A stretch of 64,000 nucleotides of DNA, taken from positions 1 to 64,000 of the forward strand of contig NZ_JHXF01000017.1 of assembly GCF_000621845.1 (NCBI RefSeq), written 5' to 3'. The notes beneath the pieces are model-generated. The model was given only the letters and a program-made list of their open reading frames with translations. It did no database searches and was not told the DNA's origin. Shown here piece after piece: positions 1 to 64,000 of the stretch (position 1 is the first letter of the stretch; each line of letters opens with the position of its first letter). Source of the stretch: Ruminococcus flavefaciens MA2007 (GTDB lineage: Bacteria; Bacillota; Clostridia; Oscillospirales; Ruminococcaceae). The position numbers and the translations under genes were made by a program.

Positions 1-98
<98 letters not shown>

Positions 99-101
99 AA
101 G

Positions 102-129
102 AAGGACTGCTTTTGCAGTCCTTTTTGTT
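102..129 (+). terminator. Terminator of the 5S/rRNA transcript
   Basis: Stem AAGGACTGC / GCAGTCCTT with a TTTT loop, followed by a T-rich tract directly after the 5S rRNA. Confidence 0.85.
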
Positions 130-142
130 TTGCACAGATACA

Positions 143-171
143 AAACTCCCCGAAAGCTCGGGGAGTTTCTT
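143..171. terminator. Terminator, mainly for the MFS gene on the minus strand
   Basis: Inverted repeat AAACTCCCCGA / TCGGGGAGTTT flanked by T-rich sequence on the plus side and by A-rich sequence that reads as T on the minus side. It lies just past the MFS stop codon and could act in both directions. Confidence 0.75.
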
Positions 172-172
172 T

Positions 173-1261
173 TTACCAGTAGGTAAACACAAAGCCTGCA
201 AGGGGAGACAGCACTATCATAATAACGGAAAAGGTGAAGGACTCCACCGAGGTGAGAGTTGCTCGCTGTTCCGAGGGGAACATCTTTTGCAGCTTTGCAT
301 TTGTGCGGACTTGCAGGGCGTCATCGCCCACAGCGGCAATAAATCCGCCTATCGCCATTATGACGAAGCTTCGGGAGTGCTCGGCAAATATTCCCGTAAG
401 GACCAGCGCCGAGGTCACTGCGAAAATCATCTTATATCCGACCTTTGGCAGGCGGAGTATCAGCTTCGAGCCCACGACGCCGCCCAGCTCCATAAACAGG
501 AGCGCCACGCCCAGTCCCCATTTTGGTATGCCTTTTTCGGGGAGCTTCGCTTGCAGAAAGAACAGCAGGAGAATATCCAGCGCTCCCACAAAGGAATTGC
601 AGAACATGAGTCCCAGAGCTTTTTTGGCTTCTTTAAGGAATCTGAAGCTTTCTATGAAGCATTCGGCTATTTTTGCAAATAGCCTTTGTTCGTCGGCTTT
701 TTCCTTTGCGTTTACCTCTGTAAGTGTTGATAATACTATAAACTGTGCAACACAGGCTATCAGGTCAGTGGCATAGGCGAGCTTGTAGCCTATTGTCAGG
801 GCAAATCCTGCGCAAAGTGTGGATATTCCCGTGCATACTCTGTAGATTGTGAGCTGATTGGACTCATAACGCTCGAATTTGCTGTGTATCCGAGCCTTTT
901 TCATGGAATCATAGGCAAGAGCGTCGCCTGTGCCCGATGAAAAATTGTAGGTCAGGGCGTGGAATGCTATGGACAGGCAGACCGTGAAAAGGCTGTTTGA
1001 CGCTATCATTATGAGGGTAGCTATGGTGTACATGATATTGCTGACTATGAGCATTTTCTTCCGCCCGAACACGTCAGCCATGACTCCCGAGGGGAGCTCA
1101 AAAATAATGCTCGTTATGTGGAATACGGTCTCGGAAATGCCTATCTCAACAAGGCTGAAGCCACGGGAGGCGAGTATCGCCAGCCATGCTCCCGTTATTG
1201 TCAGATTGCTAATTACTGATGATAAATACAGCCTTGAAAGCTGTTTTCTGATATTGAACAT
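173..1261 (-). CDS. MFS transporter, probable drug-efflux type
   Basis: A 362-residue polytopic protein with about 10-12 hydrophobic segments. The loop after helix 2 reads GVMADVFGRKK (about residues 59-69), the classic MFS motif A with Asp and the basic RKK cluster. A long hydrophilic stretch near 185-215 corresponds to the central loop between the two six-helix halves. It should sit in the cytoplasmic membrane and exchange a small molecule against protons; the substrate cannot be read from sequence. The start ATG abuts the U-run of a terminator hairpin that also contains the SD AAGGAG, and a 30-codon leader ORF lies upstream (1353-1445). That layout is typical of inducible antibiotic-resistance genes, which favours a drug-export role, but this is inference. 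A metabolite exporter is the alternative. Confidence 0.85.
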   Translation of the reverse strand: MFNIRKQLSRLYLSSVISNLTITGAWLAILASRGFSLVEIGISETVFHITSIIFELPSGVMADVFGRKKMLIVSNIMYTIATLIMIASNSLFTVCLSIAFHALTYNFSSGTGDALAYDSMKKARIHSKFERYESNQLTIYRVCTGISTLCAGFALTIGYKLAYATDLIACVAQFIVLSTLTEVNAKEKADEQRLFAKIAECFIESFRFLKEAKKALGLMFCNSFVGALDILLLFFLQAKLPEKGIPKWGLGVALLFMELGGVVGSKLILRLPKVGYKMIFAVTSALVLTGIFAEHSRSFVIMAIGGFIAAVGDDALQVRTNAKLQKMFPSEQRATLTSVESFTFSVIMIVLSPLAGFVFTYW

Positions 1262-1304
1262 AAAAAAATCTCCTTAACTTGAATTTTGTCGTCGTTAAGG
1301 AGAT
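1262..1304 (-). promoter_or_regulatory. Attenuator hairpin (terminator that also contains the SD) of the MFS gene
   Basis: On the minus strand an 11-bp perfect stem ATCTCCTTAAC / GTTAAGGAGAT is followed by seven T residues, and the MFS start codon comes immediately after. The 3' arm contains the only SD (AAGGAG). If it forms, the hairpin can both terminate transcription and hide the ribosome-binding site. It lies about 50 nt after the stop codon of a leader ORF, so translation of that ORF could control its folding. Confidence 0.75.
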
Positions 1305-1352
1305 AATGCGCGATATATCGTTACTTTTACAGATTCAGGAGGTCTTTTGACT

Positions 1353-1445
1353 TTACCCGACTAAAGCTGAAAAAGGGCGCACTATCCCCGCAGTCGGGAA
1401 AACATCGCCTTTTCCAAGTTGTATGTTTACGTTTTTATAACACAT
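1353..1445 (-). CDS. 30-residue leader peptide upstream of the MFS gene
   Basis: A short ORF starts with ATG at 1445, about 8 nt after an AGAGG SD, roughly 37 nt downstream of the inferred transcription start, and ends with TAA at 1353. It begins MCYKNVNIQLGKG and ends RPFSALVG. Inside it lies a hairpin, CCCGACT (1392-1398) pairing with AGTCGGG (1356-1362); the 3' arm ends at the stop codon, so a ribosome on the ORF would melt it. Codons 9-11 contain AACTTG, complementary to CAAGTT at the loop/3' arm of the attenuator. Leader ORFs that sense ribosome stalling are known for erm, tet and ABC-F genes. This one matches no leader I know. Confidence 0.6.
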   Translation of the reverse strand: MCYKNVNIQLGKGDVFPTAGIVRPFSALVG

Positions 1446-1488
1446 ACTATCAGCCTCTTACCTGTAAAATGATTTGTACTTACGTGAT

Positions 1489-1517
1489 ATTATAACAGAT
1501 AAACGCGCCCTTGTCAA
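1489..1517 (-). promoter_or_regulatory. Sigma-A promoter of the MFS leader
   Basis: Minus strand TTGACA (1512-1517), 17-bp spacer, TATAAT (1489-1494): both boxes match consensus exactly. It predicts a leader of about 220 nt before the MFS start codon. The promoter begins right after the dpaB stop codon, with no terminator seen between them. Confidence 0.85.
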
Positions 1518-1523
1518 GTATTT

Positions 1524-2123
1524 TCACTTTCTGTATTCGTGATAGATTATGGGGCGGAGCTGTACTCCGTTCATAGCGGCTTCTATTGCCTGGGGGAGCA
1601 TTGAGAATTCCGCCACAAGGGACGCAGGCTTGTTTATCCAGTCGTCCTGCACCATGGGGACAAAGTAGTAATTCTTGCGGTTGAATAGCTCCCCGAGGTT
1701 CTTTGCCGAGCCCATAAGGGAATCGTTTGAAGCAATTGCAAGAACTACAGGCTTTCCGCGGCGCAGATGAGACTTCACAGCCATTGTAACGGCAGTATCG
1801 GTTATTGATGCGGCAAGCTTTGCGGCGGTATTCGAGGTGCAGGGAGCCACTACCATAATATCCGTCAGCTCCTTTGGACCTATGGGCTCTGCGGCAGAAA
1901 CTGTTGTTATTACGTCTTTACCTGTGATACTGCGGAGCTTTTCAAGGTTTTCTTCTGCTGTTCCGAAACGTGTTGACGTTGAAGCGGCGTGTTCTGACAT
2001 TATGGGGAGAAGCTCCGCGCCGTATTCGATGAGTATCTCCGCCTGCTCGAAGCTCCGCTGAAAGGTGCAGAACGAGCCCGTCATGGCATAGCCTATGCGA
2101 AGCCCTTTGAGGATATCACTCAC
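1524..2123 (-). CDS. dpaB: Dipicolinate synthase subunit B (flavoprotein family)
   Basis: A 199-residue protein of the SpoVFB/DpaB flavoprotein family, which with DpaA converts a dihydrodipicolinate-derived intermediate to dipicolinic acid in the mother cell during sporulation. The N-terminus MSDILKGLRIGYAMTGSFCT and the internal VVAPCTSNTAAKLA and AIASNDSLMGSAKN stretches are typical of this family. I place the start at the GTG at 2123, 8 nt after AAAGGGG, which gives the usual family N-terminus. An in-frame GTG at 2132 is possible but has almost no spacing to the SD. It overlaps the end of dpaA by 8 nt, so the two are translationally coupled. Confidence 0.92.
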   Translation of the reverse strand: MSDILKGLRIGYAMTGSFCTFQRSFEQAEILIEYGAELLPIMSEHAASTSTRFGTAEENLEKLRSITGKDVITTVSAAEPIGPKELTDIMVVAPCTSNTAAKLAASITDTAVTMAVKSHLRRGKPVVLAIASNDSLMGSAKNLGELFNRKNYYFVPMVQDDWINKPASLVAEFSMLPQAIEAAMNGVQLRPIIYHEYRK

Positions 2124-2979
2124 TGTCCTCACCCCTTTCAGCTATCATTGCGCTAACGGTGTCTGCGATTATCTCTCCCGATGTTACGGGAGCTGTTTTT
2201 CCTGGCAGTCCCAGCGCCCAGATCGCTCTTATTCCAAGCTCTGAGGCGGCGGTAAGGTCAATACCCCCGGGCTTCGAGGCGAGGTCTATGAACAGCGCAG
2301 AGGGCTCAAAACGGCTGAGGAGCTCCCTGTCGAATATGAGCTTTGGTGCGGTATTGAAAATAAGCCCGTAGTCTCCTCTGAGCCGCTTTGTGGGTACGGA
2401 GCTTATACCGTGGAGCCGTGCCTTTGCAGCTCCCCGTGGATTATGGACAGCGGCTGTTATGTCAGCTCCGAAGCCTTTCAGTATCTCCGCAAGGGCGCAG
2501 CCTATCCTGCCCATGCCCACTATCAGGACCTTCAGTCCGTTTAGGGTAACGGGGAGCTCCTCAAGGGCAAGCTGTACAGCTCCCTCGGCAGTGGGGACAG
2601 CGTTGCGCAGATTGAGCTCCTCACGGTTGAGGTAGTCGCATATCTCGCGGTGGGGCAGCATACGGCGCAGTCTGTCGTCTGCTCTGCCTGCGTAAATAAT
2701 ACCGTCGCCACTGAGAAAACCGTCGATAGTATCGGCTGTGAGCTCCGACGAATAGCAGGGCGTGTAGATGTAGCCGTCCTGCCCGAGAGAGGGCACGGGC
2801 AGCAACGCATAATCGAAGCTGCCGCGGTCTGAGCTGTCCGCAACTGGCAGTTTAGCTGCCAAGTCAGAGTATTCCTTGTCGAAGCCAATGAGCTTTATAT
2901 CGAAGTCGCGTGAGAGACGGTCAGCACAGTAGAGCTGGCGCGTGTCTCCGCCTGCAATAAGTATTTTAGGTCTTGTCAT
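2116..2979 (-). CDS. dpaA: Dipicolinate synthase subunit A
   Basis: A 287-residue NAD(P)-binding protein of the SpoVFA/DpaA family. The N-terminal domain begins MTRPKILIAGGDTRQLYCA; the central Rossmann motif LNGLKVLIVGMGRIGCALAE lies in the middle, followed by the C-terminal LPGKTAPVTSGEII region found in DpaA. The ATG at 2979 follows GGAG by 7 nt; an upstream TTG in frame overlaps the SD and is unlikely. In many Bacilli these genes sit beside asd, dapG and dapA; here they form an isolated pair. A sporulation-type promoter-like sequence lies upstream (3031-3055). Confidence 0.93.
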   Translation of the reverse strand: MTRPKILIAGGDTRQLYCADRLSRDFDIKLIGFDKEYSDLAAKLPVADSSDRGSFDYALLPVPSLGQDGYIYTPCYSSELTADTIDGFLSGDGIIYAGRADDRLRRMLPHREICDYLNREELNLRNAVPTAEGAVQLALEELPVTLNGLKVLIVGMGRIGCALAEILKGFGADITAAVHNPRGAAKARLHGISSVPTKRLRGDYGLIFNTAPKLIFDRELLSRFEPSALFIDLASKPGGIDLTAASELGIRAIWALGLPGKTAPVTSGEIIADTVSAMIAERGEDSE

Positions 2980-3030
2980 AGATAACTCCAATCCGCCGTA
3001 TCGGCATAAAGTGATTATCGCTAATCGCTT

Positions 3031-3055
3031 TATTATATGAAAAGACGGAGCATAT
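3031..3055 (-). promoter_or_regulatory. Possible sporulation sigma (E/K-type) promoter of dpaA
   Basis: Minus strand CATATAATA fits the CATA-N3-TA -10 pattern of sigma-E/sigma-K promoters. An ATA trinucleotide lies 13 bp upstream, where the sigma-E -35 element would be. Such motifs are short, so this is a suggestion supported mainly by the sporulation function of dpaAB. Confidence 0.35.
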
Positions 3056-3074
3056 TGACAATAGCCGTCAGCTG

Positions 3075-3395
3075 AGCGTATGAAAGGGATTCCAAAGGGA
3101 CTGTGTTCCTTTGGCGGAGTCCAGAGGCAGCGCCTCTGGCAGGGTTCGGGGCAGCGCCCCGATTTCGGCAGGCGCTTCGCAAGGGGTGAATTGTAAAACA
3201 GTCCGGTGGACTGTTTTACAAGAGGGGACGCCTTGCAAGTGAAGGCGTCCCCTCAGGGCTGTCGAGGACGCCAGCCCCTACGCGTAGTTTTTGCTTGACC
3301 TTAAAGTGCTGTAAGCGATGTACGATTATCGGTGTTGATAAGAGTGAGCGAGTTTACGAGCGACAACGTGGCAAGGGTGCAGCGTCACGCTGCAA
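3075..3395. repeat. Intergenic repeat cluster between dpaA and ilvE
   Basis: No gene is seen here. At 3109-3170 are two G+C-rich hairpins (CCAGAGGC/GCCTCTGG and CGGGGC/GCCCCG). At 3226-3291 there is an element with a GGGGACGCCTT / AAGGCGTCCCC hairpin and a CAGCCCCTAC end, a member of the TGTAGGGG family. At 3306-3394 is a copy of the GTAAGCGATGTACGATTATC family, ending in the hairpin GCAGCG/CGCTGC. Confidence 0.7.
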
Positions 3396-3396
3396 G

Positions 3397-3426
3397 AAAA
3401 GGCGCTTCCGTTTCGGAAGCGCCTTT
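3397..3426 (-). terminator. ilvE terminator
   Basis: Stem AAAGGCGCTTCCG / CGGAAGCGCCTTT with a 3-nt loop, followed on the minus strand by a short T run. Confidence 0.8.
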
Positions 3427-3443
3427 GATGTTACTATTAATAA

Positions 3444-4511
3444 TTAGTCGATTGGAACGATCCAGTTGAATGTATCCTCGATCTTGCCCCACTGGATACC
3501 TGTCATTGTATCATAGAGCATCTGTGAGATCTTACCGATCTTGTTGCCGTTGATCTCCATTACCTTGTCATTCCACTTGAGGTGACCAACAGGTGAGATA
3601 ACAGCAGCAGTACCTGTACCGAATACCTCGTCAAGCTTGCCTGCGTCGTAAGCGTCAGCGATCTCCTGAATGTCGATACGTCTCTCCTCAACAGTGAGTC
3701 CCTTGCTCTTGCAAACCTCGATAGCGGACTTTCTTGTGATACCGGGGAGGATAGAGCCCTGAAGCATAGGAGTTACTACCTTGCCGTCGATTACGAAGAA
3801 GATGTTCATAGCGCCGACTTCCTCGATGTACTTCTGCTCAACGCCGTCGAGCCAGAGAACCTGTGAGTAGTTCTGCTTGTGAGCCTCGTCCTGTCCGATA
3901 AGAGAAGCAGCGTAGTTGCCGCCTGTCTTAGCGAAGCCCATACCGCCTCTTACAGCGCGGACATACTTGCTCTCAACGTAGATGTTTACAGGGTTGAGAC
4001 CGCTCTCATAGTAAGCGCCTGATGGTGAGAGAATGATGATGAAGAGGTACTGTGCGCCCGGTTTAACGCCGAGGAACGGATCAACTGCGATGATAAACGG
4101 ACGGATATAGAGTGACTCGCCTTCCTTTGAAGGAACCCAGTCCTTCTCAACCTTGATGAGCTCTGTAAGGCACTTCATGCCAAGCTCAACAGGGAGCTCT
4201 GGGATAACCAGTCTCTTGTTTGAGTCGTTAAGTCTCTTGAAGTTCTCCTCTGGACGGAAGAGCTGTACCTTGCCGTCAGCAGTTCTGTAAGCCTTTAAGC
4301 CCTCGAATACTTCCTGACCGTAGTGGAGACACATAGCGGCAGGTGAGAGCTCGATAGGAGCGTATGGCTTGATCTCAGGATCGTGCCAGCCCTTGCCCTC
4401 ATCGTAAGGCATAACGAGCATATAGTCTGTAAAGATGTGACCGAAGCCAAGCTTGTCGCCTGGCTGTGGCTTAGCCTTGAGGCTTGCAGCCTTTGTGAAT
4501 TTGATTTCCAT
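3444..4511 (-). CDS. ilvE: Branched-chain amino acid aminotransferase
   Basis: A 355-residue fold-type IV PLP enzyme that interconverts Val/Leu/Ile and their 2-oxo acids using 2-oxoglutarate/Glu in the cytoplasm. The region [14 protein letters not shown] contains the Schiff-base lysine, K195 from my start. [15 protein letters not shown] and [11 protein letters not shown] are family hallmarks, and [13 protein letters not shown] near the C-terminus binds the PLP phosphate. The length fits the longer, BCAT2-like bacterial form. The start is the ATG at 4511, 9 nt after AAGG; the TTG upstream overlaps the SD. A small membrane-protein ORF ends 33 nt upstream and probably shares the promoter. Confidence 0.96.
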
Positions 4512-4544
4512 ATTATTCAACCTTCTTTTTATAATATTGACCTG

Positions 4545-4676
4545 TTAATCTGTGACCGAGAAGTAATTCTTCTCGTAAATGCGCTTGCAGACGAAAATCG
4601 TCACCGCAGCGGCTGTAATAGCTAAAACCGAGGTAGAAACTGAAGCTGCAAGTATGATCTTACCTTTTTTACTCAT
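4545..4676 (-). CDS. Small single-span membrane protein (43 aa)
   Basis: A short ORF beginning MSKKGKIILAASVSTSVLAI, with one hydrophobic segment (about residues 7-30) followed by a basic tail CKRIYEKNYFS. The ATG is preceded by GGAG at 8 nt. A promoter-like sequence lies about 50 nt upstream and ilvE starts 33 nt downstream. No family is recognised. A leader-peptide role for ilvE is possible, because the helix is rich in Ile, Val and Leu, but there is no terminator/antiterminator between the two, so a stand-alone membrane peptide is more likely. Confidence 0.55.
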   Translation of the reverse strand: MSKKGKIILAASVSTSVLAITAAAVTIFVCKRIYEKNYFSVTD

Positions 4677-4721
4677 AAAAATTACTCCTTATCTCAGATT
4701 AGAGAAATCTTTCAATAAATA

Positions 4722-4750
4722 ATTATATCATATTTCAGTATGATTTTCCA
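4722..4750 (-). promoter_or_regulatory. Promoter of the small membrane protein and ilvE
   Basis: Minus strand TGGAAA, 17-bp spacer, TATAAT. The -10 is perfect and the -35 matches 4 of 6. Confidence 0.55.
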
Positions 4751-4806
4751 TAGTTTAACTGCATAAATACTGCACAAATAGAGCTGTTTGTATTTGTGTG
4801 ATATGG

Positions 4807-5481
4807 CTAATAGCCTGTTTTCACCATGAGATACGCCAGACCTGCGCAGGCTGAAATGAGCAGAACTATGAAAATAACGGCGTCTATAAGGAATTTTTTT
4901 AAGCTGTAGGCGTTCGGCGGCTTAGGGCGCTGATGTGCCTTTTTATCGGCGAATTCCGCTTTCTGAGCGCACAGATAAGGACGTAAGAAGCCGTCAGCAA
5001 AGCTTGTGGCGTGGTTTGGGTGCTCGGCGGCGAGATAATTCTCGAATTTCCGTTTCATAGCCTCTTTCTCGTCCTCGCTTAGCTGGGGAAGCTGCTTCAG
5101 CTCCTCAAAATCGGGCTTAACCGTATATTCCTCGCCGTATCGGCTCATTCTGTCTGCATAGCTGACTATCGAAAGCTCCACCTCTTTCAGTTTTGGAGCG
5201 GCAGGAGAGAAGCTTATGAGCTCCTCGGTCTCAAGGGCTCCGCTGTTGTCGTTATACTCGACAGTAAGGAGATATCGTGGAGTTCCGGGGAACAGGGACA
5301 GCTCCTCGCATTTTGTGACTCGTCCTATAACTATCTCGCTGTGCTTTTTCCGCCAATGCCTTACGCACAGATACCTAAGCCTGAATATACCGAGAAAGGA
5401 GCCCACAAGTACTAAGCCGAGGCTCAGTCCTAAGATAGTGCCGAAGTCCTTTCCCGACATTCGCAGCATCAGATCAGTCAT
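4807..5481 (-). CDS. Hypothetical membrane protein
   Basis: A 224-residue protein with one N-terminal membrane segment (GTILGLSLGLVLVGSFLGIF, about residues 13-32) and one near the C-terminus (DAVIFIVLLISACAGLAYLM). Between them is a hydrophilic domain with a beta-rich start (IVIGRVTKCEEL...YLLTVEY) resembling the DUF3592-type fold seen in some membrane proteins, and then an acidic, helical region. No function is assigned. Its ATG overlaps the stop codon of the radical SAM gene (ATGACTGA), so the two are translationally coupled. Confidence 0.75.
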   Translation of the reverse strand: MTDLMLRMSGKDFGTILGLSLGLVLVGSFLGIFRLRYLCVRHWRKKHSEIVIGRVTKCEELSLFPGTPRYLLTVEYNDNSGALETEELISFSPAAPKLKEVELSIVSYADRMSRYGEEYTVKPDFEELKQLPQLSEDEKEAMKRKFENYLAAEHPNHATSFADGFLRPYLCAQKAEFADKKAHQRPKPPNAYSLKKFLIDAVIFIVLLISACAGLAYLMVKTGY

Positions 5482-6088
5482 CAAACTCTCTTACGCGGAG
5501 ATGAGCGCCGAGCTTTTCAGCGAGCTGGCGTGAAGCCTCTATCTGCTCGGGGGGTATAACGTCAACGACAGACATGATGACCTCAGCCTTGCCTGCCTTT
5601 ACGCAGTCCTTTGTGAATTTCTGGAGAGCCTCGAATGCGTTGTCGAACTTAGGGCGTGTAACAGCCATGTAGTCCTTTTCAGTGGGAGCGTTAAGGCTTA
5701 TTGATACTGTATCCAGCTCGTAGCAGAGCTCCTTGGCGATGCTTCTGCCGTGGATAAGGTCGCCGAGACCGTTTGTATTGATACGCAGGCGCGGACAGTT
5801 CTCTCTGCTGCGGAGATAAGCGGCAGTTTCAAGGAGCACGTCAAGGCGCTCTGTAGGCTCGCCGTAGCCGCAGAAAACTATCTCGCGGTATTTTTTGAGC
5901 TTGCGCTTGTTAAGGTCTGCGATTATCTCGTCGAGAGTGGGCTCGTGCTCCAGCCAGAGCGGATCGGAGCCGTAAGCGCCGTCAGCGTGGTTGCGTATGC
6001 AGAACGTGCAGGCGCAGGGACATTTATTTGTAAGGTTGAGGTAGAGATTTTCGCCCACCTCATAAGAAATAGTCATAGCTTTTGCCAT
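5474..6088 (-). CDS. Radical SAM protein, TatD-associated type
   Basis: A short (204-residue) radical SAM protein. The N-terminus carries NLTNKCPCACTFCIRNHADG, whose C-x3-C-x2-C cysteines bind the 4Fe-4S cluster that cleaves S-adenosylmethionine. FCGYGEPTERLD supplies the GGEP-like SAM-binding motif, and RINTNGLGD and VSISLNAP are further core strands. Short radical SAM proteins with this sequence are often annotated as TatD family-associated; a tatD gene is present in this window but 4 kb away on the other strand. Substrate unknown. The start ATG at 6088 is placed 8 nt after GAAGG; it directly follows the lipoprotein stop codon. Confidence 0.85.
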   Translation of the reverse strand: MAKAMTISYEVGENLYLNLTNKCPCACTFCIRNHADGAYGSDPLWLEHEPTLDEIIADLNKRKLKKYREIVFCGYGEPTERLDVLLETAAYLRSRENCPRLRINTNGLGDLIHGRSIAKELCYELDTVSISLNAPTEKDYMAVTRPKFDNAFEALQKFTKDCVKAGKAEVIMSVVDVIPPEQIEASRQLAEKLGAHLRVREFDD

Positions 6089-6089
6089 A

Positions 6090-6608
6090 TTATTCACCTT
6101 CGTTATTAGTTGTTGTTTCGGGCTTGTCGATACATTCGTATATCCAGCCTGCTATCTTTGAGGCTTCCCTGAAATCTGTGCCGTATATGACCGCAGAGCC
6201 GTCGGTTATGGGGCCGTCTACATGAGCGCGGCTGATGAGGTACTCAGTGTACCATGTAGAGATGAGCATATTTTTTTCGTAAGCCTCTGCAGTTGCATTT
6301 GCGAATATCTCCTTTCCCTCATCGTCGAAGAAAATATTCACAACATAGTCTGACTCACCTGATTCATTTGGGATTATCTCCATAGAGCAGTTGGTGATAT
6401 GATCGCTGGTGAGGAAAGGCTCTGTGCTCTCGTCCTCTCCCATGCGGAAGAATATCTTCTTTTTGGCTGCTGTAGTGGGCTCGGTAGTCTGCTCCTGAGT
6501 AGTTGCGGGTACGGTAGTTGTTTCTACGCTGCTGTCCTTAGACAGCGGATTGCTGCAGCCTGTCAGTATTATCATTGCAGCTGCAAGTGAGAAAGCTTTC
6601 TTTTTCAT
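6090..6608 (-). CDS. Lipoprotein, unknown function
   Basis: A 172-residue secreted protein. It has a basic N-terminus (MKKK), a hydrophobic core and a lipobox ILTGC (Cys 18), so it should be lipidated and anchored outside the membrane. A Thr/Glu-rich linker (about 27-48) precedes a compact domain with SMEIIPNESGESDYVVNIFFDDEGK. No family is recognised. It is followed without a gap by the radical SAM gene and may be cotranscribed with it and a membrane protein. Confidence 0.8.
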   Translation of the reverse strand: MKKKAFSLAAAMIILTGCSNPLSKDSSVETTTVPATTQEQTTEPTTAAKKKIFFRMGEDESTEPFLTSDHITNCSMEIIPNESGESDYVVNIFFDDEGKEIFANATAEAYEKNMLISTWYTEYLISRAHVDGPITDGSAVIYGTDFREASKIAGWIYECIDKPETTTNNEGE

Positions 6609-6685
6609 AAAAAATCCCCCTTATGTTTATTTTCTGCTCGGACGCCTACTGGGCGTCTTTGCTAAGCATTGATAACTAAAACTGT

Positions 6686-7822
6686 TCACTCAATATAGAT
6701 ACGCGGTACGCGCTTGGAGATACCGCAGACTACCTCGTATCCGATAGTTCCGTAGACCTGCGCAAGGTCGTCGGCGGTTATGCGGTCATTGCCGTCGTGT
6801 CCTATCATGGTCACGATATCTCCTGCCTTAGCTTCCAGAACGTCGGAAACGTCCATCATCAGCTGGTCCATGCACACTCTGCCAACTATCTTACAGCGCT
6901 TGCCGTGGACGAGTATCTCGCCCTTGGAGCTGAGAAGTCTCGAATAACCGTCGGCATAGCCGATAGTTACTGTGGCGATACGCATTTCGCGGTCAGCAAC
7001 GAATGTACGTCCGTAGCTTATGCAGTCGCCCTTTCTGACGGTCTTGACATGGGAGATAACGGCTTTGAGCTCCATAAGGGGTTCAAGTCCCTCGGGGATA
7101 TCAAGGCTCACATCTGGGTGCAGACCGTAGAGAATGATACCTGCACGGGAAAGTGTGCTTCTGGAGCTGTTTCTGTAGCAGGTAGCGGCACTGTTCATGA
7201 AGTGGAGATGTCTGAGCTTTATGCCGTGGCTCACAAGCACATCGTATGTATCGGTGATGAACTTCTCCTGCATATCGGTATAGGCGATATTGTCGGGAGA
7301 ATCGCTGTCTGCAACTGCAAAGTGTGTATATATGCCCTCAACGGAGAGCTTTTCTATCTTCATCATAGCCTCTATCTCAGCGGCGCAAGCCTCGGGAGTA
7401 TCGTGCTTGAGACCTATTCTGCCCATGCCTGTGTCTATCTTGATATGACAGCGGATAGGCTCTGCGCTGTTCTTCACAAGCTCCTGAGCGTACTCGGTGG
7501 ACACAACGCCCTGTATGATATTGTACATGGCTATCTCATGGGCGTACTCCGGGGGAGTATAGCCCAGTATGAGTATCTCCGACTTGGGAGCGAACTTCCT
7601 TACGGCGATAGCTTCGTCAAGATTGGATACCGCAAAATAGCTGATACCGCACTGCTCGGCGAGACAGCGGACGATGTGTTCGTCGCCGTGACCGTAAGCG
7701 TCAGCCTTGACTACTGCCATTATCTCAGTACCGGGAGAGTTCAGACCTCTTATGATATCAACATTTTTTCTGAGCTGTGGGAGCGATATCTCTGCCCATG
7801 CTCTTTTCAGATACGGCTTCAT
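6686..7822 (-). CDS. alr: Alanine racemase
   Basis: A 378-residue fold-type III PLP enzyme converting L-Ala to D-Ala for peptidoglycan. AVVKADAYGHG contains the Schiff-base Lys39. CHIKIDTGMGRIG, LSRAGIILYG and the C-terminal VGRVCMDQLMMDVS are family signatures, and CISYGRTF carries the second catalytic base, Tyr. Length and domain order (TIM barrel, then beta domain) are normal. A weak hairpin (GACGCC/GGCGTC, about 6638-6656) separates it from the lipoprotein downstream. The SD is GGAAGGA about 8 nt before the ATG. Confidence 0.97.
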   Translation of the reverse strand: MKPYLKRAWAEISLPQLRKNVDIIRGLNSPGTEIMAVVKADAYGHGDEHIVRCLAEQCGISYFAVSNLDEAIAVRKFAPKSEILILGYTPPEYAHEIAMYNIIQGVVSTEYAQELVKNSAEPIRCHIKIDTGMGRIGLKHDTPEACAAEIEAMMKIEKLSVEGIYTHFAVADSDSPDNIAYTDMQEKFITDTYDVLVSHGIKLRHLHFMNSAATCYRNSSRSTLSRAGIILYGLHPDVSLDIPEGLEPLMELKAVISHVKTVRKGDCISYGRTFVADREMRIATVTIGYADGYSRLLSSKGEILVHGKRCKIVGRVCMDQLMMDVSDVLEAKAGDIVTMIGHDGNDRITADDLAQVYGTIGYEVVCGISKRVPRIYIE

Positions 7823-7885
7823 TCCGTTATCCTTCCTTTCGTGTTTATGTCAAAGTTAAAATTTAATTACAAGTCAAAAAACGTC

Positions 7886-7914
7886 TTGAAATAAAGTATG
7901 ATGTATGTTATAAT
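7886..7914 (+). promoter_or_regulatory. Promoter of the SLOG-family gene
   Basis: TTGAAA, 17-bp spacer, TATAAT, about 40 bp ahead of the start codon. Confidence 0.7.
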
Positions 7915-7950
7915 TTTCATGTATGATATTTTGGGAAAGCGAGGTGTACT

Positions 7951-8652
7951 ATGCTTTTCTCACTCGATTCGGGAGTCCCTGTGTTTCCTGCTCAGGACTT
8001 CAGCGGTGATATTGATACCACGGTATGCTTTACAGGTCATCGTGAGACCAGTGTTATACCCTACAGGAACGAGCCGATATATCGAAGTATCACTCTTCGC
8101 ACCGTACAGCTCATGCTGTGCAGGTATATAGATATGGCTGTTGAGAGCGGCTACCGCAGCTTCATCAGCGGACTTGCTGTGGGTACGGACCTCTGGGCGG
8201 CAAAGTACATTCTTGCCAAGAAGCGTTCCGACAGCAGTATACGTCTTATCGGCGTAATGCCTTATCTCCGCCATGCCGAGCGATTTGCGCCTCAGTACAG
8301 GGAGAATCTTGCCGACGCCGAAAAGGGTGCGGACGTGCTTCTCACCACGAATACAGAACCTGACATTATCTACGGGAAAAAAGGCTCAGGGGAGAATACC
8401 TCGCCTGATGTGTACAGAGAGCGGAACTACTTTATGGTAGACAACGCCTCTGCGGTCATTTCCTATTTTAACGAGGGCTCTTTTAAGTCGGGAACGTACC
8501 AGACTCTCAACTATGCCACACGGCAGGGGAGAACGATACGCCGATTCGGTCTCGAGGACGCATATGCCCTTATTGACGAGTGCGGACCTGATATTGAAAG
8601 CATACGCCGCAGGCTGGTATTCATGGAAAATGTCTTTGAAATGCCATACTAA
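7951..8652 (+). CDS. SLOG-family protein (DUF1273/YpsA-like)
   Basis: A 233-residue Rossmannoid protein. VCFTGHRETS near residue 29 is the hallmark of the YpsA/DUF1273 branch of the SLOG superfamily, and GYRSFISGLAVGTDLWAA supplies the second conserved Gly-rich loop expected to bind a nucleotide or nucleotide-derived ligand. The C-terminal GTYQTLNYATRQGRTI fits the family. B. subtilis YpsA has been tied to cell division and stress, but the biochemical role is unsettled. ATG 7951 follows GAGG by 6 nt. It is monocistronic, divergent from alr. Confidence 0.8.
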   Translation: MLFSLDSGVPVFPAQDFSGDIDTTVCFTGHRETSVIPYRNEPIYRSITLRTVQLMLCRYIDMAVESGYRSFISGLAVGTDLWAAKYILAKKRSDSSIRLIGVMPYLRHAERFAPQYRENLADAEKGADVLLTTNTEPDIIYGKKGSGENTSPDVYRERNYFMVDNASAVISYFNEGSFKSGTYQTLNYATRQGRTIRRFGLEDAYALIDECGPDIESIRRRLVFMENVFEMPY

Positions 8653-9160
8653 ATATTATATCACAATATTTCAGCAATAGCAAGACGCGGCAAAGTATTT
8701 GTCTTTAAAAATTATTTCAACGCGAAAAAGGCAGCACGGGCTCCGCACTTTCAACATTGTTGAAAAGCGGCGATATACCGTTAAAAGCCGAGCCGCAGCA
8801 GAACAAAGCTCCAAAATACGATGTTTGATAAATGGCTATTTTTAGCCAAAAGCAGCATATTTTAGGCATTCTGAGATGAACGCTCGTTCTATTTCAACAG
8901 GCTGTTGAATCCGCTGTTTAAACATACACTCTCCATTCAGTTATGTGGAAAATGTGGAAAACTCTGTGGATAGTCGAAGCACCGCCAAGTATTTTTTAAC
9001 TTGCATTCTGGAAAACAATTTTTATTCATTTTATGACGGATATTTTCAGGACAAGTATTATACGGTCAGTTTATATCAGTTCGGGATTTATAAAAAAGCA
9101 GAGAACGATAAAAATATAACGATAAATCATTAACAAGTAAAAATGAAAGGAGCCAGAGAA
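8653..9160. other. Gene-poor stretch with hairpins and DnaA-box-like repeats
   Basis: No convincing gene. Hairpins are TTTCAAC/GTTGAAA (near 8748), GGCTA/TAGCC (near 8836) and TTCAACAG/CTGTTGAA (near 8910). At 8944-8973 three near-consensus DnaA boxes stand in tandem: TGTGGAAAA twice and TGTGGATAG once, each one mismatch from TGTGGATAA. A GTG-initiated 62-codon frame over 8945-9133 has no SD and is not called. Confidence 0.5.
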
Positions 9161-10069
9161 ATGGCTAATAAAAAAACAGGTCACGTTGCATTACCGTTCC
9201 TTATGACAATATTCATCGGACTTATCATCATTGGCGGTATAGCCTATGGTATTTACCGATATTTCGGCTTCGGCAAGGTGGAGAAGCCGCCGGAGCCCGT
9301 ACCGCGCACCAGCGGTCAGATAACCGCTGAGGACAACCACACCATGCTTCTTATCCTCGATGTGCCCGAGAAGCACAGTCCTCCCACATTCATGCTCATG
9401 CGCTCGATACCGCTGAAAAAGCAGCTGGTATTCATCGGCATTCCCTCAAATTCAATTGCTCTCGTTGACGGACAGCAGCTCAGCATTATCGAGAATTATC
9501 AGAACGGCGGCGCTGCTTCGGCTGAGGAATTTGTTGAAAAGGTATTCGATATCGAGGTAGACAGATACATGAAGTTCGATTCTGCGGCATTCCAGAAGGT
9601 CTGTGATATCTTCGGCGGCGTTACCTATCCTGTAAACGCCGATATAGCAGGTTTCAAGAACGACGGCAGCCAGCAGTATCTTAACAGCGACCAGATAGAG
9701 ACCTTTGTCAACTATCTTATGTTCGACGGCGGCGAGTCTGAGCGTGCATTTACTTCCGCGGCTGTTCTTTCGGCTATGGTGAACCAGTCCGACGGAAAGC
9801 GTATCGCCGACAGCTTCGACAACAATTTCAGCATAGTTATCAATATGGTGGATTCCGATGTTACTGCTGCTGACTATAAGAAACGCAAAAACGGTATCAG
9901 GAATATGTTCGAGTACGGCAGCGCTATCGCTGTTCCGCTCTCACTTGACGGTACTCCCGCAGGCGAGGACTTTATCCCAAGCAGCACCTTCATCGACAGC
10001 CTGAAAGAGTCCTATTTCAAGGTAAATAAGGACGCAAAGGCTAAAAAGGACGACAAGGAAAAGAAATGA
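9161..10069 (+). CDS. LytR-CpsA-Psr-like membrane protein, divergent
   Basis: A 302-residue protein with one N-terminal membrane helix (ALPFLMTIFIGLIIIGGIAYGIY) and an extracellular domain. The order HTMLLILDV, PLKKQLVFIGIPSN, a Gly-Gly turn, EKVFDIEVDRYMKFD and FGGVTYPVN follows the LCP fold, whose members transfer glycopolymers onto peptidoglycan. The arginine normally present in the IPRD motif is absent here (GIPSN), so canonical catalysis is doubtful. The C-terminal tail is Lys/Asp-rich. I start at ATG 9161, 8 nt after AAAGGAG; an ATG at 9143 overlaps that SD. The stop overlaps tatD by 4 nt. Confidence 0.65.
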   Translation: MANKKTGHVALPFLMTIFIGLIIIGGIAYGIYRYFGFGKVEKPPEPVPRTSGQITAEDNHTMLLILDVPEKHSPPTFMLMRSIPLKKQLVFIGIPSNSIALVDGQQLSIIENYQNGGAASAEEFVEKVFDIEVDRYMKFDSAAFQKVCDIFGGVTYPVNADIAGFKNDGSQQYLNSDQIETFVNYLMFDGGESERAFTSAAVLSAMVNQSDGKRIADSFDNNFSIVINMVDSDVTAADYKKRKNGIRNMFEYGSAIAVPLSLDGTPAGEDFIPSSTFIDSLKESYFKVNKDAKAKKDDKEKK

Positions 10070-10836
10070 CAGGCATATTTGATACACATTCCCATTATGC
10101 AGACAGTGCCTTTGACGAGGACAGGGAGCAGGTGCTGGCGGAGCTTCCCGAAAAGGGCGTAAAGCTGGTAATGCTGGCAGCCTCGGGACTGCATGATTCT
10201 GCCGAAAATTCGATTCTCTCGCAGAAATACGGCTATATCTACGCCGCCGCAGGAGTTCACCCCGAGTGCGTTGACGAGACTCCTGCCGATTACCTTGACA
10301 GGCTCCGCGAGATGATATCTGCCAACAGCAAGATAAAGGCGGTAGGCGAGATAGGTCTGGATTATCACTACGACGGCTATGACCGCGACAAGCAGATACG
10401 CTTTTTCCGCGAACAGCTCGCATTTGCCAATGAGCTTGATATGCCCGTTATAGTCCACAGCAGGGACGCCGCTGAGGACACGGTGGAGATACTCCGCGAA
10501 TACCGTCCGAAGGGCGTTGTACACTGCTTCAGCGGCTCTGCCGAGACCGCTAAGGAGATACTCAAGCTCGGAATGTACATCGGCTTCACAGGTGTGCTTA
10601 CCTTCAAGAACGCAAAAAAAGCGCTGAAAGCCCTTGCTGAGGTGCCTATGGACAAGCTCCTCATGGAAACGGACTGCCCCTATATGGCTCCAGAGCCATT
10701 CAGAGGAAAACGCTGCGACAGCTCCATGATAGCTTATACGGCGGCTAAGGCGGCTGAGATAAAGGGCATTACCACACAGGAGCTTATCGACATTACCTGC
10801 CAAAACGGCATGACAATGTACGGGATACAGATATAA
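10066..10836 (+). CDS. tatD: TatD family metal-dependent hydrolase (DNase)
   Basis: A 256-residue TIM-barrel hydrolase. All TatD metal-ligand motifs are present in order: FDTHSHYAD (H8, H10), VGEIGLDYHYD, MPVIVHSRDA, GVVHCFSGS and METDCPYMAPEPFRGKR. Characterised members are Mg/Mn-dependent 3'-5' exonucleases or AP-site nucleases; the cytoplasmic role is DNA repair or quality control. The start overlaps the stop of the LCP-like gene (ATGA). Confidence 0.94.
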   Translation: MTGIFDTHSHYADSAFDEDREQVLAELPEKGVKLVMLAASGLHDSAENSILSQKYGYIYAAAGVHPECVDETPADYLDRLREMISANSKIKAVGEIGLDYHYDGYDRDKQIRFFREQLAFANELDMPVIVHSRDAAEDTVEILREYRPKGVVHCFSGSAETAKEILKLGMYIGFTGVLTFKNAKKALKALAEVPMDKLLMETDCPYMAPEPFRGKRCDSSMIAYTAAKAAEIKGITTQELIDITCQNGMTMYGIQI

Positions 10837-10855
10837 AACGAAAGGAGGAAACCGA

Positions 10856-11605
10856 ATGTATTACTGCTGCGGAGTGACAGAAAAGGGCATAATGCCCCAT
10901 AATGAGGACGCCCTGCTCATCAAGGACAGCGTAATTGATTCGGGTTCCGCCGAGAAAAACGTAGATGTGCCTTTCATAGCGGCTGTTTCCGACGGAGTGT
11001 CGGGAGAGCGTTCGGGAGAGCTGGCTTCAAAGATGTGTCTGGAGCTTATCCGCGATATGGGCTACAGCGGCGACATGAAGCTTGACGAGGAGCTTCTTGC
11101 CATACACCGAAAGCTTGCGGAGTACAGCGAGTCAGATCCCGAAATGCACAATATGCAGGCTACTCTCTGCGGTATAGCCGTAGATGAGTCTAATGAGCTC
11201 CTCACATTCAATGTGGGAGATTCCCGTCTGTACCGCTACCGCGGCGGACGTATCAGGCAGATATCCCGTGACCAGTCACTGGTGCAGCTTCTTATCGACG
11301 AGGGCGCTATCACTAGCGAGGAGCGCAGCACCCACGTCCACAGGAATATAATCTTCCCTGTGTTCGGCAATGTGAAGTCCGCCCCTCAGATAGATACGGT
11401 AAAGCTTGAGGGCGGCATGGAGTACGGCGACCTGCTGCTGCTTTGCACTGACGGACTTTCGGATTACGTGTCGGTGCTGGATATCGAGGAGGTACTTGAA
11501 ATGCCCAAGCCCTTGCAGACAAGGCTGGATATCTTGGTGAAAAAGGCTCTCGATAACGGCAGCAAGGACAATATAACTGTGATAGCAGTGGTTTATTACG
11601 AATAA
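10856..11605 (+). CDS. PP2C-family serine/threonine phosphatase
   Basis: A 249-residue PPM phosphatase. PHNEDALLI (metal-binding Asp), VSDGVSGERSG (metal-binding Asp-Gly), MQATLCGIAV, NVGDSRLYRYRGG, CTDGLSDYV and the terminal KDNITVIAVVYYE give every PP2C motif in order. It lacks a membrane segment. Family members reverse Hanks-type kinase signalling (PrpC) or act as anti-anti-sigma phosphatases; the Hanks-like protein in this window, at 46991, looks catalytically dead. GGAGG stands 7 nt before the ATG. The gene follows tatD by 19 nt and is likely cotranscribed. Confidence 0.93.
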   Translation: MYYCCGVTEKGIMPHNEDALLIKDSVIDSGSAEKNVDVPFIAAVSDGVSGERSGELASKMCLELIRDMGYSGDMKLDEELLAIHRKLAEYSESDPEMHNMQATLCGIAVDESNELLTFNVGDSRLYRYRGGRIRQISRDQSLVQLLIDEGAITSEERSTHVHRNIIFPVFGNVKSAPQIDTVKLEGGMEYGDLLLLCTDGLSDYVSVLDIEEVLEMPKPLQTRLDILVKKALDNGSKDNITVIAVVYYE

Positions 11606-11632
11606 AAGCCCATGGAAAACCATGGGCTTTTA
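11604..11632. terminator. Bidirectional terminator between PP2C and GH16 genes
   Basis: Perfect stem AAAAGCCCATGG / CCATGGGCTTTT with an AAAA loop, between convergent genes, with A/T tracts on both sides. Confidence 0.88.
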
Positions 11633-11633
11633 A

Positions 11634-13058
11634 TTATGACCACTTGATATCGTATATATTGACCTCATGTGCGCCTATAGCGGAGGCTCCGTCGATATTT
11701 CCCAGCTGGAACTTTATATCCGCCGACATATCCTGCGCGAATGTCACATCGAAGCTGTAGTGCTTCTTCTCGGGGGTAACAGTCAGCTTTTCGTCCAGAT
11801 AACGGGTATAGGAGCTGTCCTCCACGGTGACTACCATGCTGCGCTCTGCTGTGGAGCTGACGTCAAATTCAAGGGTGTGCTTTTCGCCTGCTTTGACCTC
11901 TCTGCCGCGGAGAAGTCCCATAACTGCGTATTCAAGCTCTCCTGCGTTTTTGATATTGACAGTGGTGCAGCCCGCCTTATTTGTGACTGTGGCGTCAGCG
12001 CCCTCGATGTAATTATCCAGCGCAAGAGAGCTAATCTCCGACGGCGCGAAATCGCTGCCGTCCTTTTTGTATACGCGGACGTAGTCTATATCGAAGTTCT
12101 TGCTGCCGTTTGCGAAGATGCTCGGATCGGCGTGAACTCCGTCAATGCCGTCAAATGCGCCGCCCACGGCAAGATTGAGTATGATGTAGAAGTTCTGGTC
12201 AAAGGGGGCAGGGTACTGGAAGCCCTCTGAGAACCATTCCGACTGAGTGCTGTAGAGCTTGCCGTCCACGAACCAGCGTATCTCGCCGCGTTCCCATTCG
12301 ATACTGTAGGTATGCCAGTTTTCGGTGCTGTCGCCCTCCGCGAAGATATAGTCGTTTGTGAGGTACTTGTTGTTCGGCCATGCGCCGCCGAAGTGTACAG
12401 TGCCGCATATCTTTTCGGGAGTGCTGCCCCAGCCCTCCATGATGTCTATTTCGCCTGACGAAGCCCAGCCGCCGTAGGCGCTGTCCTCGGGGAGCATCCA
12501 TATAGCAGGCCACAGGGATTTGCCCGAATCACAGCGAGCACGTACTTCGATCTTTCCGCCGCATACAGAGAATTTGTGCTGAGTGCTAATTCTTGCGGAG
12601 GTATAATCGTAGCTGCCCTGCTTTTCGTCTGTCCATTGCTCCTTTTTGGCGGCAATAGTGAGGATACCGTCCTTGACAGTGGTATTCTGCGATGTGTAGA
12701 ACTCCTGCTCGTTGTTGCCCCAGCCCCCTGTGATAAAGTTGCCGCTGTCGTCAAGCTTCCAGTTGCCCAGCTCATAGCTCCACTTGTCCATATCAAGGTC
12801 AGAGCCGTCGAACTCGTCGCTCCACAGGAGGGTATATCCGCTTTCATCGGGCTGTATATCGCCCTTGCCGAGGATAAAGCTGCTGAGCCTTTTCAGCTCT
12901 GCCTCGGAAGCGCCCTTTTGACGGGCTTCTACCATGTCGAATATATTCACAGCTCCGTCGCTGTTGTAGTCCATAGGGATACTGCCGTCTGCGTATACCG
13001 ACGCAGGGACAGCAAGCAGCAGCACCGCAGCTGCCGCAAAAGCACGTATCTTATTCAT
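11634..13058 (-). CDS. Secreted GH16 beta-glucanase with one dockerin-like repeat and a C-terminal CBM-like domain
   Basis: A 474-residue secreted enzyme. Residues 1-23 are a signal peptide (IRAFAAAAVLLLAVPASVYA). Residues 28-65 hold a single calcium-loop repeat, DYNSDGAVNIFDMVEAR, half of a type-I dockerin. The GH16 domain (about 75-335) carries WSDEFDGS, WGNNEQEFYT, the catalytic GEIDIMEGWG (nucleophile E203, D205, acid/base E208) and DPSIF...FDIDYVRVYK. GH16 enzymes of this kind hydrolyse beta-1,3-1,4-glucan or laminarin. A C-terminal beta domain (about 340-474) resembles CBM4/9 modules. The ATG at 13058 follows GGAGG by 8 nt; the ORF could extend upstream but the signal peptide fixes the start. 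Confidence 0.93.
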   Translation of the reverse strand: MNKIRAFAAAAVLLLAVPASVYADGSIPMDYNSDGAVNIFDMVEARQKGASEAELKRLSSFILGKGDIQPDESGYTLLWSDEFDGSDLDMDKWSYELGNWKLDDSGNFITGGWGNNEQEFYTSQNTTVKDGILTIAAKKEQWTDEKQGSYDYTSARISTQHKFSVCGGKIEVRARCDSGKSLWPAIWMLPEDSAYGGWASSGEIDIMEGWGSTPEKICGTVHFGGAWPNNKYLTNDYIFAEGDSTENWHTYSIEWERGEIRWFVDGKLYSTQSEWFSEGFQYPAPFDQNFYIILNLAVGGAFDGIDGVHADPSIFANGSKNFDIDYVRVYKKDGSDFAPSEISSLALDNYIEGADATVTNKAGCTTVNIKNAGELEYAVMGLLRGREVKAGEKHTLEFDVSSTAERSMVVTVEDSSYTRYLDEKLTVTPEKKHYSFDVTFAQDMSADIKFQLGNIDGASAIGAHEVNIYDIKWS

Positions 13059-13214
13059 GAAAACCGCCTCCGAATAGTTGATATCTGCCTTAATTTTAGC
13101 ATTAATACAGGGCGCTGTCAAGGCAAAAAGGAGCTTTTTTCTGTGCAAATGAACTACTTTTGCTTATTTTGCGGCGATATTTGATTACATTTCGATAACT
13201 TTTTTGCGAATTGC

Positions 13215-13243
13215 TTGCAATGTGTAATAATACGTGATATAAT
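13215..13243 (+). promoter_or_regulatory. Promoter of the 13356 lipoprotein gene
   Basis: TTGCAA, 17-bp spacer, TATAAT. It gives a leader of about 105 nt containing two hairpins, GTCGG/CCGAC (13252-13274) and CGTTCAC/GTGAACG (13313-13331), just ahead of the SD GGAGG. Confidence 0.7.
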
Positions 13244-13355
13244 GTGTAATGTCGGAGCTTTAAAGGCTGCCGACAGGGGTGAAGGATAAATCGCATATAC
13301 ATTAATATATTTCGTTCACCTTTCGTGAACGTCACACATTTATCTGGAGGTTTTT

Positions 13356-14018
13356 ATGAAAAAGGTAATTACATCTATTACAGTATGTTCACTTGCAGTA
13401 TGTGCTCTCGCTTCATGCGGAAGCTCTGCCAAGAGCGGTGAGAAGATAATCGGAAAGTGGGCTATGAGCGACCTCAGCAACACTGACCAGAGCGTTGACG
13501 GAGGCGGAATCATTTTCACAGACGGCGGAAAGGGCTCTGTATATCTTGATACTTCAAGCCTTCTCCACTTTGAGAGCGAAGGTCTCAATGTAGGCGGCAC
13601 AGTTCTTGCCAAGGACTACATCAAGGAAGAGGGCAAGACTCTTAAAGTTGACGTTATGGGACAGGAAATGATAGGTCTCACAAAGCTTGAGAGCGGTGAG
13701 GGCTACGACGGAAAGTACTCACTTGACAGCGGTATCCTCTACGACAGCATCGTTCAGGGCATCGAGAAGCAGGGAGATTCCTCATTTGACAAGTCAAATC
13801 TTGATATCACTATCGACTTTGACGGCTCAAAGAGCGAGGTAGTATTCAACAATCTCTTTACTTATGAGACAAAGGGCAAGAAGCTTACAGTTTCAGGCTT
13901 CTCAGGCTTTCTCAGCGGCGGCAACGGCAAAGAGGCAACAGCTGAGTTCAAGGTTGACGGAGACACACTTGAGCTCAAGGATTCAAAGTCCACAGAGAAG
14001 CTCACAAGAGTCAAGTAA
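13356..14018 (+). CDS. Lipoprotein, unknown function
   Basis: A 220-residue protein with a signal peptide and lipobox ALASC (Cys 21), so it is anchored on the outer face of the membrane. The mature part begins GKWAMSDLSN and is beta-rich with repeated EFKVDGDTLELKD-like strands near the end, suggesting a lipocalin-like or DUF5640-type barrel; no confident family. GGAGG stands 7 nt before the ATG. It has its own promoter, a 5' leader with hairpins and a strong terminator, so it is monocistronic. Confidence 0.82.
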   Translation: MKKVITSITVCSLAVCALASCGSSAKSGEKIIGKWAMSDLSNTDQSVDGGGIIFTDGGKGSVYLDTSSLLHFESEGLNVGGTVLAKDYIKEEGKTLKVDVMGQEMIGLTKLESGEGYDGKYSLDSGILYDSIVQGIEKQGDSSFDKSNLDITIDFDGSKSEVVFNNLFTYETKGKKLTVSGFSGFLSGGNGKEATAEFKVDGDTLELKDSKSTEKLTRVK

Positions 14019-14022
14019 AACA

Positions 14023-14054
14023 GCGAAAGGGCGTGATGTTTATCACGCCCTTTT
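14023..14054 (+). terminator. Terminator of the 13356 lipoprotein gene
   Basis: Stem AAAGGGCGTGAT / ATCACGCCCTTT followed by TTTTATAT. Confidence 0.88.
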
Positions 14055-14058
14055 TATA

Positions 14059-14185
14059 TGTAGGGGCGGATATTATCCGCCCGAGGATCAAGATGAAATT
14101 ATATGAAACCATTGTAGGGGACGGCGTCCTCGACGTCCCATTATTGCAGCGAAAAAATGGGCGGTCGGGGACGCCCGCCCCTACA
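14059..14185. repeat. Half element and full TGTAGGGG/CCCCTACA element
   Basis: At 14059-14082 is a single hairpin, TGTAGGGGCGGATA / TATCCGCCC. At 14113-14185 is a full 73-bp element: TGTAGGGGACGGCGTCC / GACGTCCC hairpin, about 19 bp of spacer, then a second hairpin ending GCCCGCCCCTACA. No gene is present between the lipoprotein terminator and the serA terminator. Confidence 0.75.
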
Positions 14186-14211
14186 AACAAAATTCTTAGT
14201 TATTAAAATAA

Positions 14212-14244
14212 AAAACGGCGTTTCCGAAACAACGGAAACGCCGT
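14212..14244 (-). terminator. serA terminator
   Basis: Stem ACGGCGTTTCCG / CGGAAACGCCGT, followed on the minus strand by TTTTTATTTTA. Confidence 0.88.
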
Positions 14245-14263
14245 AATATTTTATGTATATATC

Positions 14264-15424
14264 TTACTTGATAACTCTTACCTTGATAACGCCGTCAACT
14301 GCGTTTATCTTGCCCTCAACTGTAGGAGGTACATCGCCTGTTACGTCGAGCATTGTGTAAGCAAAGTCCTTCTTGCTTGCGTTTACCATGTTCTCGATGT
14401 TGATGCCCTCGTTGCCTACTGCTGAAGTGATAGAAGCGATAGTTGTAGGAACGTTCTTGTGGATAATGCAGATCTTTGTGCCTACTGCGTTCATTGAAGC
14501 ATTAGGAAGATTTACACTGTTCTTGATGTTGCCGTTCTCGATGTACTCGATGAGCTCCTCAGCAGCCATAACAGCGCAGTTGTCCTCGCTCTCGGGAGTT
14601 GAAGCGCCGAGATGTGGGAGAACGATAACGTTCTCAACGCCGAGAACTACATCGTCAGCAAAGTCTGTAACGTACTTGGCAACCTTGCCCTCAGCAATAG
14701 CCTTAACTACTGCTTCGCTGTTGATGAGCTCGCCTCTTGCGAGGTTGATAAGACGAACGCCGTCCTTCATCATAGCTATCTGCTCAGCGTCGATAGTGTT
14801 CTTTGTCTGAGGAGTGTAAGGCATATGAATTGTGATGTAATCGCTGTTTGTGTATATCTCGTTGATATCAGAAACGATCTTTACGGAAGGCTCAAGGTGA
14901 AGAGCAGCGCCTACTGAAAGGAATGGATCGTAGCCGATAACCTTCATGCCGAGAGACTCAGCAGCGTTAGCGATCTTACCGCCGATAGCGCCGAGACCGA
15001 TGATACCCAGTGTCTTGCCTGCGATCTCAGGACCTGCAAACTTTGACTTGCCGCCCTCAACTGTCTTTGGAGCGTCAGGTGTGCCCTTGAGTGAAGCTGC
15101 CCATGAAGCTGCCTCAACTATCTTTCTTGAAGCAAGGAGAAGTGCGCATATAGCAAGCTCCTTAACAGCGTTTGAGTTAGCGCCGGGAGTATTGAATACG
15201 CAGATACCCTCCTGTGCGCAGCGCTCAACAGGGATATTGTTTACGCCTGCGCCTGCACGTGCGATAGCGAGAAGGTTGTCGCCAAACTGCATATCGTGCA
15301 TTTTAGCTGAACGAACCATGATAGCGTCAGGATTAGCGATATCTTCTGCTACTGAGTACTTGCTCTTGTCAAAAATATCTGTGCCGATAGCTGATATCTT
15401 ATTTAATGTCTGAATCTTGTACAT
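14264..15424 (-). CDS. serA: D-3-phosphoglycerate dehydrogenase
   Basis: A 386-residue NAD-dependent dehydrogenase, first step of phosphorylated serine synthesis. The substrate domain (AGAGVNNIPVERC) flanks a Rossmann domain (GKTLGIIGLGAIGGKIAN, about 140-157); the catalytic Arg is in NLARGELI and the His in LPHLGASTPESE. A C-terminal ACT domain (KICIIHKNVPTTIASITSAVG...) may sense serine. The length fits the short form lacking the ASB domain. It follows serC by about 40 nt on the same strand, giving a serC-serA operon; serB was not seen here. Confidence 0.96.
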   Translation of the reverse strand: MYKIQTLNKISAIGTDIFDKSKYSVAEDIANPDAIMVRSAKMHDMQFGDNLLAIARAGAGVNNIPVERCAQEGICVFNTPGANSNAVKELAICALLLASRKIVEAASWAASLKGTPDAPKTVEGGKSKFAGPEIAGKTLGIIGLGAIGGKIANAAESLGMKVIGYDPFLSVGAALHLEPSVKIVSDINEIYTNSDYITIHMPYTPQTKNTIDAEQIAMMKDGVRLINLARGELINSEAVVKAIAEGKVAKYVTDFADDVVLGVENVIVLPHLGASTPESEDNCAVMAAEELIEYIENGNIKNSVNLPNASMNAVGTKICIIHKNVPTTIASITSAVGNEGINIENMVNASKKDFAYTMLDVTGDVPPTVEGKINAVDGVIKVRVIK

Positions 15425-15464
15425 TTCAGTAAAACTCCTTTACAATATAGTATCAAAAATTATC

Positions 15465-16550
15465 TCAGGAATTCTCTTCCTCGAACTTCTTCATGAAAGC
15501 AACGAGCTTTTCAACGCCCTCGATAGGCATAGCGTTGTAGATAGAAGCTCTCATACCGCCGACAGATCTGTGGCCCTTGAGGTTCTTGAAGCCTGCTGCA
15601 TCTGACTCAGCAATGAACTTCTTGTCAAGCTCATCATTGCCTGTGATGAACGGAACGTTCATGAGTGAGCGGTCCTTCTTTTCAACTGTGCCCTTGAACA
15701 TCTTGCTGCTGTCGAGGAAATCATAGAGGATCTTAGCCTTCTTCTCGTTGTGCGCCTTCATGCCCTCAAGGCCGCCCATTTTCTTGATCCACTTGAATAC
15801 CTTGCCGCATACATAGATGCCATATGTAGGAGGTGTATTGTAGAGAGACTCGTTATCAGCCTGTATCTTCCAGTCCATCATTGTAGGAGTCTGCTTGAAT
15901 GCAGGACCGTCAGCGATGAGATCCTCACGAACGATGATGATCTGAACGCCTGCAGGACCAACGTTCTTCTGAACGCCGCCGTAGATAACGCCGTACTTCT
16001 TTACGTCAACAGGCTCTGAAAGGAAGCATGAGCTTACGTCAGCAACCAGCTCGTGGCCCTTTGTGTTGGGGAGCTCCCAGAACTTTGTACCGTAGATAGT
16101 GTTGTTCTCGCAGATGTAAACATAGTCAACATCTTCGGGAATATCAAGGTCTGAGCAATCAGGGATATAAGAGAATGTCTTGTCAGCAGAAGAAGCGACT
16201 CTTACTACCTCGCCGTACTTCTCAGCTTCAGCAGCAGCCTTCTTAGCCCACTGACCTGTGATGATGTAAGCAGCCTTGCCCTTCTTCATAAGGTTCATAG
16301 GAACCTCTGCGAACTGAAGATTTGCGCCGCCCTGTACGAAGATCACCTTGTAGTTGTCAGGGATATTCATAAGGTCGCGGAGATCCTTCTCTGCTTCCTT
16401 GATTATCTCATCATAAACCTTTGAACGGTGGGACATCTCCATAACGGACATACCGCAGCCCTTGTAATCCATCATTTCCTCTGCACATTCCTTGAGAACT
16501 TCCTCAGGGAGAACAGCAGGACCTGCACTGAAGTTGTAAACTCTGCTCAT
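15465..16550 (-). CDS. serC: Phosphoserine aminotransferase
   Basis: A 361-residue PLP enzyme turning 3-phosphohydroxypyruvate and Glu into phosphoserine. It begins MSRVYNFSAGPAVLP, the standard SerC N-terminus. FVQGGANLQF binds the cofactor phosphate, YGGVQKNVGPAGV has the Schiff-base lysine, and HRSVGGMRASIYNA near the end is the SerC signature. GGAGG lies 8 nt before this ATG; the reading frame extends upstream but without SD or homology. It has a consensus promoter upstream and is followed by serA. Confidence 0.97.
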   Translation of the reverse strand: MSRVYNFSAGPAVLPEEVLKECAEEMMDYKGCGMSVMEMSHRSKVYDEIIKEAEKDLRDLMNIPDNYKVIFVQGGANLQFAEVPMNLMKKGKAAYIITGQWAKKAAAEAEKYGEVVRVASSADKTFSYIPDCSDLDIPEDVDYVYICENNTIYGTKFWELPNTKGHELVADVSSCFLSEPVDVKKYGVIYGGVQKNVGPAGVQIIIVREDLIADGPAFKQTPTMMDWKIQADNESLYNTPPTYGIYVCGKVFKWIKKMGGLEGMKAHNEKKAKILYDFLDSSKMFKGTVEKKDRSLMNVPFITGNDELDKKFIAESDAAGFKNLKGHRSVGGMRASIYNAMPIEGVEKLVAFMKKFEEENS

Positions 16551-16608
16551 GTTAAAAACCTCCAAGTTATATATTATAAAAATAAGAAGTATTTGCAATA
16601 CAATATAA

Positions 16609-16637
16609 ATTATACTCCTTTGTTCAAAATATGTCAA
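16609..16637 (-). promoter_or_regulatory. serC-serA promoter
   Basis: Minus strand TTGACA, 17-bp spacer, TATAAT: both boxes match consensus. The leader is about 50 nt, too short for a T-box or riboswitch. Confidence 0.85.
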
Positions 16638-16735
16638 TATATAAAGCCGAAATTTTTGCGGAGCAGGCAATATTCGTCAAAAGCCATAAAAATAGGTAGG
16701 GCAAATCTGTTTTTAGTAGCTTTTAGAGCTTTTTT

Positions 16736-16821
16736 TACAAAAAAATACGGCAGGGGAGCACTCCTGCCGCTTTGATGTCAAATAAATTATTCCACAAAAA
16801 AGGACAGCCGAAGCTGTCCTT
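16736..16821 (-). terminator. Tandem terminators of the metallo-hydrolase gene
   Basis: On the minus strand AAGGACAGC / GCTGTCCTT is followed by TTTTTTG. Then comes a second hairpin CGGCAGG / CCTGCCG followed by TATTTTTTTG. The pair insulates the serC promoter from read-through. Confidence 0.82.
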
Positions 16822-16830
16822 AATGCGTAT

Positions 16831-18429
16831 TTACGGTAATTTCCACTCGTCGCAGAGCTTGTGGATAGCCTCGGTGAGCTGGCGCATATCCGCATTCGTC
16901 CTGCCGTCGGAGTCCCTGATAAGAGCCGCAAGGCGGTCTGACGCTGCAACGAGGTCGCTGTAGGTGATGTTGAAGTTTGCGCTGTTGCGCTTCTTTGGTA
17001 TCGGGATAGGCTCGGCGTCGATAGTTACCACATTTTCGGCAATATCGAACTCCGCGCCGCTGTAGGGAACGTATACCTCTGCGCCCAGCTCATCGCGGAG
17101 CTTCTGTGCAAAGCTCTCAGAGCCTGTTGCCTCGCCGTGATTGATGAAGAAGCGCTGCACTCCCTTGACGGACTTAGCCCACGCAAGGAGTCCGTTCATA
17201 TCTGCGTGACCGCTGATACCGGGGAGCTTTGTTATCCTTGCGGCTACCTTTACGGTCTCGCCGAAGAGCTTTACGCGCTTTGCGCCGTCGACAAGGGCGC
17301 GTCCAAGGGTATTTCCTGCCTGATATCCCACGAAAAGAATGGTATTCTCTTTTCTCCAGAGGTTATGCTTGAGGTGGTGCTTGATACGTCCTGCCTCGCA
17401 CATACCGCTGGCGGAGATGATTACCTTTGGACGGGGATCGTCGTTGATAGCACGGGAGTCGTCACTGCTGACAGTCCTGATAAGGTCGTCGAAGCTGATA
17501 GGATTTATGCCCTGACGGACAAAGGAGAGAGCCTCCTCGTCGTAGCAGCTCTCACGGTTGCTGATGAATATATCCGTAGCCTCATTGGCAAGAGGACTGT
17601 CCACGTAAACGGGGAAGCCGTCGTGTCTTGTGACAAGTCCCTCCGCCTTGATATGGCGGATAAAGTAAAGCATTTCCTGAGTTCTGCCCACTGCAAATGA
17701 TGGGATTATGACGCTGCCGCCGCGGTCAAAGGTCTCCTGCAGAACACGGGCAAGAGAAGCTGTGTAGTCCGTGGGACGGTCGTGTATGCGGTTTCCATAG
17801 GTGGACTCCATAACCACGTAATCTGCGGATTCGATGTACTGCGGATCGCGGATAAGGGGCTGGTAAGTGTTGCCGATATCGCCCGAAAAAGCAATAGTCT
17901 TGGAGATGCCGTTCTCGGTTATGGTGAGGAGTATGCTTGACGAGCCCAGAAGATGACCTGCGTCGCGGAAGAGAACCTTTATGCCCTCGCATACCTCGAA
18001 TTTCTGCTCATAGCGGTGCGGAACGAAAAGCTCGATAGCTCCGATAGCGTCGTCCATAGTGTAGAGGGGCTCGTAGTCGGGCTCGCCGCGTCTTGCAGCC
18101 TTACGGCTTCGCCATTCCGCTTCAAATTCCTGAATGTGCGCACTGTCTCGGAGCATTACGGAGCAGAGGTTTGTGGTAGCCTCCGTAGCGTGTATCTCGC
18201 CCTGAAAGCCGCCTGCATAGAGCAGTGGGAGCAGTCCCGAATGGTCAATATGTGCGTGAGTAAGGAGAACAAAGTCGATATTGGACGGAGATACAGGTAC
18301 CTGAACGTTCTCGAATATGTCCTCGCCCTGCTGCATACCGAAGTCCACAAGGAACTTCTTGCCGCAGGCTTCTATATAGGTACAGCTGCCCGTAACTTCA
18401 TGGGTAGCGCCGATAAAAGTCATTTTCAT
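16831..18429 (-). CDS. MBL-fold, beta-CASP metallo-hydrolase (probable RNA-processing type)
   Basis: A 532-residue protein. The N-terminal metallo-beta-lactamase domain has the zinc motif THAHIDHSG (H58, H60, D62, H63), DAGHLLGSSS and AFSGDIG. The beta-CASP insert follows with MESTYGNR, IIPSFAVGRTQEML and YVDSPLANEAT, then ISASGMCEAGRIKHHL and LPGISGHADMNGLL. This is the architecture of the CPSF73/YSH1-like family, whose members cut RNA or DNA. Unlike RNase J it lacks a long C-terminal domain; instead about 90 residues predict a strand plus a helical tail. GGAGG is 7 nt before the ATG. Confidence 0.9.
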   Translation of the reverse strand: MKMTFIGATHEVTGSCTYIEACGKKFLVDFGMQQGEDIFENVQVPVSPSNIDFVLLTHAHIDHSGLLPLLYAGGFQGEIHATEATTNLCSVMLRDSAHIQEFEAEWRSRKAARRGEPDYEPLYTMDDAIGAIELFVPHRYEQKFEVCEGIKVLFRDAGHLLGSSSILLTITENGISKTIAFSGDIGNTYQPLIRDPQYIESADYVVMESTYGNRIHDRPTDYTASLARVLQETFDRGGSVIIPSFAVGRTQEMLYFIRHIKAEGLVTRHDGFPVYVDSPLANEATDIFISNRESCYDEEALSFVRQGINPISFDDLIRTVSSDDSRAINDDPRPKVIISASGMCEAGRIKHHLKHNLWRKENTILFVGYQAGNTLGRALVDGAKRVKLFGETVKVAARITKLPGISGHADMNGLLAWAKSVKGVQRFFINHGEATGSESFAQKLRDELGAEVYVPYSGAEFDIAENVVTIDAEPIPIPKKRNSANFNITYSDLVAASDRLAALIRDSDGRTNADMRQLTEAIHKLCDEWKLP

Positions 18430-18484
18430 GTGGTTTCCTCCCTGTTCAGATCAAAATCATGCTTTGTAGGATTTTGATTTAACT

Positions 18485-18694
18485 TGTAGGGAACGCCGCC
18501 CTCGGCGTTCCAATGTAGGGGCTGATGCCCACATCAGCCCGATTTTATTTGCTATTTAACGGGGCGATGTGGGCATCGCCCCCCTACATATAGTTTTGGG
18601 TTGGCGGACTCCCAATGGGCGTCCCTTAACGGGCGGATAATATCCGCCCCTGCAAATTCATATAAGCGGAACGCCGAGGGCGGCGTTCCCTACA
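18485..18694. repeat. Nested palindromic repeat complex (210 bp)
   Basis: Outer arms 18485-18511 and 18668-18694 are 27-bp perfect inverted repeats that begin TGTAGGGAACGCC and end GGCGTTCCCTACA. Inside lies a complete 75-bp TGTAGGGG/CCCCTACA element (18514-18588) with hairpins GGGGCTGATG/CATCAGCCC and GGGGCGATG/CATCGCCCC, followed by partial elements GACGCCC-type and GGGCGGATA/TATCCGCCCC (near 18600-18652). No gene is present. Confidence 0.8.
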
Positions 18695-18787
18695 TATATT
18701 ATAACACATTTCTGCGCTGATGTCTATAATAAAACTGTGAAAAATGCCAGAAATTCAAATGTGCCAAATCAGAGATTTAATGTTTAA

Positions 18788-18941
18788 CGATAAATTTTTA
18801 TCGTGTAAACTGTACAACAGGGAGCTCCCAGAACCTGCCTTTTTATGTTTAAACATACAATATTTAATGATAAACGATAAAAAACCATTGACAAACATTA
18901 ACTGACGTGGTATCATGTAATCACAGACAGGGAGAGCTCCC
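18788..18941. promoter_or_regulatory. Promoter and candidate operators of the DUF2975-XRE operon
   Basis: TTGACA (18888-18893), 17-bp spacer, TATCAT (18911-18916). Three palindromes surround it: ACGATAAA-TT-TTTATCGT (18788-18805), GGGAGCTCCC (18820-18829) and GGGAGAGCTCCC (18930-18941, just past the transcription start). ACGATAAA recurs at about 18874. The downstream XRE regulator is the obvious candidate ligand; this is inference. Confidence 0.55.
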
Positions 18942-18968
18942 ACGAAAAAACAGAAAAGGAGAATCATT

Positions 18969-19448
18969 ATGGAAAACGAAAAACTTAATTCTAAGATCAA
19001 AAACATCAGCAGGATATCTGTAGTCGGACTGATAGCATATATCGGAATTGCGGCATACGCCATGTTTCCTTCGGCAAAAAAGGGCTTCATTGACGGCTGG
19101 AACTCTGTCGACGACGGATCTGATATAGCAGTATGGGAGGCATTGCTTGGAGTTGTCTGCGCTGTTGCAATGCTGACGGCTCTTGTTATTACAATAGTGG
19201 CAGGCTTGCAGCTTCTATTCGGCATGAGCCGCGGAGCTTCGCCTTTTACGGAAAAGGTCAGCAAAGCTATAAAGAATATGGGCGTGAGCCTTATGGTCTA
19301 TGAGGTCACAAGAGCAGGATTCTATTATCTTTCCGAGGGGACTGTCGAAATAGGTATGCTGTGGCTGGCAGGACTGGTTCTGTACGCATTCTCGCTGGTA
19401 TTCCGCTACGGAACGGTATTGCAGAAGGAGTCAGATGAAACTCTCTGA
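18969..19448 (+). CDS. DUF2975 membrane protein, copy 1
   Basis: A 159-residue protein with four hydrophobic segments. It starts KLNSKIKNISRISVVGLIAY, has the family loop GASPFTEKVSKAIKNMG after helix 2, and ends LVLYAFSLVFRYGTVLQKESDETL. The SPFT motif and the YGxxLQxESDETL tail identify DUF2975. Function is unknown; such genes typically pair with a small XRE regulator, as here. SD AAAGGAG precedes the ATG. It is the first gene of a four-gene operon. Confidence 0.82.
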   Translation: MENEKLNSKIKNISRISVVGLIAYIGIAAYAMFPSAKKGFIDGWNSVDDGSDIAVWEALLGVVCAVAMLTALVITIVAGLQLLFGMSRGASPFTEKVSKAIKNMGVSLMVYEVTRAGFYYLSEGTVEIGMLWLAGLVLYAFSLVFRYGTVLQKESDETL

Positions 19449-19467
19449 GCAGAAAGGACGTGAGTCT

Positions 19468-19938
19468 ATGGATAAAAAACAGCTTACGCGTAAAATACAG
19501 CGTATAAGCCGCATAAGCCTTATAGCTATGGTGGCTTACGGAGCGCTGAATATCTTTGGTATGCTTTCGGGCTCGGAAATACGAAAGGACTACACACTGC
19601 ATATCGACCATCATAACTTCCATGTAACCGATATCATCTATCTTGCAGCGTTTCTGGCGATATTCTTTTCGGTTGTGGCTGGCTTTGTCACGGCTTTTAT
19701 GCTGCTGAACGAGCTGGGCAGGAGAAGAACTCCGTTCACGCGTAAAATAAGCAATTTGCTGCGGAATTTAGGCGCTTACATGATAATAATTGAGATAGGG
19801 AAGATAATATGCATATTCATTGCGGCAAGGGAGATAAGGGTAGACCTTTTCTGGTTCGCAGGACTGGTGCTCTACGCATTTTCGCTGGTATTCCGATACG
19901 GCAAGGACTTGCAGAAGCTTTCTGACGAGACCTTATAA
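19468..19938 (+). CDS. DUF2975 membrane protein, copy 2
   Basis: A 156-residue paralogue of its neighbour: KKQLTRKIQRISRISLIAMVAYG at the start, RRRTPFTRKISNLLRNLG in the loop, and GLVLYAFSLVFRYGKDLQKLSDETL at the end. Four membrane segments. The start is ATG 19468 (AAAGGA 9 nt upstream), 19 nt after the first copy; an in-frame upstream ATG inside copy 1 lacks an SD. The C-terminal 20 residues are nearly identical to copy 1, indicating tandem duplication. Confidence 0.82.
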   Translation: MDKKQLTRKIQRISRISLIAMVAYGALNIFGMLSGSEIRKDYTLHIDHHNFHVTDIIYLAAFLAIFFSVVAGFVTAFMLLNELGRRRTPFTRKISNLLRNLGAYMIIIEIGKIICIFIAAREIRVDLFWFAGLVLYAFSLVFRYGKDLQKLSDETL

Positions 19939-19957
19939 GAACAAAGGAGAGATAAAT

Positions 19958-20407
19958 ATGATAAATAAAAATATATCAATAATAAAAAACAGCAGTCTTG
20001 TGATAATGATATTATCGGTTTTGGGAGCAATTTCAAGCGTATCGGCAGGAGTATGGTATTATAATAACACAAAATCCTGCGAAAACATGAAAAATATCCT
20101 CGCAAAGAATATAGTATCATATTGTTTATATGCCGCAATACTTATTCTCGCTGCACTGATTTTCTTCAGGATATTCAGAAGCGGCAGACCTTTTACACGC
20201 GGTAATGTATGGGCTGTCAGAGGTATAGCAGGCGTTTTTCTCGTAAAAGCCATGCTCCCTACGTTTTTTCAGCTCAGTGAGCTCGGGATACTGAAAACAG
20301 GAGTTATGGGCACAGGTTCCATATTCATAGCAGTTCTTTTCCTGTTCTTTGCGGAGATAATGCGCTACGGCAATCTTTTGCAGACCGAGTCTGACGAAAC
20401 TCTGTGA
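19958..20407 (+). CDS. DUF2975 membrane protein, copy 3 (divergent)
   Basis: A 149-residue protein, the most divergent of the three. The loop reads RSGRPFTRGNVWAVRGI and the end MRYGNLLQTESDETL. Four membrane segments. SD AAAGGAG about 8 nt before the ATG; 19 nt after copy 2. The shared C-terminal SDETL in all three copies suggests a conserved cytosolic contact. Confidence 0.8.
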   Translation: MINKNISIIKNSSLVIMILSVLGAISSVSAGVWYYNNTKSCENMKNILAKNIVSYCLYAAILILAALIFFRIFRSGRPFTRGNVWAVRGIAGVFLVKAMLPTFFQLSELGILKTGVMGTGSIFIAVLFLFFAEIMRYGNLLQTESDETL

Positions 20408-20418
20408 GGTGAGGGGAT

Positions 20419-20631
20419 ATGTCCATAATTCTGAGACTTGACCGCGTAATGGCTGACCGGAAAATGAGCCTGAACGAGCTTAGTGAACGTGTTGGGGTAA
20501 GCAATGTTAATCTTTCAAAGCTCAAAACAGGCAAGGTCAGCGCCATACGCTTTTCAACACTGAATGCTATATGCAAGACGCTGGGCTGTCAGCCGGGAGA
20601 TATACTGGAATTTATAGATGACGAACCATAA
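20419..20631 (+). CDS. Small XRE-family transcription regulator
   Basis: A 70-residue, single-domain helix-turn-helix protein: SLNELSERVGVSNVNLSKLKTGKVSAIRFSTLNAICKTLGCQPGDILEF. This is the compact Cro/CI type (YozG-like) that accompanies DUF2975 genes. It begins 11 nt after copy 3 (GAGG SD) and likely controls the operon through the palindromes at 18788-18941. Confidence 0.9.
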   Translation: MSIILRLDRVMADRKMSLNELSERVGVSNVNLSKLKTGKVSAIRFSTLNAICKTLGCQPGDILEFIDDEP

Positions 20632-20653
20632 TTTTGCTGTGCAAAATTATGGT
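20625..20653. terminator. Hairpin over the end of the XRE gene
   Basis: Perfect 12-bp arms ACCATAATTTTG / CAAAATTATGGT; the 5' arm contains the stop codon. No T run follows, so it may be an mRNA 3'-end stabiliser or a weak terminator. Confidence 0.5.
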
Positions 20654-20671
20654 TCAGTTGAGAGTTGAGAA

Positions 20672-20748
20672 TGTAGGGGGCGATGCCTACATCGCCCCGT
20701 TGAGGTTAAATGTATTTTGACGGGCTGATGTGGGCATCAGCCCCTACA
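20672..20748. repeat. Full TGTAGGGG/CCCCTACA element (77 bp)
   Basis: First hairpin TGTAGGGGGCGATG-CCTA-CATCGCCCC, about 22 bp spacer, second hairpin GGGCTGATG-TGGG-CATCAGCCCC then TACA. It is preceded by GTTGAGAGTTGAGA, a motif that recurs at 55392-55510. Otherwise no gene between 20632 and 20883. Confidence 0.8.
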
Positions 20749-20818
20749 TTTCATAGTTTCTGAGTGATTTCTGGTTTATTTGACTAAAAAAGTGTCGAAT
20801 TTTTGTAGCAACCGATAC

Positions 20819-20847
20819 TTGAAACTTTTCCTTCTCTGTGCTATAAT
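20819..20847 (+). promoter_or_regulatory. Promoter of the receiver/GGDEF-like gene
   Basis: TTGAAA, 17-bp spacer, TATAAT, 36 bp before the start codon. Confidence 0.75.
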
Positions 20848-20883
20848 AGTTTATGAACTTTTTTTGAACGAGGAGGCGAAGCT

Positions 20884-21651
20884 ATGATAGCAGGTATCAT
20901 CGACAGCACTAATAAGGCTGGATTCTGGGAAAAGACCATAGGCGAGGAATTTGAATACACCATAGCTTCCGATGTGAACGGACTGAAAAAATGTGACATA
21001 ATTCTTGTGTCCGAGGAATACTGCGGCGGAGCCATAGGCACGGTCATCGCCGATATCCAGACATATGAACGCTTCAGGGACGTCCCTGTGGCGGCTGTTA
21101 CTTCGGAGTGCAGCTGCGAGAATCAGGAGATACTTTTAGGCATGGGCTTTGACGACGTGGTAAGACTGCCTATCAGCGGACAGCTGCTTATCCGCAGACT
21201 TCGCGGTATTGCGGCGGTATCTCTGCGCGAGAGCTCTGAGCACATGATGAATATTGACAACATTATGGAGATAAACGACGGCGATTCGGGAGCATACTGC
21301 GTCCGTTCCGTTGATTTCACCAATATATTCCGATTTGTACTGCGAGTTCTTGAGCGTACACAGAAGAATGCACAGATGCTTGTAATGAAGCTTGACCACA
21401 TCGGAGACAAAACGCCTGCGGAGAACAGGCAGACCATGAGCATACTTGCCGAATCGGTGCGTAAATGTTTAAGACGAGGCGATATGTCGTCGGTATGCGG
21501 TGACGACAGGGTAGTTATACTTCTCATCGGTGCAGATGACGAGGGCGGACACCTTGTTGCAAGCCGAATAGTCAGCAGCTTCTACAGCAAGTGCGCTGAC
21601 GACAGCTATGAGCTGAGCTATGATATAAGGGAAGTTCGTACAACTACATAA
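20884..21651 (+). CDS. Receiver-like protein with degenerate GGDEF domain
   Basis: A 255-residue soluble protein. Residues 1-115 look like a divergent response-regulator receiver: KKCDIILVSEEYCGG, VPVAAVTSECSCENQEILLGMGFDDVVRLPI resembles the beta4-beta5 region with the conserved Lys lost. Residues about 135-245 follow the GGDEF fold: SVRKCLRRGDMSSVCGDDRVVILLIGADD aligns with the RxGGDEF strand, but the signature reads CGDDR, so diguanylate cyclase activity is not expected. GAGG precedes the ATG. A role as a nucleotide- or partner-binding regulator is inference. Confidence 0.6.
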   Translation: MIAGIIDSTNKAGFWEKTIGEEFEYTIASDVNGLKKCDIILVSEEYCGGAIGTVIADIQTYERFRDVPVAAVTSECSCENQEILLGMGFDDVVRLPISGQLLIRRLRGIAAVSLRESSEHMMNIDNIMEINDGDSGAYCVRSVDFTNIFRFVLRVLERTQKNAQMLVMKLDHIGDKTPAENRQTMSILAESVRKCLRRGDMSSVCGDDRVVILLIGADDEGGHLVASRIVSSFYSKCADDSYELSYDIREVRTTT

Positions 21652-21658
21652 GCGCAGA

Positions 21659-21688
21659 GCCGCGAGGATTTTTCCTTGCGGCTTTTTT
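21659..21688 (+). terminator. Terminator of the receiver/GGDEF-like gene
   Basis: Stem GCCGCGAGGA / CCTTGCGGC followed by TTTTTT. Confidence 0.88.
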
Positions 21689-21737
21689 GTTATTAGAACT
21701 AAGAGCTAAGAACACGTTAAAATGATGAATGATACTC

Positions 21738-22030
21738 TGTAGGGGAGGGCACCCTCGCCCTCCCGTTAATTACGCTGCAAATAATATTTGTAGGGGACGG
21801 CGTCCTCGACGTCCCGAGGGATACGGTGAAATTAAATGGGCGGCGAAACGCCGCCCCTACATGGTAACTTTTTTGTCAAATTGTAACTTGATATTCTTGG
21901 CGGCTTGCTGTATAATAAAGAAAAAGTAGGGGCAGATATTATCCGCCCGTGTAAATACGCCGTAAGCGATATGCGATGAACGGTTTTGATAAGAGTGAGC
22001 GAGTTTGCGAGCGGCAGCGCGGACGCAGTC
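21738..22030. repeat. Intergenic repeat cluster upstream of the 22063 lipoprotein
   Basis: Contains a half element with GGGGAGGGC / GCCCTCCC stem (21738-21764), a full 73-bp TGTAGGGG/CCCCTACA element (21789-21861), a half element GGGGCAGATA/TATCCGCCC (21926-21949), and a copy of the GTAAGCGATNTNCGATNA family (about 21957-22030). That copy runs almost to the lipoprotein SD, so it is probably transcribed as part of the leader. Confidence 0.75.
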
Positions 22031-22062
22031 GAGCCGGCTCAGCTCGGAAGGGAGTCAATGAT

Positions 22063-22656
22063 ATGGATAACAGAAGGATATTTGCATTTTTCTCGGCGGC
22101 TGTGCTCGCTTCGGCAGTTTTCGGCGGCTGTACCGACCATAATTCGGGTTATTCGGAAAAAACGCAGTCCGTTACTACCACCGCTGTGGAGATACAGGAC
22201 TGGACTATCAAAACTCCCGAGACTACCAAGGCTTCGACTACGACAAAAAAAGCAAAAACTACAAAGACTACGGCGAAAAAACAGCAGAACCAGAAGAAAA
22301 CCACCACTACTGAGGCTCTTGCCGAGACGACCACGACTTCCGTATTCGGGCTTGATGACGGCACTTATGTTGAGTACCACTTCCGCAGCAGGAAGCTCCT
22401 CAACGAGCACTTCGAGAAGCACGGCGGAGAGTTCAGCAAGGACTTCGACAAAAGCTACAGCACCGCTGCTGAATACGAAAAAGGCGCCAGCGATGTCATA
22501 AACAACAGCGAGGCGCTTCACAAGACCGAAGCCGAGGACGGCGACGGAGTTTACTATATCGAGGATACCAACGAGTTCGTTATTCTTTCCAAGGACGGCT
22601 ATATCAGGACTTATTTCCGTCCAAACGGCGGCAAGAAATATTATGACAGGCAATGA
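22063..22656 (+). CDS. Thr/Lys-linker lipoprotein, unknown function
   Basis: A 197-residue protein with an N-terminal signal and lipobox VFGGC (Cys 23). A Thr/Lys-rich linker (about residues 40-95, with runs of TTTKKAKTTKTT) joins it to a C-terminal domain containing YVEYHFRSRKLLNEHFEKHGGEF, which ends in YIRTYFRPNGGKKYYDRQ. No known family. The ATG at 22063 follows AAGGGAG by about 9 nt. The frame is open further upstream only because it runs through a dispersed repeat. A hairpin at 22675-22712 follows. Confidence 0.8.
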   Translation: MDNRRIFAFFSAAVLASAVFGGCTDHNSGYSEKTQSVTTTAVEIQDWTIKTPETTKASTTTKKAKTTKTTAKKQQNQKKTTTTEALAETTTTSVFGLDDGTYVEYHFRSRKLLNEHFEKHGGEFSKDFDKSYSTAAEYEKGASDVINNSEALHKTEAEDGDGVYYIEDTNEFVILSKDGYIRTYFRPNGGKKYYDRQ

Positions 22657-22674
22657 GTTTTGAGCATATAAAGG

Positions 22675-22712
22675 AAAAAGGGATACATTCCGAATGGAAC
22701 ATATCCCTTTTG
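22675..22712. terminator. Terminator between the convergent lipoprotein and HPr-like genes
   Basis: Arms AAAAAGGGATA / TATCCCTTTTG around a 16-nt loop that can itself pair (ATTCC/GGAAC). T-rich on the plus side and A-rich upstream. Confidence 0.7.
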
Positions 22713-22733
22713 CTTTGTGTGTTATGTTAAATC

Positions 22734-22964
22734 TTACTTAACGATGAATTTGTCGATCTCTTTAAGGAATGCATCTGCATTGTCTGTGTGTGCGTTGAGC
22801 TGGATGGGTTTAGAGAGGTCGAGGCTGAAGATACCCATGATAGACTTAGCGTCAATAGCGTATCTGCCGGAAACAAGGTCAATATCGAAGTCGTACTTCA
22901 TAACTATATTGACGAATTCCTTTACGTCGTTGATTGCCTGAAGATTAACAGTTGTTTTAGTCAT
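22734..22964 (-). CDS. HPr-like protein lacking the phosphorylatable histidine
   Basis: A 76-residue HPr-fold protein: MTKTTVNLQAINDVKEFVNIVMKYDF, then AKSIMGIFSLDLSKPIQL, the region around the regulatory Ser46 of HPr. The His15 motif (GLHARPA) is missing, so it cannot carry phosphate from PTS Enzyme I. The conserved SIMGIFSL patch could still be a target of HPr kinase or bind CcpA, as in B. subtilis Crh. The start is the ATG at 22964 (GGAGG 8 nt upstream); the longer frame has no support. Divergent from mtaB. Confidence 0.8.
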   Translation of the reverse strand: MTKTTVNLQAINDVKEFVNIVMKYDFDIDLVSGRYAIDAKSIMGIFSLDLSKPIQLNAHTDNADAFLKEIDKFIVK

Positions 22965-23038
22965 GCTTAATACCTCCTGTTTGTTGTGTTTTTGCTCGTT
23001 TATTTCTTTTTCTGCGGCTTTTCCAATTCCGCAATACC

Positions 23039-23067
23039 ATAATAACATTAAAAGCATATAGTGTCAA
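23039..23067 (-). promoter_or_regulatory. Promoter of the HPr-like gene
   Basis: Minus strand TTGACA, 17-bp spacer, TATTAT. Its -35 lies 5 bp from the -35 of the divergent mtaB promoter. Confidence 0.75.
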
Positions 23068-23072
23068 GGAGT

Positions 23073-23101
23073 TTGACACATTTTCGTCAATTTGGTATAA
23101 T
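23073..23101 (+). promoter_or_regulatory. mtaB promoter
   Basis: TTGACA, 17-bp spacer, TATAAT, consensus in both boxes. It is back to back with the HPr-like promoter, and the two -35 boxes form the inverted repeat TGTCAA-N5-TTGACA. Confidence 0.8.
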
Positions 23102-23229
23102 TGATTGAGTAAGAGAGAGTTATTTTTTAGTTATTAAGTGTGCATAAATTACGAGGTGTATTTTTGTGCATATTTTATATAACTGATTACGCACAAATTA
23201 CTGTTAAATACGTCAAAAAGGAACAAACT

Positions 23230-24540
23230 ATGTATAAAATTAATTTTATAACATTCGGCTGCAAGGTGAACCACTACGAGACAGAGTGCATGAAATCGCT
23301 GTTTCGTGAGGCTTCCTATGAGATAACGGAGGAAATATCCGAAGCCGATGCTGTCGTGATAAACTCTTGTACCGTGACTTCCTCGGGAGACAGCCGTGCA
23401 TTGGCGGCTCTGCGAAAGACAAGGGCGGCTCTGCCTGATGCGGTCATAGCCCTGACAGGCTGCTATCCGCAGGCTAACCGCGAGGAGGCGGCGAAGCTCT
23501 CCGAGGCGGACATTATCGCAGGCACCAAGTCCAGAGCCCATATCGTGGAGCTGGTAGGGGACTGCCTTGAGAACCGCACCCGTATCGTGGAGCTGTCGGA
23601 CTACAGCGCCGAGGATATATTCGAGCCCCTGAAATGCACCCGTTTTGACAGCAATACAAGGGCGTTCGTGAAGATACAGGACGGCTGCAACCAGTTCTGC
23701 TCATACTGCATGATACCCTTTGCAAGGGGGCGCTGCCGCTCGAAGCCTGTTGATGTGCTCCGTGAGGAGATAGGCGCTATCGCGGAAAACGGCGTTAAGG
23801 AGATAGTCCTGTCTGGCATAAACCTTGCCTTTTACGGCAGGGAATGGGGACTTGACCTTGCGGACGCCGCGGAGCTCTGCGCAGAAACAGAGGGCATAGA
23901 GCGCATAAGGCTCGGCTCGCTGGAGCCCGAGATGATGTCGGAGGAGCTTCTCAGGCGGCTGAAAGCCCTGCCCCAGTTCTGTCACCAGTTCCATTTGTCC
24001 CTGCAAAGCGGCTGCGAACGCACCCTTAAAGCCATGAACCGCAAGTACACCGCCGAGGAGTACCTTGCTCTTACAGAGCGCATACGGAGCATTTTTCCCG
24101 ACTGCTCATTCACTACGGACGTAATGGTGGGATTTCCGCAGGAGACTGAGGCTGACCATGCCGAGTCCGTGGAGTTCATACGCAGGATAGGCTTCGCAAA
24201 GGTTCATGTGTTCCGATATTCGCGGAGAAAGGGTACAAGAGCCGACAAAATGGACGGACAGGTTCCCGAGAGCGTCAAGACTCTCCGCTGGCAGGAGATG
24301 ACTGCGGCGGCAGACGAAACAAGGGAGAAATATCTTAGCTCGTTGGTAGGCAAAACAGTCCCGGTGCTGTTTGAACGTGAAAATTCTACAGAATTTCACC
24401 GCGGATACGCACCCGACTATACATTAATAAAAATTTCTCGAAAAAATCCAGAAAAAAGTTTGCGTAATCGGATAATTAGTGTTATAATAGAGAAGTATGG
24501 TCACGACTGCTGCATTGGCAGCGCAGTGTCTGACGTTTGA
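23230..24540 (+). CDS. mtaB: tRNA t6A37 methylthiotransferase
   Basis: A 436-residue radical SAM methylthiotransferase that converts t6A37 to ms2t6A37 in tRNAs reading ANN codons. The UPF0004 domain has three cluster cysteines in FGCKVNHYE, INSCTVTS and LTGCYPQ. The radical SAM motif is CNQFCSYC (C-x3-C-x2-C), followed by SGINLAFYGREWG and GSLEPEMM. The C-terminal TRAM-like segment is short: FHRGYAPDYTLIKI and SLRNRIISVIIEKYGHDCCIG. N-terminal FGCKVNHYETE and the length distinguish MtaB from MiaB and RimO. ATG 23230 follows AAGGA by 7 nt. Confidence 0.92.
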   Translation: MYKINFITFGCKVNHYETECMKSLFREASYEITEEISEADAVVINSCTVTSSGDSRALAALRKTRAALPDAVIALTGCYPQANREEAAKLSEADIIAGTKSRAHIVELVGDCLENRTRIVELSDYSAEDIFEPLKCTRFDSNTRAFVKIQDGCNQFCSYCMIPFARGRCRSKPVDVLREEIGAIAENGVKEIVLSGINLAFYGREWGLDLADAAELCAETEGIERIRLGSLEPEMMSEELLRRLKALPQFCHQFHLSLQSGCERTLKAMNRKYTAEEYLALTERIRSIFPDCSFTTDVMVGFPQETEADHAESVEFIRRIGFAKVHVFRYSRRKGTRADKMDGQVPESVKTLRWQEMTAAADETREKYLSSLVGKTVPVLFERENSTEFHRGYAPDYTLIKISRKNPEKSLRNRIISVIIEKYGHDCCIGSAVSDV

Positions 24541-24589
24541 ATGCGGAATGCGGAATCAGGGATTAGAGCAGAGCCTGTACACTTTTGAA

Positions 24590-24667
24590 TGTAGGGGGCG
24601 ATGCCTACATCGCCCCGAGCATTACGATTTTCTTATGGACGGGCTGATGTGGGCATCAGCCCCTACA
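24590..24667. repeat. Full TGTAGGGG/CCCCTACA element (78 bp)
   Basis: Nearly identical halves to the copy at 20672: GGGGGCGATG-CCTA-CATCGCCCC, about 24 bp of unrelated spacer, then GGGCTGATG-TGGG-CATCAGCCCCTACA. The stretch 24541-24738 holds no gene and no recognisable purine riboswitch ahead of purL. Confidence 0.8.
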
Positions 24668-24738
24668 GTTCGTTCCGGCATATTTCATTGCTAATTACGC
24701 ATTACGCATTATGAATTAAATTGAAGGGAGACTGAATT

Positions 24739-27700
24739 ATGTCCGTATTCAGAATTTACGTTGAAAAGAAGCCTGAATTTGCAGTTGAAGCTCAGTCCGT
24801 GCTCAGCGATATAAAAACTGCGCTCAGACTTAACATTTCGGGAGTCCGTATCCTCAACAGATACGACGCAGACAAGCTCAGCGAGGAGGATTTCAAGGCT
24901 GCTATAAGCACCGTTTTCTCAGAGCCTGCCGTTGACGTTGTTTACGACGAGCTCCCACCTGTATCAGAGACAGACCGCGTTTTTGCCGTTGAGTACCTCC
25001 CCGGTCAGTTCGACCAGAGAGCCGACAGCTGCGAGCAGTGTATACAGATACTCCGTCAGGGAGAGCGCTGCCGCGTGAGAAACGCAAGGATATACATAAT
25101 CTCGGGTATCATCAGCGACGAGGACTTCGCTAAGCTCAAGTCCTACATCATCAACCCCGTTGAGAGCCGTGAGGCTTCACTTGAGACTGTCAAGACTCTC
25201 GATACAAACTATGATATCCCAACTACAGTAGAGGAGCTGGAGGGCTTCATCAACCTCAATGCATACGGTCTCCACGCTTTCGTTGACAAGTTCGGCCTTG
25301 CCATGGACTATGACGATATCAAGTTCTGTCAGGATTATTTCCGCAACGAGGAGAAGCGCAACCCCACTATCACCGAGATACGCATGATAGATACCTACTG
25401 GTCTGACCACTGCCGTCATACCACATTCCTCACCAATGTAGAAAACGTAAAGATTGATACTCCTTATATAAAAGATACATACGATATGTATGTGAATGTC
25501 CGCAAGGAGCTGGGCAGAACGGACAAGCCCATGACTCTTATGGACCTTGCTACCCTTGCAGCCAAGAAGCTGAAGGCTGACGGAAAGCTCCCCGACCTCG
25601 ACGAGAGCGAGGAGATAAACGCTTGTTCCGTAAAGATAAAGGTGGACATAGACGGTCAGCTCGAGGACTGGATACTCATGTTCAAGAACGAGACTCACAA
25701 CCACCCGACTGAGATAGAGCCTTTCGGCGGTGCTGCTACCTGTCTGGGCGGCGCTATCCGCGATCCGCTTTCGGGACGTTCTTACGTATATCAGGCTATG
25801 CGTGTAACAGGTGCGGCTAATCCTCTTGTTCCTGTTGAAGATACTATCGCAGGCAAGCTCCCACAGAGAAAGATCACTCTCGGAGCTGCCAACGGCTACA
25901 GCTCATACGGCAACCAGATAGGTCTTGCTACAGGTCATGTTGCAGAGGTATACCACCCTGGCTATGTTGCTAAGCGTATGGAGATAGGCGCAGTTCTCGG
26001 AGCTGCTCCTGCCGAGAATATCCGCAGAGAAAGACCTGTTCCGGGAGATATCGTTATCCTTCTCGGCGGCAAGACAGGTCGCGACGGCTGCGGCGGAGCT
26101 ACAGGCTCGTCCAAGTCACACACACTTGAATCCCTCGAGCACTGCGGCGCAGAGGTACAGAAGGGTAATCCTCCCGAGGAGAGAAAGCTCCAGAGACTGT
26201 TCCGCAATCCAGAGGTAACTAAGATGATAAAGCGCTGCAACGACTTCGGTGCAGGCGGCGTTTCAGTTGCTATCGGCGAGCTGACAGACGGTCTCGTTAT
26301 CAACCTCAATGCAGTTCCCAAGAAGTACGACGGTCTCGACGGTACCGAGATCGCTATTTCCGAGTCTCAGGAGAGAATGGCTGTTGTCATAGCTCCCGAG
26401 GATAAGGACAAGTTCATGGAGGAGGCTGCAAAGGAGAACCTTGAAGCTACCCTCGTTGCCGATGTTGTAGAGGAGCCAAGACTCAAAATGGTATGGAACG
26501 GCAACACTATCGTTGACCTTTCAAGAGAGTTCCTCAACTCAAACGGCGCTCCCAAGTATACAGACATAGAGGTAGAAGCTCCTGCATTCGTGGCTGATGA
26601 TGATATCGCAGACAGCGCAGATTCATGGACTCAGCTCATGTCAAACCTCAATGTATGCTCACAGAAGGGACTTATAGAGAAGTTCGACTCCACTATCGGC
26701 GCAGGCACAGTCCTCATGCCTTTCGGCGGAGTATACCAGATGTCTCCCTCACAGGCTATGGCTGCAAAGATTCCTGTGCTTGAGGGTGAGACCAATACCT
26801 GCTCGCTCATGGGCTGGGGCTATAACCCCGATATATCCGAGAAATCTCCTTACCACGGCTCAATGCTGGCTGTTATCGAGTCTATCGCTAAGGTAGTTGC
26901 CGCAGGCGGTACCTACAAGAAGTGCTGGCTCACCTTCCAGGAGTATTTCGAGAGAACTCAGAACGATCCAAAGCGCTGGGGCAAGCCAATGGCTGCACTT
27001 CTCGGCGCATTCAGGGCTCAGCTTGAAATTGGCTGCGGCTCTATCGGCGGAAAGGACTCAATGTCGGGTACTTTCGAGAATATCGACGTTCCTCCTACAC
27101 TGGTTTCATTCGCAGTTTCCACTGCTACGGCAGACAAGGTAGTTTCCACAGAGTTCAAGGGCTCGGGCAATACAGTCATCTCTATCGTTCCCGAGTACGA
27201 CGAGAACGGACTTCCAAAGTGGGACAGCATCAAGGCTTGCTTCGACAAGGTAGAGCAGATAATCAAGGACGACCGCGCAAATGCTATCTGGACTATCGGC
27301 TACGGCGGATTTGCAGAGGGTATCGCAAAGATGTGCTTCGGCAACAAGATAGGCTTCGAGTTCACAACAAGACTCAGCGCTAAGGAGCTCTACAAGCCAT
27401 GCTACGGCGCATTCATCATCGAGCTCAAGGGCGACGCAAAGAGCGGCGAGAACATCATCGGTAAAACTGTTTCCGATTACAAGATACTCTCTATGGACTA
27501 TACTGTCAGCCTTGACAACCTCCAGAGAGTATGGGAGGCTAAGCTTGAGCCTGTATTCCCGTGCCGCATAAAGACTACAGATACAACTCCCCAGACATAT
27601 TCTTCACCTAACCGCATTCAGCTTTCAGCTTCTACAAAGATAGCAAAGCCGAGAGTCCTTATCCCTGTATTCCCCGGCACAAACTGCGAGTACGATACTG

Positions 27701-28443
27701 CAAGAGCCTTTGAAAAGGCAGGCGCCAAGGCTGAGGTAGTCGTTATCAGAAACCTCTCCGCTGGAGATATCGAGGAGAGCGTAAGATACTTCGAGAGCGC
27801 AGTAAGACGTTCCGAGATAGTTATGATACCGGGCGGATTCAGCGGCGGTGACGAGCCCGAGGGAAGCGGCAAGTTCATTACAGCATTCTTCCGCAACCCC
27901 AAGATAAAGGACGCAGTTCACGACCTCTTAAAGAACCGCGACGGTCTTATGCTAGGTATCTGCAACGGATTCCAGGCTCTTATCAAGCTGGGACTCGTTC
28001 CATACGGTGAGATAATCGACATGGCTGACGACGCACCTACGCTTACATTCAATACCATAAACCGCCACCAGTCCATGATGGTAAATACACGTATCGCCTC
28101 CAACAAGAGCCCATGGCTCTATGGCTGTGAGGTAGGCGATATCCATACAGTTGCTATCTCACACGGTGAGGGACGCTTCGTAGCTCCTGCAAGTCTCATT
28201 CAGCAGCTTGCAAACAACGGTCAGATAGCTACACAGTACGTTGACCTTGACGGCAACCCAACAATGGATATACGCTATAACCCCAATACCTCTATCGAGG
28301 CTATCGAGGGTATCACTTCTCCCGACGGACGTGTATTCGGTAAAATGGGACACTCAGAGCGTAAGGGTAGCTATATCTGTAAGAACGTTCAGGGTGAAAA
28401 AGACCAGAAGATATTCGAGAGCGGCGTTAAATACTTCACATGA
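24739..28443 (+). CDS. purL: Phosphoribosylformylglycinamidine synthase, single-chain
   Basis: A 1234-residue enzyme that makes FGAM from FGAR, Gln and ATP (purine step 4). The synthetase part contains DTYWSDHCRHTTF and FKNETHNHPTEIEPFGGAATC (from F315), then GGKTGRDGCGGATGSS and GGKDSMSGTF. From about residue 970 a glutamine amidotransferase follows: VLIPVFPGTNCEYD, the nucleophile region LGICNGFQALIKLG (Cys 1075) and SHGEGRF with the catalytic His. This is the long PurL-PurQ fusion seen in Clostridia and Proteobacteria; the N-terminal PurS-like domain is present. It stands alone, with no other pur gene nearby. SD GAAGGGAG precedes the ATG. Confidence 0.97.
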   Translation: MSVFRIYVEKKPEFAVEAQSVLSDIKTALRLNISGVRILNRYDADKLSEEDFKAAISTVFSEPAVDVVYDELPPVSETDRVFAVEYLPGQFDQRADSCEQCIQILRQGERCRVRNARIYIISGIISDEDFAKLKSYIINPVESREASLETVKTLDTNYDIPTTVEELEGFINLNAYGLHAFVDKFGLAMDYDDIKFCQDYFRNEEKRNPTITEIRMIDTYWSDHCRHTTFLTNVENVKIDTPYIKDTYDMYVNVRKELGRTDKPMTLMDLATLAAKKLKADGKLPDLDESEEINACSVKIKVDIDGQLEDWILMFKNETHNHPTEIEPFGGAATCLGGAIRDPLSGRSYVYQAMRVTGAANPLVPVEDTIAGKLPQRKITLGAANGYSSYGNQIGLATGHVAEVYHPGYVAKRMEIGAVLGAAPAENIRRERPVPGDIVILLGGKTGRDGCGGATGSSKSHTLESLEHCGAEVQKGNPPEERKLQRLFRNPEVTKMIKRCNDFGAGGVSVAIGELTDGLVINLNAVPKKYDGLDGTEIAISESQERMAVVIAPEDKDKFMEEAAKENLEATLVADVVEEPRLKMVWNGNTIVDLSREFLNSNGAPKYTDIEVEAPAFVADDDIADSADSWTQLMSNLNVCSQKGLIEKFDSTIGAGTVLMPFGGVYQMSPSQAMAAKIPVLEGETNTCSLMGWGYNPDISEKSPYHGSMLAVIESIAKVVAAGGTYKKCWLTFQEYFERTQNDPKRWGKPMAALLGAFRAQLEIGCGSIGGKDSMSGTFENIDVPPTLVSFAVSTATADKVVSTEFKGSGNTVISIVPEYDENGLPKWDSIKACFDKVEQIIKDDRANAIWTIGYGGFAEGIAKMCFGNKIGFEFTTRLSAKELYKPCYGAFIIELKGDAKSGENIIGKTVSDYKILSMDYTVSLDNLQRVWEAKLEPVFPCRIKTTDTTPQTYSSPNRIQLSASTKIAKPRVLIPVFPGTNCEYDTARAFEKAGAKAEVVVIRNLSAGDIEESVRYFESAVRRSEIVMIPGGFSGGDEPEGSGKFITAFFRNPKIKDAVHDLLKNRDGLMLGICNGFQALIKLGLVPYGEIIDMADDAPTLTFNTINRHQSMMVNTRIASNKSPWLYGCEVGDIHTVAISHGEGRFVAPASLIQQLANNGQIATQYVDLDGNPTMDIRYNPNTSIEAIEGITSPDGRVFGKMGHSERKGSYICKNVQGEKDQKIFESGVKYFT

Positions 28444-28444
28444 T

Positions 28445-28476
28445 GAAAAAAGGACAGCTTCGGCTGTCCTTTTTTA
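28445..28476 (+). terminator. purL terminator
   Basis: AAAAAAGGACAGC-ttcg-GCTGTCCTTTTTT: very strong, right after the stop codon. Confidence 0.92.
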
Positions 28477-28486
28477 GCCCTTAGCC

Positions 28487-28887
28487 TGTAGGGGACGCCG
28501 CCCTCGGCGTCCCACGAATTATAATGCAATTATAAATGACGCGCTGTAGGGGCGGATATTATCCGCCCGTGTAGATGTGCCGTAAGCGATGTACGATTAT
28601 CGGTGTTGATAATAGTGAGCGAGTTTACGAGCGGCAACGTGGCAAGGGGGCGCAGGCTCTGCGCTGTAGGGGACGGATATTATCCGCCCATGTAATGTGC
28701 CGTAAGCGATGTACGATTATCGGTGTTGATAATAGTGAGCGAGTTTACGAGCGGCAATGTGGCGAGGGGGCGCAGGCTCTGCGCCCGTGTATGACAAACC
28801 ACGTTTATTTCGGGCGAACACTGTTCGCCCCTACAAATGGCATTTTATTTAAAACGGGTATAACGGGCGACGGGACGTCGCCCCTAC
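28487..28887. repeat. Dense repeat cluster with a tandem duplication
   Basis: Half elements GGGGACGCCG/CGGCGTCCC (28487-28513) and GGGGCGGATA/TATCCGCCC (28545-28568) are followed by two near-identical copies of the GTAAGCGATGTACGATTATC family (about 28577-28664 and 28697-28784). Each ends in hairpin GCGCAG-GCT-CTGCGC and is linked by another GGGGACGGATA/TATCCGCCC half element. Then come GGGCGAACA/TGTTCGCCCCTACA (28812-28835) and GGGCGACGGGACGTCGCCCCTACA-type (28864-28887) halves. The open frame here is a repeat artefact. Confidence 0.8.
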
Positions 28888-29189
28888 ACAAACTAATTAC
28901 TAATCACTATCAACTGATAACTTATTAAAAATAATTTTTGAATTTGGCTTAATCAACAAATAAATGTCAATACTATTGTTGATATTCACAGTGTTTCTGC
29001 TGGCTGTGCAATGTTCATATTTTTGTGTTGACTAATACTATTATTTAGTATATAATAATAAGTAGATTAAAGTTATTAGTGATTAGTTATTAGTTTGTGC
29101 AGGAGCCAACTTTGTCGTTCGTGCCCTACAATTAGATGATTACTAATCACTAGGCACTAATAACTAATAACTAAAAAGGGAGATATGCT
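28888..29189. other. AT-rich leader region of glgA
   Basis: No gene. It holds the glgA promoter and, downstream of it, inverted low-complexity blocks: TTATTAGTGATTAGTTATTAG (about 29078-29097) and CACTAATAACTAATAACTAA (29154-29174), which can form a long hairpin just before the SD GGGAG. Similar ACTAATNACTAA tracts precede the genes at 31089 and 33222. Confidence 0.5.
29028..29056 (+). promoter_or_regulatory. glgA promoter
   Basis: TTGACT, 17-bp spacer, TATAAT; about 130 nt of leader follow. Confidence 0.7.
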
Positions 29190-30644
29190 ATGAATAATAT
29201 ACTGTTTGCCGCTTCCGAGTGTGTACCATTTATAAAGACAGGCGGACTTGCTGACGTTGTAGGCGCACTTCCGCAGTATATCGACAAGAAGAATTTCGAT
29301 GTAAGGATTATAATGCCTTACTACACCTGCATACCCGATAAGTACAGAAGCGAATTCAAGTACGTTCATCACTTCTATATGGACTACGGCATGAGAAGCG
29401 AGGGGGTTCATGTCGGCATTATGGAGTATGAGTACAACGGCATAAAGTTCTATTTCGTTGACAACGAGTATTACTTCAAGTGCGATACTCCATATTCATC
29501 AGACCTTAAATGGGACATCGAGAGATTCACTTTCTTCTGCAAGGCTGTACTGGCTATCCTGCCTGTTATCGGCTTCCGTCCCGATATCATACACTGTCAC
29601 GACTGGCAGTCGTCCCTCATTCCCGTTTTTCTGCACTCTGCTTTTGCTACGAACCCGTTCTTCAGTGCAACAAAGACGATAATGACTATCCATAACCTGA
29701 AATTCCAGGGCGTTTGGGATATAGACACATTCCGCTACAATACGGCTCTGCCCGATTATATGTTCACTCCCGATAAGCTGGAGTTCAACAAGAACGCAAA
29801 TATGCTCAAGGGCGGTCTGGTCTATGCGGACTACATCACCACGGTCTCCGAGACCTACGCCGAGGAGATAAAATACCCCTTCTACGGCGAACAGCTTGAC
29901 GGACTTCTCCGTGCAAGGTCAGCTTCACTGAGGGGAATCCTCAACGGTATCGACTACAAGGTATTCGATCCTGCAAACGACGACAAGATATTCACACCGT
30001 TCACAGCCAAGAACTTCAAGACCAAAAAGGCTGAGAACAAGACGAAACTGCAGGAACAGCTGGGACTTCCCGTTGACAAGGAAAAGTACATGATGTGTAT
30101 CATCTCACGTCTTACCGACCAGAAAGGACTTGACCTCGTTAATTACGCTATGGAGCGTATCTGCGACGAGAACACCCAGTTCGTGATAATAGGCACAGGC
30201 GATCCCAAGTATGAGAATATGTTCAAACACTATCAGTGGAAGTACCCCGAGAGAGTCTCCGCAAATATCCTCTACAACGACGACCTTGCCCATAAGCTCT
30301 ATGCGGCGGCAGATACAGTTCTCATGCCGTCACTGTTCGAGCCCTGCGGACTTACACAGCTCATCGCTCTCCGCTACGGAACTCTGCCTATAGTACGTGA
30401 AACAGGCGGACTCAAAGACACAGTCCAGCCATATAACGAGTTTGACGGAACAGGCAACGGCTTCTCATTTGCCAACTTCAACGGCGACGAGATGCTGAAC
30501 ACTATCAACTACTCCAAGAGAGTGTACTACGATAACCGCAAGCAGTGGGACGCAATGGTACAGCGAGCTATGGAGCAGGACTTCTCATGGAACAGCTCAG
30601 CTCGTCAGTACGAGGGTATGTACAGCTGGATGATAAACTGGTAA
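29190..30644 (+). CDS. glgA: Glycogen synthase (ADP-glucose, GT5)
   Basis: A 484-residue GT-B glycosyltransferase that extends alpha-1,4-glucan from ADP-glucose. The N-terminus has KTGGLADVVGALP (K16), the GT5 ADP-glucose-binding loop. IHCHDWQSSLIPV and TIHNLKFQGVW follow, and the C-terminal Rossmann half carries SRLTDQKGLDL and LMPSLFEPCGLTQLIALRYGT with the catalytic-site Glu384. Length is normal. It is not in a glg operon; other glycogen genes are not in this window. Confidence 0.96.
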   Translation: MNNILFAASECVPFIKTGGLADVVGALPQYIDKKNFDVRIIMPYYTCIPDKYRSEFKYVHHFYMDYGMRSEGVHVGIMEYEYNGIKFYFVDNEYYFKCDTPYSSDLKWDIERFTFFCKAVLAILPVIGFRPDIIHCHDWQSSLIPVFLHSAFATNPFFSATKTIMTIHNLKFQGVWDIDTFRYNTALPDYMFTPDKLEFNKNANMLKGGLVYADYITTVSETYAEEIKYPFYGEQLDGLLRARSASLRGILNGIDYKVFDPANDDKIFTPFTAKNFKTKKAENKTKLQEQLGLPVDKEKYMMCIISRLTDQKGLDLVNYAMERICDENTQFVIIGTGDPKYENMFKHYQWKYPERVSANILYNDDLAHKLYAAADTVLMPSLFEPCGLTQLIALRYGTLPIVRETGGLKDTVQPYNEFDGTGNGFSFANFNGDEMLNTINYSKRVYYDNRKQWDAMVQRAMEQDFSWNSSARQYEGMYSWMINW

Positions 30645-30699
30645 TAATTCTAAAACATATTATAGGGAGTGAGGGCGGATCCATTCCGCCCTTGCTGAT

Positions 30700-31045
30700 T
30701 ATCTGTAGGGAACGGCGTCCTCGGCGTTCCATGTAAATGTGCCGTAAGCGATGTACGATTATCGGTATTGATGAGAGTGAGCGAGTTTACGAGCGGCAAC
30801 GTGGCAAGGGTGCAGTGTCACGCTGCCGTGGCAAGTGGGCGCAGGCTCTGCGCTGTAGGGGCTGATGCCTAACAGGCACCCGTACCCTCTGTCAGCTCTG
30901 CTGACATCTCCCTGTACTACAGGGAGTCCCCCACATCAGCCTGACCAATTGTTACGTAAATCAACGGGGCGATGTAGGTATCGCCCCCTACAATGCCTTG
31001 AATCTATATGTAACGATATTAACGGACGACCAATGTTCGTCCCTA
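30700..31045. repeat. Repeat cluster, including one repeat inserted in another
   Basis: A half element GGGAACGGCG/CGGCGTTCC (30703-30730) is followed by a GTAAGCGATGTACGATTATC-family copy (about 30739-30853). Next is a TGTAGGGG/CCCCTACA element (30854-30992) whose first hairpin GGGGCTGATGCC / CACATCAGCC is split by about 60 bp (30871-30931) of a different family, CCCTCTGTCA...TGACATCTCCC...GGGAGT, seen again at 49210-49255. A GGACGACCAA...GTTCGTCCCTACA half follows at 31022-31047. No gene is present between glgA and 31089. Confidence 0.75.
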
Positions 31046-31088
31046 CAAATTAATCACTAACCACTGACTACTAAAACGGAGAAAAAAT

Positions 31089-32030
31089 ATGCTTAATGAT
31101 GACAAAAATGAAAAACAGCTCAGCGATGAAGTGAAAGCCTTTGCCAAGCTTTATTCCGAATTTGAGGCTAAACGCGAGAAATGGGAAGAAAAGGACTACG
31201 TTGAGGAGCTCATTGCAAAGGGACACCCCGAAACTGCCGAAAAACTGAAAAAGTACAGGCACAATATCATATCTATCGGAGTTAAGAAAACTCCCGAGGA
31301 CGGCATACCCGTGGGAGCAAGCAAGATAGGCGGACTTCCCGACCTGCCGCCCGATATCGAATACCCCACTATGACAGGCTATACCATGCGCGTTAAGGGC
31401 GGAAGCGAGACCAAGACCTGCGGAAAATCGGCTATGCACCTCGTTATGCAGATAAATCTGCGTGAGCTTGCCAAAAGCGGTGCGGATACCGAGGGGCTTT
31501 TCCCGAAGACAGGTATGTTTTATTTGTTCTGGAGCGGCGAGTATGACTATACCATGTTCGACATTGACAATGAGTATCGCTTTGTAAAGCCTGATGAGCC
31601 CGAGCTTGCTCATATAAACAAGGTCATCTGGTGGGACGGGGATATGTCAACGCTCAGACGTACTCAGCCGTCTCTGCCCTATTATGAAGAAGTCAATGAC
31701 GAGGACAATGGTATCTTTGACGAGATTTGTCACGAAACGATGATAGATTTCTGGCAGGAATACGACTATGAACGCAATGCGGCTTATGAGATAGACGACC
31801 TCATGGATATTTTAGAGGACGCCGACGAGTATGATTTTGTCAGCCGCGACGATAAGATATTCGGTATACCGAGCGGCGCTAACGCTCCACAGCTCGGTGA
31901 CGACCAGCTCCTGCTGTTACAGCTCGATTACTCGGTAGGCTGTATATGGGAATTATTCTGGATAATGGACAAGCAGGACTTCATCGACCGCAAATTCGAC
32001 AATATACAACTGGACGCAGACTGCGACTGA
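31089..32030 (+). CDS. DUF1963 (YwqG-like) protein
   Basis: A 313-residue soluble acidic protein. VGASKIGGLPDLPPDIEYPT is the DUF1963 signature, followed by MHLVMQINLRELA, TGMFYLFWS, and near the C-terminus GIPSGANAPQLGDDQLLLLQLDYSVG. The family has unknown function and is often found near toxin or effector loci. The ATG follows GGAG at 9 nt. Confidence 0.8.
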   Translation: MLNDDKNEKQLSDEVKAFAKLYSEFEAKREKWEEKDYVEELIAKGHPETAEKLKKYRHNIISIGVKKTPEDGIPVGASKIGGLPDLPPDIEYPTMTGYTMRVKGGSETKTCGKSAMHLVMQINLRELAKSGADTEGLFPKTGMFYLFWSGEYDYTMFDIDNEYRFVKPDEPELAHINKVIWWDGDMSTLRRTQPSLPYYEEVNDEDNGIFDEICHETMIDFWQEYDYERNAAYEIDDLMDILEDADEYDFVSRDDKIFGIPSGANAPQLGDDQLLLLQLDYSVGCIWELFWIMDKQDFIDRKFDNIQLDADCD

Positions 32031-32079
32031 TGATCAATTCCAAATTATACAGGTTAATTATAAAAAAGGATAAGATACA

Positions 32080-32739
32080 ATGTTAAAAGGCGCAATATTC
32101 GATATGGACGGTCTTATGATAGACACCGAAAAGCTCTATCTCAAATTCTGGATACAGTCCGCAAAGGACTTCGGCTATGACATGAAGCCCGAGCACGTCT
32201 ACGCTATCCGCAGTATGGCGAGAAAATACTCTATCCCTACGCTGAAAGGCTTTCTCGGCGAGGACTGTCCCACCGAGGAGATAAGAGCTCACCGAACCGA
32301 GCTCATGGCGGAGTACATAAACGAGCACGGACTGGAAGTGAAAAAGGGGCTTTTCGAGCTCCTGTACTATTTAAAGGGCAGGGAGATAAAAATGGCTGTG
32401 GCAACGGCAACTCCCCGAAGCCGAACAACGGAATATCTGGAAAAGATAGGAGCAGCGAAGTTCTTCTCGGCGGTGATATGCGGAGACATGGTGGAAACAG
32501 GCAAGCCAGCTCCCGATATATACCTGACAGCGGCGAGAGAGCTGGGACTTCCGCCTGAGGAATGTGCGGCATTCGAGGATTCTCCCAACGGCATAAAGGC
32601 TGCCCACGCCGCAGGCTGTCACGCCATAATGATACCCGATATGACTCAGCCCGATGACGAGATAAAGCCGCTTTTGTCGGCAGTTTACGAGAATCTCGGG
32701 CTTGCTGTAGATTATTTTGAAAGGAGCTTCGGCGAATGA
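32080..32739 (+). CDS. HAD-superfamily hydrolase, beta-phosphoglucomutase-like
   Basis: A 219-residue HAD hydrolase with C1 cap. Motif I is FDMDGLMIDTE (nucleophile D8, acid/base D10). Motif II is ATATPR, motif III has the Lys in METGKPAPDIY, and motif IV is CAAFEDSPNGIKAA. It is a sugar-phosphate phosphatase or mutase; substrate not readable. Its TGA overlaps the ATG of the next small gene (ATGA). Confidence 0.9.
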   Translation: MLKGAIFDMDGLMIDTEKLYLKFWIQSAKDFGYDMKPEHVYAIRSMARKYSIPTLKGFLGEDCPTEEIRAHRTELMAEYINEHGLEVKKGLFELLYYLKGREIKMAVATATPRSRTTEYLEKIGAAKFFSAVICGDMVETGKPAPDIYLTAARELGLPPEECAAFEDSPNGIKAAHAAGCHAIMIPDMTQPDDEIKPLLSAVYENLGLAVDYFERSFGE

Positions 32740-32978
32740 GCGTTTCCGAGATATTTGAGATACCCAAGTTCTACTACTTCGAGAGCGGCAACGACTTTTC
32801 GGGGAGCAAGGGCGACTTCGCCTATAAGATATGCAACGGCGATGTATTGAAGTGCATGACATGGCATGGCAGGCTTTGCTCCATGAAAGCGGAGATAGAG
32901 CACGAGGCGGAGTTCGAGCGCACACAGGAGGGCTTTGAAGCCATGATAAAATGGCTGGAGGAGCAGTATAAAGAGTGA
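32736..32978 (+). CDS. Small hypothetical protein (80 aa)
   Basis: An 80-residue protein, MSVSEIFEIPKFYYFESGND...WHGRLCSMKAEIEHEAEF...WLEEQYKE, with an alternating beta/alpha pattern and no membrane segment. Translationally coupled to the HAD gene by a 4-nt overlap, so the two are probably functionally linked. No family recognised. Confidence 0.7.
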   Translation: MSVSEIFEIPKFYYFESGNDFSGSKGDFAYKICNGDVLKCMTWHGRLCSMKAEIEHEAEFERTQEGFEAMIKWLEEQYKE

Positions 32979-33017
32979 GCAGAGAGTAGTGAGTAGCAGG
33001 GGGCGCAGGCTCTGCGC

Positions 33018-33094
33018 TGTAGGGGCTGATGCCTACATCAGCCCGACTAATTTATACGTAACCCAACGGGGCGATGAGGGCATCGCCCACTACA
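33018..33094. repeat. Full TGTAGGGG/CACTACA element (77 bp)
   Basis: GGGGCTGATG-CCTA-CATCAGCCC hairpin, 23-bp spacer, GGGGCGATG-AGGG-CATCGCCC hairpin, then ACTACA. Preceded by GCGCAGGCTCTGCGC, the hairpin that ends other copies of the GTAAGCGATG family, here without the rest of that repeat. Confidence 0.75.
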
Positions 33095-33130
33095 AACTAA
33101 GCACTAACAACTAATAACTATTAAAAAGCA

Positions 33131-33159
33131 TTGACAAAATCATACTGTGGGTTTATAAT
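33131..33159 (+). promoter_or_regulatory. trkA-trkH promoter
   Basis: TTGACA, 17-bp spacer, TATAAT; consensus in both boxes. About 55 nt of AT-rich leader follow. Confidence 0.85.
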
Positions 33160-33221
33160 TATATTGAAAAATTGTATCCACTAATAACAGTATTTTAAGC
33201 TATAAATTTTACGGAGGAATT

Positions 33222-34580
33222 ATGGATATTATAATCGTAGGCTGCGGCAAGGTGGGAAGTGCTCTCGCCGAGGTGCTCAGCGATGAACACAGTGTTACCA
33301 TAATTGACAAAAAAGAATCTCTTGTTGAGGCTGCTACAAACGATTTTGACGTAATGGGAATCGTCGGAAACTGCCTTCAGACCGAAGTCCTTGAAGAAGC
33401 TAACGTTTCAAAGGCGAATATTCTTATAGCGGTCACTACTTCCGACGAGGTAAACATTTTGTCATGCCTTATCGCAAAGAGAATGGGTGCACGTCACTGT
33501 ATCGCCCGTGTCCGCAGTCCCGAATTCGATAAACAGCTGGTATTCATGCGTGAGGAGCTTGGTATCAGCATGATGGTAAACCCCGATTACAACGCCGCAA
33601 ACGAGATAGCAAAGGTACTGCGCTATCCCGAGGCTATCAATATCGAGTCCTTTGCCAAGGGCAGAGTTGACCTTGCGGAGATACGTATAACCAGCGGCAG
33701 TATCCTTGACGGCGTGGCTCTCAGCCAGCTTTCGAGACGTCTAAGACTGGACGTGCTCATCTGCGCAGTTCAGCGCGGCGACGAGCTCACTATCCCTAAC
33801 GGTAATTTCGTGCTCCGTGCAGGAGACAAGATACACATGACCGCTTCACACAGCAATATGGTCAAGTTCTTCAAGAGCATAAGCGCCGCTTACCGCGAAA
33901 AGCGCGTAAAGCACGCAGTCCTTATCGGCGGCGGACGAGTTGCATATCATCTGGCTCAACAGCTCATCGAAATGGGCGTTAAGGTCAAGATAATCGAGAT
34001 AGACCACGAGCGCTGTCTGGAGCTCTCCGACAGGCTCAACAAGGTGGATATCTCATGTGCCGACGGTACTGACCACGATATCCTCGAGGAGGAGCGCGTT
34101 TACGACGCCGACGCTGTAGTCACCCTGACAGGCATCGACGAGGAGAATATCCTTCTCTCGCTCCTTGCCAAGAACAACGGCGTTGACAAGGTGGTAACAA
34201 AGGTAAACAGAATGTCCCTTATGCAGCTTTCGGACACTCTCGACCTTGACAGTATCATCTCGCCAAAGACTATCACGGTAAATCAGATACTCCAGTATGT
34301 CCGTGCAAAGCAGAATTCTCTCGGAAACAACGTAACTACGCTGTACCGACTGGTGAACGACAGGCTGGAGGCTATAGAATTCGTTGTCCGCGACAAAAAG
34401 GACTACGTTGACGTTCCGCTGAAAAAGCTGAAGCTCAGAAGCGGTATCCTCATCGCAAGTATCGCAAGAGGCAACGAGCTCATTATCCCAAAGGGCGATG
34501 ACTGCCTGCAGGTAAATGACAGCGTTGTGGTAATAACCACTACTAAGGGTATGCACGACCTTAGCAATATCTTTGATTAA
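33222..34580 (+). CDS. trkA: Trk potassium uptake regulatory subunit
   Basis: A 452-residue protein made of two RCK units in tandem: TrkA_N with IIVGCGKVGSALAEVLSD (residues 3-20), TrkA_C, then a second TrkA_N with VLIGGGRVAYHLAQQL and a second TrkA_C. The Gly-rich loops bind NAD(H) or ATP and gate the TrkH channel at the inner face of the membrane. It starts 20 nt before trkH with GGAGG upstream. Confidence 0.95.
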   Translation: MDIIIVGCGKVGSALAEVLSDEHSVTIIDKKESLVEAATNDFDVMGIVGNCLQTEVLEEANVSKANILIAVTTSDEVNILSCLIAKRMGARHCIARVRSPEFDKQLVFMREELGISMMVNPDYNAANEIAKVLRYPEAINIESFAKGRVDLAEIRITSGSILDGVALSQLSRRLRLDVLICAVQRGDELTIPNGNFVLRAGDKIHMTASHSNMVKFFKSISAAYREKRVKHAVLIGGGRVAYHLAQQLIEMGVKVKIIEIDHERCLELSDRLNKVDISCADGTDHDILEEERVYDADAVVTLTGIDEENILLSLLAKNNGVDKVVTKVNRMSLMQLSDTLDLDSIISPKTITVNQILQYVRAKQNSLGNNVTTLYRLVNDRLEAIEFVVRDKKDYVDVPLKKLKLRSGILIASIARGNELIIPKGDDCLQVNDSVVVITTTKGMHDLSNIFD

Positions 34581-34600
34581 GGAGTGCACATCGGCTTAAT

Positions 34601-36037
34601 ATGAATTACAGAATGATATCATACATTATGGGACAGATATTGAAGGTCGTCGGACTTTTCATGCTCCTGCCCATAATCGTAGGCTTTATTTACGGGGAAA
34701 ACCATGTTGTGACCTCTTTCGGCATACCGCTTCTCATAACTATGGCGATAGGATTCGCCTTTACGATAATCAAGCCGAAAAACAATCAGGTCTATTCAAT
34801 GGAGGGCTTTGTCAGCGTTGCGGCTTCATGGATAACCATGTCCTGCATAGGTGCTCTGCCTTTCGTAATATCAGGGGAGATACCCGACTTTCCCAGCGCT
34901 CTCTTTGAGACGGTGTCGGGCTTTACAACCACAGGCGCTACCATACTGGAAGATGTTGAGGCTATGTCGCGTTCATGCCTTTTCTGGCGAGCCTTTACCC
35001 ACTGGCTGGGCGGTATGGGAGTCCTCATGTTCGTGCTGGCTATCATGTCCAGCAACGACGTGCGTACAATGCATATGATGAGAGCAGAATGCGCAGGTCC
35101 GAAGGTAGGACGCCTTGTGTCGAAATCACGCTTTTCCGCAAGAATACTCTACGGCATATACATCACTCTCACCGTATCCGAGGCGATACTCCTGCTCTGC
35201 GGCGGTATGCCTCTCTATGACGCTATTCTGCACGCCTGCTCATCGGCAGGTACAGGCGGATTCTCCATGTGGGGAGACAGCATAGGTCATTACAACAGCG
35301 TTTACATAGAAATGGTAGTGGCAGCGTTCATTATCCTTTTCGGCGTAAACTTCAACCTTTACTATTATCTTCTCATCAGAAAGTTCTCAATGGCTTACAA
35401 GAATGAGGAGGTAAGGACGTATTTCGGCGTTATAATAGCCGCTACAGCTATTATCGCCATTAATGTACACAAGCTTTACGACGGAGTAGGCGATACCCTG
35501 AGACATACCTTCTTTATGGTGGCTTCCACCATAACCTCGGCAGGCTTCTCCACCACCGATACGGCTAAATGGCCCGAATTCTCGCAGACGCTGCTGCTCA
35601 TGCTCATGTTCGTGGGCTCGTGCGCAGGCTCTACAGGCGGCGGTATGAAGGTATCGCGTATAATGATACTTATAAAAACAGGCATCAAGGAACTGAAATA
35701 TATCACAAATCCCCGTGCGGTAGCTACTGTCAAAATGGACGGAAAGCCTGTTGAAAAGGACGTAGTGCGCGGCGTCAGCAATTATCTCATACTTTTTATG
35801 ACGCTCATGTCAATATCAGTTCTTCTGATATCGCTCAACGGCTTCCATATTGACGAATCGCTTTCTGCGGTCATAACCTGCATGAATAATATCGGCTTCG
35901 GCGTGGGACGCTTCGGTCCTGCGGGAAATCTTGGCGGACTAAATGCATTTTCAAAGGTAGTTTTATGCTTTGATATGCTTCTCGGACGTCTTGAGATATA
36001 TCCGCTTATAATGCTGTTTGTTCCGAGAAGAAGATAA
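34601..36037 (+). CDS. trkH: Trk potassium uptake channel subunit
   Basis: A 478-residue membrane protein with four repeated M1-P-M2 units. The selectivity-filter regions are seen as SGFTTTGATIL, SSAGTGGFSMWGDSI, ITSAGFSTTDT and NNIGFGVGRFG. SCAGSTGGGMKVSRI is conserved in TrkH/KtrB. Paired with trkA in a two-gene operon closed by a terminator. Confidence 0.95.
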   Translation: MNYRMISYIMGQILKVVGLFMLLPIIVGFIYGENHVVTSFGIPLLITMAIGFAFTIIKPKNNQVYSMEGFVSVAASWITMSCIGALPFVISGEIPDFPSALFETVSGFTTTGATILEDVEAMSRSCLFWRAFTHWLGGMGVLMFVLAIMSSNDVRTMHMMRAECAGPKVGRLVSKSRFSARILYGIYITLTVSEAILLLCGGMPLYDAILHACSSAGTGGFSMWGDSIGHYNSVYIEMVVAAFIILFGVNFNLYYYLLIRKFSMAYKNEEVRTYFGVIIAATAIIAINVHKLYDGVGDTLRHTFFMVASTITSAGFSTTDTAKWPEFSQTLLLMLMFVGSCAGSTGGGMKVSRIMILIKTGIKELKYITNPRAVATVKMDGKPVEKDVVRGVSNYLILFMTLMSISVLLISLNGFHIDESLSAVITCMNNIGFGVGRFGPAGNLGGLNAFSKVVLCFDMLLGRLEIYPLIMLFVPRRR

Positions 36038-36040
36038 TAA

Positions 36041-36076
36041 TGCAGCGGAGCGTGGGGACGTTCCGCTGTTTTATTA
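36041..36076 (+). terminator. trk operon terminator
   Basis: Arms CAGCGGA / TTCCGCTG with an 11-nt loop, followed by TTTTATT. Confidence 0.75.
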
Positions 36077-36116
36077 TAGTGAACGTCAAAAAATAATTAT
36101 ACGTTCACTATAATAA
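36071..36116. repeat. 16-bp perfect inverted repeat
   Basis: TTATTATAGTGAACGT / ACGTTCACTATAATAA separated by 14 bp. It is not followed by a T run. It lies between the trk terminator and the LRR-protein promoter, so an operator or a structured mRNA element are both possible. Confidence 0.7.
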
Positions 36117-36200
36117 ATGATCAAAAATGCCTCGCGCATCCGCAATCTTACGTTTGCTGCGTGCGTATCGGCAAATAGCAGACGCTCAAATTTTGTCGTT

Positions 36201-36209
36201 TGCTATAAT
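36201..36209 (+). promoter_or_regulatory. Possible extended -10 promoter of the LRR-dockerin gene
   Basis: TGCTATAAT is an extended -10 box; no good -35 at 17 bp. It lies 30 bp ahead of the start codon at 36240 and its GGAGG. Confidence 0.45.
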
Positions 36210-36239
36210 ACGTAAAAATTAAAATGGGAGGAATTTAAC

Positions 36240-37265
36240 ATGAAAAAATTTGTTGCGGCAGCTCTTTCGGCTGCTATCTGCATGGGAGCTGTATCTGCTC
36301 CGTGTGTATTTGCGGTAACTACGGATATGGGCGGCATATCTGCTGAGGACGTCAGAGTTGCCGAGTCGGGCAAGTGCGGAAACGACGCTTACTGGAGCTT
36401 TGAAAACGGCAGGCTCACTATCACGGGAAACGGCGCAATGGGCGACTGGGACGGCGGCAGCTATACCCCTTGGTCAAAGCTCAGAGGACAGCTCACTTCT
36501 GTCGAGATAGGCGAGGGTATCACAACTGTGGGAACCTTTGCGTTTTCTAACTGTGTAAAGATAACGTCAATAAAGTTCCCGAGCACCTTAAAGGAACTGG
36601 AAATGAACTGTTTCCAGGAATGCGACAGCCTTGACAGCGTTGACCTGCCTGCCAATATCTCGGTTATTGGTACTTATGCGTTCAGAAACTGCGATAATCT
36701 GAAAAAAGTTATTATCCGCAACAAGAACTGCCAGATAATAGGCGGCAAGGATACTATCAGCAACGACACCTCAAACAGGAACAACAGATACACAGGAGCT
36801 GTTGTGGGATATCAGGGCTCTACAGCTGAGGCATATGCTAATAAGAGCGGCTATAAATTCGAGAATATAAATAACAGCACTCCTGCGACTACTACAACAA
36901 CGACTACTACAACTACTACAACGACTACTACAACGACTACTACCACCACCACAACAACAACTGTTACTTCAACAACAGTGACCACAACAAAGCCTATAAT
37001 ACCGCCAAGTGCTTCAGGTCTCGGCGACGTTGACAAGAACGGCGCTATAAACGCTGTTGACGCAAGCTATGTTCTTACCGAGTATGCAAGCACCTCAACA
37101 AATCACGCTCCGAGCTTTACCGCAGAGCAGACTGCTGCGGCAGATGTAAACAAGGACGGCTCAGTAAATGCTGTTGACGCTTCCTACATACTCTCTTATT
37201 ACGCTTACACTTCAACGGGCACAGAAAGCAAGAAGTCCTTTGAGGACTATATGAAGCAGAGCTGA
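36240..37265 (+). CDS. Secreted LRR (BspA-like) protein with poly-Thr linker and dockerin
   Basis: A 341-residue secreted protein. Signal peptide at 1-22. An N-terminal cap (GKCGNDAYWSFENGRLTITGNG) leads into LRR_5/BspA-like repeats (about 90-165) such as SVEIGEGITTVGTFAFSNC and SVDLPANISVIGTYAFRNC. A Thr tract of more than 25 residues (about 217-245) joins to a complete two-loop type-I dockerin (LGDVDKNGAINAVDASYVL ... DVNKDGSVNAVDASYILSYYA). The dockerin suggests docking on a cohesin scaffold at the cell surface; the LRR part should bind a protein or glycan. A paralogue follows 32 nt downstream. Confidence 0.88.
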   Translation: MKKFVAAALSAAICMGAVSAPCVFAVTTDMGGISAEDVRVAESGKCGNDAYWSFENGRLTITGNGAMGDWDGGSYTPWSKLRGQLTSVEIGEGITTVGTFAFSNCVKITSIKFPSTLKELEMNCFQECDSLDSVDLPANISVIGTYAFRNCDNLKKVIIRNKNCQIIGGKDTISNDTSNRNNRYTGAVVGYQGSTAEAYANKSGYKFENINNSTPATTTTTTTTTTTTTTTTTTTTTTTTTVTSTTVTTTKPIIPPSASGLGDVDKNGAINAVDASYVLTEYASTSTNHAPSFTAEQTAAADVNKDGSVNAVDASYILSYYAYTSTGTESKKSFEDYMKQS

Positions 37266-37297
37266 GCTCCTGACGTTATCGGAATGGAGAGGTTCAG

Positions 37298-40141
37298 ATG
37301 AAAAGAATATTAGCTGCTGTTATGGCAGCAGTAATGAGTTTATCCGCAGGGATTTCCGCTCCTGAGTCTGTTTCCGTGGCAGTTGCGCCTCAGATGAACA
37401 TCATCGGGGAAGAAAGAGTAGGGGAATCAGGAAAATGCGGAGTTGACGCTTACTGGCAGCTCAACGGAGACAGACTGGTCATCACGGGAAACGGCGAAAT
37501 GGGCTACTGGGAGTCTCCTGAACGCACCCCATGGGGAAAGATGAGGGACAGGATAGGCTCGGTTGAGATAGGCGAGGGTATAACCACCGTTGGCGGCTGT
37601 GCTTTTTCGGGCTGTACAAGGATATCCTCGGTGAAGATACCGAATACTGTGACTGACCTGGAAATGAACTGCTTTGATGAGTGCAAGAGCCTTGGCAGTA
37701 TCGATCTGCCTCCTTCTGTTTCAATTATCGGACAGAATGCTTTCAGAAGCTGTTCTTCCCTCAGAAATGTCACCGTGCGCAATCCCGATTGTGTTTTTGT
37801 CGGCGGCAAGGCTACTATATCAAACAGCGCTTCTACGGGACAGTCCTCATACGGCGGCTCTATAAGCGGCTATAAGGGCTCGACGGCGGAGTCGTATGCT
37901 TCAAGGAACGGCTATAATTTCGTTTCTCTGGGCAATGCGCCTGCAACGACAGCGCCTCCGTCAAATAATACAACAACTACTACTGCAAAGCCTACAACTA
38001 CTACCACAAAACCAACTACCACCACCACGACTACCAGAAAAACTACAACTACAACGACAAGAAAAACGACGACAACAACTACTACAACCACTACTACCAC
38101 TACCACAACAACTACGACGACTACCACCACAACTACAACTACTACAATGCCGTATTTGGTGAGCGTAAGTGCAAAGATAGACGTCGGCAGCTACCCCACC
38201 AAGACCGTCTACACAGTCGGCGAGGAGCTTGACCTCAGCGGCGGTGTGCTGCTCCGCTCCTACAGGGAATTTTACAGTGACGGCAGCTACACTGATGTGG
38301 TGCTTGCCCCTGTGGAGATGAAAAACGCCTCCTACAGAATGAACCATATCAATATCAGCAAGTCTGATTTTGACAGCAGCAAGGCCGGAGTATGCACTAT
38401 TTCCGTGATATACTACTATAAGGACTCCATAGCCTCCACGGATTTTGAAGTTGAGGTAAGACAGCCTGTAACAACTGCCACGACTACCACTACTACTGCC
38501 ACTGAGCTGACTACCACTACCACGACCACGACAACTACGATGACCACGACCTCGACTACGACTACTACAATGCCGTATGTTGTGAGCGTGAGCGCTAAGC
38601 TGGATATCGGCAGTCTGCCCTACAAGACCACGTACACCATAGGCGACGAGCTTGACCTCAGCGGCGGTACGGTGCTTCGCTCCTACAGGGAGTTCTACAG
38701 CGACGGAAGCTATAAGGATACAGTCCTTGAGCCACTTGCCATGGACGCGGCTTCATACAGAAGAAACCGCGTGAATATCGTAAAATCCGACTTTGACAGC
38801 AGCAAGGCAGGCACCCAGACAATATCCGTAAGCTATTACTATCTGGATTCCATTGCCTATGCCGAATTCAAGGTAGAGGTAAATCCCCCTGTTATAACAA
38901 CTACCACAACTGCCGAGGAGATAATAACCACTACGACTACTGCCCGTGATGAAAGATTCAGCGCAAGAGTCGAGATAATGGAGCTCCCTTATAAAATAGT
39001 ATACACCGTAGGCGAGCAGCTGCAGCTTGCAGGTCTCAGAGTCGATGTTTACCATACCCGCGGCGATAACGAGGAGCTCATCAACAAGAACGAAGAGGTC
39101 ATAGCGTTCCCCGAAAAGTACGAGGTAACGGGCTACGACAGCAGCATGACAGGACTTCAGCGGCTCGAGCTCCAATATAAGGTGTACAATGAAGCAGCGG
39201 CAGAGTGGGTAACGGCTTCTGCTGATTTTGAGGTAAGAGTTGAGGAGATCACCACGACTACAACAACTACTACCACCACTACTACCACCACCACTGTGAC
39301 TACAACGGAAACAACGACTACAACCGCAAAGCCTGCTGATTTCAGCATTGAAATGGAGATAACCGAGAATCCTTACAAGCTTGAGTATAACCAGTTCGAC
39401 AACAATATAGAACTGGCAGGAATGCGGATAAATCTGTGGCGTATCGAGGAGAACGGCGAAAGACATCAGATCCTTTGGAATCAGTCCATTCTGGAACTGC
39501 CCTATGGTTATGGATATTCTGTAATGGATATAGACAGGAACAGAGTGGGACGTCAGCGCATAACCGTTACAGTTGCAACTTATAACTATGAGCTTGGTAA
39601 GGATGTTTCAGACTCTCACACATTCTTTATTGAGTATAGACCTGCAATTATTACAACGGCAACAACAACTACCACTACTACAACTACGACAACAACTTCA
39701 ACTACCACTACTACAACTACGACAACAACTTCAACTACCACTACAACTACAACAACCACAACATCGACGACTTCAACTACGACCAAAACCACAGCATCGA
39801 CCACAGCAAAGCCTAAGACTACCACAACAACCACCACAAAGGTCACAACGACCACGACTGCACCCGTTACTACCACAACAGTCCCTCAGCCTTCTAAGGT
39901 GAAGCTGGGCGACGTGGACGGCGACGGAAAGGTAAATGCTGTAGACGCAAGCTATATCCTTACAGAGTACGCAAGTACCTCTACAGGTCATCAGCCAAGC
40001 TTTGACAAGGATAAGCGCGAGGCGGCTGACGCAGACTTCAACGGAAAGGTAAATGCAGTGGACGCTTCTATAGTTCTTTCCTATTACGCTTACCGCGGAA
40101 GCGGCGGAACTATCGCTGATATGAGAGAATGGCTGAAATAA
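37298..40141 (+). CDS. Large secreted LRR / Ig-like / dockerin protein with poly-Thr linkers
   Basis: A 947-residue secreted protein. Signal peptide (about 1-25), then the same cap and LRR_5 block as its upstream neighbour (SGKCGVDAYWQLNG..., to about 205). Four bacterial Ig-like domains follow: two nearly repeated ones (each with KTVYTVGEELDLSGGVLLRS or a close variant), then two more divergent ones (IMELPYKIVYTVGEQLQLAG and ITENPYKLEYN). Each is separated by Thr-rich linkers. A full type-I dockerin ends the protein (LGDVDGDGKVNAVDASYIL ... DFNGKVNAVDASIVLSYYA). It looks like an extended cell-surface adhesin or cellulosome-type structural component; no catalytic domain is visible. Confidence 0.88.
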   Translation: MKRILAAVMAAVMSLSAGISAPESVSVAVAPQMNIIGEERVGESGKCGVDAYWQLNGDRLVITGNGEMGYWESPERTPWGKMRDRIGSVEIGEGITTVGGCAFSGCTRISSVKIPNTVTDLEMNCFDECKSLGSIDLPPSVSIIGQNAFRSCSSLRNVTVRNPDCVFVGGKATISNSASTGQSSYGGSISGYKGSTAESYASRNGYNFVSLGNAPATTAPPSNNTTTTTAKPTTTTTKPTTTTTTTRKTTTTTTRKTTTTTTTTTTTTTTTTTTTTTTTTTTTMPYLVSVSAKIDVGSYPTKTVYTVGEELDLSGGVLLRSYREFYSDGSYTDVVLAPVEMKNASYRMNHINISKSDFDSSKAGVCTISVIYYYKDSIASTDFEVEVRQPVTTATTTTTTATELTTTTTTTTTTMTTTSTTTTTMPYVVSVSAKLDIGSLPYKTTYTIGDELDLSGGTVLRSYREFYSDGSYKDTVLEPLAMDAASYRRNRVNIVKSDFDSSKAGTQTISVSYYYLDSIAYAEFKVEVNPPVITTTTTAEEIITTTTTARDERFSARVEIMELPYKIVYTVGEQLQLAGLRVDVYHTRGDNEELINKNEEVIAFPEKYEVTGYDSSMTGLQRLELQYKVYNEAAAEWVTASADFEVRVEEITTTTTTTTTTTTTTTVTTTETTTTTAKPADFSIEMEITENPYKLEYNQFDNNIELAGMRINLWRIEENGERHQILWNQSILELPYGYGYSVMDIDRNRVGRQRITVTVATYNYELGKDVSDSHTFFIEYRPAIITTATTTTTTTTTTTTSTTTTTTTTTTSTTTTTTTTTTSTTSTTTKTTASTTAKPKTTTTTTTKVTTTTTAPVTTTTVPQPSKVKLGDVDGDGKVNAVDASYILTEYASTSTGHQPSFDKDKREAADADFNGKVNAVDASIVLSYYAYRGSGGTIADMREWLK

Positions 40142-40199
40142 TAGCTAAGTCTCAAGGTCTAAATTACAGACAATAATAGGAAAAATCACGAAAAACAAT

Positions 40200-40250
40200 T
40201 AAAAAGGACGGCTTTTTAAGGTATCCCCTTGACAAGCCGCCCTTTTTTAG
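40200..40250 (+). terminator. Terminator of the LRR/Ig-like gene, interleaved with the rpsL promoter
   Basis: Arms AAAAAGGACGGCTT (about 40202-40215) and AAGCCGCCCTTTTTT (40235-40249), with one mismatch, followed by a T run. The rpsL -35 box lies in the loop and the spacer overlaps the 3' arm. Confidence 0.65.
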
Positions 40251-40258
40251 GGTATAAT
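40229..40258 (+). promoter_or_regulatory. str operon (rpsL) promoter
   Basis: TTGACA, 18-bp spacer, TATAAT. The leader then contains a hairpin TGCGC...TATACC / GGTATA..GCGCA (about 40264-40301) before the SD AAAAGGAGG. Confidence 0.75.
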
Positions 40259-40328
40259 AATCAATGCGCGGATTCTATACCCTTTTATAGGTATATGCGC
40301 ACTATATTTAATGAAAAGGAGGAAAAAT

Positions 40329-40745
40329 ATGCCTACATTTAACCAGCTCGTACGTAAGGGAAGAAAGGATCTTGAGACAAAGTCTACAGCTCCTGCTCTC
40401 CAGAAGGGCTACAATGCTAAGAAGAAGACTCAGATCGACCTCAGCTCACCTCAGAAGAGAGGCGTTTGCACAGCTGTAAGAACTGCTACACCTAAGAAGC
40501 CTAACTCAGCTATGAGAAAGATCGCCAGAGTTAAGCTCACAAACGGCTACGAAGTAACTTCTTACATTCCAGGTATCGGTCACAACCTTCAGGAGCACAG
40601 CGTCGTTCTTATCAGAGGCGGACGTGTTAAGGATCTCCCTGGTGTGCGTTACCACATCATCAGAGGTACTCTCGATGCTCAGGGCGTTGCTAACCGTAAT
40701 CAGGCTCGTTCCAAGTACGGTGCAAAGAAGCCTAAGCAGAAGTAA
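40329..40745 (+). CDS. rpsL: Ribosomal protein uS12
   Basis: 138 residues beginning [16 protein letters not shown], with the decoding-centre loop [15 protein letters not shown] and [31 protein letters not shown], the segments altered in streptomycin resistance (the Lys in TPKKPNS is the sensitive form). GGAGG precedes ATG 40329; an upstream ATG in frame lies inside the SD region. First gene of the str operon. Confidence 0.98.
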
Positions 40746-40755
40746 GATACTTCTC

Positions 40756-40963
40756 ATCAGTCAGCGGCTGACTGTATAAACAATGCCGTTCATTCATTAA
40801 TATAGGATAACTACTACCGCAGGGTAATGCGGAGATCATATAGATTAGTTCGATTGATCCTCTGCATTGGCTCCTGACACACCTGTCGGCGAAGCAAAGC
40901 CCACAGGGCAGTAACCGACAAGGTTTGAGTACCTATGAATTCATTAATCTATATGAAGGAGGG
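40756..40963 (+). ncRNA. Structured RNA in the rpsL-rpsG intercistronic region (candidate)
   Basis: The 226-nt gap between rpsL and rpsG is unusually long. Helices: CAGTCAG/CTGACTG (40758-40774); CCGCA/TGCGG (40817-40832); AATGCGGAGATCA / TGATCCTCTGCATT (40826-40838 with 40855-40868, one bulge and one GU); CATATAGATTA / TAATCTATATG (40837-40847 with 40945-40955); ACCTGTCGG / CCGACAAGGT (40881-40889 with 40915-40924) enclosing GCCC/GGGC. The third helix excludes the second and also the fourth, whose 3' arm touches the rpsG SD AAGGAGGG (40956-40963). In E. coli, S7 represses translation by binding exactly this intercistronic region; whether that holds here is inference. Confidence 0.5.
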
Positions 40964-40971
40964 AAGCGAAA

Positions 40972-41442
40972 ATGCCAAGAAGAGGTAAAATCGCAAAGCG
41001 TGATGTATTACAGGATCCTGTATACAATTCAAAGCTCGTTACACGTCTGATCAACAATATCATGTTAGACGGTAAGAAGGGCGTAGCGCAGAAAATAGTT
41101 TACGGTGCATTTGAGATCGTAGCTGAAAAGACAGGCAAGGACGCTCTTGAGGTGTTCCAGCAGGCTATGGAAAATATCATGCCTGAGCTTGAGGTAAAGG
41201 CTCGCCGTCTCGGTGGTGCTACTTACCAGGTTCCTATGGAGGTTCGTCCTGAGAGACGTCAGACTCTCGGTCTCCGCTGGATCACAAAGTATTCCAGAGA
41301 GAGAAACGAGAAGACTATGAAGGAAAGACTCGCAGGTGAGATACTCGACGCTCTCAACGGCACAGGCGGTGCTTGCAAGAAGCGTGACGATACTCACAAG
41401 ATGGCAGAGGCAAACAAGGCGTTTGCTCACTACCGCTGGTAA
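40972..41442 (+). CDS. rpsG: Ribosomal protein uS7
   Basis: 156 residues beginning [28 protein letters not shown] and containing [31 protein letters not shown], the rRNA-binding core. Normal length. Primary 16S 3'-domain binder and, in E. coli, the translational repressor of the str operon. The start follows AAGGAGGG. Confidence 0.98.
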
Positions 41443-41466
41443 GCGTCTTTGTAAAAGGAGTAAATT

Positions 41467-43545
41467 ATGTCAAGAGATTGTTCACTTGAAAATACAAGAA
41501 ATATCGGCATAATGGCCCACATCGACGCAGGTAAGACCACTACCACAGAGCGTATCCTTTTCTACACAGGTGTTAACCACAAGATCGGTGAAACACACGA
41601 AGGTTCCGCTACTATGGACTGGATGGAGCAGGAGCAGGAGAGAGGTATCACAATTACTTCCGCTGCTACTACTTGCTACTGGGCAGGCCACAGACTTAAT
41701 ATCATCGACACTCCTGGCCACGTTGACTTTACAGTTGAGGTTGAGCGTTCACTCCGTGTACTCGACGGCTCTGTAACAGTTCTCTGTGCTAAGGGCGGTG
41801 TTGAGCCACAGTCTGAAACCGTTTGGAGACAGGCTGATAACTATAAAGTACCCCGTATGGCTTATGTAAATAAGATGGACATTATGGGTGCTGATTTCTA
41901 TCATGTTATCGACATGATGAAGGACAGACTCAAGTGTAATGCCGTTCCGATCCAGCTCCCTATCGGCGCTGAGGACTCATTCAGAGGTATCATCGACCTC
42001 GTTGAGATGAAGGCTTACATTTATACAAACGATCTCGGTACAGATATCAAGGTCGAGGATATCCCCGACGATATGAAGGAGATCGCTCAGAAGTACCACG
42101 ATGAAATGGTCGAGCACGTTGCTGAGCAGGACGAAGCCCTCATGGAGAAATACTTCGAGGAAGGCGAGCTTACTCAGGAAGAGATCAAGACCTGCATCAG
42201 AAAGGCTACTATTGCTAACCACATGGTTCCTGTAACCTGCGGTACTTCATATAAGAACAAGGGCGTTCAGAAGCTCCTCGATGCTATCATCGACTATATG
42301 CCTTCTCCGCTCGACGTTCCTGCTATCAAGGGCGTAAACCCTGATACAGATGAGGAAGAGGAAAGACCTTCTTCTGATAACGAGCCATTCTCAGCTCTCG
42401 CATTCAAGATCGCTACTGATCCATTCGTTGGTAAGCTTGCGTTCTTCCGTGTATACTCAGGTGTCGTAAATCAGGGTGATACAGTTCTCAACGCTACAAA
42501 GGACACTAAGGAGCGTTTCGGCCGTATCGTTCAGATGCACGCTAACCACAGAAAGGACCTCACAACTGTTTACTCAGGCGATATCGCTGCAGCTGTTGGT
42601 CTCAAGAATACAACCACAGGTGATACACTCTGTGATGAAAAGCACCCGATCATTCTCGAATCCATGGAATTCCCTGAGCCTGTTATCCAGCTCGCTATCG
42701 AGCCTAAGACAAAGGCTGGTCAGGAAAAGATGGGTATCGCTCTCGCAAAGCTTGCTGAAGAGGATCCTACCTTCAAGACATGGACAGACGAAGAGACAGG
42801 TCAGACTATCATCGCTGGTATGGGTGAGCTTCACCTCGATATCATCGTTGACCGTCTCCTCCGTGAGTTCAAGGTAGAGGCTAATGTAGGTGCACCTCAG
42901 GTTGCTTACAAGGAAACTATCAAGGGCAGCGCAGACATCGACTACAAGTACAAGAAGCAGTCCGGTGGTTCAGGTCAGTACGGTCACGTTAAGATCCGTG
43001 TTGAGCCTAACGAGTCAGGTAAGGGCTACGAGTTCAAGAACGCCGTTGTCGGCGGTTCTATCCCCAAGGAGTATATCCCTGCTGTTGACGCAGGTATCCA
43101 GGGCGCTATGAAGGCTGGTATCCTTGCTGGCTACGAAGTAGTTGACGTTAAGGTTGAGCTTTACGATGGATCATACCACGAAGTTGACTCGTCAGAAATG
43201 GCATTCAAGATCGCCGGTTCTATCGCTTTCAAGGAAGCTCTCAAGCAGGCTAACGCAGTTCTCATGGAGCCTGTTATGAAGGTTGCAGTTATCGTTCCTG
43301 ATGATTACCTCGGAACAGTTATCGGTGACCTCAGCTCTCGTCGTGGACAGATCCAGGGACAGGAGTCAAGATCAGGTTCTATCCAGGTCGACGCTCTCGT
43401 ACCTCTTTCAGAAATGTTCGGTTATACTTCAGACCTCCGTTCCAACACACAGGGACGCGGTCAGTATACTATGGAGCCCCACAGCTATGAGGAAGTTCCA
43501 AAGAGCATCGCTGAAAAGATCATGGCTAACAGAGCTAAGAACTAA
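41467..43545 (+). CDS. fusA: Elongation factor G
   Basis: A 692-residue translational GTPase. G1 [14 protein letters not shown]2 [12 protein letters not shown]3 DTPGHVDF and G4 NKMD are intact; domains II-V follow with [14 protein letters not shown] and [21 protein letters not shown] lies 8 nt before the ATG. Third gene of the str operon, 24 nt after rpsG. Confidence 0.98.
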
Positions 43546-43555
43546 TTGCTTATTC

Positions 43556-43598
43556 CGCCCGTTTTATGCGGAAACTTGTGTAAAACGGGCATAATTTA
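43556..43598 (+). terminator. Terminator between fusA and tuf
   Basis: Arms GCCCGTTTTA / TAAAACGGGC, with ATAATTTA after. tuf has its own promoter downstream, so tuf is partly uncoupled from the str operon. Confidence 0.65.
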
Positions 43599-43639
43599 CA
43601 AAATCATGTGGTTCAGCTAATATTTTTTTACTGAAACAC

Positions 43640-43668
43640 TTGAATTTACCAAAATAATCTGGTATAAT
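43640..43668 (+). promoter_or_regulatory. tuf promoter
   Basis: TTGAAT, 17-bp spacer, TATAAT, about 45 bp before the start codon. Confidence 0.7.
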
Positions 43669-43713
43669 AATATATACAGATTTCTGAAATCTATTCTAAG
43701 GAGGAATTTTCCA

Positions 43714-44913
43714 ATGGCTAAGGCTAAATTTGAAAGAACTAAACCCCATGTAAACATTGGTACAATCGGACACGTTGACCACGGTAAGACAACTCTTACT
43801 GCTGCTATCACAAAGACTCTCGCTTTGAAGGGTCAGGCTCAGTATGAGGCTTACGATATGATCGATAAGGCTCCAGAAGAGAGAGAGCGTGGTATCACAA
43901 TCAATACAGCTCACGTTGAGTACGAGACAGACAAGCGTCACTATGCTCACGTTGACTGCCCTGGTCACGCTGACTACGTTAAGAACATGATCACTGGTGC
44001 TGCTCAGATGGACGGCGCTATCCTCGTTGTTGCTGCTTCTGATGGCCCTATGGCTCAGACAAGAGAGCACATCCTTCTCGCTCGTCAGGTTGGCGTTCCT
44101 GCAATCGTTGTATTCATGAACAAGGCTGATCAGGTTGACGACGAAGAGCTCCTCGAGCTCGTTGAGATGGACATCCGTGACCTTCTCTCAAGCTACGACT
44201 TCCCTGGCGATGATACACCTATCATCAAGGGTTCTGCTCTTAAGGCTCTCGAAGCTCCAGACGATCTTAGCGATCCTGCTTACAAGCCGATCCTCGACCT
44301 CATGGACGCTGTTGATGAGTTCATCCCAAGCCCTGAGAGAGACGATGCTAAGCCATTCCTTATGCCTATCGAGGATACTATGACAATTTCCGGTCGTGGT
44401 ACTGTTGTTACAGGTAGAGTAGAGCGTGGAAAGCTCAACGTAAACGAGCCTGTTGAGATCGTTGGTCTTTCTGACGAGAAGCTCAACACAGTTGTTACAG
44501 GTCTTGAAATGTTCAGAAAGACTCTTGACTTCTGTGAGGCTGGTGATAACGTTGGTGCTCTTCTCCGTGGTATCACAAGAGATCAGGTTGAGCGTGGACA
44601 GGTTCTCTGTAAGCCAGGCTCAATTCACCCACACACAAAGTTCAGCGGTCAGGTTTACGTACTGAAGAAGGAAGAGGGCGGCCGTCATACTCCTTTCTTC
44701 AACAACTACAGACCTCAGTTCTACTTCAGAACAACTGACGTTACTGGTGTTGTATCTCTCCCTGCTGACAAGGAAATGTGTATGCCTGGCGATAATGTTG
44801 CTATGGACGTTGAGCTCATCACTCCTATCGCTATCGAAGAGGGACTCCGTTTCGCTATCCGTGAGGGTGGTAGAACAGTTGGTTCAGGCGTTGTTACAAA
44901 GATCAACGAATAA
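43714..44913 (+). CDS. tuf: Elongation factor Tu
   Basis: A 399-residue GTPase: [15 protein letters not shown] (G1), [14 protein letters not shown] (G2), [23 protein letters not shown] (G3) and NKAD (G4), then domains II and III ending [20 protein letters not shown] precedes the ATG. A strong terminator follows. Confidence 0.98.
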
Positions 44914-44942
44914 TCTTTGATACTTTAATTATCAACGACTTT

Positions 44943-44976
44943 AGGCGGTCGTGCCAGTTGGCATGACCGCCTTTTT
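44943..44976 (+). terminator. tuf terminator
   Basis: AGGCGGTCGTGCC / GGCATGACCGCCT with tail TTTTT. Confidence 0.9.
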
Positions 44977-45009
44977 ACATAATATCAATACAAAAGGCAG
45001 GGTACAAAC

Positions 45010-45921
45010 ATGGAATATGTTCTTCAGACTCAGCAGCTTTGTAAAAAATACGGAAAATTCAACGCTCTCACCGATTTTACCATAAATGTTCCCAAGGGCT
45101 CTATCTACGGTATGGTCGGAAGAAACGGCGCAGGCAAAACTACCCTTATCCGTATTGTTACGGGGCTGAATAATCCGTCCTCGGGAGAGTTCACTCTCTT
45201 CGGGACAAAGAATACTGACGCTGATATACTTGCAAAGCGCCGAAAAATAGGCGCTGTTGTTGAAACTCCGTCACTTCACCCCGAAATGTCCGCAAAGGAC
45301 AACCTTATCCAGCAGACTAAGGCGCTGGGCATCTCAGATGAAAAGCTGGACGAGATATTAAATCTGGTGGGACTTCCCAATACAGGAAAGAAAAAGGCTA
45401 AGCACTTCTCTCTCGGTATGCGTCAGAGACTTGGCATCGCCTTTTCACTGGTAGGCGATCCCGATTTTCTCGTTCTTGACGAGCCTATCAACGGTCTCGA
45501 TCCGCAGGGTATCATGGAGGTCCGTGAGATGATACTCAAGCTCAACCGCGAAAAGGGTATCACTATTCTTATCTCCAGCCATATCCTTGACGAGCTCTCG
45601 CGTCTTGCCACACATTACGGCTTCATCGAGCAGGGACGCTGTATCAAGGAAATGAGCGCCGAAGAGCTTGAAAAGGTGAGCCGCCGTTCGCTCCATATAA
45701 ATGTCAACGATACTCAGCTGCTTGCACAGGTTCTTGACGGTATGAAGGCTGAATACAGGATATACTCGCCGACTGAGGCGGATATATTCACTCCGATGCA
45801 GGTAACTCCCCTTGTTCTTGCACTGAACGAGAAGAAGTGCTTTGTAAATTCCATGACAGAGCACCATGAGAGCCTCGAAAACTACTTCATGGGACTTGTA
45901 GGAGGTGTTCGCAATGTGTAA
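45010..45921 (+). CDS. ABC transporter ATP-binding protein
   Basis: A 303-residue ATPase: Walker A GRNGAGKTT (about 37-45), Q-loop, signature FSLGMRQRLGIA, Walker B FLVLDEPINGLDPQG, H-loop SSHILDE. The C-terminal extension of about 80 residues (beyond 220) is typical of BcrA/YxlF-type exporters of peptide antibiotics or lipids. The gene overlaps the permease gene by 8 nt. Confidence 0.93.
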   Translation: MEYVLQTQQLCKKYGKFNALTDFTINVPKGSIYGMVGRNGAGKTTLIRIVTGLNNPSSGEFTLFGTKNTDADILAKRRKIGAVVETPSLHPEMSAKDNLIQQTKALGISDEKLDEILNLVGLPNTGKKKAKHFSLGMRQRLGIAFSLVGDPDFLVLDEPINGLDPQGIMEVREMILKLNREKGITILISSHILDELSRLATHYGFIEQGRCIKEMSAEELEKVSRRSLHINVNDTQLLAQVLDGMKAEYRIYSPTEADIFTPMQVTPLVLALNEKKCFVNSMTEHHESLENYFMGLVGGVRNV

Positions 45922-46696
45922 TTTACTGGCAGAAGGCTACAGACGTCTTTTCAAAGGCAAGAGATTCTATATCGTAATGGCGGTCATGGCGGCTATCCCA
46001 GCGCTGTTCGCCTTGCTTTACAGTGCTTCCAACAGCTTTATGGAAGCGGCTTCAAGACAGGAAGGCGAGGCGGCTGAGATATTCGCAGATATGAGAAGCT
46101 ACGCAGATGACCTGCTCTTCAGCCATACAGGCGTAATGGTGCTTCTTGTGGGAATCACCGCAGGTATGCTTATTGTTCAGGATTTCAGGAACAATACCAT
46201 AAGAAACAAGATAATCGTCGGTCATTCAAGGACTGAAATATACCTTGCAAATCTCATCGTTTCACTGACGGTCATGATGATATACGAGGCAGTATATCTT
46301 GTTGTTGCCCTCGCTTTCGGCGGACTTTTACTGGGCTTCAGGGATTTCCCGAACACGGATATAATAGTGAATATGCTCCTTGTACTGCCTATTGAAATGG
46401 CGATGACCTCGCTGATAGTGTTCCTCTGCACATCTATGAAGAACGTAGGCGGCTTCGTGCTCTCAATCAGTATGCATTACATCGTGTCAATGTTCTCGCT
46501 GGCACTTCTGCTTCTTCATAAGCACCCGAAGATAATGGAGATAGTAAAGGAAGCCGTTCCGTCCTATCAGATGGACCTTATCGGCAATGGACCTATACCC
46601 GAGCACTGGCTGAGAATGATACTGTTTATGTTTGGCATCACTTTGATATCAACAATAGGCGGAATACTTATCTTCAAGAAATCAGACCTTAAATAA
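45914..46696 (+). CDS. ABC-2 type permease
   Basis: A 260-residue membrane protein with six hydrophobic segments, beginning MCNLLAEGYRRLFKGKRFYIVMAVM. VQDFRNNTIRNKIIVGHSRTEIYLANLI is the characteristic ABC-2 stretch between helices 2 and 3. I start at ATG 45914, 8 nt after GGAGG; a GTG 9 nt earlier is less likely. With the overlapping ATPase it forms a two-gene exporter; substrate unknown. Confidence 0.9.
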   Translation: MCNLLAEGYRRLFKGKRFYIVMAVMAAIPALFALLYSASNSFMEAASRQEGEAAEIFADMRSYADDLLFSHTGVMVLLVGITAGMLIVQDFRNNTIRNKIIVGHSRTEIYLANLIVSLTVMMIYEAVYLVVALAFGGLLLGFRDFPNTDIIVNMLLVLPIEMAMTSLIVFLCTSMKNVGGFVLSISMHYIVSMFSLALLLLHKHPKIMEIVKEAVPSYQMDLIGNGPIPEHWLRMILFMFGITLISTIGGILIFKKSDLK

Positions 46697-46699
46697 GCT

Positions 46700-46726
46700 A
46701 AAAAAGCTCCCGAAAGGGAGCTTTTT
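46700..46726 (+). terminator. Terminator of the ABC exporter operon
   Basis: AAAAAGCTCCC-gaaa-GGGAGCTTTTT. Confidence 0.9.
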
Positions 46727-46910
46727 GCTGTTCAGAAGCCCATGACCTGCGCCTGTCGTGAAAAGATTCGGGGGAGCGCACTCGTCGAGCCTGTGCCGCC
46801 TGCATCTTAGTTATGACCTATAATTATTACAAATAAGAAAAATTACACAGTGAAATTATTACAAAAAAAATACAAATTCACAGTATCGCAGATTATTCGC
46901 CTCCAAACAG

Positions 46911-46939
46911 TTGACAATTTCTGTTTTTCTTGATAAAAT
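46911..46939 (+). promoter_or_regulatory. Promoter of the kinase-like gene
   Basis: TTGACA, 17-bp spacer, TAAAAT; then about 45 nt to the GGAGGAGG SD. Confidence 0.75.
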
Positions 46940-46990
46940 AGATATGATGCCTATTTTGTGCATTGACTACTTTTAGGAGGAGGAACTGCT

Positions 46991-48985
46991 TTGGGAGATA
47001 GTAAGTTTTGCAACAGATGCATGGCACAGTATGACCAGTCTATGCACGTTTGTCCGTCCTGCGGATACGTGGAGTCAGACGAACATAACCCCATGTATGT
47101 CCCACCAGGTACGATACTCCATAGCAAATACCTCTGCGGTGTTCTTCTGGAATACAACGGCGAGGGTGCGACCTATATCGGCGCTGATACAACTACAGGC
47201 AAAAAGGTGCTCATAAGAGAGTATATGCCTATAAACCTCTGCACCCGTGTCAAGAATAAGGCTATAATCAGCGTAAATTACAATAACCTTGCCAAGTACA
47301 AGGCTTTTATGGCTGAGTATACCGAGCTCAACAAGTCTCTTGCGAGACTCCGCAACAACTCGAATATACCGCCTGTTCTGGATATGTTCGCCGAGAACAA
47401 CACCACATATACCATTTTTGAATACATCGAGGGCGTTAAGATACTGGATTACCTCAAGGAAAATGCAGGCGAGCTAAGCTGGGAGCAGGTCTCAAAGATA
47501 TTCCCGCCGCTGTTCACCACTATCGGCATTCTCCATAACGCAGGCATAATCCACCGCGCTATCAGCCCCGATACAGTCTACATCACCGACAAGGGCGAGC
47601 TGAAGCTCTTCGGCTTCTGCGTTTCCGCTGTAAGAACTGCAAATGCAGGTCTGGAATATGAGCTCTTCAAGGGCTATGCGGCTCCAGAGCAGTATTCCGC
47701 AAGCAGCAGCAGTCGTCAGGGTTCATGGACTGACGTTTACGGAGTCTGCGCACTCCTCTACAGAGCTCTCACAGGCTGTATGCCTGTTGACTCTATGAGC
47801 CGTCAGAACCACGATGACCTCCACGAGCCTCATATGCTGGATTCACGCATTCCGCGCCATGTTTCAAGAGTTATCATGGAGGGCATGAATCTCAACGGCA
47901 GAGACCGTATACAGACTATCACCGAGCTGGTTACAAAGCTCTTTGAGCAGCCTGCCGAGGACGAGGAAGAGCTTCTCGACAATACAAGCACTGTTCTTCT
48001 GGGCAGCGGTATAGGCAATACAGCCGCTTCTGCAATGCACGAAGCTCCTCAGCAGCCTGTATATCAGCACGAAAATCCCCAGAACGTCATTCACGAGCGC
48101 AGCGCTCCCGTATACAAGAAGCCCCGCCGCGATGACAGCTACAGCTACGAAAAGATAAATACCGTGGACAGGATAAAGGTACCGATAATCGTTGCTCTCC
48201 TGTTCCTCGCTATTATGATGATACTGGGCGTTATCTTCTACAAGCTCATCGTTCCGCCCGAGCAGGAATCCACCGTATCCAGCAGCAGACGTTCATCGTC
48301 AGTTTCGGATAAGGTCGTTGACGACAACAAGGAGTCCACCAAGGAAAAGAACATCGTAATGCCGAATCTGGTAAAGCAGTTCTATTCGCTTACCAAGGAC
48401 AAATACAAGGAAGACTTCGCTCTCGACGCCGACTATGAGTATAACAACGATTACGACAACGACGTTATCTTTGAGCAGAGCGTAGAGCCGGGTGACAAGA
48501 TAGCACAGGGCGACGTTGTAAAGGTCAAGGTCAGCAAGGGCAAGGAAACCGCTACTATCCCGGATTATCAGGGACTTACCATGGAGCAGTACAAGAACGC
48601 TCTCGATAAGGCAGGTATCCACGACCATAATTACCAGTTCGTAGAGTCAAAGGATTCCTACGGCAAGGCAAATTCGATCGTTGGCTTGCAGGTAGACGGC
48701 AAGACCGTTACACCTAACTCGACTTTCAACAACAAGAGCGGCAAGAAGCTCACCGTATTCTATGTTTCTGCAAATACAGTTACTGCTGCGCAGACAACAA
48801 CAGCTGCTTCTACTACAGCAGCACCTACAACAACTGTTGCAGTAACAACTCAGGCACCTGTTCCGACTACGGAAGCACCTACAACACCGCCTGAGCCGAT
48901 AACAAATCCGCCAGAGCCTGTAACCAACCCACCCGAGCCGGTTGAGCAGCCTGCTGAACAGCCAGCCGAAGGCGGCGGAGCATAA
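46991..48985 (+). CDS. Pseudokinase-like transmembrane protein with zinc ribbon and PASTA domains
   Basis: A 664-residue protein starting at TTG (GGAGGAGG about 8 nt upstream). Residues 6-25 form a zinc ribbon (CNRC...CPSC). A Hanks-type kinase fold follows (about 37-310), but key residues are replaced: the VAIK Lys by Arg (LIREYMP, R76), the HRD Asp by Ala (IIHRAISPD, A190) and DFG by GFC (208-210). GYAAPEQYS and the WTDVYGVCALLYRALTG helix are kept. A single membrane helix lies at about 397-420, followed by two PASTA repeats (MPNLVKQFYS..., IPDYQGLTMEQYKNAL...) and a Thr/Pro-rich tail. Homologues with intact residues phosphorylate cell-division and wall proteins; this one probably acts as a scaffold or sensor. 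Confidence 0.88.
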   Translation: MGDSKFCNRCMAQYDQSMHVCPSCGYVESDEHNPMYVPPGTILHSKYLCGVLLEYNGEGATYIGADTTTGKKVLIREYMPINLCTRVKNKAIISVNYNNLAKYKAFMAEYTELNKSLARLRNNSNIPPVLDMFAENNTTYTIFEYIEGVKILDYLKENAGELSWEQVSKIFPPLFTTIGILHNAGIIHRAISPDTVYITDKGELKLFGFCVSAVRTANAGLEYELFKGYAAPEQYSASSSSRQGSWTDVYGVCALLYRALTGCMPVDSMSRQNHDDLHEPHMLDSRIPRHVSRVIMEGMNLNGRDRIQTITELVTKLFEQPAEDEEELLDNTSTVLLGSGIGNTAASAMHEAPQQPVYQHENPQNVIHERSAPVYKKPRRDDSYSYEKINTVDRIKVPIIVALLFLAIMMILGVIFYKLIVPPEQESTVSSSRRSSSVSDKVVDDNKESTKEKNIVMPNLVKQFYSLTKDKYKEDFALDADYEYNNDYDNDVIFEQSVEPGDKIAQGDVVKVKVSKGKETATIPDYQGLTMEQYKNALDKAGIHDHNYQFVESKDSYGKANSIVGLQVDGKTVTPNSTFNNKSGKKLTVFYVSANTVTAAQTTTAASTTAAPTTTVAVTTQAPVPTTEAPTTPPEPITNPPEPVTNPPEPVEQPAEQPAEGGGA

Positions 48986-49045
48986 TGAAACAAAGCCCGA
49001 AAGCATAACCATGATACTCATATAGAAGTTTTATAATTATTATTG

Positions 49046-49078
49046 AGAGAACCCCTTTTGAAAAAGGGGTTTCTCTCA
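49046..49078 (+). terminator. Terminator of the pseudokinase gene
   Basis: Arms GAGAGAACCCC / GGGGTTTCTCTC with a loop around TTTTGAAAAA. Confidence 0.7.
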
Positions 49079-49106
49079 AACTCTCTCCCTAAAACTTTCG
49101 TTTTGT

Positions 49107-49262
49107 TTTTTCACAGATAGGGCGCACCTGCATTTTTGCAGGTCTTTTTTTATTTAAGAAGCGCCCTATCTGCGAAAAAACCAGATAAAAGTCTTTGGAA
49201 AGGGGGATGGGGGTGACTCCCCGCAGTGCGGGGAGATGTCACGCAGTGACAGAGGGGCGCGC
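49107..49262. repeat. Nested inverted repeat and palindromic repeat family
   Basis: At about 49107-49182 long arms TTTTTTC.CAGATAGGGCGC / GCGCCCTATCTG.GAAAAAA enclose a smaller hairpin ACCTGC/GCAGGT with a T run. At 49210-49255 is a member of the CTCCCCGCA...GGGGAG / TGTCA...TGACA family also seen inside the element at 30871-30931. A GGGCGGATATTATCCGCCC half element lies near 49364-49383. No gene from 48986 to 49438. Confidence 0.65.
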
Positions 49263-49406
49263 CTCCGTCAGAGGAACCTTTCCTCAGAAAGGTTTCCCCC
49301 ATAATTAACTGTAAGCTTCTATATAAGTGTTGCGGTTACGCTTTCGGACTTTTTATTATGGTAGGGCGGATATTATCCGCCCGAAATTATGCATCATGTA
49401 TTAAAA

Positions 49407-49435
49407 AAGCCACAGTACAATGTACTGTGGCTTTG
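49407..49435 (-). terminator. Terminator of the coiled-coil membrane protein gene
   Basis: AAAGCCACAGTACA / TGTACTGTGGCTTT, followed on the minus strand by a T run. Confidence 0.88.
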
Positions 49436-49438
49436 ATA

Positions 49439-51754
49439 TTACAGATTACCGCTGTTTACTGAGAGTATCTTCATTGAGCTGTACTGGAACGTACCGTCGT
49501 CTTTTTCGATAAGCTTGTACTCAGCCTGCTTTGCAACGGTCTTTTCCATCCACTGTGGGAGCTCCGCGATATAGTCGACATTGAGAGTATACTCATTGCC
49601 GTTCTTGGTGATAGACTTTATCTCGGGAGCGTAGGTATGTGTGATAGTCTTGACCTTGACGTTGTATGCGCCGTCGGAGTAGTAGAATCTGGACTCCACA
49701 GGACCAACGGTAGCGTGTTCAAAAGCAGGGATATTCTCGCCGAAGAGCTCTACTGCGTACTTTTCAACGTCAACATCGGGTATGCTGACTGTATCAAGGG
49801 TGAGCTCGTACTTCGATACCTTGCTGTCGTCCATGATTATAGACCAAATAGTAGCGGTTATGACCTGCTCGGAGGTGAGCTGTGACGGATCGCTGAACGG
49901 CTCTATATCCATGATAGCGGCAGGGTATATCATCTGTGTGAAGCTGTCCTTCTTTACCTCACCCGATGTGAAGCTCTTTGCAAATCCGATACCCTTTGCG
50001 ATAGTAGCGATGATACCTATCACAGCAAAGACTGTGAGCACCACGCCAAGCACGGTATACAGGCGCTTCTTCTTTGGAGTGTCTGTGACTGTATCTGCTT
50101 CTGAGCTCTCAACGTGCTCGCTTCTCTGAGCGATGAGCTCGGCAGGATCCTCGTCGAGTATCTTCTTGAATGTGGAGGGCTCTTTTTCTGCCTTTTCAGC
50201 AGGAGCCTCAGCCTTTTCGGGTTCTGCGGCAGTTTCCTCGGCAGTCTCCTCTATCTCGAACAAGCCCTCGGTGCTGGTAGCTTCGTTGATAGCCTCCTCG
50301 TATTCGTCAACAGCAGGAGCCGATTCCTCGGGAACAGCTTCTTCTGCGGCTTCGGGAGCTACAGCGCCCATCTGGGAGCGTCTCATGTCTATGACCTGTC
50401 TCTGCTTGTCGGGAGAAAGGGCGTCAAAGCGCTCCTTGAGGTCGGGAGTGAGACCGTTAATGATGTCCTCGTCTGTGAGAACCAGTGGTTCAGCGGACTT
50501 TGGAGTATTTATATCGGCAATAGCTTCGGCAGCGTCCTCGCGGATATTGTCCAGCATACTGCCTACGGGATCGCTGTAATTATCGGGAGCAGCGTCCTCG
50601 GGGTGATTTATAGCTGCAATAGCGGCGTCAATGAGGTCTGTAGCGGAAACTGCGCTGTCATCGCTCTCGAAAAGTCCCTCCTCGGGAGCAGTTTCAGCTT
50701 CGGTCTCGGGCTTTTCATCGTCCTTGCCCTTATTTTTGAGCTTTTTGAAGAAACCGCCTATCTTGCTGGTCTTTTCAGCTTCGGGAGCAGCTTCTTCTGC
50801 TGTCTCGGCAGGAGCTTCTGCTGCTTCACCGAGAGCTTCTATTGCGGAATCCACTTCATTTTCGGCAGCGGAGGAATTAACGATTATCTCCTCTGCAAGA
50901 GAAACGGGAGCGCTTTTTTCTGCTTCTTCTGCAAGACGGCGCATTTCCTCAGCCTGACGCTGTTTTTCAGCTTCTTCTGCAAGTCTGCGCTGCTCTGCTT
51001 CTTCTGCGAGACGAGCCTGCATTGCCATTTCCTCAGCCTTGCGCTGCTTTTCAGCCTCTATCTGAGCGATACGGCGCTGTCTTTCGGCTTCTTCCTCAAG
51101 TCGTGCCTGCTCGGCAGCCTCTGCGAGTCTGCGCTGGCGCTCGGCTTCTTCAGCCTCGCGTGCCAGACGGCGCTGCTCTGCTTCTTCTGCAAGGCGCTGT
51201 CTCTCTGCGGCAGCCTCGGCAGCTCTGCGGGCTCTTTCAGCGGCTCTCTGCTCCTCGGCAGCGTTCTCGGCAGCAAGTCTTGCCTGTCTTTCGCGTTCCT
51301 GTTCCTCGCGGCGGAGCGCTTCGTAGTCGGGCAGTTCGCCTGTTATAACTATTTTCTTTTTCTTGACGGGCTTTGGCAGCTCCTCGTTCATGGGAACTGT
51401 GTCGAACACCCTTGTTGCCTCGGCAGAAGCCTCGGTATGCATCACCTCGTCGATGATGTTGGGGACCTCCTCGGGCTCTGCTTCGGAAACAGGCTCGGGG
51501 ACAGGTATATCCTGTGACGGCGGAGCAAATTCCCATACAGCAGGTGGGGTGTCATCGTGGACAACAGGCTGTTCCTCTATATGGTGCTTTTCCTCCTCGA
51601 GAGCGTGGAGCAGGTCATCGACGGACATATCGTCGAATTTGCTTTTTCTTGCAGCTCTCGGAGTATTATGGCTTCTTGCAGGAGTGCTTCCGCTGCTTCC
51701 GCCGCCGTCCATAAGGCTGTTGAGCATATCGTCAAGATCTTTTCTAATAGCCAT
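49439..51754 (-). CDS. Large coiled-coil, single-span membrane protein, unknown function
   Basis: A 771-residue acidic protein. The N-terminus MAIRKDLDDMLNSLMDGGGSS is followed by a low-complexity region, a long Ala/Glu/Arg-rich coiled coil (about 155-300: repeated AERQRRLAEEAE-type heptads), and another Glu/Ala/Pro-rich disordered region. A membrane helix (RLYTVLGVVLTVFAVIGIIATIA) lies about residue 570-592; the last ~180 residues form an extracellular beta-rich domain. The topology is inside-coiled coil, outside-C-terminal domain. No family recognised. ATG at 51754, 5 nt after GGAGG, lies 33 nt after the proA stop, so it may be cotranscribed with the proline genes. Confidence 0.8.
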   Translation of the reverse strand: MAIRKDLDDMLNSLMDGGGSSGSTPARSHNTPRAARKSKFDDMSVDDLLHALEEEKHHIEEQPVVHDDTPPAVWEFAPPSQDIPVPEPVSEAEPEEVPNIIDEVMHTEASAEATRVFDTVPMNEELPKPVKKKKIVITGELPDYEALRREEQERERQARLAAENAAEEQRAAERARRAAEAAAERQRLAEEAEQRRLAREAEEAERQRRLAEAAEQARLEEEAERQRRIAQIEAEKQRKAEEMAMQARLAEEAEQRRLAEEAEKQRQAEEMRRLAEEAEKSAPVSLAEEIIVNSSAAENEVDSAIEALGEAAEAPAETAEEAAPEAEKTSKIGGFFKKLKNKGKDDEKPETEAETAPEEGLFESDDSAVSATDLIDAAIAAINHPEDAAPDNYSDPVGSMLDNIREDAAEAIADINTPKSAEPLVLTDEDIINGLTPDLKERFDALSPDKQRQVIDMRRSQMGAVAPEAAEEAVPEESAPAVDEYEEAINEATSTEGLFEIEETAEETAAEPEKAEAPAEKAEKEPSTFKKILDEDPAELIAQRSEHVESSEADTVTDTPKKKRLYTVLGVVLTVFAVIGIIATIAKGIGFAKSFTSGEVKKDSFTQMIYPAAIMDIEPFSDPSQLTSEQVITATIWSIIMDDSKVSKYELTLDTVSIPDVDVEKYAVELFGENIPAFEHATVGPVESRFYYSDGAYNVKVKTITHTYAPEIKSITKNGNEYTLNVDYIAELPQWMEKTVAKQAEYKLIEKDDGTFQYSSMKILSVNSGNL

Positions 51755-51787
51755 TTCGACCTCCAAAAATCAAATAAAATGCTGTAT

Positions 51788-53035
51788 TTATCTTATCTGA
51801 CCGTTACCGTTTATCAGATATTTTACTGTAGTAAGTTCTGTAAGCCCCATAGGACCTCTTGCGTGGAGCTTCTGTGTAGAAATGCCTATTTCTGCTCCGA
51901 AGCCGAATTCACCGCCGTCGGTAAAGCGTGTAGAAGCGTTGACGTAAACTGCCGCAGCGTCTACCTGCTTCTGGAATTTCTGAGCGCTTTCCAGTGAGCT
52001 TGTAACTATGCACTCGGAATGACGGGTGCTGTATTTTCTTATATGAGCGATAGCCTCGTCGATATCGTCAACGACCTTTATTGCGATGATGAAATCGTTG
52101 AACTCTGTAGCGTACTCGGTCTCTGTAGCCTTTTCAACGGAATCGCCGAGGATAGCGATAGTTCTGTCACAGCCGTAGATCTTCACATCGTGCTTCTTGA
52201 AGCGCTCTGCTATCATGGGCAGGAACTTGTCCGCGATATCCTTGTGAACGAGAAGGCTCTCGATAGCGTTGCATACGGAAGGACGCTGAGTCTTGGCGTT
52301 GTCTGTTATCTCCACAGCCATATCAAGGTCTGCGGAGGCGTCAACGTAAACGTGACAGTTGCCTGCGCCTGTCTCGATAACAGGTACGGTAGCGTTCTTG
52401 ACTACAGCCTGTATGAGGTTCGCACTTCCTCTTGGGATAATAACGTCAACATAGCCGTTGAGACGCATGAGCTCTGTGGTAGTCTCGCGGTCTGTCTTTT
52501 CTATGACCTGTATCATATCAGCAGGGAGCCCTGCCTCCTCGATAGCCTTGCGCATGATGTTTCCGAGACAGATATTGGAGTTTATAGCCTCCTTGCCGCC
52601 CTTTAATATGACAACGTTGCCTGCCTTCAGGCAGAGAGCAGCAGCGTCAACTGTAACATTCGGGCGTGACTCGAAGATGATACCGATAACTCCGAGAGGT
52701 ACTCTTGTCTTGATTATCTGCAAGCCGTTGGGACGGTTTCCGCCGCCGATGATCTCGCCGATAGGATCAGCAAGAGCGATAAGCTCGTCAACGCCCTTGG
52801 CAATGCCCTCGATACGCTTTTCGTCAAGCTTGAGTCTGTCCTGCTTGGCTTCGGTCATGCCGTTAGCCTTTGCGTTGGCGATATCCTTGGCATTCTCGGC
52901 TATGATAAGCTCCTTGTTTGCAAGGAGAGCCTTTGATATAGCTGCGAGAGCGTTATTTTTAAGCGAAGTTGAAGCGCTTGCCGCAGCTGCCTCGGCAGCC
53001 TTGGCTCTTTTGCCCAGTTCCTCTGTATAACTCAT
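51788..53035 (-). CDS. proA: Glutamate-5-semialdehyde dehydrogenase (gamma-glutamyl phosphate reductase)
   Basis: A 415-residue NADPH-dependent reductase, second step of proline synthesis. VPLGVIGIIFESRPNVTVDAAALCLKAGN, IPRGSANLI, the catalytic Cys in VIETGAGNCHVYVD and the terminal FGAEIGISTQKLHARGPMGL are ProA signatures. GAGG is 7 nt upstream. It lies 17 nt after proB. Confidence 0.97.
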   Translation of the reverse strand: MSYTEELGKRAKAAEAAAASASTSLKNNALAAISKALLANKELIIAENAKDIANAKANGMTEAKQDRLKLDEKRIEGIAKGVDELIALADPIGEIIGGGNRPNGLQIIKTRVPLGVIGIIFESRPNVTVDAAALCLKAGNVVILKGGKEAINSNICLGNIMRKAIEEAGLPADMIQVIEKTDRETTTELMRLNGYVDVIIPRGSANLIQAVVKNATVPVIETGAGNCHVYVDASADLDMAVEITDNAKTQRPSVCNAIESLLVHKDIADKFLPMIAERFKKHDVKIYGCDRTIAILGDSVEKATETEYATEFNDFIIAIKVVDDIDEAIAHIRKYSTRHSECIVTSSLESAQKFQKQVDAAAVYVNASTRFTDGGEFGFGAEIGISTQKLHARGPMGLTELTTVKYLINGNGQIR

Positions 53036-53052
53036 ATTTACACCTCTGTTAC

Positions 53053-53847
53053 TTAGTATTGCGACTTGAAAAGAGTACCTATCTCTTTGTCCTCAAAGAG
53101 GTCGTAGAGCTTTTCGGGATCTCTTCCGTTCATTATTATCATGTCGATGCCTGCATTTGTAGCTATCTTAGCGGCGTTTATCTTGGTGGACATACCGCCT
53201 GTACCAAGACTTGTACCTGCGCCGCCTGCCATAGCCTCTATCTCGGGAGTTATCTTCTCAACGAGAGGTATTGGCTTTGCGTCGGGATTTTCACGGGGAT
53301 CGCCGTCGTAGAGAGCGTCGATGTCGGAGAGTATCAGAAGCAGGTCAGCTCCCGAAAGCTCTGCGACCAGAGCGGAAAGGGAGTCGTTCTCGCCGATCTC
53401 GAGCTCCAGCTCATCTATAGCAATGGTATCGTTTTCGTTGACTATGGGGATAACGTCCATGCCTACCAGCGATTCTACAGTAGTGCGGAAGTTCTCGCAG
53501 TGGCTTGGATTGTTGATTATCGCCTTTGTGAGCAGTATCTGCGCCACGGTAACGCTGTATTTAGCGAACATATCGTCGTAAACGTGCATGAGCTCGCACT
53601 GACCGATAGCGGCTACAGCCTGCTTGGTCTTGGTATCCTTTGGCTTTTCGGGAAGTCCCAGCTTTCCCGCGCCCAGACCTACAGCTCCCGAGGATACCAT
53701 GATTATCTCACGTCCGGAGTTGTGGAGGTCGGAAATAACGCGGACCAGATTGGTCATGCGGCGTATATTGAGCTTGCCCGTCTTGTGGGCGAGGGTAGAT
53801 GTGCCCAGCTTTATGACGATACGCTGTTTTTCGGATATATTTCTCAT
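53053..53847 (-). CDS. proB: Glutamate 5-kinase, short form without PUA domain
   Basis: A 264-residue amino-acid kinase: IVIKLGTSTLAHKTG (phosphate-binding Lys), IIMVSSGAVGLGAGKLG, IPIVNENDTIA, LLILSDIDALYDGDPRENPDA and GTGGMSTKINAAKIA. It lacks the C-terminal PUA domain of E. coli ProB (367 aa), like many Firmicute forms. The start at MRNISEKQR fits the family; the SD (GAAAGAAG) is weak. It lies 14 nt after the dehydrogenase gene. Confidence 0.96.
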   Translation of the reverse strand: MRNISEKQRIVIKLGTSTLAHKTGKLNIRRMTNLVRVISDLHNSGREIIMVSSGAVGLGAGKLGLPEKPKDTKTKQAVAAIGQCELMHVYDDMFAKYSVTVAQILLTKAIINNPSHCENFRTTVESLVGMDVIPIVNENDTIAIDELELEIGENDSLSALVAELSGADLLLILSDIDALYDGDPRENPDAKPIPLVEKITPEIEAMAGGAGTSLGTGGMSTKINAAKIATNAGIDMIIMNGRDPEKLYDLFEDKEIGTLFKSQY

Positions 53848-53861
53848 AGTTCTGACTTCTT

Positions 53862-54812
53862 TCAGTTGACTTTGTTTTTCGGTGAGCCGTTCTGCCAAGC
53901 CCTGATGTTATCGCATACGATATCCACAAGGCGCTGTCTTGTCTCCAGCGGAGCCCATGCGGTATGGGGAGTGATAACGCAGTTCTTAGCGCCCTTTAAC
54001 GGCGTATCGGGAGACATCGGCTCCTTTACCAGCACGTCAAGGTATGCGGCGGCTATCTTTCCGCTGTTGAGAGCTTCTGCAAGGTCTGCCTCGTTCACTA
54101 CTCCGCCGCGTGAGGTATTCACCAGCATAGCAGAGGGCTTCATGTGTGAGAGGAGCTCCTTGTTGATGATGCCTGCGGTCTTGTCCGTGAGAGGACAGTG
54201 GAATGTAAGAACATCAGCCTTTTCTGCGGCTGTGAAAAGGTCAGTGACCTCGTATGGGCAGTCCTTTGGCTGAGTTCTTGTGCTTATGACGATATTCATG
54301 CCGAAAGCCGAGCCTATCTCGGCTACTTTTCTGCCGATAGAGCCGAAGCCCACTATGGAGAGATTCTTGCCTGCAAGCTCCGAGGTGGGGACAGGGAAGT
54401 AAGAGAAAGCAGGAGAGCGCTCCCACTCGCCGTTTTTTACGGCAGTATCATAGTCTCTTACGCGGCTGAAGCGGTCAAGTATGTATGCGAAGGTCTGCTG
54501 AGCTACGGCGTTTGTGGAATACTGACCTGCATTGCAGACAGCTATGCCCTTCTTTGCGGCATAGTCTATATCCACGTTATTGAAGCCTGTAGCGAAAAGA
54601 CCTACATATTTTATGTTTGGGCAGGCGTCCATTACTTCCTTGGTGATGAGCACCTTGTTGCAGAGGACTATGTCTGCGTCGCCGATATTAGCGGCAGTCT
54701 CCTCGGGCTTGGTGAGGGGGATTATCTTCACGTCGCCCAGTTCTTCAAGCTGAGTGGTGGGGATATCGCCGCTGATATTTACGGTATACCAGTCGAGAAC
54801 AGCTATTTTCAC
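53862..54812 (-). CDS. D-2-hydroxyacid dehydrogenase (glycerate dehydrogenase-like)
   Basis: A 316-residue NAD-dependent dehydrogenase. LFATGFNNVDIDYA in the substrate domain, Rossmann loop LSIVGFGSIGRKVAEIG (about 148-164), catalytic Arg in NTSRGGVVNE and catalytic His in ITPHTAWAPLETRQRL; the TAWA form is typical of hydroxypyruvate/glycerate dehydrogenases. Substrate is not certain. Three nt after the small membrane gene and 14 nt before proB, it sits in the proline operon. Confidence 0.9.
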   Translation of the reverse strand: MKIAVLDWYTVNISGDIPTTQLEELGDVKIIPLTKPEETAANIGDADIVLCNKVLITKEVMDACPNIKYVGLFATGFNNVDIDYAAKKGIAVCNAGQYSTNAVAQQTFAYILDRFSRVRDYDTAVKNGEWERSPAFSYFPVPTSELAGKNLSIVGFGSIGRKVAEIGSAFGMNIVISTRTQPKDCPYEVTDLFTAAEKADVLTFHCPLTDKTAGIINKELLSHMKPSAMLVNTSRGGVVNEADLAEALNSGKIAAAYLDVLVKEPMSPDTPLKGAKNCVITPHTAWAPLETRQRLVDIVCDNIRAWQNGSPKNKVN

Positions 54813-54815
54813 GGC

Positions 54816-55154
54816 TTATTTCTCCTCGCTTTTCTTAGCGTCAGCAGCTTCCTCAGCCTTTTTCGGCTTGCAGATGAAAGTGGATATCAGTGCTGCGAGA
54901 ATGAGAATGAACTCGATGAGTCCGACAGCGTAGAAAAGGGTTTTATTGTCGGATATCCAGAGAGCAAGGGAAATAGGCGGAGCGATAGCGAAAATGAGCT
55001 GGAAAGGTCTTTTCTGAGTTGCGAATCTGTAAGCAAAGAAAATGACCGATATTATAGCGAGTGCGATATGCATAGAAAAACCGAATGGGAATATGGAGGG
55101 GTGCTCCGTGTCGGATATCTGTGCAATAGAGTTGAGCATATTTAAAAGGTCCAT
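54816..55154 (-). CDS. Small membrane protein, unknown function
   Basis: A 112-residue protein with three hydrophobic segments (MHIALAIISVIFFAYRF, LIFAIAPPISLALWI, LFYAVGLIEFILILAALISTFI) and a charged Lys/Glu/Ala C-terminus. No family recognised. GGAG precedes the ATG. First gene of the operon leading to proB-proA. Confidence 0.75.
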   Translation of the reverse strand: MDLLNMLNSIAQISDTEHPSIFPFGFSMHIALAIISVIFFAYRFATQKRPFQLIFAIAPPISLALWISDNKTLFYAVGLIEFILILAALISTFICKPKKAEEAADAKKSEEK

Positions 55155-55233
55155 GATTACTCCGTTCTTCCGTCCGAAGAAGCGCCTTTGCGCAGGGCGG
55201 ATATATTAAAAGTTGCATAAGTCTGCACATTAC

Positions 55234-55262
55234 AGTATAACACAAACGGCTGAAAAATTCAA
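55234..55262 (-). promoter_or_regulatory. Promoter of the proBA-containing operon
   Basis: Minus strand TTGAAT, 17-bp spacer, TATACT with a TG one base upstream (extended -10). Confidence 0.65.
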
Positions 55263-55391
55263 CTATTCTTTTAAAAAATACACAAAAATTTTATGGCGCA
55301 CAGTCTCAGATTTTCGGCTGTTTTTAACATAGGGGTTGAATTTGCCACATATTTAACGTATAATGGTATTTAGTGATTTTTTGAAATTATA

Positions 55392-55510
55392 AAGTTGAGA
55401 GTTGAGAATTGAGAGTTGAAAGTTGTGGTATCGCCTGCGGCGATATTATTTAAAAATGTGAGCGAAGCGAACTCATAAACTCTCAACTCTTCACTCTCAA
55501 CTCTCAACTG
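55392..55510. repeat. Tandem/inverted GTTGAGA repeat
   Basis: Blocks of GAGTTGAGA-type sequence at 55392-55425 are repeated in inverse orientation at 55476-55510 (CTCTCAACTC...). Between them lies the hairpin ATCGCC/GGCGAT (55430-55445). The structure ends about 25 nt before the phoB-like start codon, so it would be in that gene's leader. No gene in 55263-55536. Confidence 0.7.
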
Positions 55511-55536
55511 AATCTGAATTTACAAGGGGGCAATTT

Positions 55537-56220
55537 ATGATATATATGCTTGAAGATGAACAGGGTATCCGCGATTTCGTGCTGTATGCCCTGAGAAACA
55601 GCGGCATGGAGGCAGAGGGCTTCGAGACGCCCGGCGCTCTCCGCGAGGCTATGGAAAAACAGCTCCCCGAGCTGCTGCTCCTTGACAGAATGCTGCCCGA
55701 GGAGGACGGTCTGACGGTACTGAAAAAGCTCCGCAGCGCTCCCGAAACAAGAAAGCTCCCTGTGATAATGCTGACCGCAAAGGATACCGAGCTTGACAAG
55801 GTGGAGGGGCTTGACAGCGGTGCTGATGACTACATCGCAAAGCCCTTTGGCATGAGGGAGCTTATGTCCCGTATAAAGGCGCTTCTGCGCCGCACGGCTG
55901 ATATCCCCTCGGAGAGCGAAAGACTGGAGCTTGCGGGACTGTGTATCTATCCCTCGAAGCATGAGGTGTTTGCCGACGGCGAAAAGGTAGCCCTCACCCT
56001 CAAGGAGTACGATATGCTGCTGCTCTTAGTGAAGAACAAGGGGGAGGTTTTCTCCCGTGACAGGCTTCTCCGCGAGATATGGGGCTACGACTTCTCGGGA
56101 GAGAGCCGCACTGTTGACGTTCATATAAGGACTCTCCGCTCAAAGCTTGGAAACTGCGGCGAGCTGATACAGACTATCCGCGGCGTTGGCTACAAGGCAG
56201 GTGACGGCAGCGATGACTAA
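55537..56220 (+). CDS. OmpR/PhoB-family response regulator
   Basis: A 227-residue regulator. The receiver has the phosphoacceptor Asp50 (LLLLDRMLPEEDG), the conserved Lys102 (YIAKPFGMREL) and Thr in IMLTAKD. The C-terminal winged helix (about 128-225) has LTLKEYDMLLLLVKNKGEVFSRDRLLREIWGY and RTVDVHIRTLRSKLG. GGGGG-rich SD upstream. The stop overlaps the kinase start by 8 nt (ATGACTAA). Confidence 0.95.
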   Translation: MIYMLEDEQGIRDFVLYALRNSGMEAEGFETPGALREAMEKQLPELLLLDRMLPEEDGLTVLKKLRSAPETRKLPVIMLTAKDTELDKVEGLDSGADDYIAKPFGMRELMSRIKALLRRTADIPSESERLELAGLCIYPSKHEVFADGEKVALTLKEYDMLLLLVKNKGEVFSRDRLLREIWGYDFSGESRTVDVHIRTLRSKLGNCGELIQTIRGVGYKAGDGSDD

Positions 56221-57904
56221 GAAAATATTCCTCAGTATCGTGTCTATCTGCGGTATATCGGTGATTTCGGTAATGCTGCTCATTACGGCTCTGATGTATA
56301 ATAAGGCTGCCGACAGCGCCTCCGAGCAGGCTGGCAATGAGGCGAGGCTCATTGCCTCGGCTGTGGAAAAGGGCGGCAGCGATTATCTCTTTGATACCGA
56401 TTTTTCCGAGAATATCCGCGTGACATGGATAGACAGCGGCGGTACGGTAAAATTCGACACCGATAAGGACGCCGAGTCTCTTGAAAACCATGCTGACCGC
56501 GAGGAGATAGCACAGGCTCTGGAAACAGGGGAGGGCAGCTCCTCACGCTATTCCGAGACTATAATGAAAAAGACCGTCAACCACGCAGTAAGGCTAAGTG
56601 ACGGCTCTGTTATAAGAGTTTCGGGAGCTCACAGTTCCTTTACCGCGCAGCTTCTGAAGCTGATAAACCCCATACTGCTCATACTTGCGGCAGCCGCGCT
56701 GTTTTCGGCGCTTTCCGCAAGTGCCGTATCGCGCAATATCGTTAAGCCTATCAACGATATCGACCTTGAACACCCCGACGCTCAGAAGAACTACAAGGAG
56801 CTTGCGCCCCTGCTGGAAAAGCTCCGCACTCAGAATCACAAGGTCAGCCGACAAATGGACGAGATACAGAGCAGGCGAGAGCAGTTCAGCCTTATGACCG
56901 AGAGCATGAGCGAGGGACTAATAATCGCAGATCCGAAGCTCATGGTGCTTGCCTGCAATACTGCGGCGCTGAAGCTTCTTGGCACAGGCAGCTTCACTAT
57001 GGGGCAGAGCATTTACGCTCTCAATAACTCCGATATCTTCCGCCGCTGCCTGCTGAACGCACTGGGCGGCAGGCGCTCCGAGTGCATACTCCGAACAGGC
57101 GGCGGTCAGCGCGAGGTCATCGCCAGCCCTGCCAACAGCATAGACATGGTCTGCGGACTGGTGGTATTCATCATGGACGTTACCGAAAAGCAGGAGCTTG
57201 AGACCATGCGCCGCGAATTTACGTCGAATGTGTCCCACGAGCTGAAAACTCCGCTGACTACTATCTACGGAACGGCGGATATGCTTGCAGGCGGTATGGT
57301 ACAGCCCGAGGACGTTGCACAGTTCGGCGGAAATATCCGCAGCGAAGCCGAAAGGCTCATCAATCTTATCAACGATATCATCTCCTTGTCCAAGCTGGAC
57401 GAGGACTCCGCTCCCCATGAGAATGAGAGCGTTGAGCTCTACAGTCTTGCAGAGGAAGTGCTTGGACGTCTGAAGCTCAGCGCCGAGGAAAAGGGCGTGG
57501 CTGTGTCGCTTACGGGAGAGAAGGTCTCGCTGCTGGGCAGCAGGACTATCCTCAGCGAGGTGCTGTACAATCTCTGCGACAACGGCATAAAGTACAACGT
57601 CAGCGGCGGCAGACTGGACGTGAAGATATCCCATGCGCCAAAACGTGCTATAATCACCGTCAGCGATACCGGTATCGGTATACCCAAGCAGCACATCGGG
57701 CGAATCTTCGAGCGCTTCTACCGCGTTGACAAGAGCCGCTCACGTAAGATAAAGGGCACAGGTCTGGGACTTTCCATTGTAAAGCACGGCGTAATGTACC
57801 ACAACGGCACTGTCCATGTGGACAGCGAATCGGGCAAGGGAACTACGTTTACCATTGAGCTGCCCATTGAGAAGAAAACCAACGAACAAGGAGAAAATAT
57901 ATGA
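56213..57904 (+). CDS. PhoR-like sensor histidine kinase
   Basis: A 563-residue membrane kinase. A first helix (about 7-30), an extracellular sensor (about 31-150), a second helix (NPILLILAAAALFSALSASAVS), then a PAS-like domain with LMTESMSEGLIIADPKLMVLACN, the HisKA box FTSNVSHELKTPLTTIYG (His342) and HATPase_c motifs NLCDNGIKYN (N box), SDTGIGIP (G1) and KGTGLGLSIVKH (G2). The order resembles PhoR. It couples to the upstream regulator and overlaps the next gene by ATGA. Confidence 0.95.
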   Translation: MTKKIFLSIVSICGISVISVMLLITALMYNKAADSASEQAGNEARLIASAVEKGGSDYLFDTDFSENIRVTWIDSGGTVKFDTDKDAESLENHADREEIAQALETGEGSSSRYSETIMKKTVNHAVRLSDGSVIRVSGAHSSFTAQLLKLINPILLILAAAALFSALSASAVSRNIVKPINDIDLEHPDAQKNYKELAPLLEKLRTQNHKVSRQMDEIQSRREQFSLMTESMSEGLIIADPKLMVLACNTAALKLLGTGSFTMGQSIYALNNSDIFRRCLLNALGGRRSECILRTGGGQREVIASPANSIDMVCGLVVFIMDVTEKQELETMRREFTSNVSHELKTPLTTIYGTADMLAGGMVQPEDVAQFGGNIRSEAERLINLINDIISLSKLDEDSAPHENESVELYSLAEEVLGRLKLSAEEKGVAVSLTGEKVSLLGSRTILSEVLYNLCDNGIKYNVSGGRLDVKISHAPKRAIITVSDTGIGIPKQHIGRIFERFYRVDKSRSRKIKGTGLGLSIVKHGVMYHNGTVHVDSESGKGTTFTIELPIEKKTNEQGENI

Positions 57905-59028
57905 GCAGGACTATTACTGCCCCGGAGCTGAAAGACTTCGGGGACGCAATGCTTGTGGATATCCGCGACAGCTCCGCCTTTGAGTACGGACATATCAGCG
58001 GAGCCGTGAATATTCCGCAGGAGCAGGTGCTTACAGCGGAGCTTCCCCGTGACAGGAAAATAATCATATACTGCAAGGGCGGTATCATCAGCGGCGATAT
58101 CGCCGAACAGCTCTGCGACAAGGGCTATGACGCCTACGAGCTGGCAGGGGGCTATGTGGAATGGCTCCGTGGCAAAATGGAGCAGCGCGACGTCACAGAA
58201 GCAGTGGAGCTGAGCCTGCGTAAGAAGTTCAAGAAGTCCATATGGTGCAAGTTCACAAAGGCTATAAACGAGTACGAGCTGGTGCAGCCAAACGATAAGA
58301 TAGCCGTCTGTATCTCGGGCGGCAAGGACTCAATGCTCATGGCGAAGCTCTTTCAGGAGCTGAAACGCCACGACAAGTTCCCCTTCGAGGTAGTGTTCCT
58401 CGTTATGGATCCGGGTTACAGTCCCGAGAACCGCCGTGTTATTGAAGAAAACGCCCGTTCAATGTCCATACCCGTCCATATCTTCGAGTCGGATATCTTT
58501 GACTCGGTATACAATATCGAGAAGAACCCCTGCTACATATGCGCGAGAATGAGGAGAGGCTACCTCTACAGCCACGCAAAGGCTCTGGGCTGCAACAAGA
58601 TAGCTCTGGGACATCATTTCGACGACGTTATCGAGACTATCCTCATGGGTATGCTCTACGGCGGACAGGTACAGACCATGATGCCGAAGCTCCACAGCAC
58701 CAACTTTGAAGGCATGGAGCTGATACGTCCGCTGTATCTTGTCCGAGAGGCTGAGATAAAGCACTGGCGCGACTACAACGACCTGCATTTCATACAGTGC
58801 GCCTGCAAGTTCACCGATACCTGCACTACCTGTGACCCCGACAGCCGTTCCGTGTCAAAGCGTCTGGAGATAAAGAATCTCATTGCGGAGCTGAAAAAGG
58901 TTAATCCGCAGGTGGAGAAGAATATCTTCCGCAGCGTGGAAAACGTCAATGTGAATACAGTCATCGCTTATAAGGATAACGAGGGAGTACATCGTTTCAC
59001 CGATAAATATGATGATGTAAAGAAATGA
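57901..59028 (+). CDS. Rhodanese-TtcA fusion (tRNA sulfur-transfer type)
   Basis: A 375-residue fusion. Residues 1-92 form a rhodanese domain with the active Cys58 in IIYCKGGIISGD and the AGGYVEWL end. The rest is a TtcA-like PP-loop ATPase: CISGGKDSMLMAKL (139-144 SGGKDS), MDPGYSPEN, the cysteine pair NPCYICARMRRG and LGHHFDDVIETILMGMLYGG. TtcA makes 2-thiocytidine in tRNA; a built-in rhodanese could hand over sulfur directly. A C-terminal CACKFTDTCTTCD cluster adds further cysteines. It overlaps the kinase gene by 4 nt, an unusual partner for a two-component system. Confidence 0.88.
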   Translation: MSRTITAPELKDFGDAMLVDIRDSSAFEYGHISGAVNIPQEQVLTAELPRDRKIIIYCKGGIISGDIAEQLCDKGYDAYELAGGYVEWLRGKMEQRDVTEAVELSLRKKFKKSIWCKFTKAINEYELVQPNDKIAVCISGGKDSMLMAKLFQELKRHDKFPFEVVFLVMDPGYSPENRRVIEENARSMSIPVHIFESDIFDSVYNIEKNPCYICARMRRGYLYSHAKALGCNKIALGHHFDDVIETILMGMLYGGQVQTMMPKLHSTNFEGMELIRPLYLVREAEIKHWRDYNDLHFIQCACKFTDTCTTCDPDSRSVSKRLEIKNLIAELKKVNPQVEKNIFRSVENVNVNTVIAYKDNEGVHRFTDKYDDVKK

Positions 59029-59216
59029 GAGCTTTTTGCAAAAAAATCAGCTTATATAGACGCCAGCTGAGAGTAAAACGGTTCAATAAATACGTTTATA
59101 CTTTATTATTGCGCTGATTTTAATAAATTTGTGCATTATTTTCCCTGTTATAAAAAATCCTTGAAGAGCCATAATACTACCACGGCATCAAAAACTTTTT
59201 TAAGGAGATAACAGAA

Positions 59217-59483
59217 ATGAGCAATAACAGCAATAATAAGGGCGTAATGACAGAAAAGGGCAGAGAGGCTCTCGAAAGATTCAAGATGGAGTCTGCAAAC
59301 GAGCTCGGTATCAACCTCAAGCAGGGCTATAACGGCGATCTTACCTCCCGTGAGGCAGGTTCTATCGGCGGCAGCATGGTCAATATGATGTGTCCGGAAC
59401 AACAATGGAAAATTCCGCGAAATAGCGTGAGATCAATGGGACACAAGGTGGTGTATACATACTATATGCAGGTCGGGATATGA
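59217..59483 (+). CDS. Alpha/beta-type small acid-soluble spore protein with altered C-terminus
   Basis: An 88-residue protein. MTEKGREALERFKMESANELGINL and SREAGSIGGSMVNMM match alpha/beta SASPs, which coat spore DNA and are cleaved by the GPR protease near the ELG segment. In typical members the second DNA-binding helix continues (GGSMVKKMIE-like) for about ten residues. Here the reading continues into an unrelated tail, CPEQQWKIPRNSVRS...YMQVGI, so the 3' end was probably changed by a rearrangement or frameshift. AAGGAG precedes the ATG. Monocistronic. Confidence 0.8.
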   Translation: MSNNSNNKGVMTEKGREALERFKMESANELGINLKQGYNGDLTSREAGSIGGSMVNMMCPEQQWKIPRNSVRSMGHKVVYTYYMQVGI

Positions 59484-59599
59484 AAAAATCAGGCGTTGCT
59501 TGCAAAATATTATAATACCGTACCGACACGGTTTTGAGATAATCAATTGACAATTGCATCAAATATTTATTACTAAATATTTGAGCCTTGAACGTATAC

Positions 59600-59640
59600 G
59601 TTGTGTTATTGTTGCCATACAATAACACAACTTTTTTTAT
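59600..59640 (+). terminator. Hairpin terminator before the 59742 gene
   Basis: GTTGTGTTATTG / CAATAACACAAC followed by TTTTTTT; about 115 nt after the SASP stop. Confidence 0.85.
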
Positions 59641-59677
59641 TCATAATTGTAATGATGTGAAGAAGACTTATGAATGA

Positions 59678-59706
59678 TTGAAAAACTTCTCTGAGTATGG
59701 TATAAT
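59678..59706 (+). promoter_or_regulatory. Promoter of the P-loop kinase gene
   Basis: TTGAAA, 17-bp spacer, TATAAT, 36 bp before the start codon. Confidence 0.7.
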
Positions 59707-59741
59707 TATGAAAATTACAGAAAGGCAATACGGTCAAGCTT

Positions 59742-60275
59742 ATGATAATACTGATAACAGGAGCTTCGCACACGGGAAAGACGCTCCTTGCACAGAAGCT
59801 GCTTGAAAAATACAAGTACCCTTATCTTTCCATAGACCACCTTAAAATGGGGCTTATAAGAAGCGGTCAGACCGAGCTCACTCCCTATGACGACGACAAG
59901 CTGACGGCATACCTCTGGAATATCCTGAAAGAGATGATAAAGACTGCCATTGAAAACGAACAGGATCTCATGATCGAGGGCTGTTATATTCCCTTTGACT
60001 GGAAGAACAGCTTTGACGCCGACTATCTGTCGCAGATAAAATACATCTGCCTTGTTATGAGTGAAAGCTACATAACCAGCCATTTCAGTGACATTGTCAG
60101 CTTCGGGAACGCTATCGAGAAAAGGCTCTCCAATGACCTCAGTATTAAGGATATAATACAGGACAATCAGGAATACCTCCGCGGCTGTATCAGTTACGGA
60201 CTTGACTATTTTCTGATAAATGATGAATACGATTTGGAAAGGTGCTACATATGCCCAACCCATGGGAAGAAATAA
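59742..60275 (+). CDS. P-loop nucleotide kinase-like protein
   Basis: A 177-residue P-loop NTPase with Walker A at the very N-terminus, ITGASHTGKTLLAQKLLEKY, and a Walker-B-like LMIEGCYIP. The layout resembles small-molecule kinases of the adenylate-kinase/zeta-toxin/2-phosphoglycerate-kinase group, without a recognised substrate motif. The SD is weak (AAAGG about 16 nt upstream). The coding end overlaps the methyltransferase start region by 25 nt, so the two genes are coupled. Confidence 0.65.
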   Translation: MIILITGASHTGKTLLAQKLLEKYKYPYLSIDHLKMGLIRSGQTELTPYDDDKLTAYLWNILKEMIKTAIENEQDLMIEGCYIPFDWKNSFDADYLSQIKYICLVMSESYITSHFSDIVSFGNAIEKRLSNDLSIKDIIQDNQEYLRGCISYGLDYFLINDEYDLERCYICPTHGKK

Positions 60276-60877
60276 GTCTTGACGACTACGAAAAGCACAT
60301 GAGCCTTGATTCTGTGCGGCAGCTTCAGGCGCTTGATTCCATAATGAAGGAGCAGTTCGCTGCCTACCCTGTGGAGACTTCCGCAGTTTTGGGAGTTGCA
60401 GGCGGAAACGGACTTGAACACATCGCCACCGACAAGTTCCGCACAGTCTACGGAATCGACATCAATGCGGACTACCTCAGCGCGGTATCTCAGCGATATA
60501 CGGAACTTTCGGGAGTTCTGAAATGCCTGCGCATCGACCTTATAAACGAGGCAGAGAAGCTCCCTCAGGCACAGCTTCTGATAGCGAATCTGCTTATTGA
60601 GTACATCGGTTACGGTGCGTTTCAGCGAGCCGTTTTGCAGACCGCTCCCGAGTTCGTTTCCTGCGTTATACAGATAAATACGGACGAGGAGCAGTGGGTG
60701 TCGGAGTCGCTGTACCTGCGAGCTTTCGACAGGCTGGACGAGGTACATCACCAAATGGAGGAAAAGGCTCTCACGGCTGCTATGGAGGAGATAGGATACT
60801 CGGTGATATTGCAGGAGTCATTTTCGCTGCCAAATGGCAAGGCACTGGTGAGATTGGATTTTCAAAAGAAAGGATGA
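60251..60877 (+). CDS. Class I SAM-dependent methyltransferase-like protein
   Basis: A 208-residue protein beginning MPNPWEEISLDDYEKHMSLDSV. AVLGVAGGNGLEHI is the SAM-binding motif I (GxGxG-like: GVAGGNG), VYGIDINADYL is motif II, and LLIANLLIEYIGY takes the place of the catalytic-loop region. It ends SLPNGKALVRLDFQKKG. The ATG at 60251 follows GGAAAGG by 8 nt; an in-frame GTG 9 nt earlier is possible. Substrate unknown. A diverged copy of its last ~20 codons appears at 61400-61473. Confidence 0.8.
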   Translation: MPNPWEEISLDDYEKHMSLDSVRQLQALDSIMKEQFAAYPVETSAVLGVAGGNGLEHIATDKFRTVYGIDINADYLSAVSQRYTELSGVLKCLRIDLINEAEKLPQAQLLIANLLIEYIGYGAFQRAVLQTAPEFVSCVIQINTDEEQWVSESLYLRAFDRLDEVHHQMEEKALTAAMEEIGYSVILQESFSLPNGKALVRLDFQKKG

Positions 60878-60881
60878 TTTT

Positions 60882-61319
60882 ATGTATATTCCGGACATAC
60901 CAGACAATAGTCTGACAAATGAAATAACTCAGATTGTTGAATTGAGTAAAAAGCTTGAGGAAAAAGACTATTATTTTGAATTTTTGCAACCCGAAGATGA
61001 AGAAAAAATAATTTCATGGGAAAAAGAAAATAGTATTATCATTCCTAATTCAGTAAAAGATTGGTTACGGTTTACAAGAGGAGCAATTCTGGCTGATGAT
61101 ATAGCCAGAATTGGCGGTATTAATGGATTTGAATTCGGATGTGATTATGTGCCTGATGAAATGGTAATAATCGGTCAAATAATAGGCGATGGTCAACTTA
61201 TTGGTTTTTCAAAAGAAACAGGGGAGTTCATGTGGGAAACTCACGCTGATATTATTATATTCGATTCGTTTGCATCGTTTTTAAATGAAGTAGTAATTAG
61301 AATGTTAGAAAAATCTTAA
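60882..61319 (+). CDS. SMI1/KNR4 (SUKH)-family protein
   Basis: A 145-residue AT-rich gene starting 4 nt after the methyltransferase stop; its SD GGATGA overlaps that stop codon. FLQPEDEEKIISWEKENSIIIPNSVKDWLRFTRGA is the SUKH N-terminal signature, and ETGEFMWETHADIIIFDSFASFLNEVV the C-terminal one. SUKH proteins often serve as immunity proteins against polymorphic toxins; no toxin gene is next to it here. Base composition is lower in GC than the flanking genes, consistent with acquisition. Confidence 0.85.
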   Translation: MYIPDIPDNSLTNEITQIVELSKKLEEKDYYFEFLQPEDEEKIISWEKENSIIIPNSVKDWLRFTRGAILADDIARIGGINGFEFGCDYVPDEMVIIGQIIGDGQLIGFSKETGEFMWETHADIIIFDSFASFLNEVVIRMLEKS

Positions 61320-61384
61320 ATAAAGACCGAAGTGATTTGCTGGATATTTGCATGATAATAAAGCAACTTAATTAGTCTTAAGAC

Positions 61385-61411
61385 CTGACACAACAAGCCA
61401 CAAAATATCAG
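61385..61411. repeat. CTGACA-N-ATCAG repeat, left copy
   Basis: CTGACACAACAAGCCACA and then AAATATCAG. A close copy (CTGACATAACAAGTCACA and AATATCAG) lies at 63316-63341, directly after the AAA gene. The two bracket the DUF2262, SAP and AAA genes in direct orientation. Each starts with CTGA and ends with TCAG. Confidence 0.7.
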
Positions 61412-61473
61412 CGTGTTCCTCTCCAACGGTAAGGCGCTTGTGAGACTGGATTTTAAGAAAAACGAGGTGTAAT
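61400..61473 (+). pseudogene. Remnant: 3' end of a methyltransferase paralogue
   Basis: In one frame this reads QNISVFLSNGKALVRLDFKK and then NEV-stop, matching the end of the 60251 methyltransferase (ESFSLPNGKALVRLDFQKKG). No upstream part is present. Its last bases contain the GAGG SD of the following gene, exactly as the intact methyltransferase's end supplies the SUKH gene's SD. Confidence 0.7.
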
Positions 61474-61977
61474 ATGTCAATTTTATCGAAATTATTCGGC
61501 AGTAAAAAGCCTGAAAAAGAGCTCAAAATCGTTCACGACAAATACTGTGACTTTACCGGAATGGACGGCGGTTCATGGTACAAAGGTACAGTGAAATGGC
61601 ACAATTATGAATGTGACATTGTGCTTGATGTTGATGAATACCCAAGCGAAAAACCAACCATTGAAAAAGCCCTCGCCGTGTTCAATATGCTTTACGAAAA
61701 CATGGAGGAATGGGACAGAAAGGTCAAGGAATGTGCCGCGGCTGAATTTGTGAACGAAAACGGTATGGTCGAGATATGGGGCGACGGCAAAGAGGACAAT
61801 GTTCCGCCAATGCCAAAGGAAGACTTCATAAATGCTCTCGATTTTTTTGAAATACATATCGCAGAAAACGGTGAGCTCAAATTCAGGATACCTGCCGACG
61901 GACTGTTCACCGACCACGAATTTGTGATCGAAACAGACATCAGCGGCGAGAATATGACTTGTTCGCTGTGCGGATAA
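61474..61977 (+). CDS. DUF2262-like protein
   Basis: A 167-residue soluble protein. MSILSKLFGSKKPEKELK is a basic lead-in, then FTGMDGGSWYKGTVKWHNYECDIVLDVDEYPSEKPTIEKALAVFNMLYENMEEWDRKVKE, which resembles DUF2262, and ALDFFEIHIAENGELKFRIPADGLFTDHEFVIET. DUF2262 has no known function; several such domains occur in toxin-immunity neighbourhoods. GAGG stands 6 nt before the ATG. Confidence 0.65.
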   Translation: MSILSKLFGSKKPEKELKIVHDKYCDFTGMDGGSWYKGTVKWHNYECDIVLDVDEYPSEKPTIEKALAVFNMLYENMEEWDRKVKECAAAEFVNENGMVEIWGDGKEDNVPPMPKEDFINALDFFEIHIAENGELKFRIPADGLFTDHEFVIETDISGENMTCSLCG

Positions 61978-62006
61978 AGCTTCTCGGATAAATGAGGAAA
62001 ATTGCG

Positions 62007-62579
62007 ATGAGTGAAAGACCTGAACTTACAACTGAAACAGATGCAAGCGCGTTCAGAAATTATTACTATCTCAAAGAAGAACTGGTGCAGTTCTGTCGCG
62101 AGAATAGCCTGCCAGCATCGGGCTCAAAGCAGGAGCTTACAGAGCGGATAGCACATTTCCTTGAAACAGGCAAGGTGCTGAACGGCACAGCGCAAAGGAA
62201 AGTTTCAGCCGTCGTTGGAGACATTACCGAAAGCACAGTTATTGAAGCGAACATTGTATGCTCGGAGAAACACAGAGCCTTTTTCAAGGACAGGATAGGA
62301 AAGTCCTTTTCGTTCAATGTGGCGTTTCAGAAGTGGCTGAAAAACAGCGCAGGAAAGACCTATGCCGACGCGATACAGGCTTATTATCAGATATTGGAAG
62401 ATAAGAAAAAAGGCAGGACTGTCATTGATAAGCAGTTTGAGTACAATGCATATATCCGTGATTTCTTTGCCGATAATCAGGGAAAAAGCCTTGATGACGC
62501 GATCAAATGCTGGAAATACAAGAAGAGCCTTGCAGGGCATAACCGCTACGAAAAGTCTGACCTTATTGCATTGGAATGA
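62007..62579 (+). CDS. SAP-domain protein with DUF6434-like C-terminus
   Basis: A 190-residue protein. Residues about 15-55 (YYLKEELVQFCRENSLPASGSKQELTERIAHFLE) form a SAP helix-extension-helix motif, known to bind nucleic acid. After a linker, FFKDRIGKSFSFNVAFQKWLKNSAGKTYADAIQAY and a second similar unit DFFADNQGKSLDDAIKCWKYKK resemble the DUF6434 tail of bacterial SAP proteins. ATG 62007 follows GAGG at about 9 nt; the ATG at 61992 lacks an SD. Confidence 0.75.
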   Translation: MSERPELTTETDASAFRNYYYLKEELVQFCRENSLPASGSKQELTERIAHFLETGKVLNGTAQRKVSAVVGDITESTVIEANIVCSEKHRAFFKDRIGKSFSFNVAFQKWLKNSAGKTYADAIQAYYQILEDKKKGRTVIDKQFEYNAYIRDFFADNQGKSLDDAIKCWKYKKSLAGHNRYEKSDLIALE

Positions 62580-62588
62580 GGTGAAACA

Positions 62589-63314
62589 ATGCTTGAACCA
62601 AACGAATTATATCTAACAGGACTGAAAGTAAAATGGGATAAGATAGAGCTTTACAGTTATCTCCGAAAAATAGCCGCTATCAAAGCACTTGACGAGCTGA
62701 CCTTCAATACGCCCGTCACTTTCTTCGTAGGCGAAAACGGAAGCGGAAAGTCCACTCTGCTTGAAGCTATCGCTGTCGCTTATGGCTTCAATCCTGAAGG
62801 CGGAACTCTCAATTACAGCTTTTCCACCTATGATTCACATTCCGAGCTTCACGACGCTCTAAGGCTTGTAAGAAGCTTCAATAAAGCCAAATGGGGGTAC
62901 TTCCTCAGAGCGGAGAGCTTTTACAATGTAGCTTCTGCCGAGGAAGAATATACAAAGATCCAAGGTGAGCCCCAGCATTACCACGAAAAGTCCCACGGCG
63001 AGAGTTTTCTTTCAGTCATACAAAGAAATTTTAGTCAGAACGGTCTGTATATCCTCGACGAGCCAGAAGCAGCTCTGTCTCCGCAAAGGCAGTTGACGCT
63101 TCTGCTTGAAATATCAAAATGCGTTAAGAATGATTCGCAGTTCATCATAGTAACTCATTCGCCGATACTTCTCGGGTATCCCGAAGCAACTATCATCAGC
63201 TTCGATGACGGCGAGATACATCCCATTGGCTATGAGGATACCCAAAGCTATCAGATAACGAAAATGTTCATCAATGACCGCAAACAGATATTGAGACATC
63301 TTTTTGAAGAATGA
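62589..63314 (+). CDS. AAA/ABC-type ATPase
   Basis: A 241-residue ATPase: Walker A FFVGENGSGKSTLLEAI (about 46-62), an ABC-like signature KSHGESFLSVIQRN, Walker B GLYILDEPEAALSPQRQ and H-loop FIIVTHSPILLGYP. It lacks membrane and long coiled-coil parts and belongs to the stand-alone, Rad50/OLD-like ATPases common in defence and DNA-maintenance loci. It begins 9 nt after the SAP gene (GAGG SD), so the two are cotranscribed. Confidence 0.85.
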   Translation: MLEPNELYLTGLKVKWDKIELYSYLRKIAAIKALDELTFNTPVTFFVGENGSGKSTLLEAIAVAYGFNPEGGTLNYSFSTYDSHSELHDALRLVRSFNKAKWGYFLRAESFYNVASAEEEYTKIQGEPQHYHEKSHGESFLSVIQRNFSQNGLYILDEPEAALSPQRQLTLLLEISKCVKNDSQFIIVTHSPILLGYPEATIISFDDGEIHPIGYEDTQSYQITKMFINDRKQILRHLFEE

Positions 63315-63315
63315 T

Positions 63316-63341
63316 CTGACATAACAAGTCACAAATATCAG
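63316..63341. repeat. CTGACA-N-ATCAG repeat, right copy
   Basis: Second copy of the 26-27 bp repeat described at 61385; 3 positions differ. Confidence 0.7.
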
Positions 63342-63386
63342 GACACCTCACACCTGCGATGTTACTATGATATGGAAACATACCAA

Positions 63387-63420
63387 AGCTCTCTGTGCAA
63401 ATACAGAGAGCTTTTATTTT
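63387..63420 (+). terminator. Terminator after the AAA gene
   Basis: AAGCTCTCTGT / ACAGAGAGCTT followed by TTATTTTG. The rest of 63342-63617 holds the sigma-factor promoter and no gene. Confidence 0.85.
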
Positions 63421-63452
63421 GTATAAATGAGGCAATATAAGGCTGTATATTA

Positions 63453-63481
63453 TTGAAAGATTGTCTGTTTAATGGTATAAT
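63453..63481 (+). promoter_or_regulatory. Promoter of the ECF sigma-factor gene
   Basis: TTGAAA, 17-bp spacer, TATAAT; about 130 nt of leader follow. Confidence 0.7.
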
Positions 63482-63617
63482 AAAAACAGGACTTTCACAG
63501 TCGATAGATTGGAAAAATAAAAGTTCTGGAAAGAATTTCTGTTTTTTCTAAGACATTTGCCCTGTAAAACTCGTCTAATAAGTGAAAGGCAAAATATTTC
63601 CGGAAAGGAGCCGTTCA

Positions 63618-64000
63618 ATGGATAATGGTGCAAGTAGCTACAGCCGTTATCTTGTCGGAGACGATTCAGCTCTTGGAGACATTGTCCGTGAATATAAGGA
63701 CGGTCTCACTATCTATCTGAATAGTTTTACCAATAATATCCATGATGCTGAGGAGCTCATGGAGGAGACCTTCTTCAAGCTTGCTTACAAAAAGCCGAAA
63801 TATACAGGAAAAAGCTCATTCAAAACATGGCTTTATTCTATTGGGAGAAATCTTGCTATCGACTATCTCAGGCGCATGAAGAAAAAACGGGATACCTCGC
63901 TGGACGAGTGTTCTGATCTCAGCTCTGGGCTGGATATCGAGGAAAACTATATCAAAGAGGAACAGAAGCTGATGGTGCACAAAGCACTGAAAAAACTGCA
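63618..64000 (+). CDS. ECF-type RNA polymerase sigma factor (5' part)
   Basis: The first 127 codons of a sigma-70-family protein cut by the window end. It begins MDNGASSYSRYLVGDDSAL; sigma region 2 has IHDAEELMEETFFKLAYKKPKYTGKSSFKTWLYSIGRNLAIDYLRR, typical of ECF factors, then a linker and the start of region 4 (EQKLMVHKALKKL). AAAGGAG is 7 nt upstream. No anti-sigma gene can be seen because of the cut. Confidence 0.9.
   Translation, partial: MDNGASSYSRYLVGDDSALGDIVREYKDGLTIYLNSFTNNIHDAEELMEETFFKLAYKKPKYTGKSSFKTWLYSIGRNLAIDYLRRMKKKRDTSLDECSDLSSGLDIEENYIKEEQKLMVHKALKKL

Follow-up and report, generated by a model that had tools for sequence, protein, structure and literature searches.

A conserved leader peptide and a predicted ribosome-mediated attenuator upstream of a putative MFS efflux pump gene in Ruminococcus flavefaciens and related Clostridia

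In Ruminococcus flavefaciens MA2007, a gene for a putative MFS efflux pump is preceded by a short leader ORF and by RNA segments that can pair in mutually exclusive ways. We conclude that this leader is probably a ribosome-mediated attenuator, mainly transcriptional, that would induce the pump when a ribosome arrests early in the conserved leader ORF, most likely through a ribosome-targeting antibiotic acting together with the nascent peptide. The DNA analysed is a stretch of 64,000 nt (hereafter, the window), and a preliminary description of it had proposed that a leader-ORF attenuator controls the MFS gene; that general reading is supported here. Comparison of related leaders reveals constraint on codons 2-13 of the ORF, a predicted antiterminator and terminator that exclude each other and carry compensatory changes, and a link to one family of pumps. 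We infer that a drug would be the inducer, that arrest would depend on the nascent peptide, and that the pump would export that same drug.

Results

Layout of the leader and its gene

The leader and the MFS gene lie on the minus strand (Table 1). The sigma-A type promoter, already called perfect in the preliminary description, was confirmed and is common among relatives: a score of at least 10/12 was reached in 50 of 73 upstream regions (the window and 72 relatives) versus 57 of 1460 mononucleotide shuffles. The 30-codon ORF with its own Shine-Dalgarno sequence is present as described, and so is the terminator whose run of seven T abuts the MFS start codon and whose stem includes the Shine-Dalgarno sequence of the MFS gene. 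The terminator stem comprises 11 bp around a loop of 15 nt, with the first T of the U run inside the stem; a simple terminator scan passed over it because the loop is longer than the limit of that scan (8). In the window, the leader start codon and the pump start codon are 184 nt apart.

Table 1. Features of the leader region and the MFS gene, in the order of transcription.
Feature	Position in the window	Strand	Basis
Sigma-A type promoter, TTGACA-17-TATAAT	1489-1517	minus	12/12 match, TG ahead of second hexamer
Possible lineage-specific closing helix around the leader, 5' arm UUUUACAGGU and 3' arm AUCUGUAAAA	1460-1469 and 1325-1334	minus	folding
Shine-Dalgarno sequence of leader ORF, AAGAGG	1454-1459	minus	sequence
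Leader ORF, 30 codons, MCYKNVNIQLGKGDVFPTAGIVRPFSALVG	1353-1445	minus	ORF listing and leader alignment
Codons 1-13 of leader ORF (coding constraint on 2-13)	1407-1445	minus	synonymous excess, frame 0 only
P1 stem, 5' arm AAAAGG, within codons 11-13	1408-1413	minus	pairing count on leaders
Inner P1 hairpin, 5' arm UCCC and 3' arm	1396-1399 and 1386-1389	minus	pairing count on leaders
Region 2, antiterminator 5' arm, GGGGAUAGUGCGC	1377-1389	minus	pairing count on leaders
P1 stem, 3' arm CCUUUU	1371-1376	minus	pairing count on leaders
Region 3, antiterminator 3' arm, overlapping terminator 5' arm, GCGCAUUAUCUCC	1299-1311	minus	pairing count
Terminator 5' arm, AUCUCCUUAAC	1294-1304	minus	pairing count on leaders
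Terminator 3' arm, GUUAAGGAGAU, including MFS Shine-Dalgarno AGGAG	1268-1278	minus	pairing count
Terminator U run, seven T, abutting MFS ATG at 1261	1262-1268	minus	sequence
MFS transporter gene, 362 aa	173-1261	minus	Pfam MFS_1 73.6 bits (cut-off 33.4); MFS fold

A further helix may close around the whole leader. Among nine leaders compared, a helix of 8-10 bp lies near the same place in the window, L018, L019, and L021; L023 has a different 8-bp helix, and the best helix of the remaining four lies elsewhere. A closing helix in part of the R. flavefaciens clade is therefore suggestive only.

The product of the MFS gene was modelled with a pLDDT of 85.6 from an alignment (A6) of 30 out of 37 MFS proteins, from which L042 was dropped for an in-frame stop and six others were left out as well; a single-sequence AlphaFold model (pLDDT 41.6) was discarded. 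In a structure search, the fold matched NorA, MdfA, LmrP, and non-drug MFS proteins alike, and so gives no hint of the substrate. The protein scored below every NCBIfam cut-off among the 12 families listed, and reached 23.8 bits of 750 for TetA(P) and 22.7 of 640 for Tet(V), two tetracycline efflux families.

As to the surroundings, the gene for dipicolinate synthase subunit B (1524-2132, minus strand; above the cut-off of one NCBIfam model) lies directly upstream of the promoter, and that for subunit A (DpaA_N above the Pfam cut-off) occupies 2116-2991 on the same strand; together, they are sporulation-type genes in an R. flavefaciens-like genome. A partial 5S rRNA gene at 1-95 (plus strand) runs off the start of the window, and a terminator-like stem (143-168) separates it from the convergent end of the MFS gene.

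Coding constraint in the leader ORF

We compared the leaders in an alignment (A1) of 58 of the 73 aligned leaders, retained by a 90% identity filter; L080 and L039 were removed before this filter, and L073, with a low-scoring ORF, was never aligned. Another alignment (A5) combined 32 of the 58 A1 leaders with 12 distant ones. The family consensus of codons 1-13 reads M-x-W-K-x-x-N-[VLI]-Q-L-x-K-G, and the window has Y at position 3 (MCYK...). Only some members of the family encode lysine at codon 11 as well as at codon 12; the window does so at one of the two.

Over codons 2-13 of the 58 leaders, single-base codon differences comprised 3491 synonymous and 2851 other changes, that is, 55% synonymous where 22% was expected, and the other two frames gave 9% and 22%. 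Over codons 14-24, the fraction was 32% versus 26% expected. The excess persisted in 18 leaders of less than 70% identity (59% over codons 2-13), and none of 200 column permutations reached that value (mean 22%, maximum 40%); for codons 14-24 of these leaders, the in-frame fraction was 29%, compared with 28-30% for the two alternative frames. This frame-specific excess over codons 2-13 implies that translation of the leader matters, and the leader ORF appears to be a translated leader of the kind that characterizes ribosome-mediated transcription attenuators.

Downstream of codon 13, indels shift the frame among clades while the RNA is still conserved. The R. flavefaciens clade, including the window, ends in ...GIVRPFSAL, many other leaders in ...GDSAPFF, and others stop after 18 or 21 codons. 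Conservation of the ORF in relatives, on which the preliminary description had made its reading depend, was thus borne out for the first 13 codons but not beyond, where frame-changing indels are common. A functional small protein encoded by the leader ORF would account for the conserved N-terminal block, but would not be expected to vary so freely in its frame after codon 13 or in its length, which ranges from 18 to 40 aa in 73 leaders; we consider this explanation extremely improbable.

Two exclusive pairings and a less certain stem

The best supported pairing in the leader is the antiterminator GGGGAUAGUGCGC/GCGCAUUAUCUCC. Across the 58 leaders, 96.7% of the cells of its 13 pairs are paired, and both sides have changed at 6 of the 13 pairs (12 cells), an outcome that none of 500 shuffles reached on any of five measures. 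Versions of the helix slid along the alignment were 36-71% paired with 0-3 both-side cells. The inner GC pairs have changed on both sides in L027, L028, L045, and L078; these are individual sequences and do not stand for counted events. Mismatches concentrate at pair 76-189 (10 of 58 leaders) and pair 79-186 (8 of 58). We also considered 24 more distant leaders, and the best helix found by our script was the antiterminator in 17 of them, in some cases with other letters (L124-L126 and L128): AAGGGGAAGUGCGC/GCGCUCUUCUCCUU in L124 and L125, and GGGUCAGUGCG/CGCUCUGGCUC in L126. In the other seven (L123, L127, L174, L179, L180, L182, and L183), the best helix lay elsewhere.

Conservation of the terminator stem in relatives, a check proposed in the preliminary description, was also found: 96.5% of its cells are paired in the 58 leaders, with both-side changes at three pairs (eight cells), a result reached by 0-5 of 500 shuffles depending on the measure, and slid versions were 36-57% paired. 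Antiterminator and terminator share the bases at 1299-1304 and are mutually exclusive. Between leader ORF and gene there would thus be an intrinsic terminator with an exclusive antiterminator, as judged from these pairing patterns.

The preliminary description had placed the switch in other pairings, and had not named GGGGAUAGUGCGC/GCGCAUUAUCUCC. All of those pairings can form in the window, but they are not the conserved ones. AACTTG/CAAGTT is fully paired in only 6 of the 58 leaders (70% of cells), and CTCCT/AGGAG in 2 of 58 (43%); a 7-bp hairpin ending at the ORF stop codon, CCCGACU/AGUCGGG, is complete in 1 of 58 (34%). Both CTCCT/AGGAG and the stop-codon hairpin lie partly in a poorly aligning region of A1.

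A third element, P1, consists of a stem between codons 11-13 and CCUUUU and of an inner hairpin between UCCC and GGGG; it is 96.4% paired in the 58 leaders. Between 17 and 27 of 500 shuffles matched the covariation of its inner part, and a slide by +1 still left 94.1% paired, making the register ambiguous. Extended to codons 5-13, P1 is 78.5% paired. Its 50 both-side cells were equalled in none of 500 shuffles, but 6 of 500 attained its count of changed pairs; this extension is less firmly supported, since slid versions also show many both-side cells (30-44, at 36-62% paired). P1 is the weakest part of the switch model. P1 forms an inverted repeat, and this accounts both for weak matches of a leader model on the opposite strand in six leaders and for the resemblance of the L028 antisense to a leader.

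We asked how these features would sit with a ligand-binding riboswitch that contains an ORF incidentally. Such an element could be expected to have a complex fold, and the leader RNA folds at -61.1 kcal/mol versus -45.3 (sd 4.4) for 200 dinucleotide shuffles, one of which was equally good (z -3.6); the leader alignment also holds a conserved RNA motif, GGGGAUAGUGCGCC. A riboswitch would not, however, produce a synonymous excess confined to one frame, and GGGGAUAGUGCGC is already explained as an antiterminator arm. Moreover, the only Rfam match at gathering score in the 64,000-nt window was the 5S rRNA, and the one loose match in the leader (E 9) lies far below gathering score and is taken as chance. 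A riboswitch is, in our judgement, highly improbable.

Position of the ribosome and the proposed switch

To describe the switch, we divide the RNA into four segments: codons 5-13 (segment 1), GGGGAUAGUGCGC with the CCUUUU that follows it (segment 2), GCGCAUUAUCUCC (segment 3), and GUUAAGGAGAU (segment 4). In the OFF state, a ribosome beyond about codon 17 would cover segment 2, or, with no ribosome on the leader, segments 1 and 2 would compete by pairing with each other; segments 3 and 4 would then pair, RNA polymerase would be stopped, and the Shine-Dalgarno sequence of the pump would be hidden. In the ON state, a ribosome arrested near codons 8-14 (best at 12-14) would cover segment 1 and leave segment 2 to pair with segment 3, blocking the terminator, so that the pump would be transcribed with its Shine-Dalgarno sequence free.

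Each of the 58 leaders was folded as far as segment 3, with 31 nt around the P site masked to represent the ribosome. The mean antiterminator probability was 0.41 without a ribosome, and rose to 0.74 with the P site at codon 1, 0.78 at codon 3, 0.86 at codon 6, and 0.87-0.91 at codons 8-11. The antiterminator was favoured most at codons 12-14 (mean 0.93-0.95), and at codon 13 all 58 leaders exceeded 0.5. The mean then fell to 0.73 at codon 15, 0.45 at codon 16, 0.20 at codon 17, and 0.00 at codons 18, 20, and 22. The antiterminator is thus freed best by a ribosome near the very codon, 13, at which the coding constraint ends. It is this folding that suggests that read-through would depend on where the ribosome stands.

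In the full-length RNA, the equilibrium shift was only partial: the family mean went from 0.89 for the terminator and 0.05 for the antiterminator without a ribosome to 0.50 and 0.65, respectively, with a ribosome at codon 13. The full-length leader of the window favoured the terminator at codon 13 (0.97 vs 0.04 for the antiterminator) and at codon 14 gave 0.78 and 0.56. Since the terminator of the window is still favoured at codon 13, the ON state would have to be set during transcription, when the antiterminator forms first.

The antiterminator is favoured, too, when the ribosome sits at codon 1, 3, or 6, and folding therefore does not demand a peptide-specific arrest. A general sensor of translation stress, opened by any slowing of ribosomes (by several drug classes or by arrest at the start codon) with no drug-specific nascent peptide, would fit the means of 0.74-0.95 for all codons tested between 1 and 14. 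It would also have a precedent in E. coli, where, according to PMC12121999, the toiL uORF responds to at least five drug classes and tetracycline stalls ribosomes at start codons, including that of toiL. Such a stall would need no conserved peptide. Yet codons 2-13 keep their amino acids while synonymous changes pile up, and a stress sensor would have no need of the conserved N7, Q9, L10, and G13. We regard it as unlikely. Because arrest at the start codon is compatible with folding too, drug specificity in our preferred reading, arrest by a ribosome-targeting drug together with the nascent peptide, is drawn from the conservation of the peptide and not from folding.

Attenuation by an amino-acid shortage, for example of charged tRNA-Trp or of the tRNA for another residue of the block, is suggested by W3, which is encoded by the one Trp codon of 56 of the 58 leaders, and by the favourable position of a ribosome at codon 3. 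But a single Trp codon is not a run of regulatory codons, the block of the window has no Trp codon at all, conservation reaches as far as codon 13, and the MFS transporter bears no sign of a biosynthetic or amino-acid role. A shortage is less likely than a ribosome-targeting drug because of this single Trp codon and its absence from the window, and we rate it as very unlikely. A ribosome-targeting drug is the most likely inducer.

Distribution of the leader among relatives

The MFS protein was used to query the species collection, which yielded 75 loci, 55-98% identical, mostly from Ruminococcus, Oscillospiraceae, and Lachnospiraceae and many from rumen or gut; the closest named relative was from R. 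flavefaciens YL228 (98% identical). The 87 nt at the 5' end of the leader were made into a covariance model (R1, trained on the window and 57 of the 75 loci), with which the leader was found upstream of the MFS gene in 72 of the 75, a figure that describes presence and is no independent test since most loci trained the model. The three misses were L063, whose contig begins 3 nt before the gene, L073, which has diverged, and L091, where only MFS residues 298-362 matched.

The class was represented by 391 genomes; aside from that of the window, 13 of these contain an MFS protein that is 41-59% identical over nearly its full length, and the leader adjoins the gene in 11 of the 13, eight at E <1e-4 and three weakly (E 0.016-0.15) though clear by eye. 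Of the other two, G460 has kept only the 3' part of the leader. In G442 (L122/L139), leader and terminator are intact but ~1.7 kb away from the MFS gene, and this interval contains an IS91-like transposase gene (Y2_Tnp 136.8 bits) on the opposite strand. A fourteenth genome, G317, holds a partial MFS match (45%, residues 216-360) with one internal stop. No leader was found at E <0.5 in any of 16 loci with MFS proteins of at most 33% identity, nor in L006-L008.

Scanning the same class genomes with R1 gave a match in 11 of 391: the window's own, eight before an adjacent MFS gene, G442, and L129. The last was considered as a leader before another gene and taken as a chance match. With a model that includes distant members (R3), the leader was found in 23 of 397 genomes of one family, which partly overlap the 75 loci (e.g. 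L165 and L070); in 20 it precedes an intact MFS gene (34-61% identity), and in L184 an MFS frame of 121 codons followed by a stop. In L179 and L185, the leader is retained before MFS remnants of 15 and 35 codons. In a sample of 398 genomes from the phylum, the leader turned up in that of the window alone.

Under strict filters, no leader was found before another gene in the 391 class, 397 family, and 398 phylum genomes, with the reservation that the strict-filter class scan missed at least three weak leaders (G182, G155, and G461) that were later found through their MFS genes. No other convincing copy was found in the window's genome (next best match E 0.56). Viral contigs gave no match to the exact pattern GGGGATAGTGCGCCNTTTT, and plasmids gave no protein match and two 29-nt matches (E 0.05) that we attribute to chance. 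Across the genomes searched, all convincing leaders precede this pump family or its remains.

Three leaders, L182, L183, and L184, differ at the 3' end. By eye, their U run is missing and GCAUUAUCU or GCAUUAUUCUU lies opposite AGGAUAAUGC just before the gene, with a counter-pairing GCCCAUUUUUAGAA/UUCUGAAAAUGGGC in L182 and L183. This hairpin would hide the Shine-Dalgarno sequence, and these leaders appear to have shifted from attenuation of transcription to attenuation of translation.

Separately, a loose pattern picked out a different conserved leader peptide in 6 of 19 loci with distant MFS relatives (L143, L144, L149, L150, L151, and L153), ~220-280 nt upstream of an MFS match that is 27-31% identical. 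In five of the six, the peptide is close to ...EYLAYAHAITGDFGAQGRSVSKIxYYVN and is followed by a terminator-like CCCCUAAGUAAGG...CUUAGGGGUUUUUU. On this loose pattern, these leaders may be a second, unrelated type of attenuator in the wider transporter family.

Discussion

Our analysis adds a conserved, apparently undescribed family of leader peptide and attenuator to the gut and rumen Clostridia, and this family points to a family of inducible pumps. Attenuators of this kind could help to identify the compounds against which a transporter protects. The kind of system is known, and this member appears to be new: the leader peptide family was found in none of Rfam (leader of the window searched), Pfam (62 natural leaders), and NCBIfam (five natural leaders), and we found no publication on this leader in the literature searched. 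A search of literature text for the peptide motifs YGDSAPF, NVQLKKG, NLQLKKG, VQLKEGSV, and GDFGAQGRSVSK gave no match either, but has little power since VQLKEGSV, from the known tet(L) leader, was among the motifs that went unmatched.

In attenuators of the trp-operon type, segments pair as the alternatives 1:2, 2:3, and 3:4, with segment 1 inside the leader ORF. The leader described here follows the same four-segment logic, but has no run of regulatory codons and controls a transporter gene.

For tet(L), which likewise has a leader ORF before an MFS pump gene, we used its leader sequence, carrying N-x-VQLK-x-GS. This sequence scored 57.3 bits against PF08050 and matched 39 plasmid records at 99% identity or more. 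Its core N-x-VQLK-x-G-S resembles the N-[VLI]-Q-L-x-K-G-[SY] of our family. When columns 7-14 of the profile built from our leaders were scored, only 4 of 19,470 ORF starts did as well as the tet(L) leader, and these four are leaders or the antisense of one (L028); when three alternative column ranges were used, 7, 13, and 22 ORF starts attained its score, and not all of these are leaders. Inspection by eye revealed no U-run terminator ahead of tet(L), unlike in our family. We also considered membership of PF08050 (Tet_res_leader) and rejected it: none of 62 natural leaders matched at E <=10 (cut-off 27 bits), and a match of a composite consensus only (14.0 bits, E 0.046) was not counted. The link to tetracycline through tet(L) is kept as a lead only, because the tet(K) leader is without the N-x-VQLK-x-GS core, the shared stretch spans ~8 residues, and other column ranges are reached by 7-22 ORF starts. 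Tetracycline as the inducer would accordingly be a lead, suggested by peptide likeness.

One speculative extension, which we hold to be doubtful as a whole, is that the 13-residue block is a drug-dependent arrest peptide whose core, N-x-V-Q-L-K-x-G, is common to the tet(L) leader, such that two otherwise different MFS-pump attenuators would read the same nascent-chain signal, possibly for tetracycline. Translation would then be relevant only as far as the arrest site near codon 13, the later bases would act purely as RNA with a free frame, and the L182-L184 clade would apparently have swapped its transcription terminator for a hairpin that hides the Shine-Dalgarno sequence and is without a U run.

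The tet(M), tet(O), tet(S), and tet(W) genes resemble our locus in having a leader ORF upstream of a tetracycline-resistance gene. A leader of the tet(M) type was nevertheless ruled out, as the leaders fetched for these four genes carry another sequence, judged by eye. We noted that a mini-ORF, ATGCGGCAAGGTATTCTTAAATAA (MRQGILK), is common to tet(W) (L092), a ribosomal-protection gene (L093), tet(M) (L112), tet(O) (L113), and tet(S) (L114), and is not found at an E. coli tet(M) locus (L115).

Further relatives in logic are toiL-topAI and bmrB-bmrCD, where a uORF responds to inhibitors of the ribosome by switching on the gene that follows it. Both have another gene and architecture: toiL acts through Rho, as stated in PMC12121999, and the bmrB terminator is reported to lie inside the coding region. 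In msrDL-msrD, as described in PMC10314930, the peptide MYLIFM stalls the ribosome at the stop codon in a drug-dependent manner, and the stalled ribosome covers the terminator of an ABC-F gene; our model shares with it that leader-peptide stalling would block an intrinsic terminator.

Of the described systems that we found, the one nearest to ours is the attenuator of mef(E)/mel (Mega) in Streptococcus, which PMC5418344 groups with ermK, tetM, vmlR, and others. PMC4335068 describes it as a ribosome-dependent transcription attenuator on mobile elements, with the leader peptide MTASMRLR in a 327-nt leader that is required for induction by macrolides. None of 62 leader peptides of our family carries the MRLR motif of the mef, msr, and erm(K) type. 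By comparison with that 8-residue MRLR peptide and 327-nt leader, the peptides described here have 18-40 residues and a different, 13-residue block, only 184 nt separate the two start codons in the window, and the terminator also holds the Shine-Dalgarno sequence of the pump gene; an MFS efflux gene, a leader ORF, a terminator, and an anti-attenuator are what the two systems would have in common.
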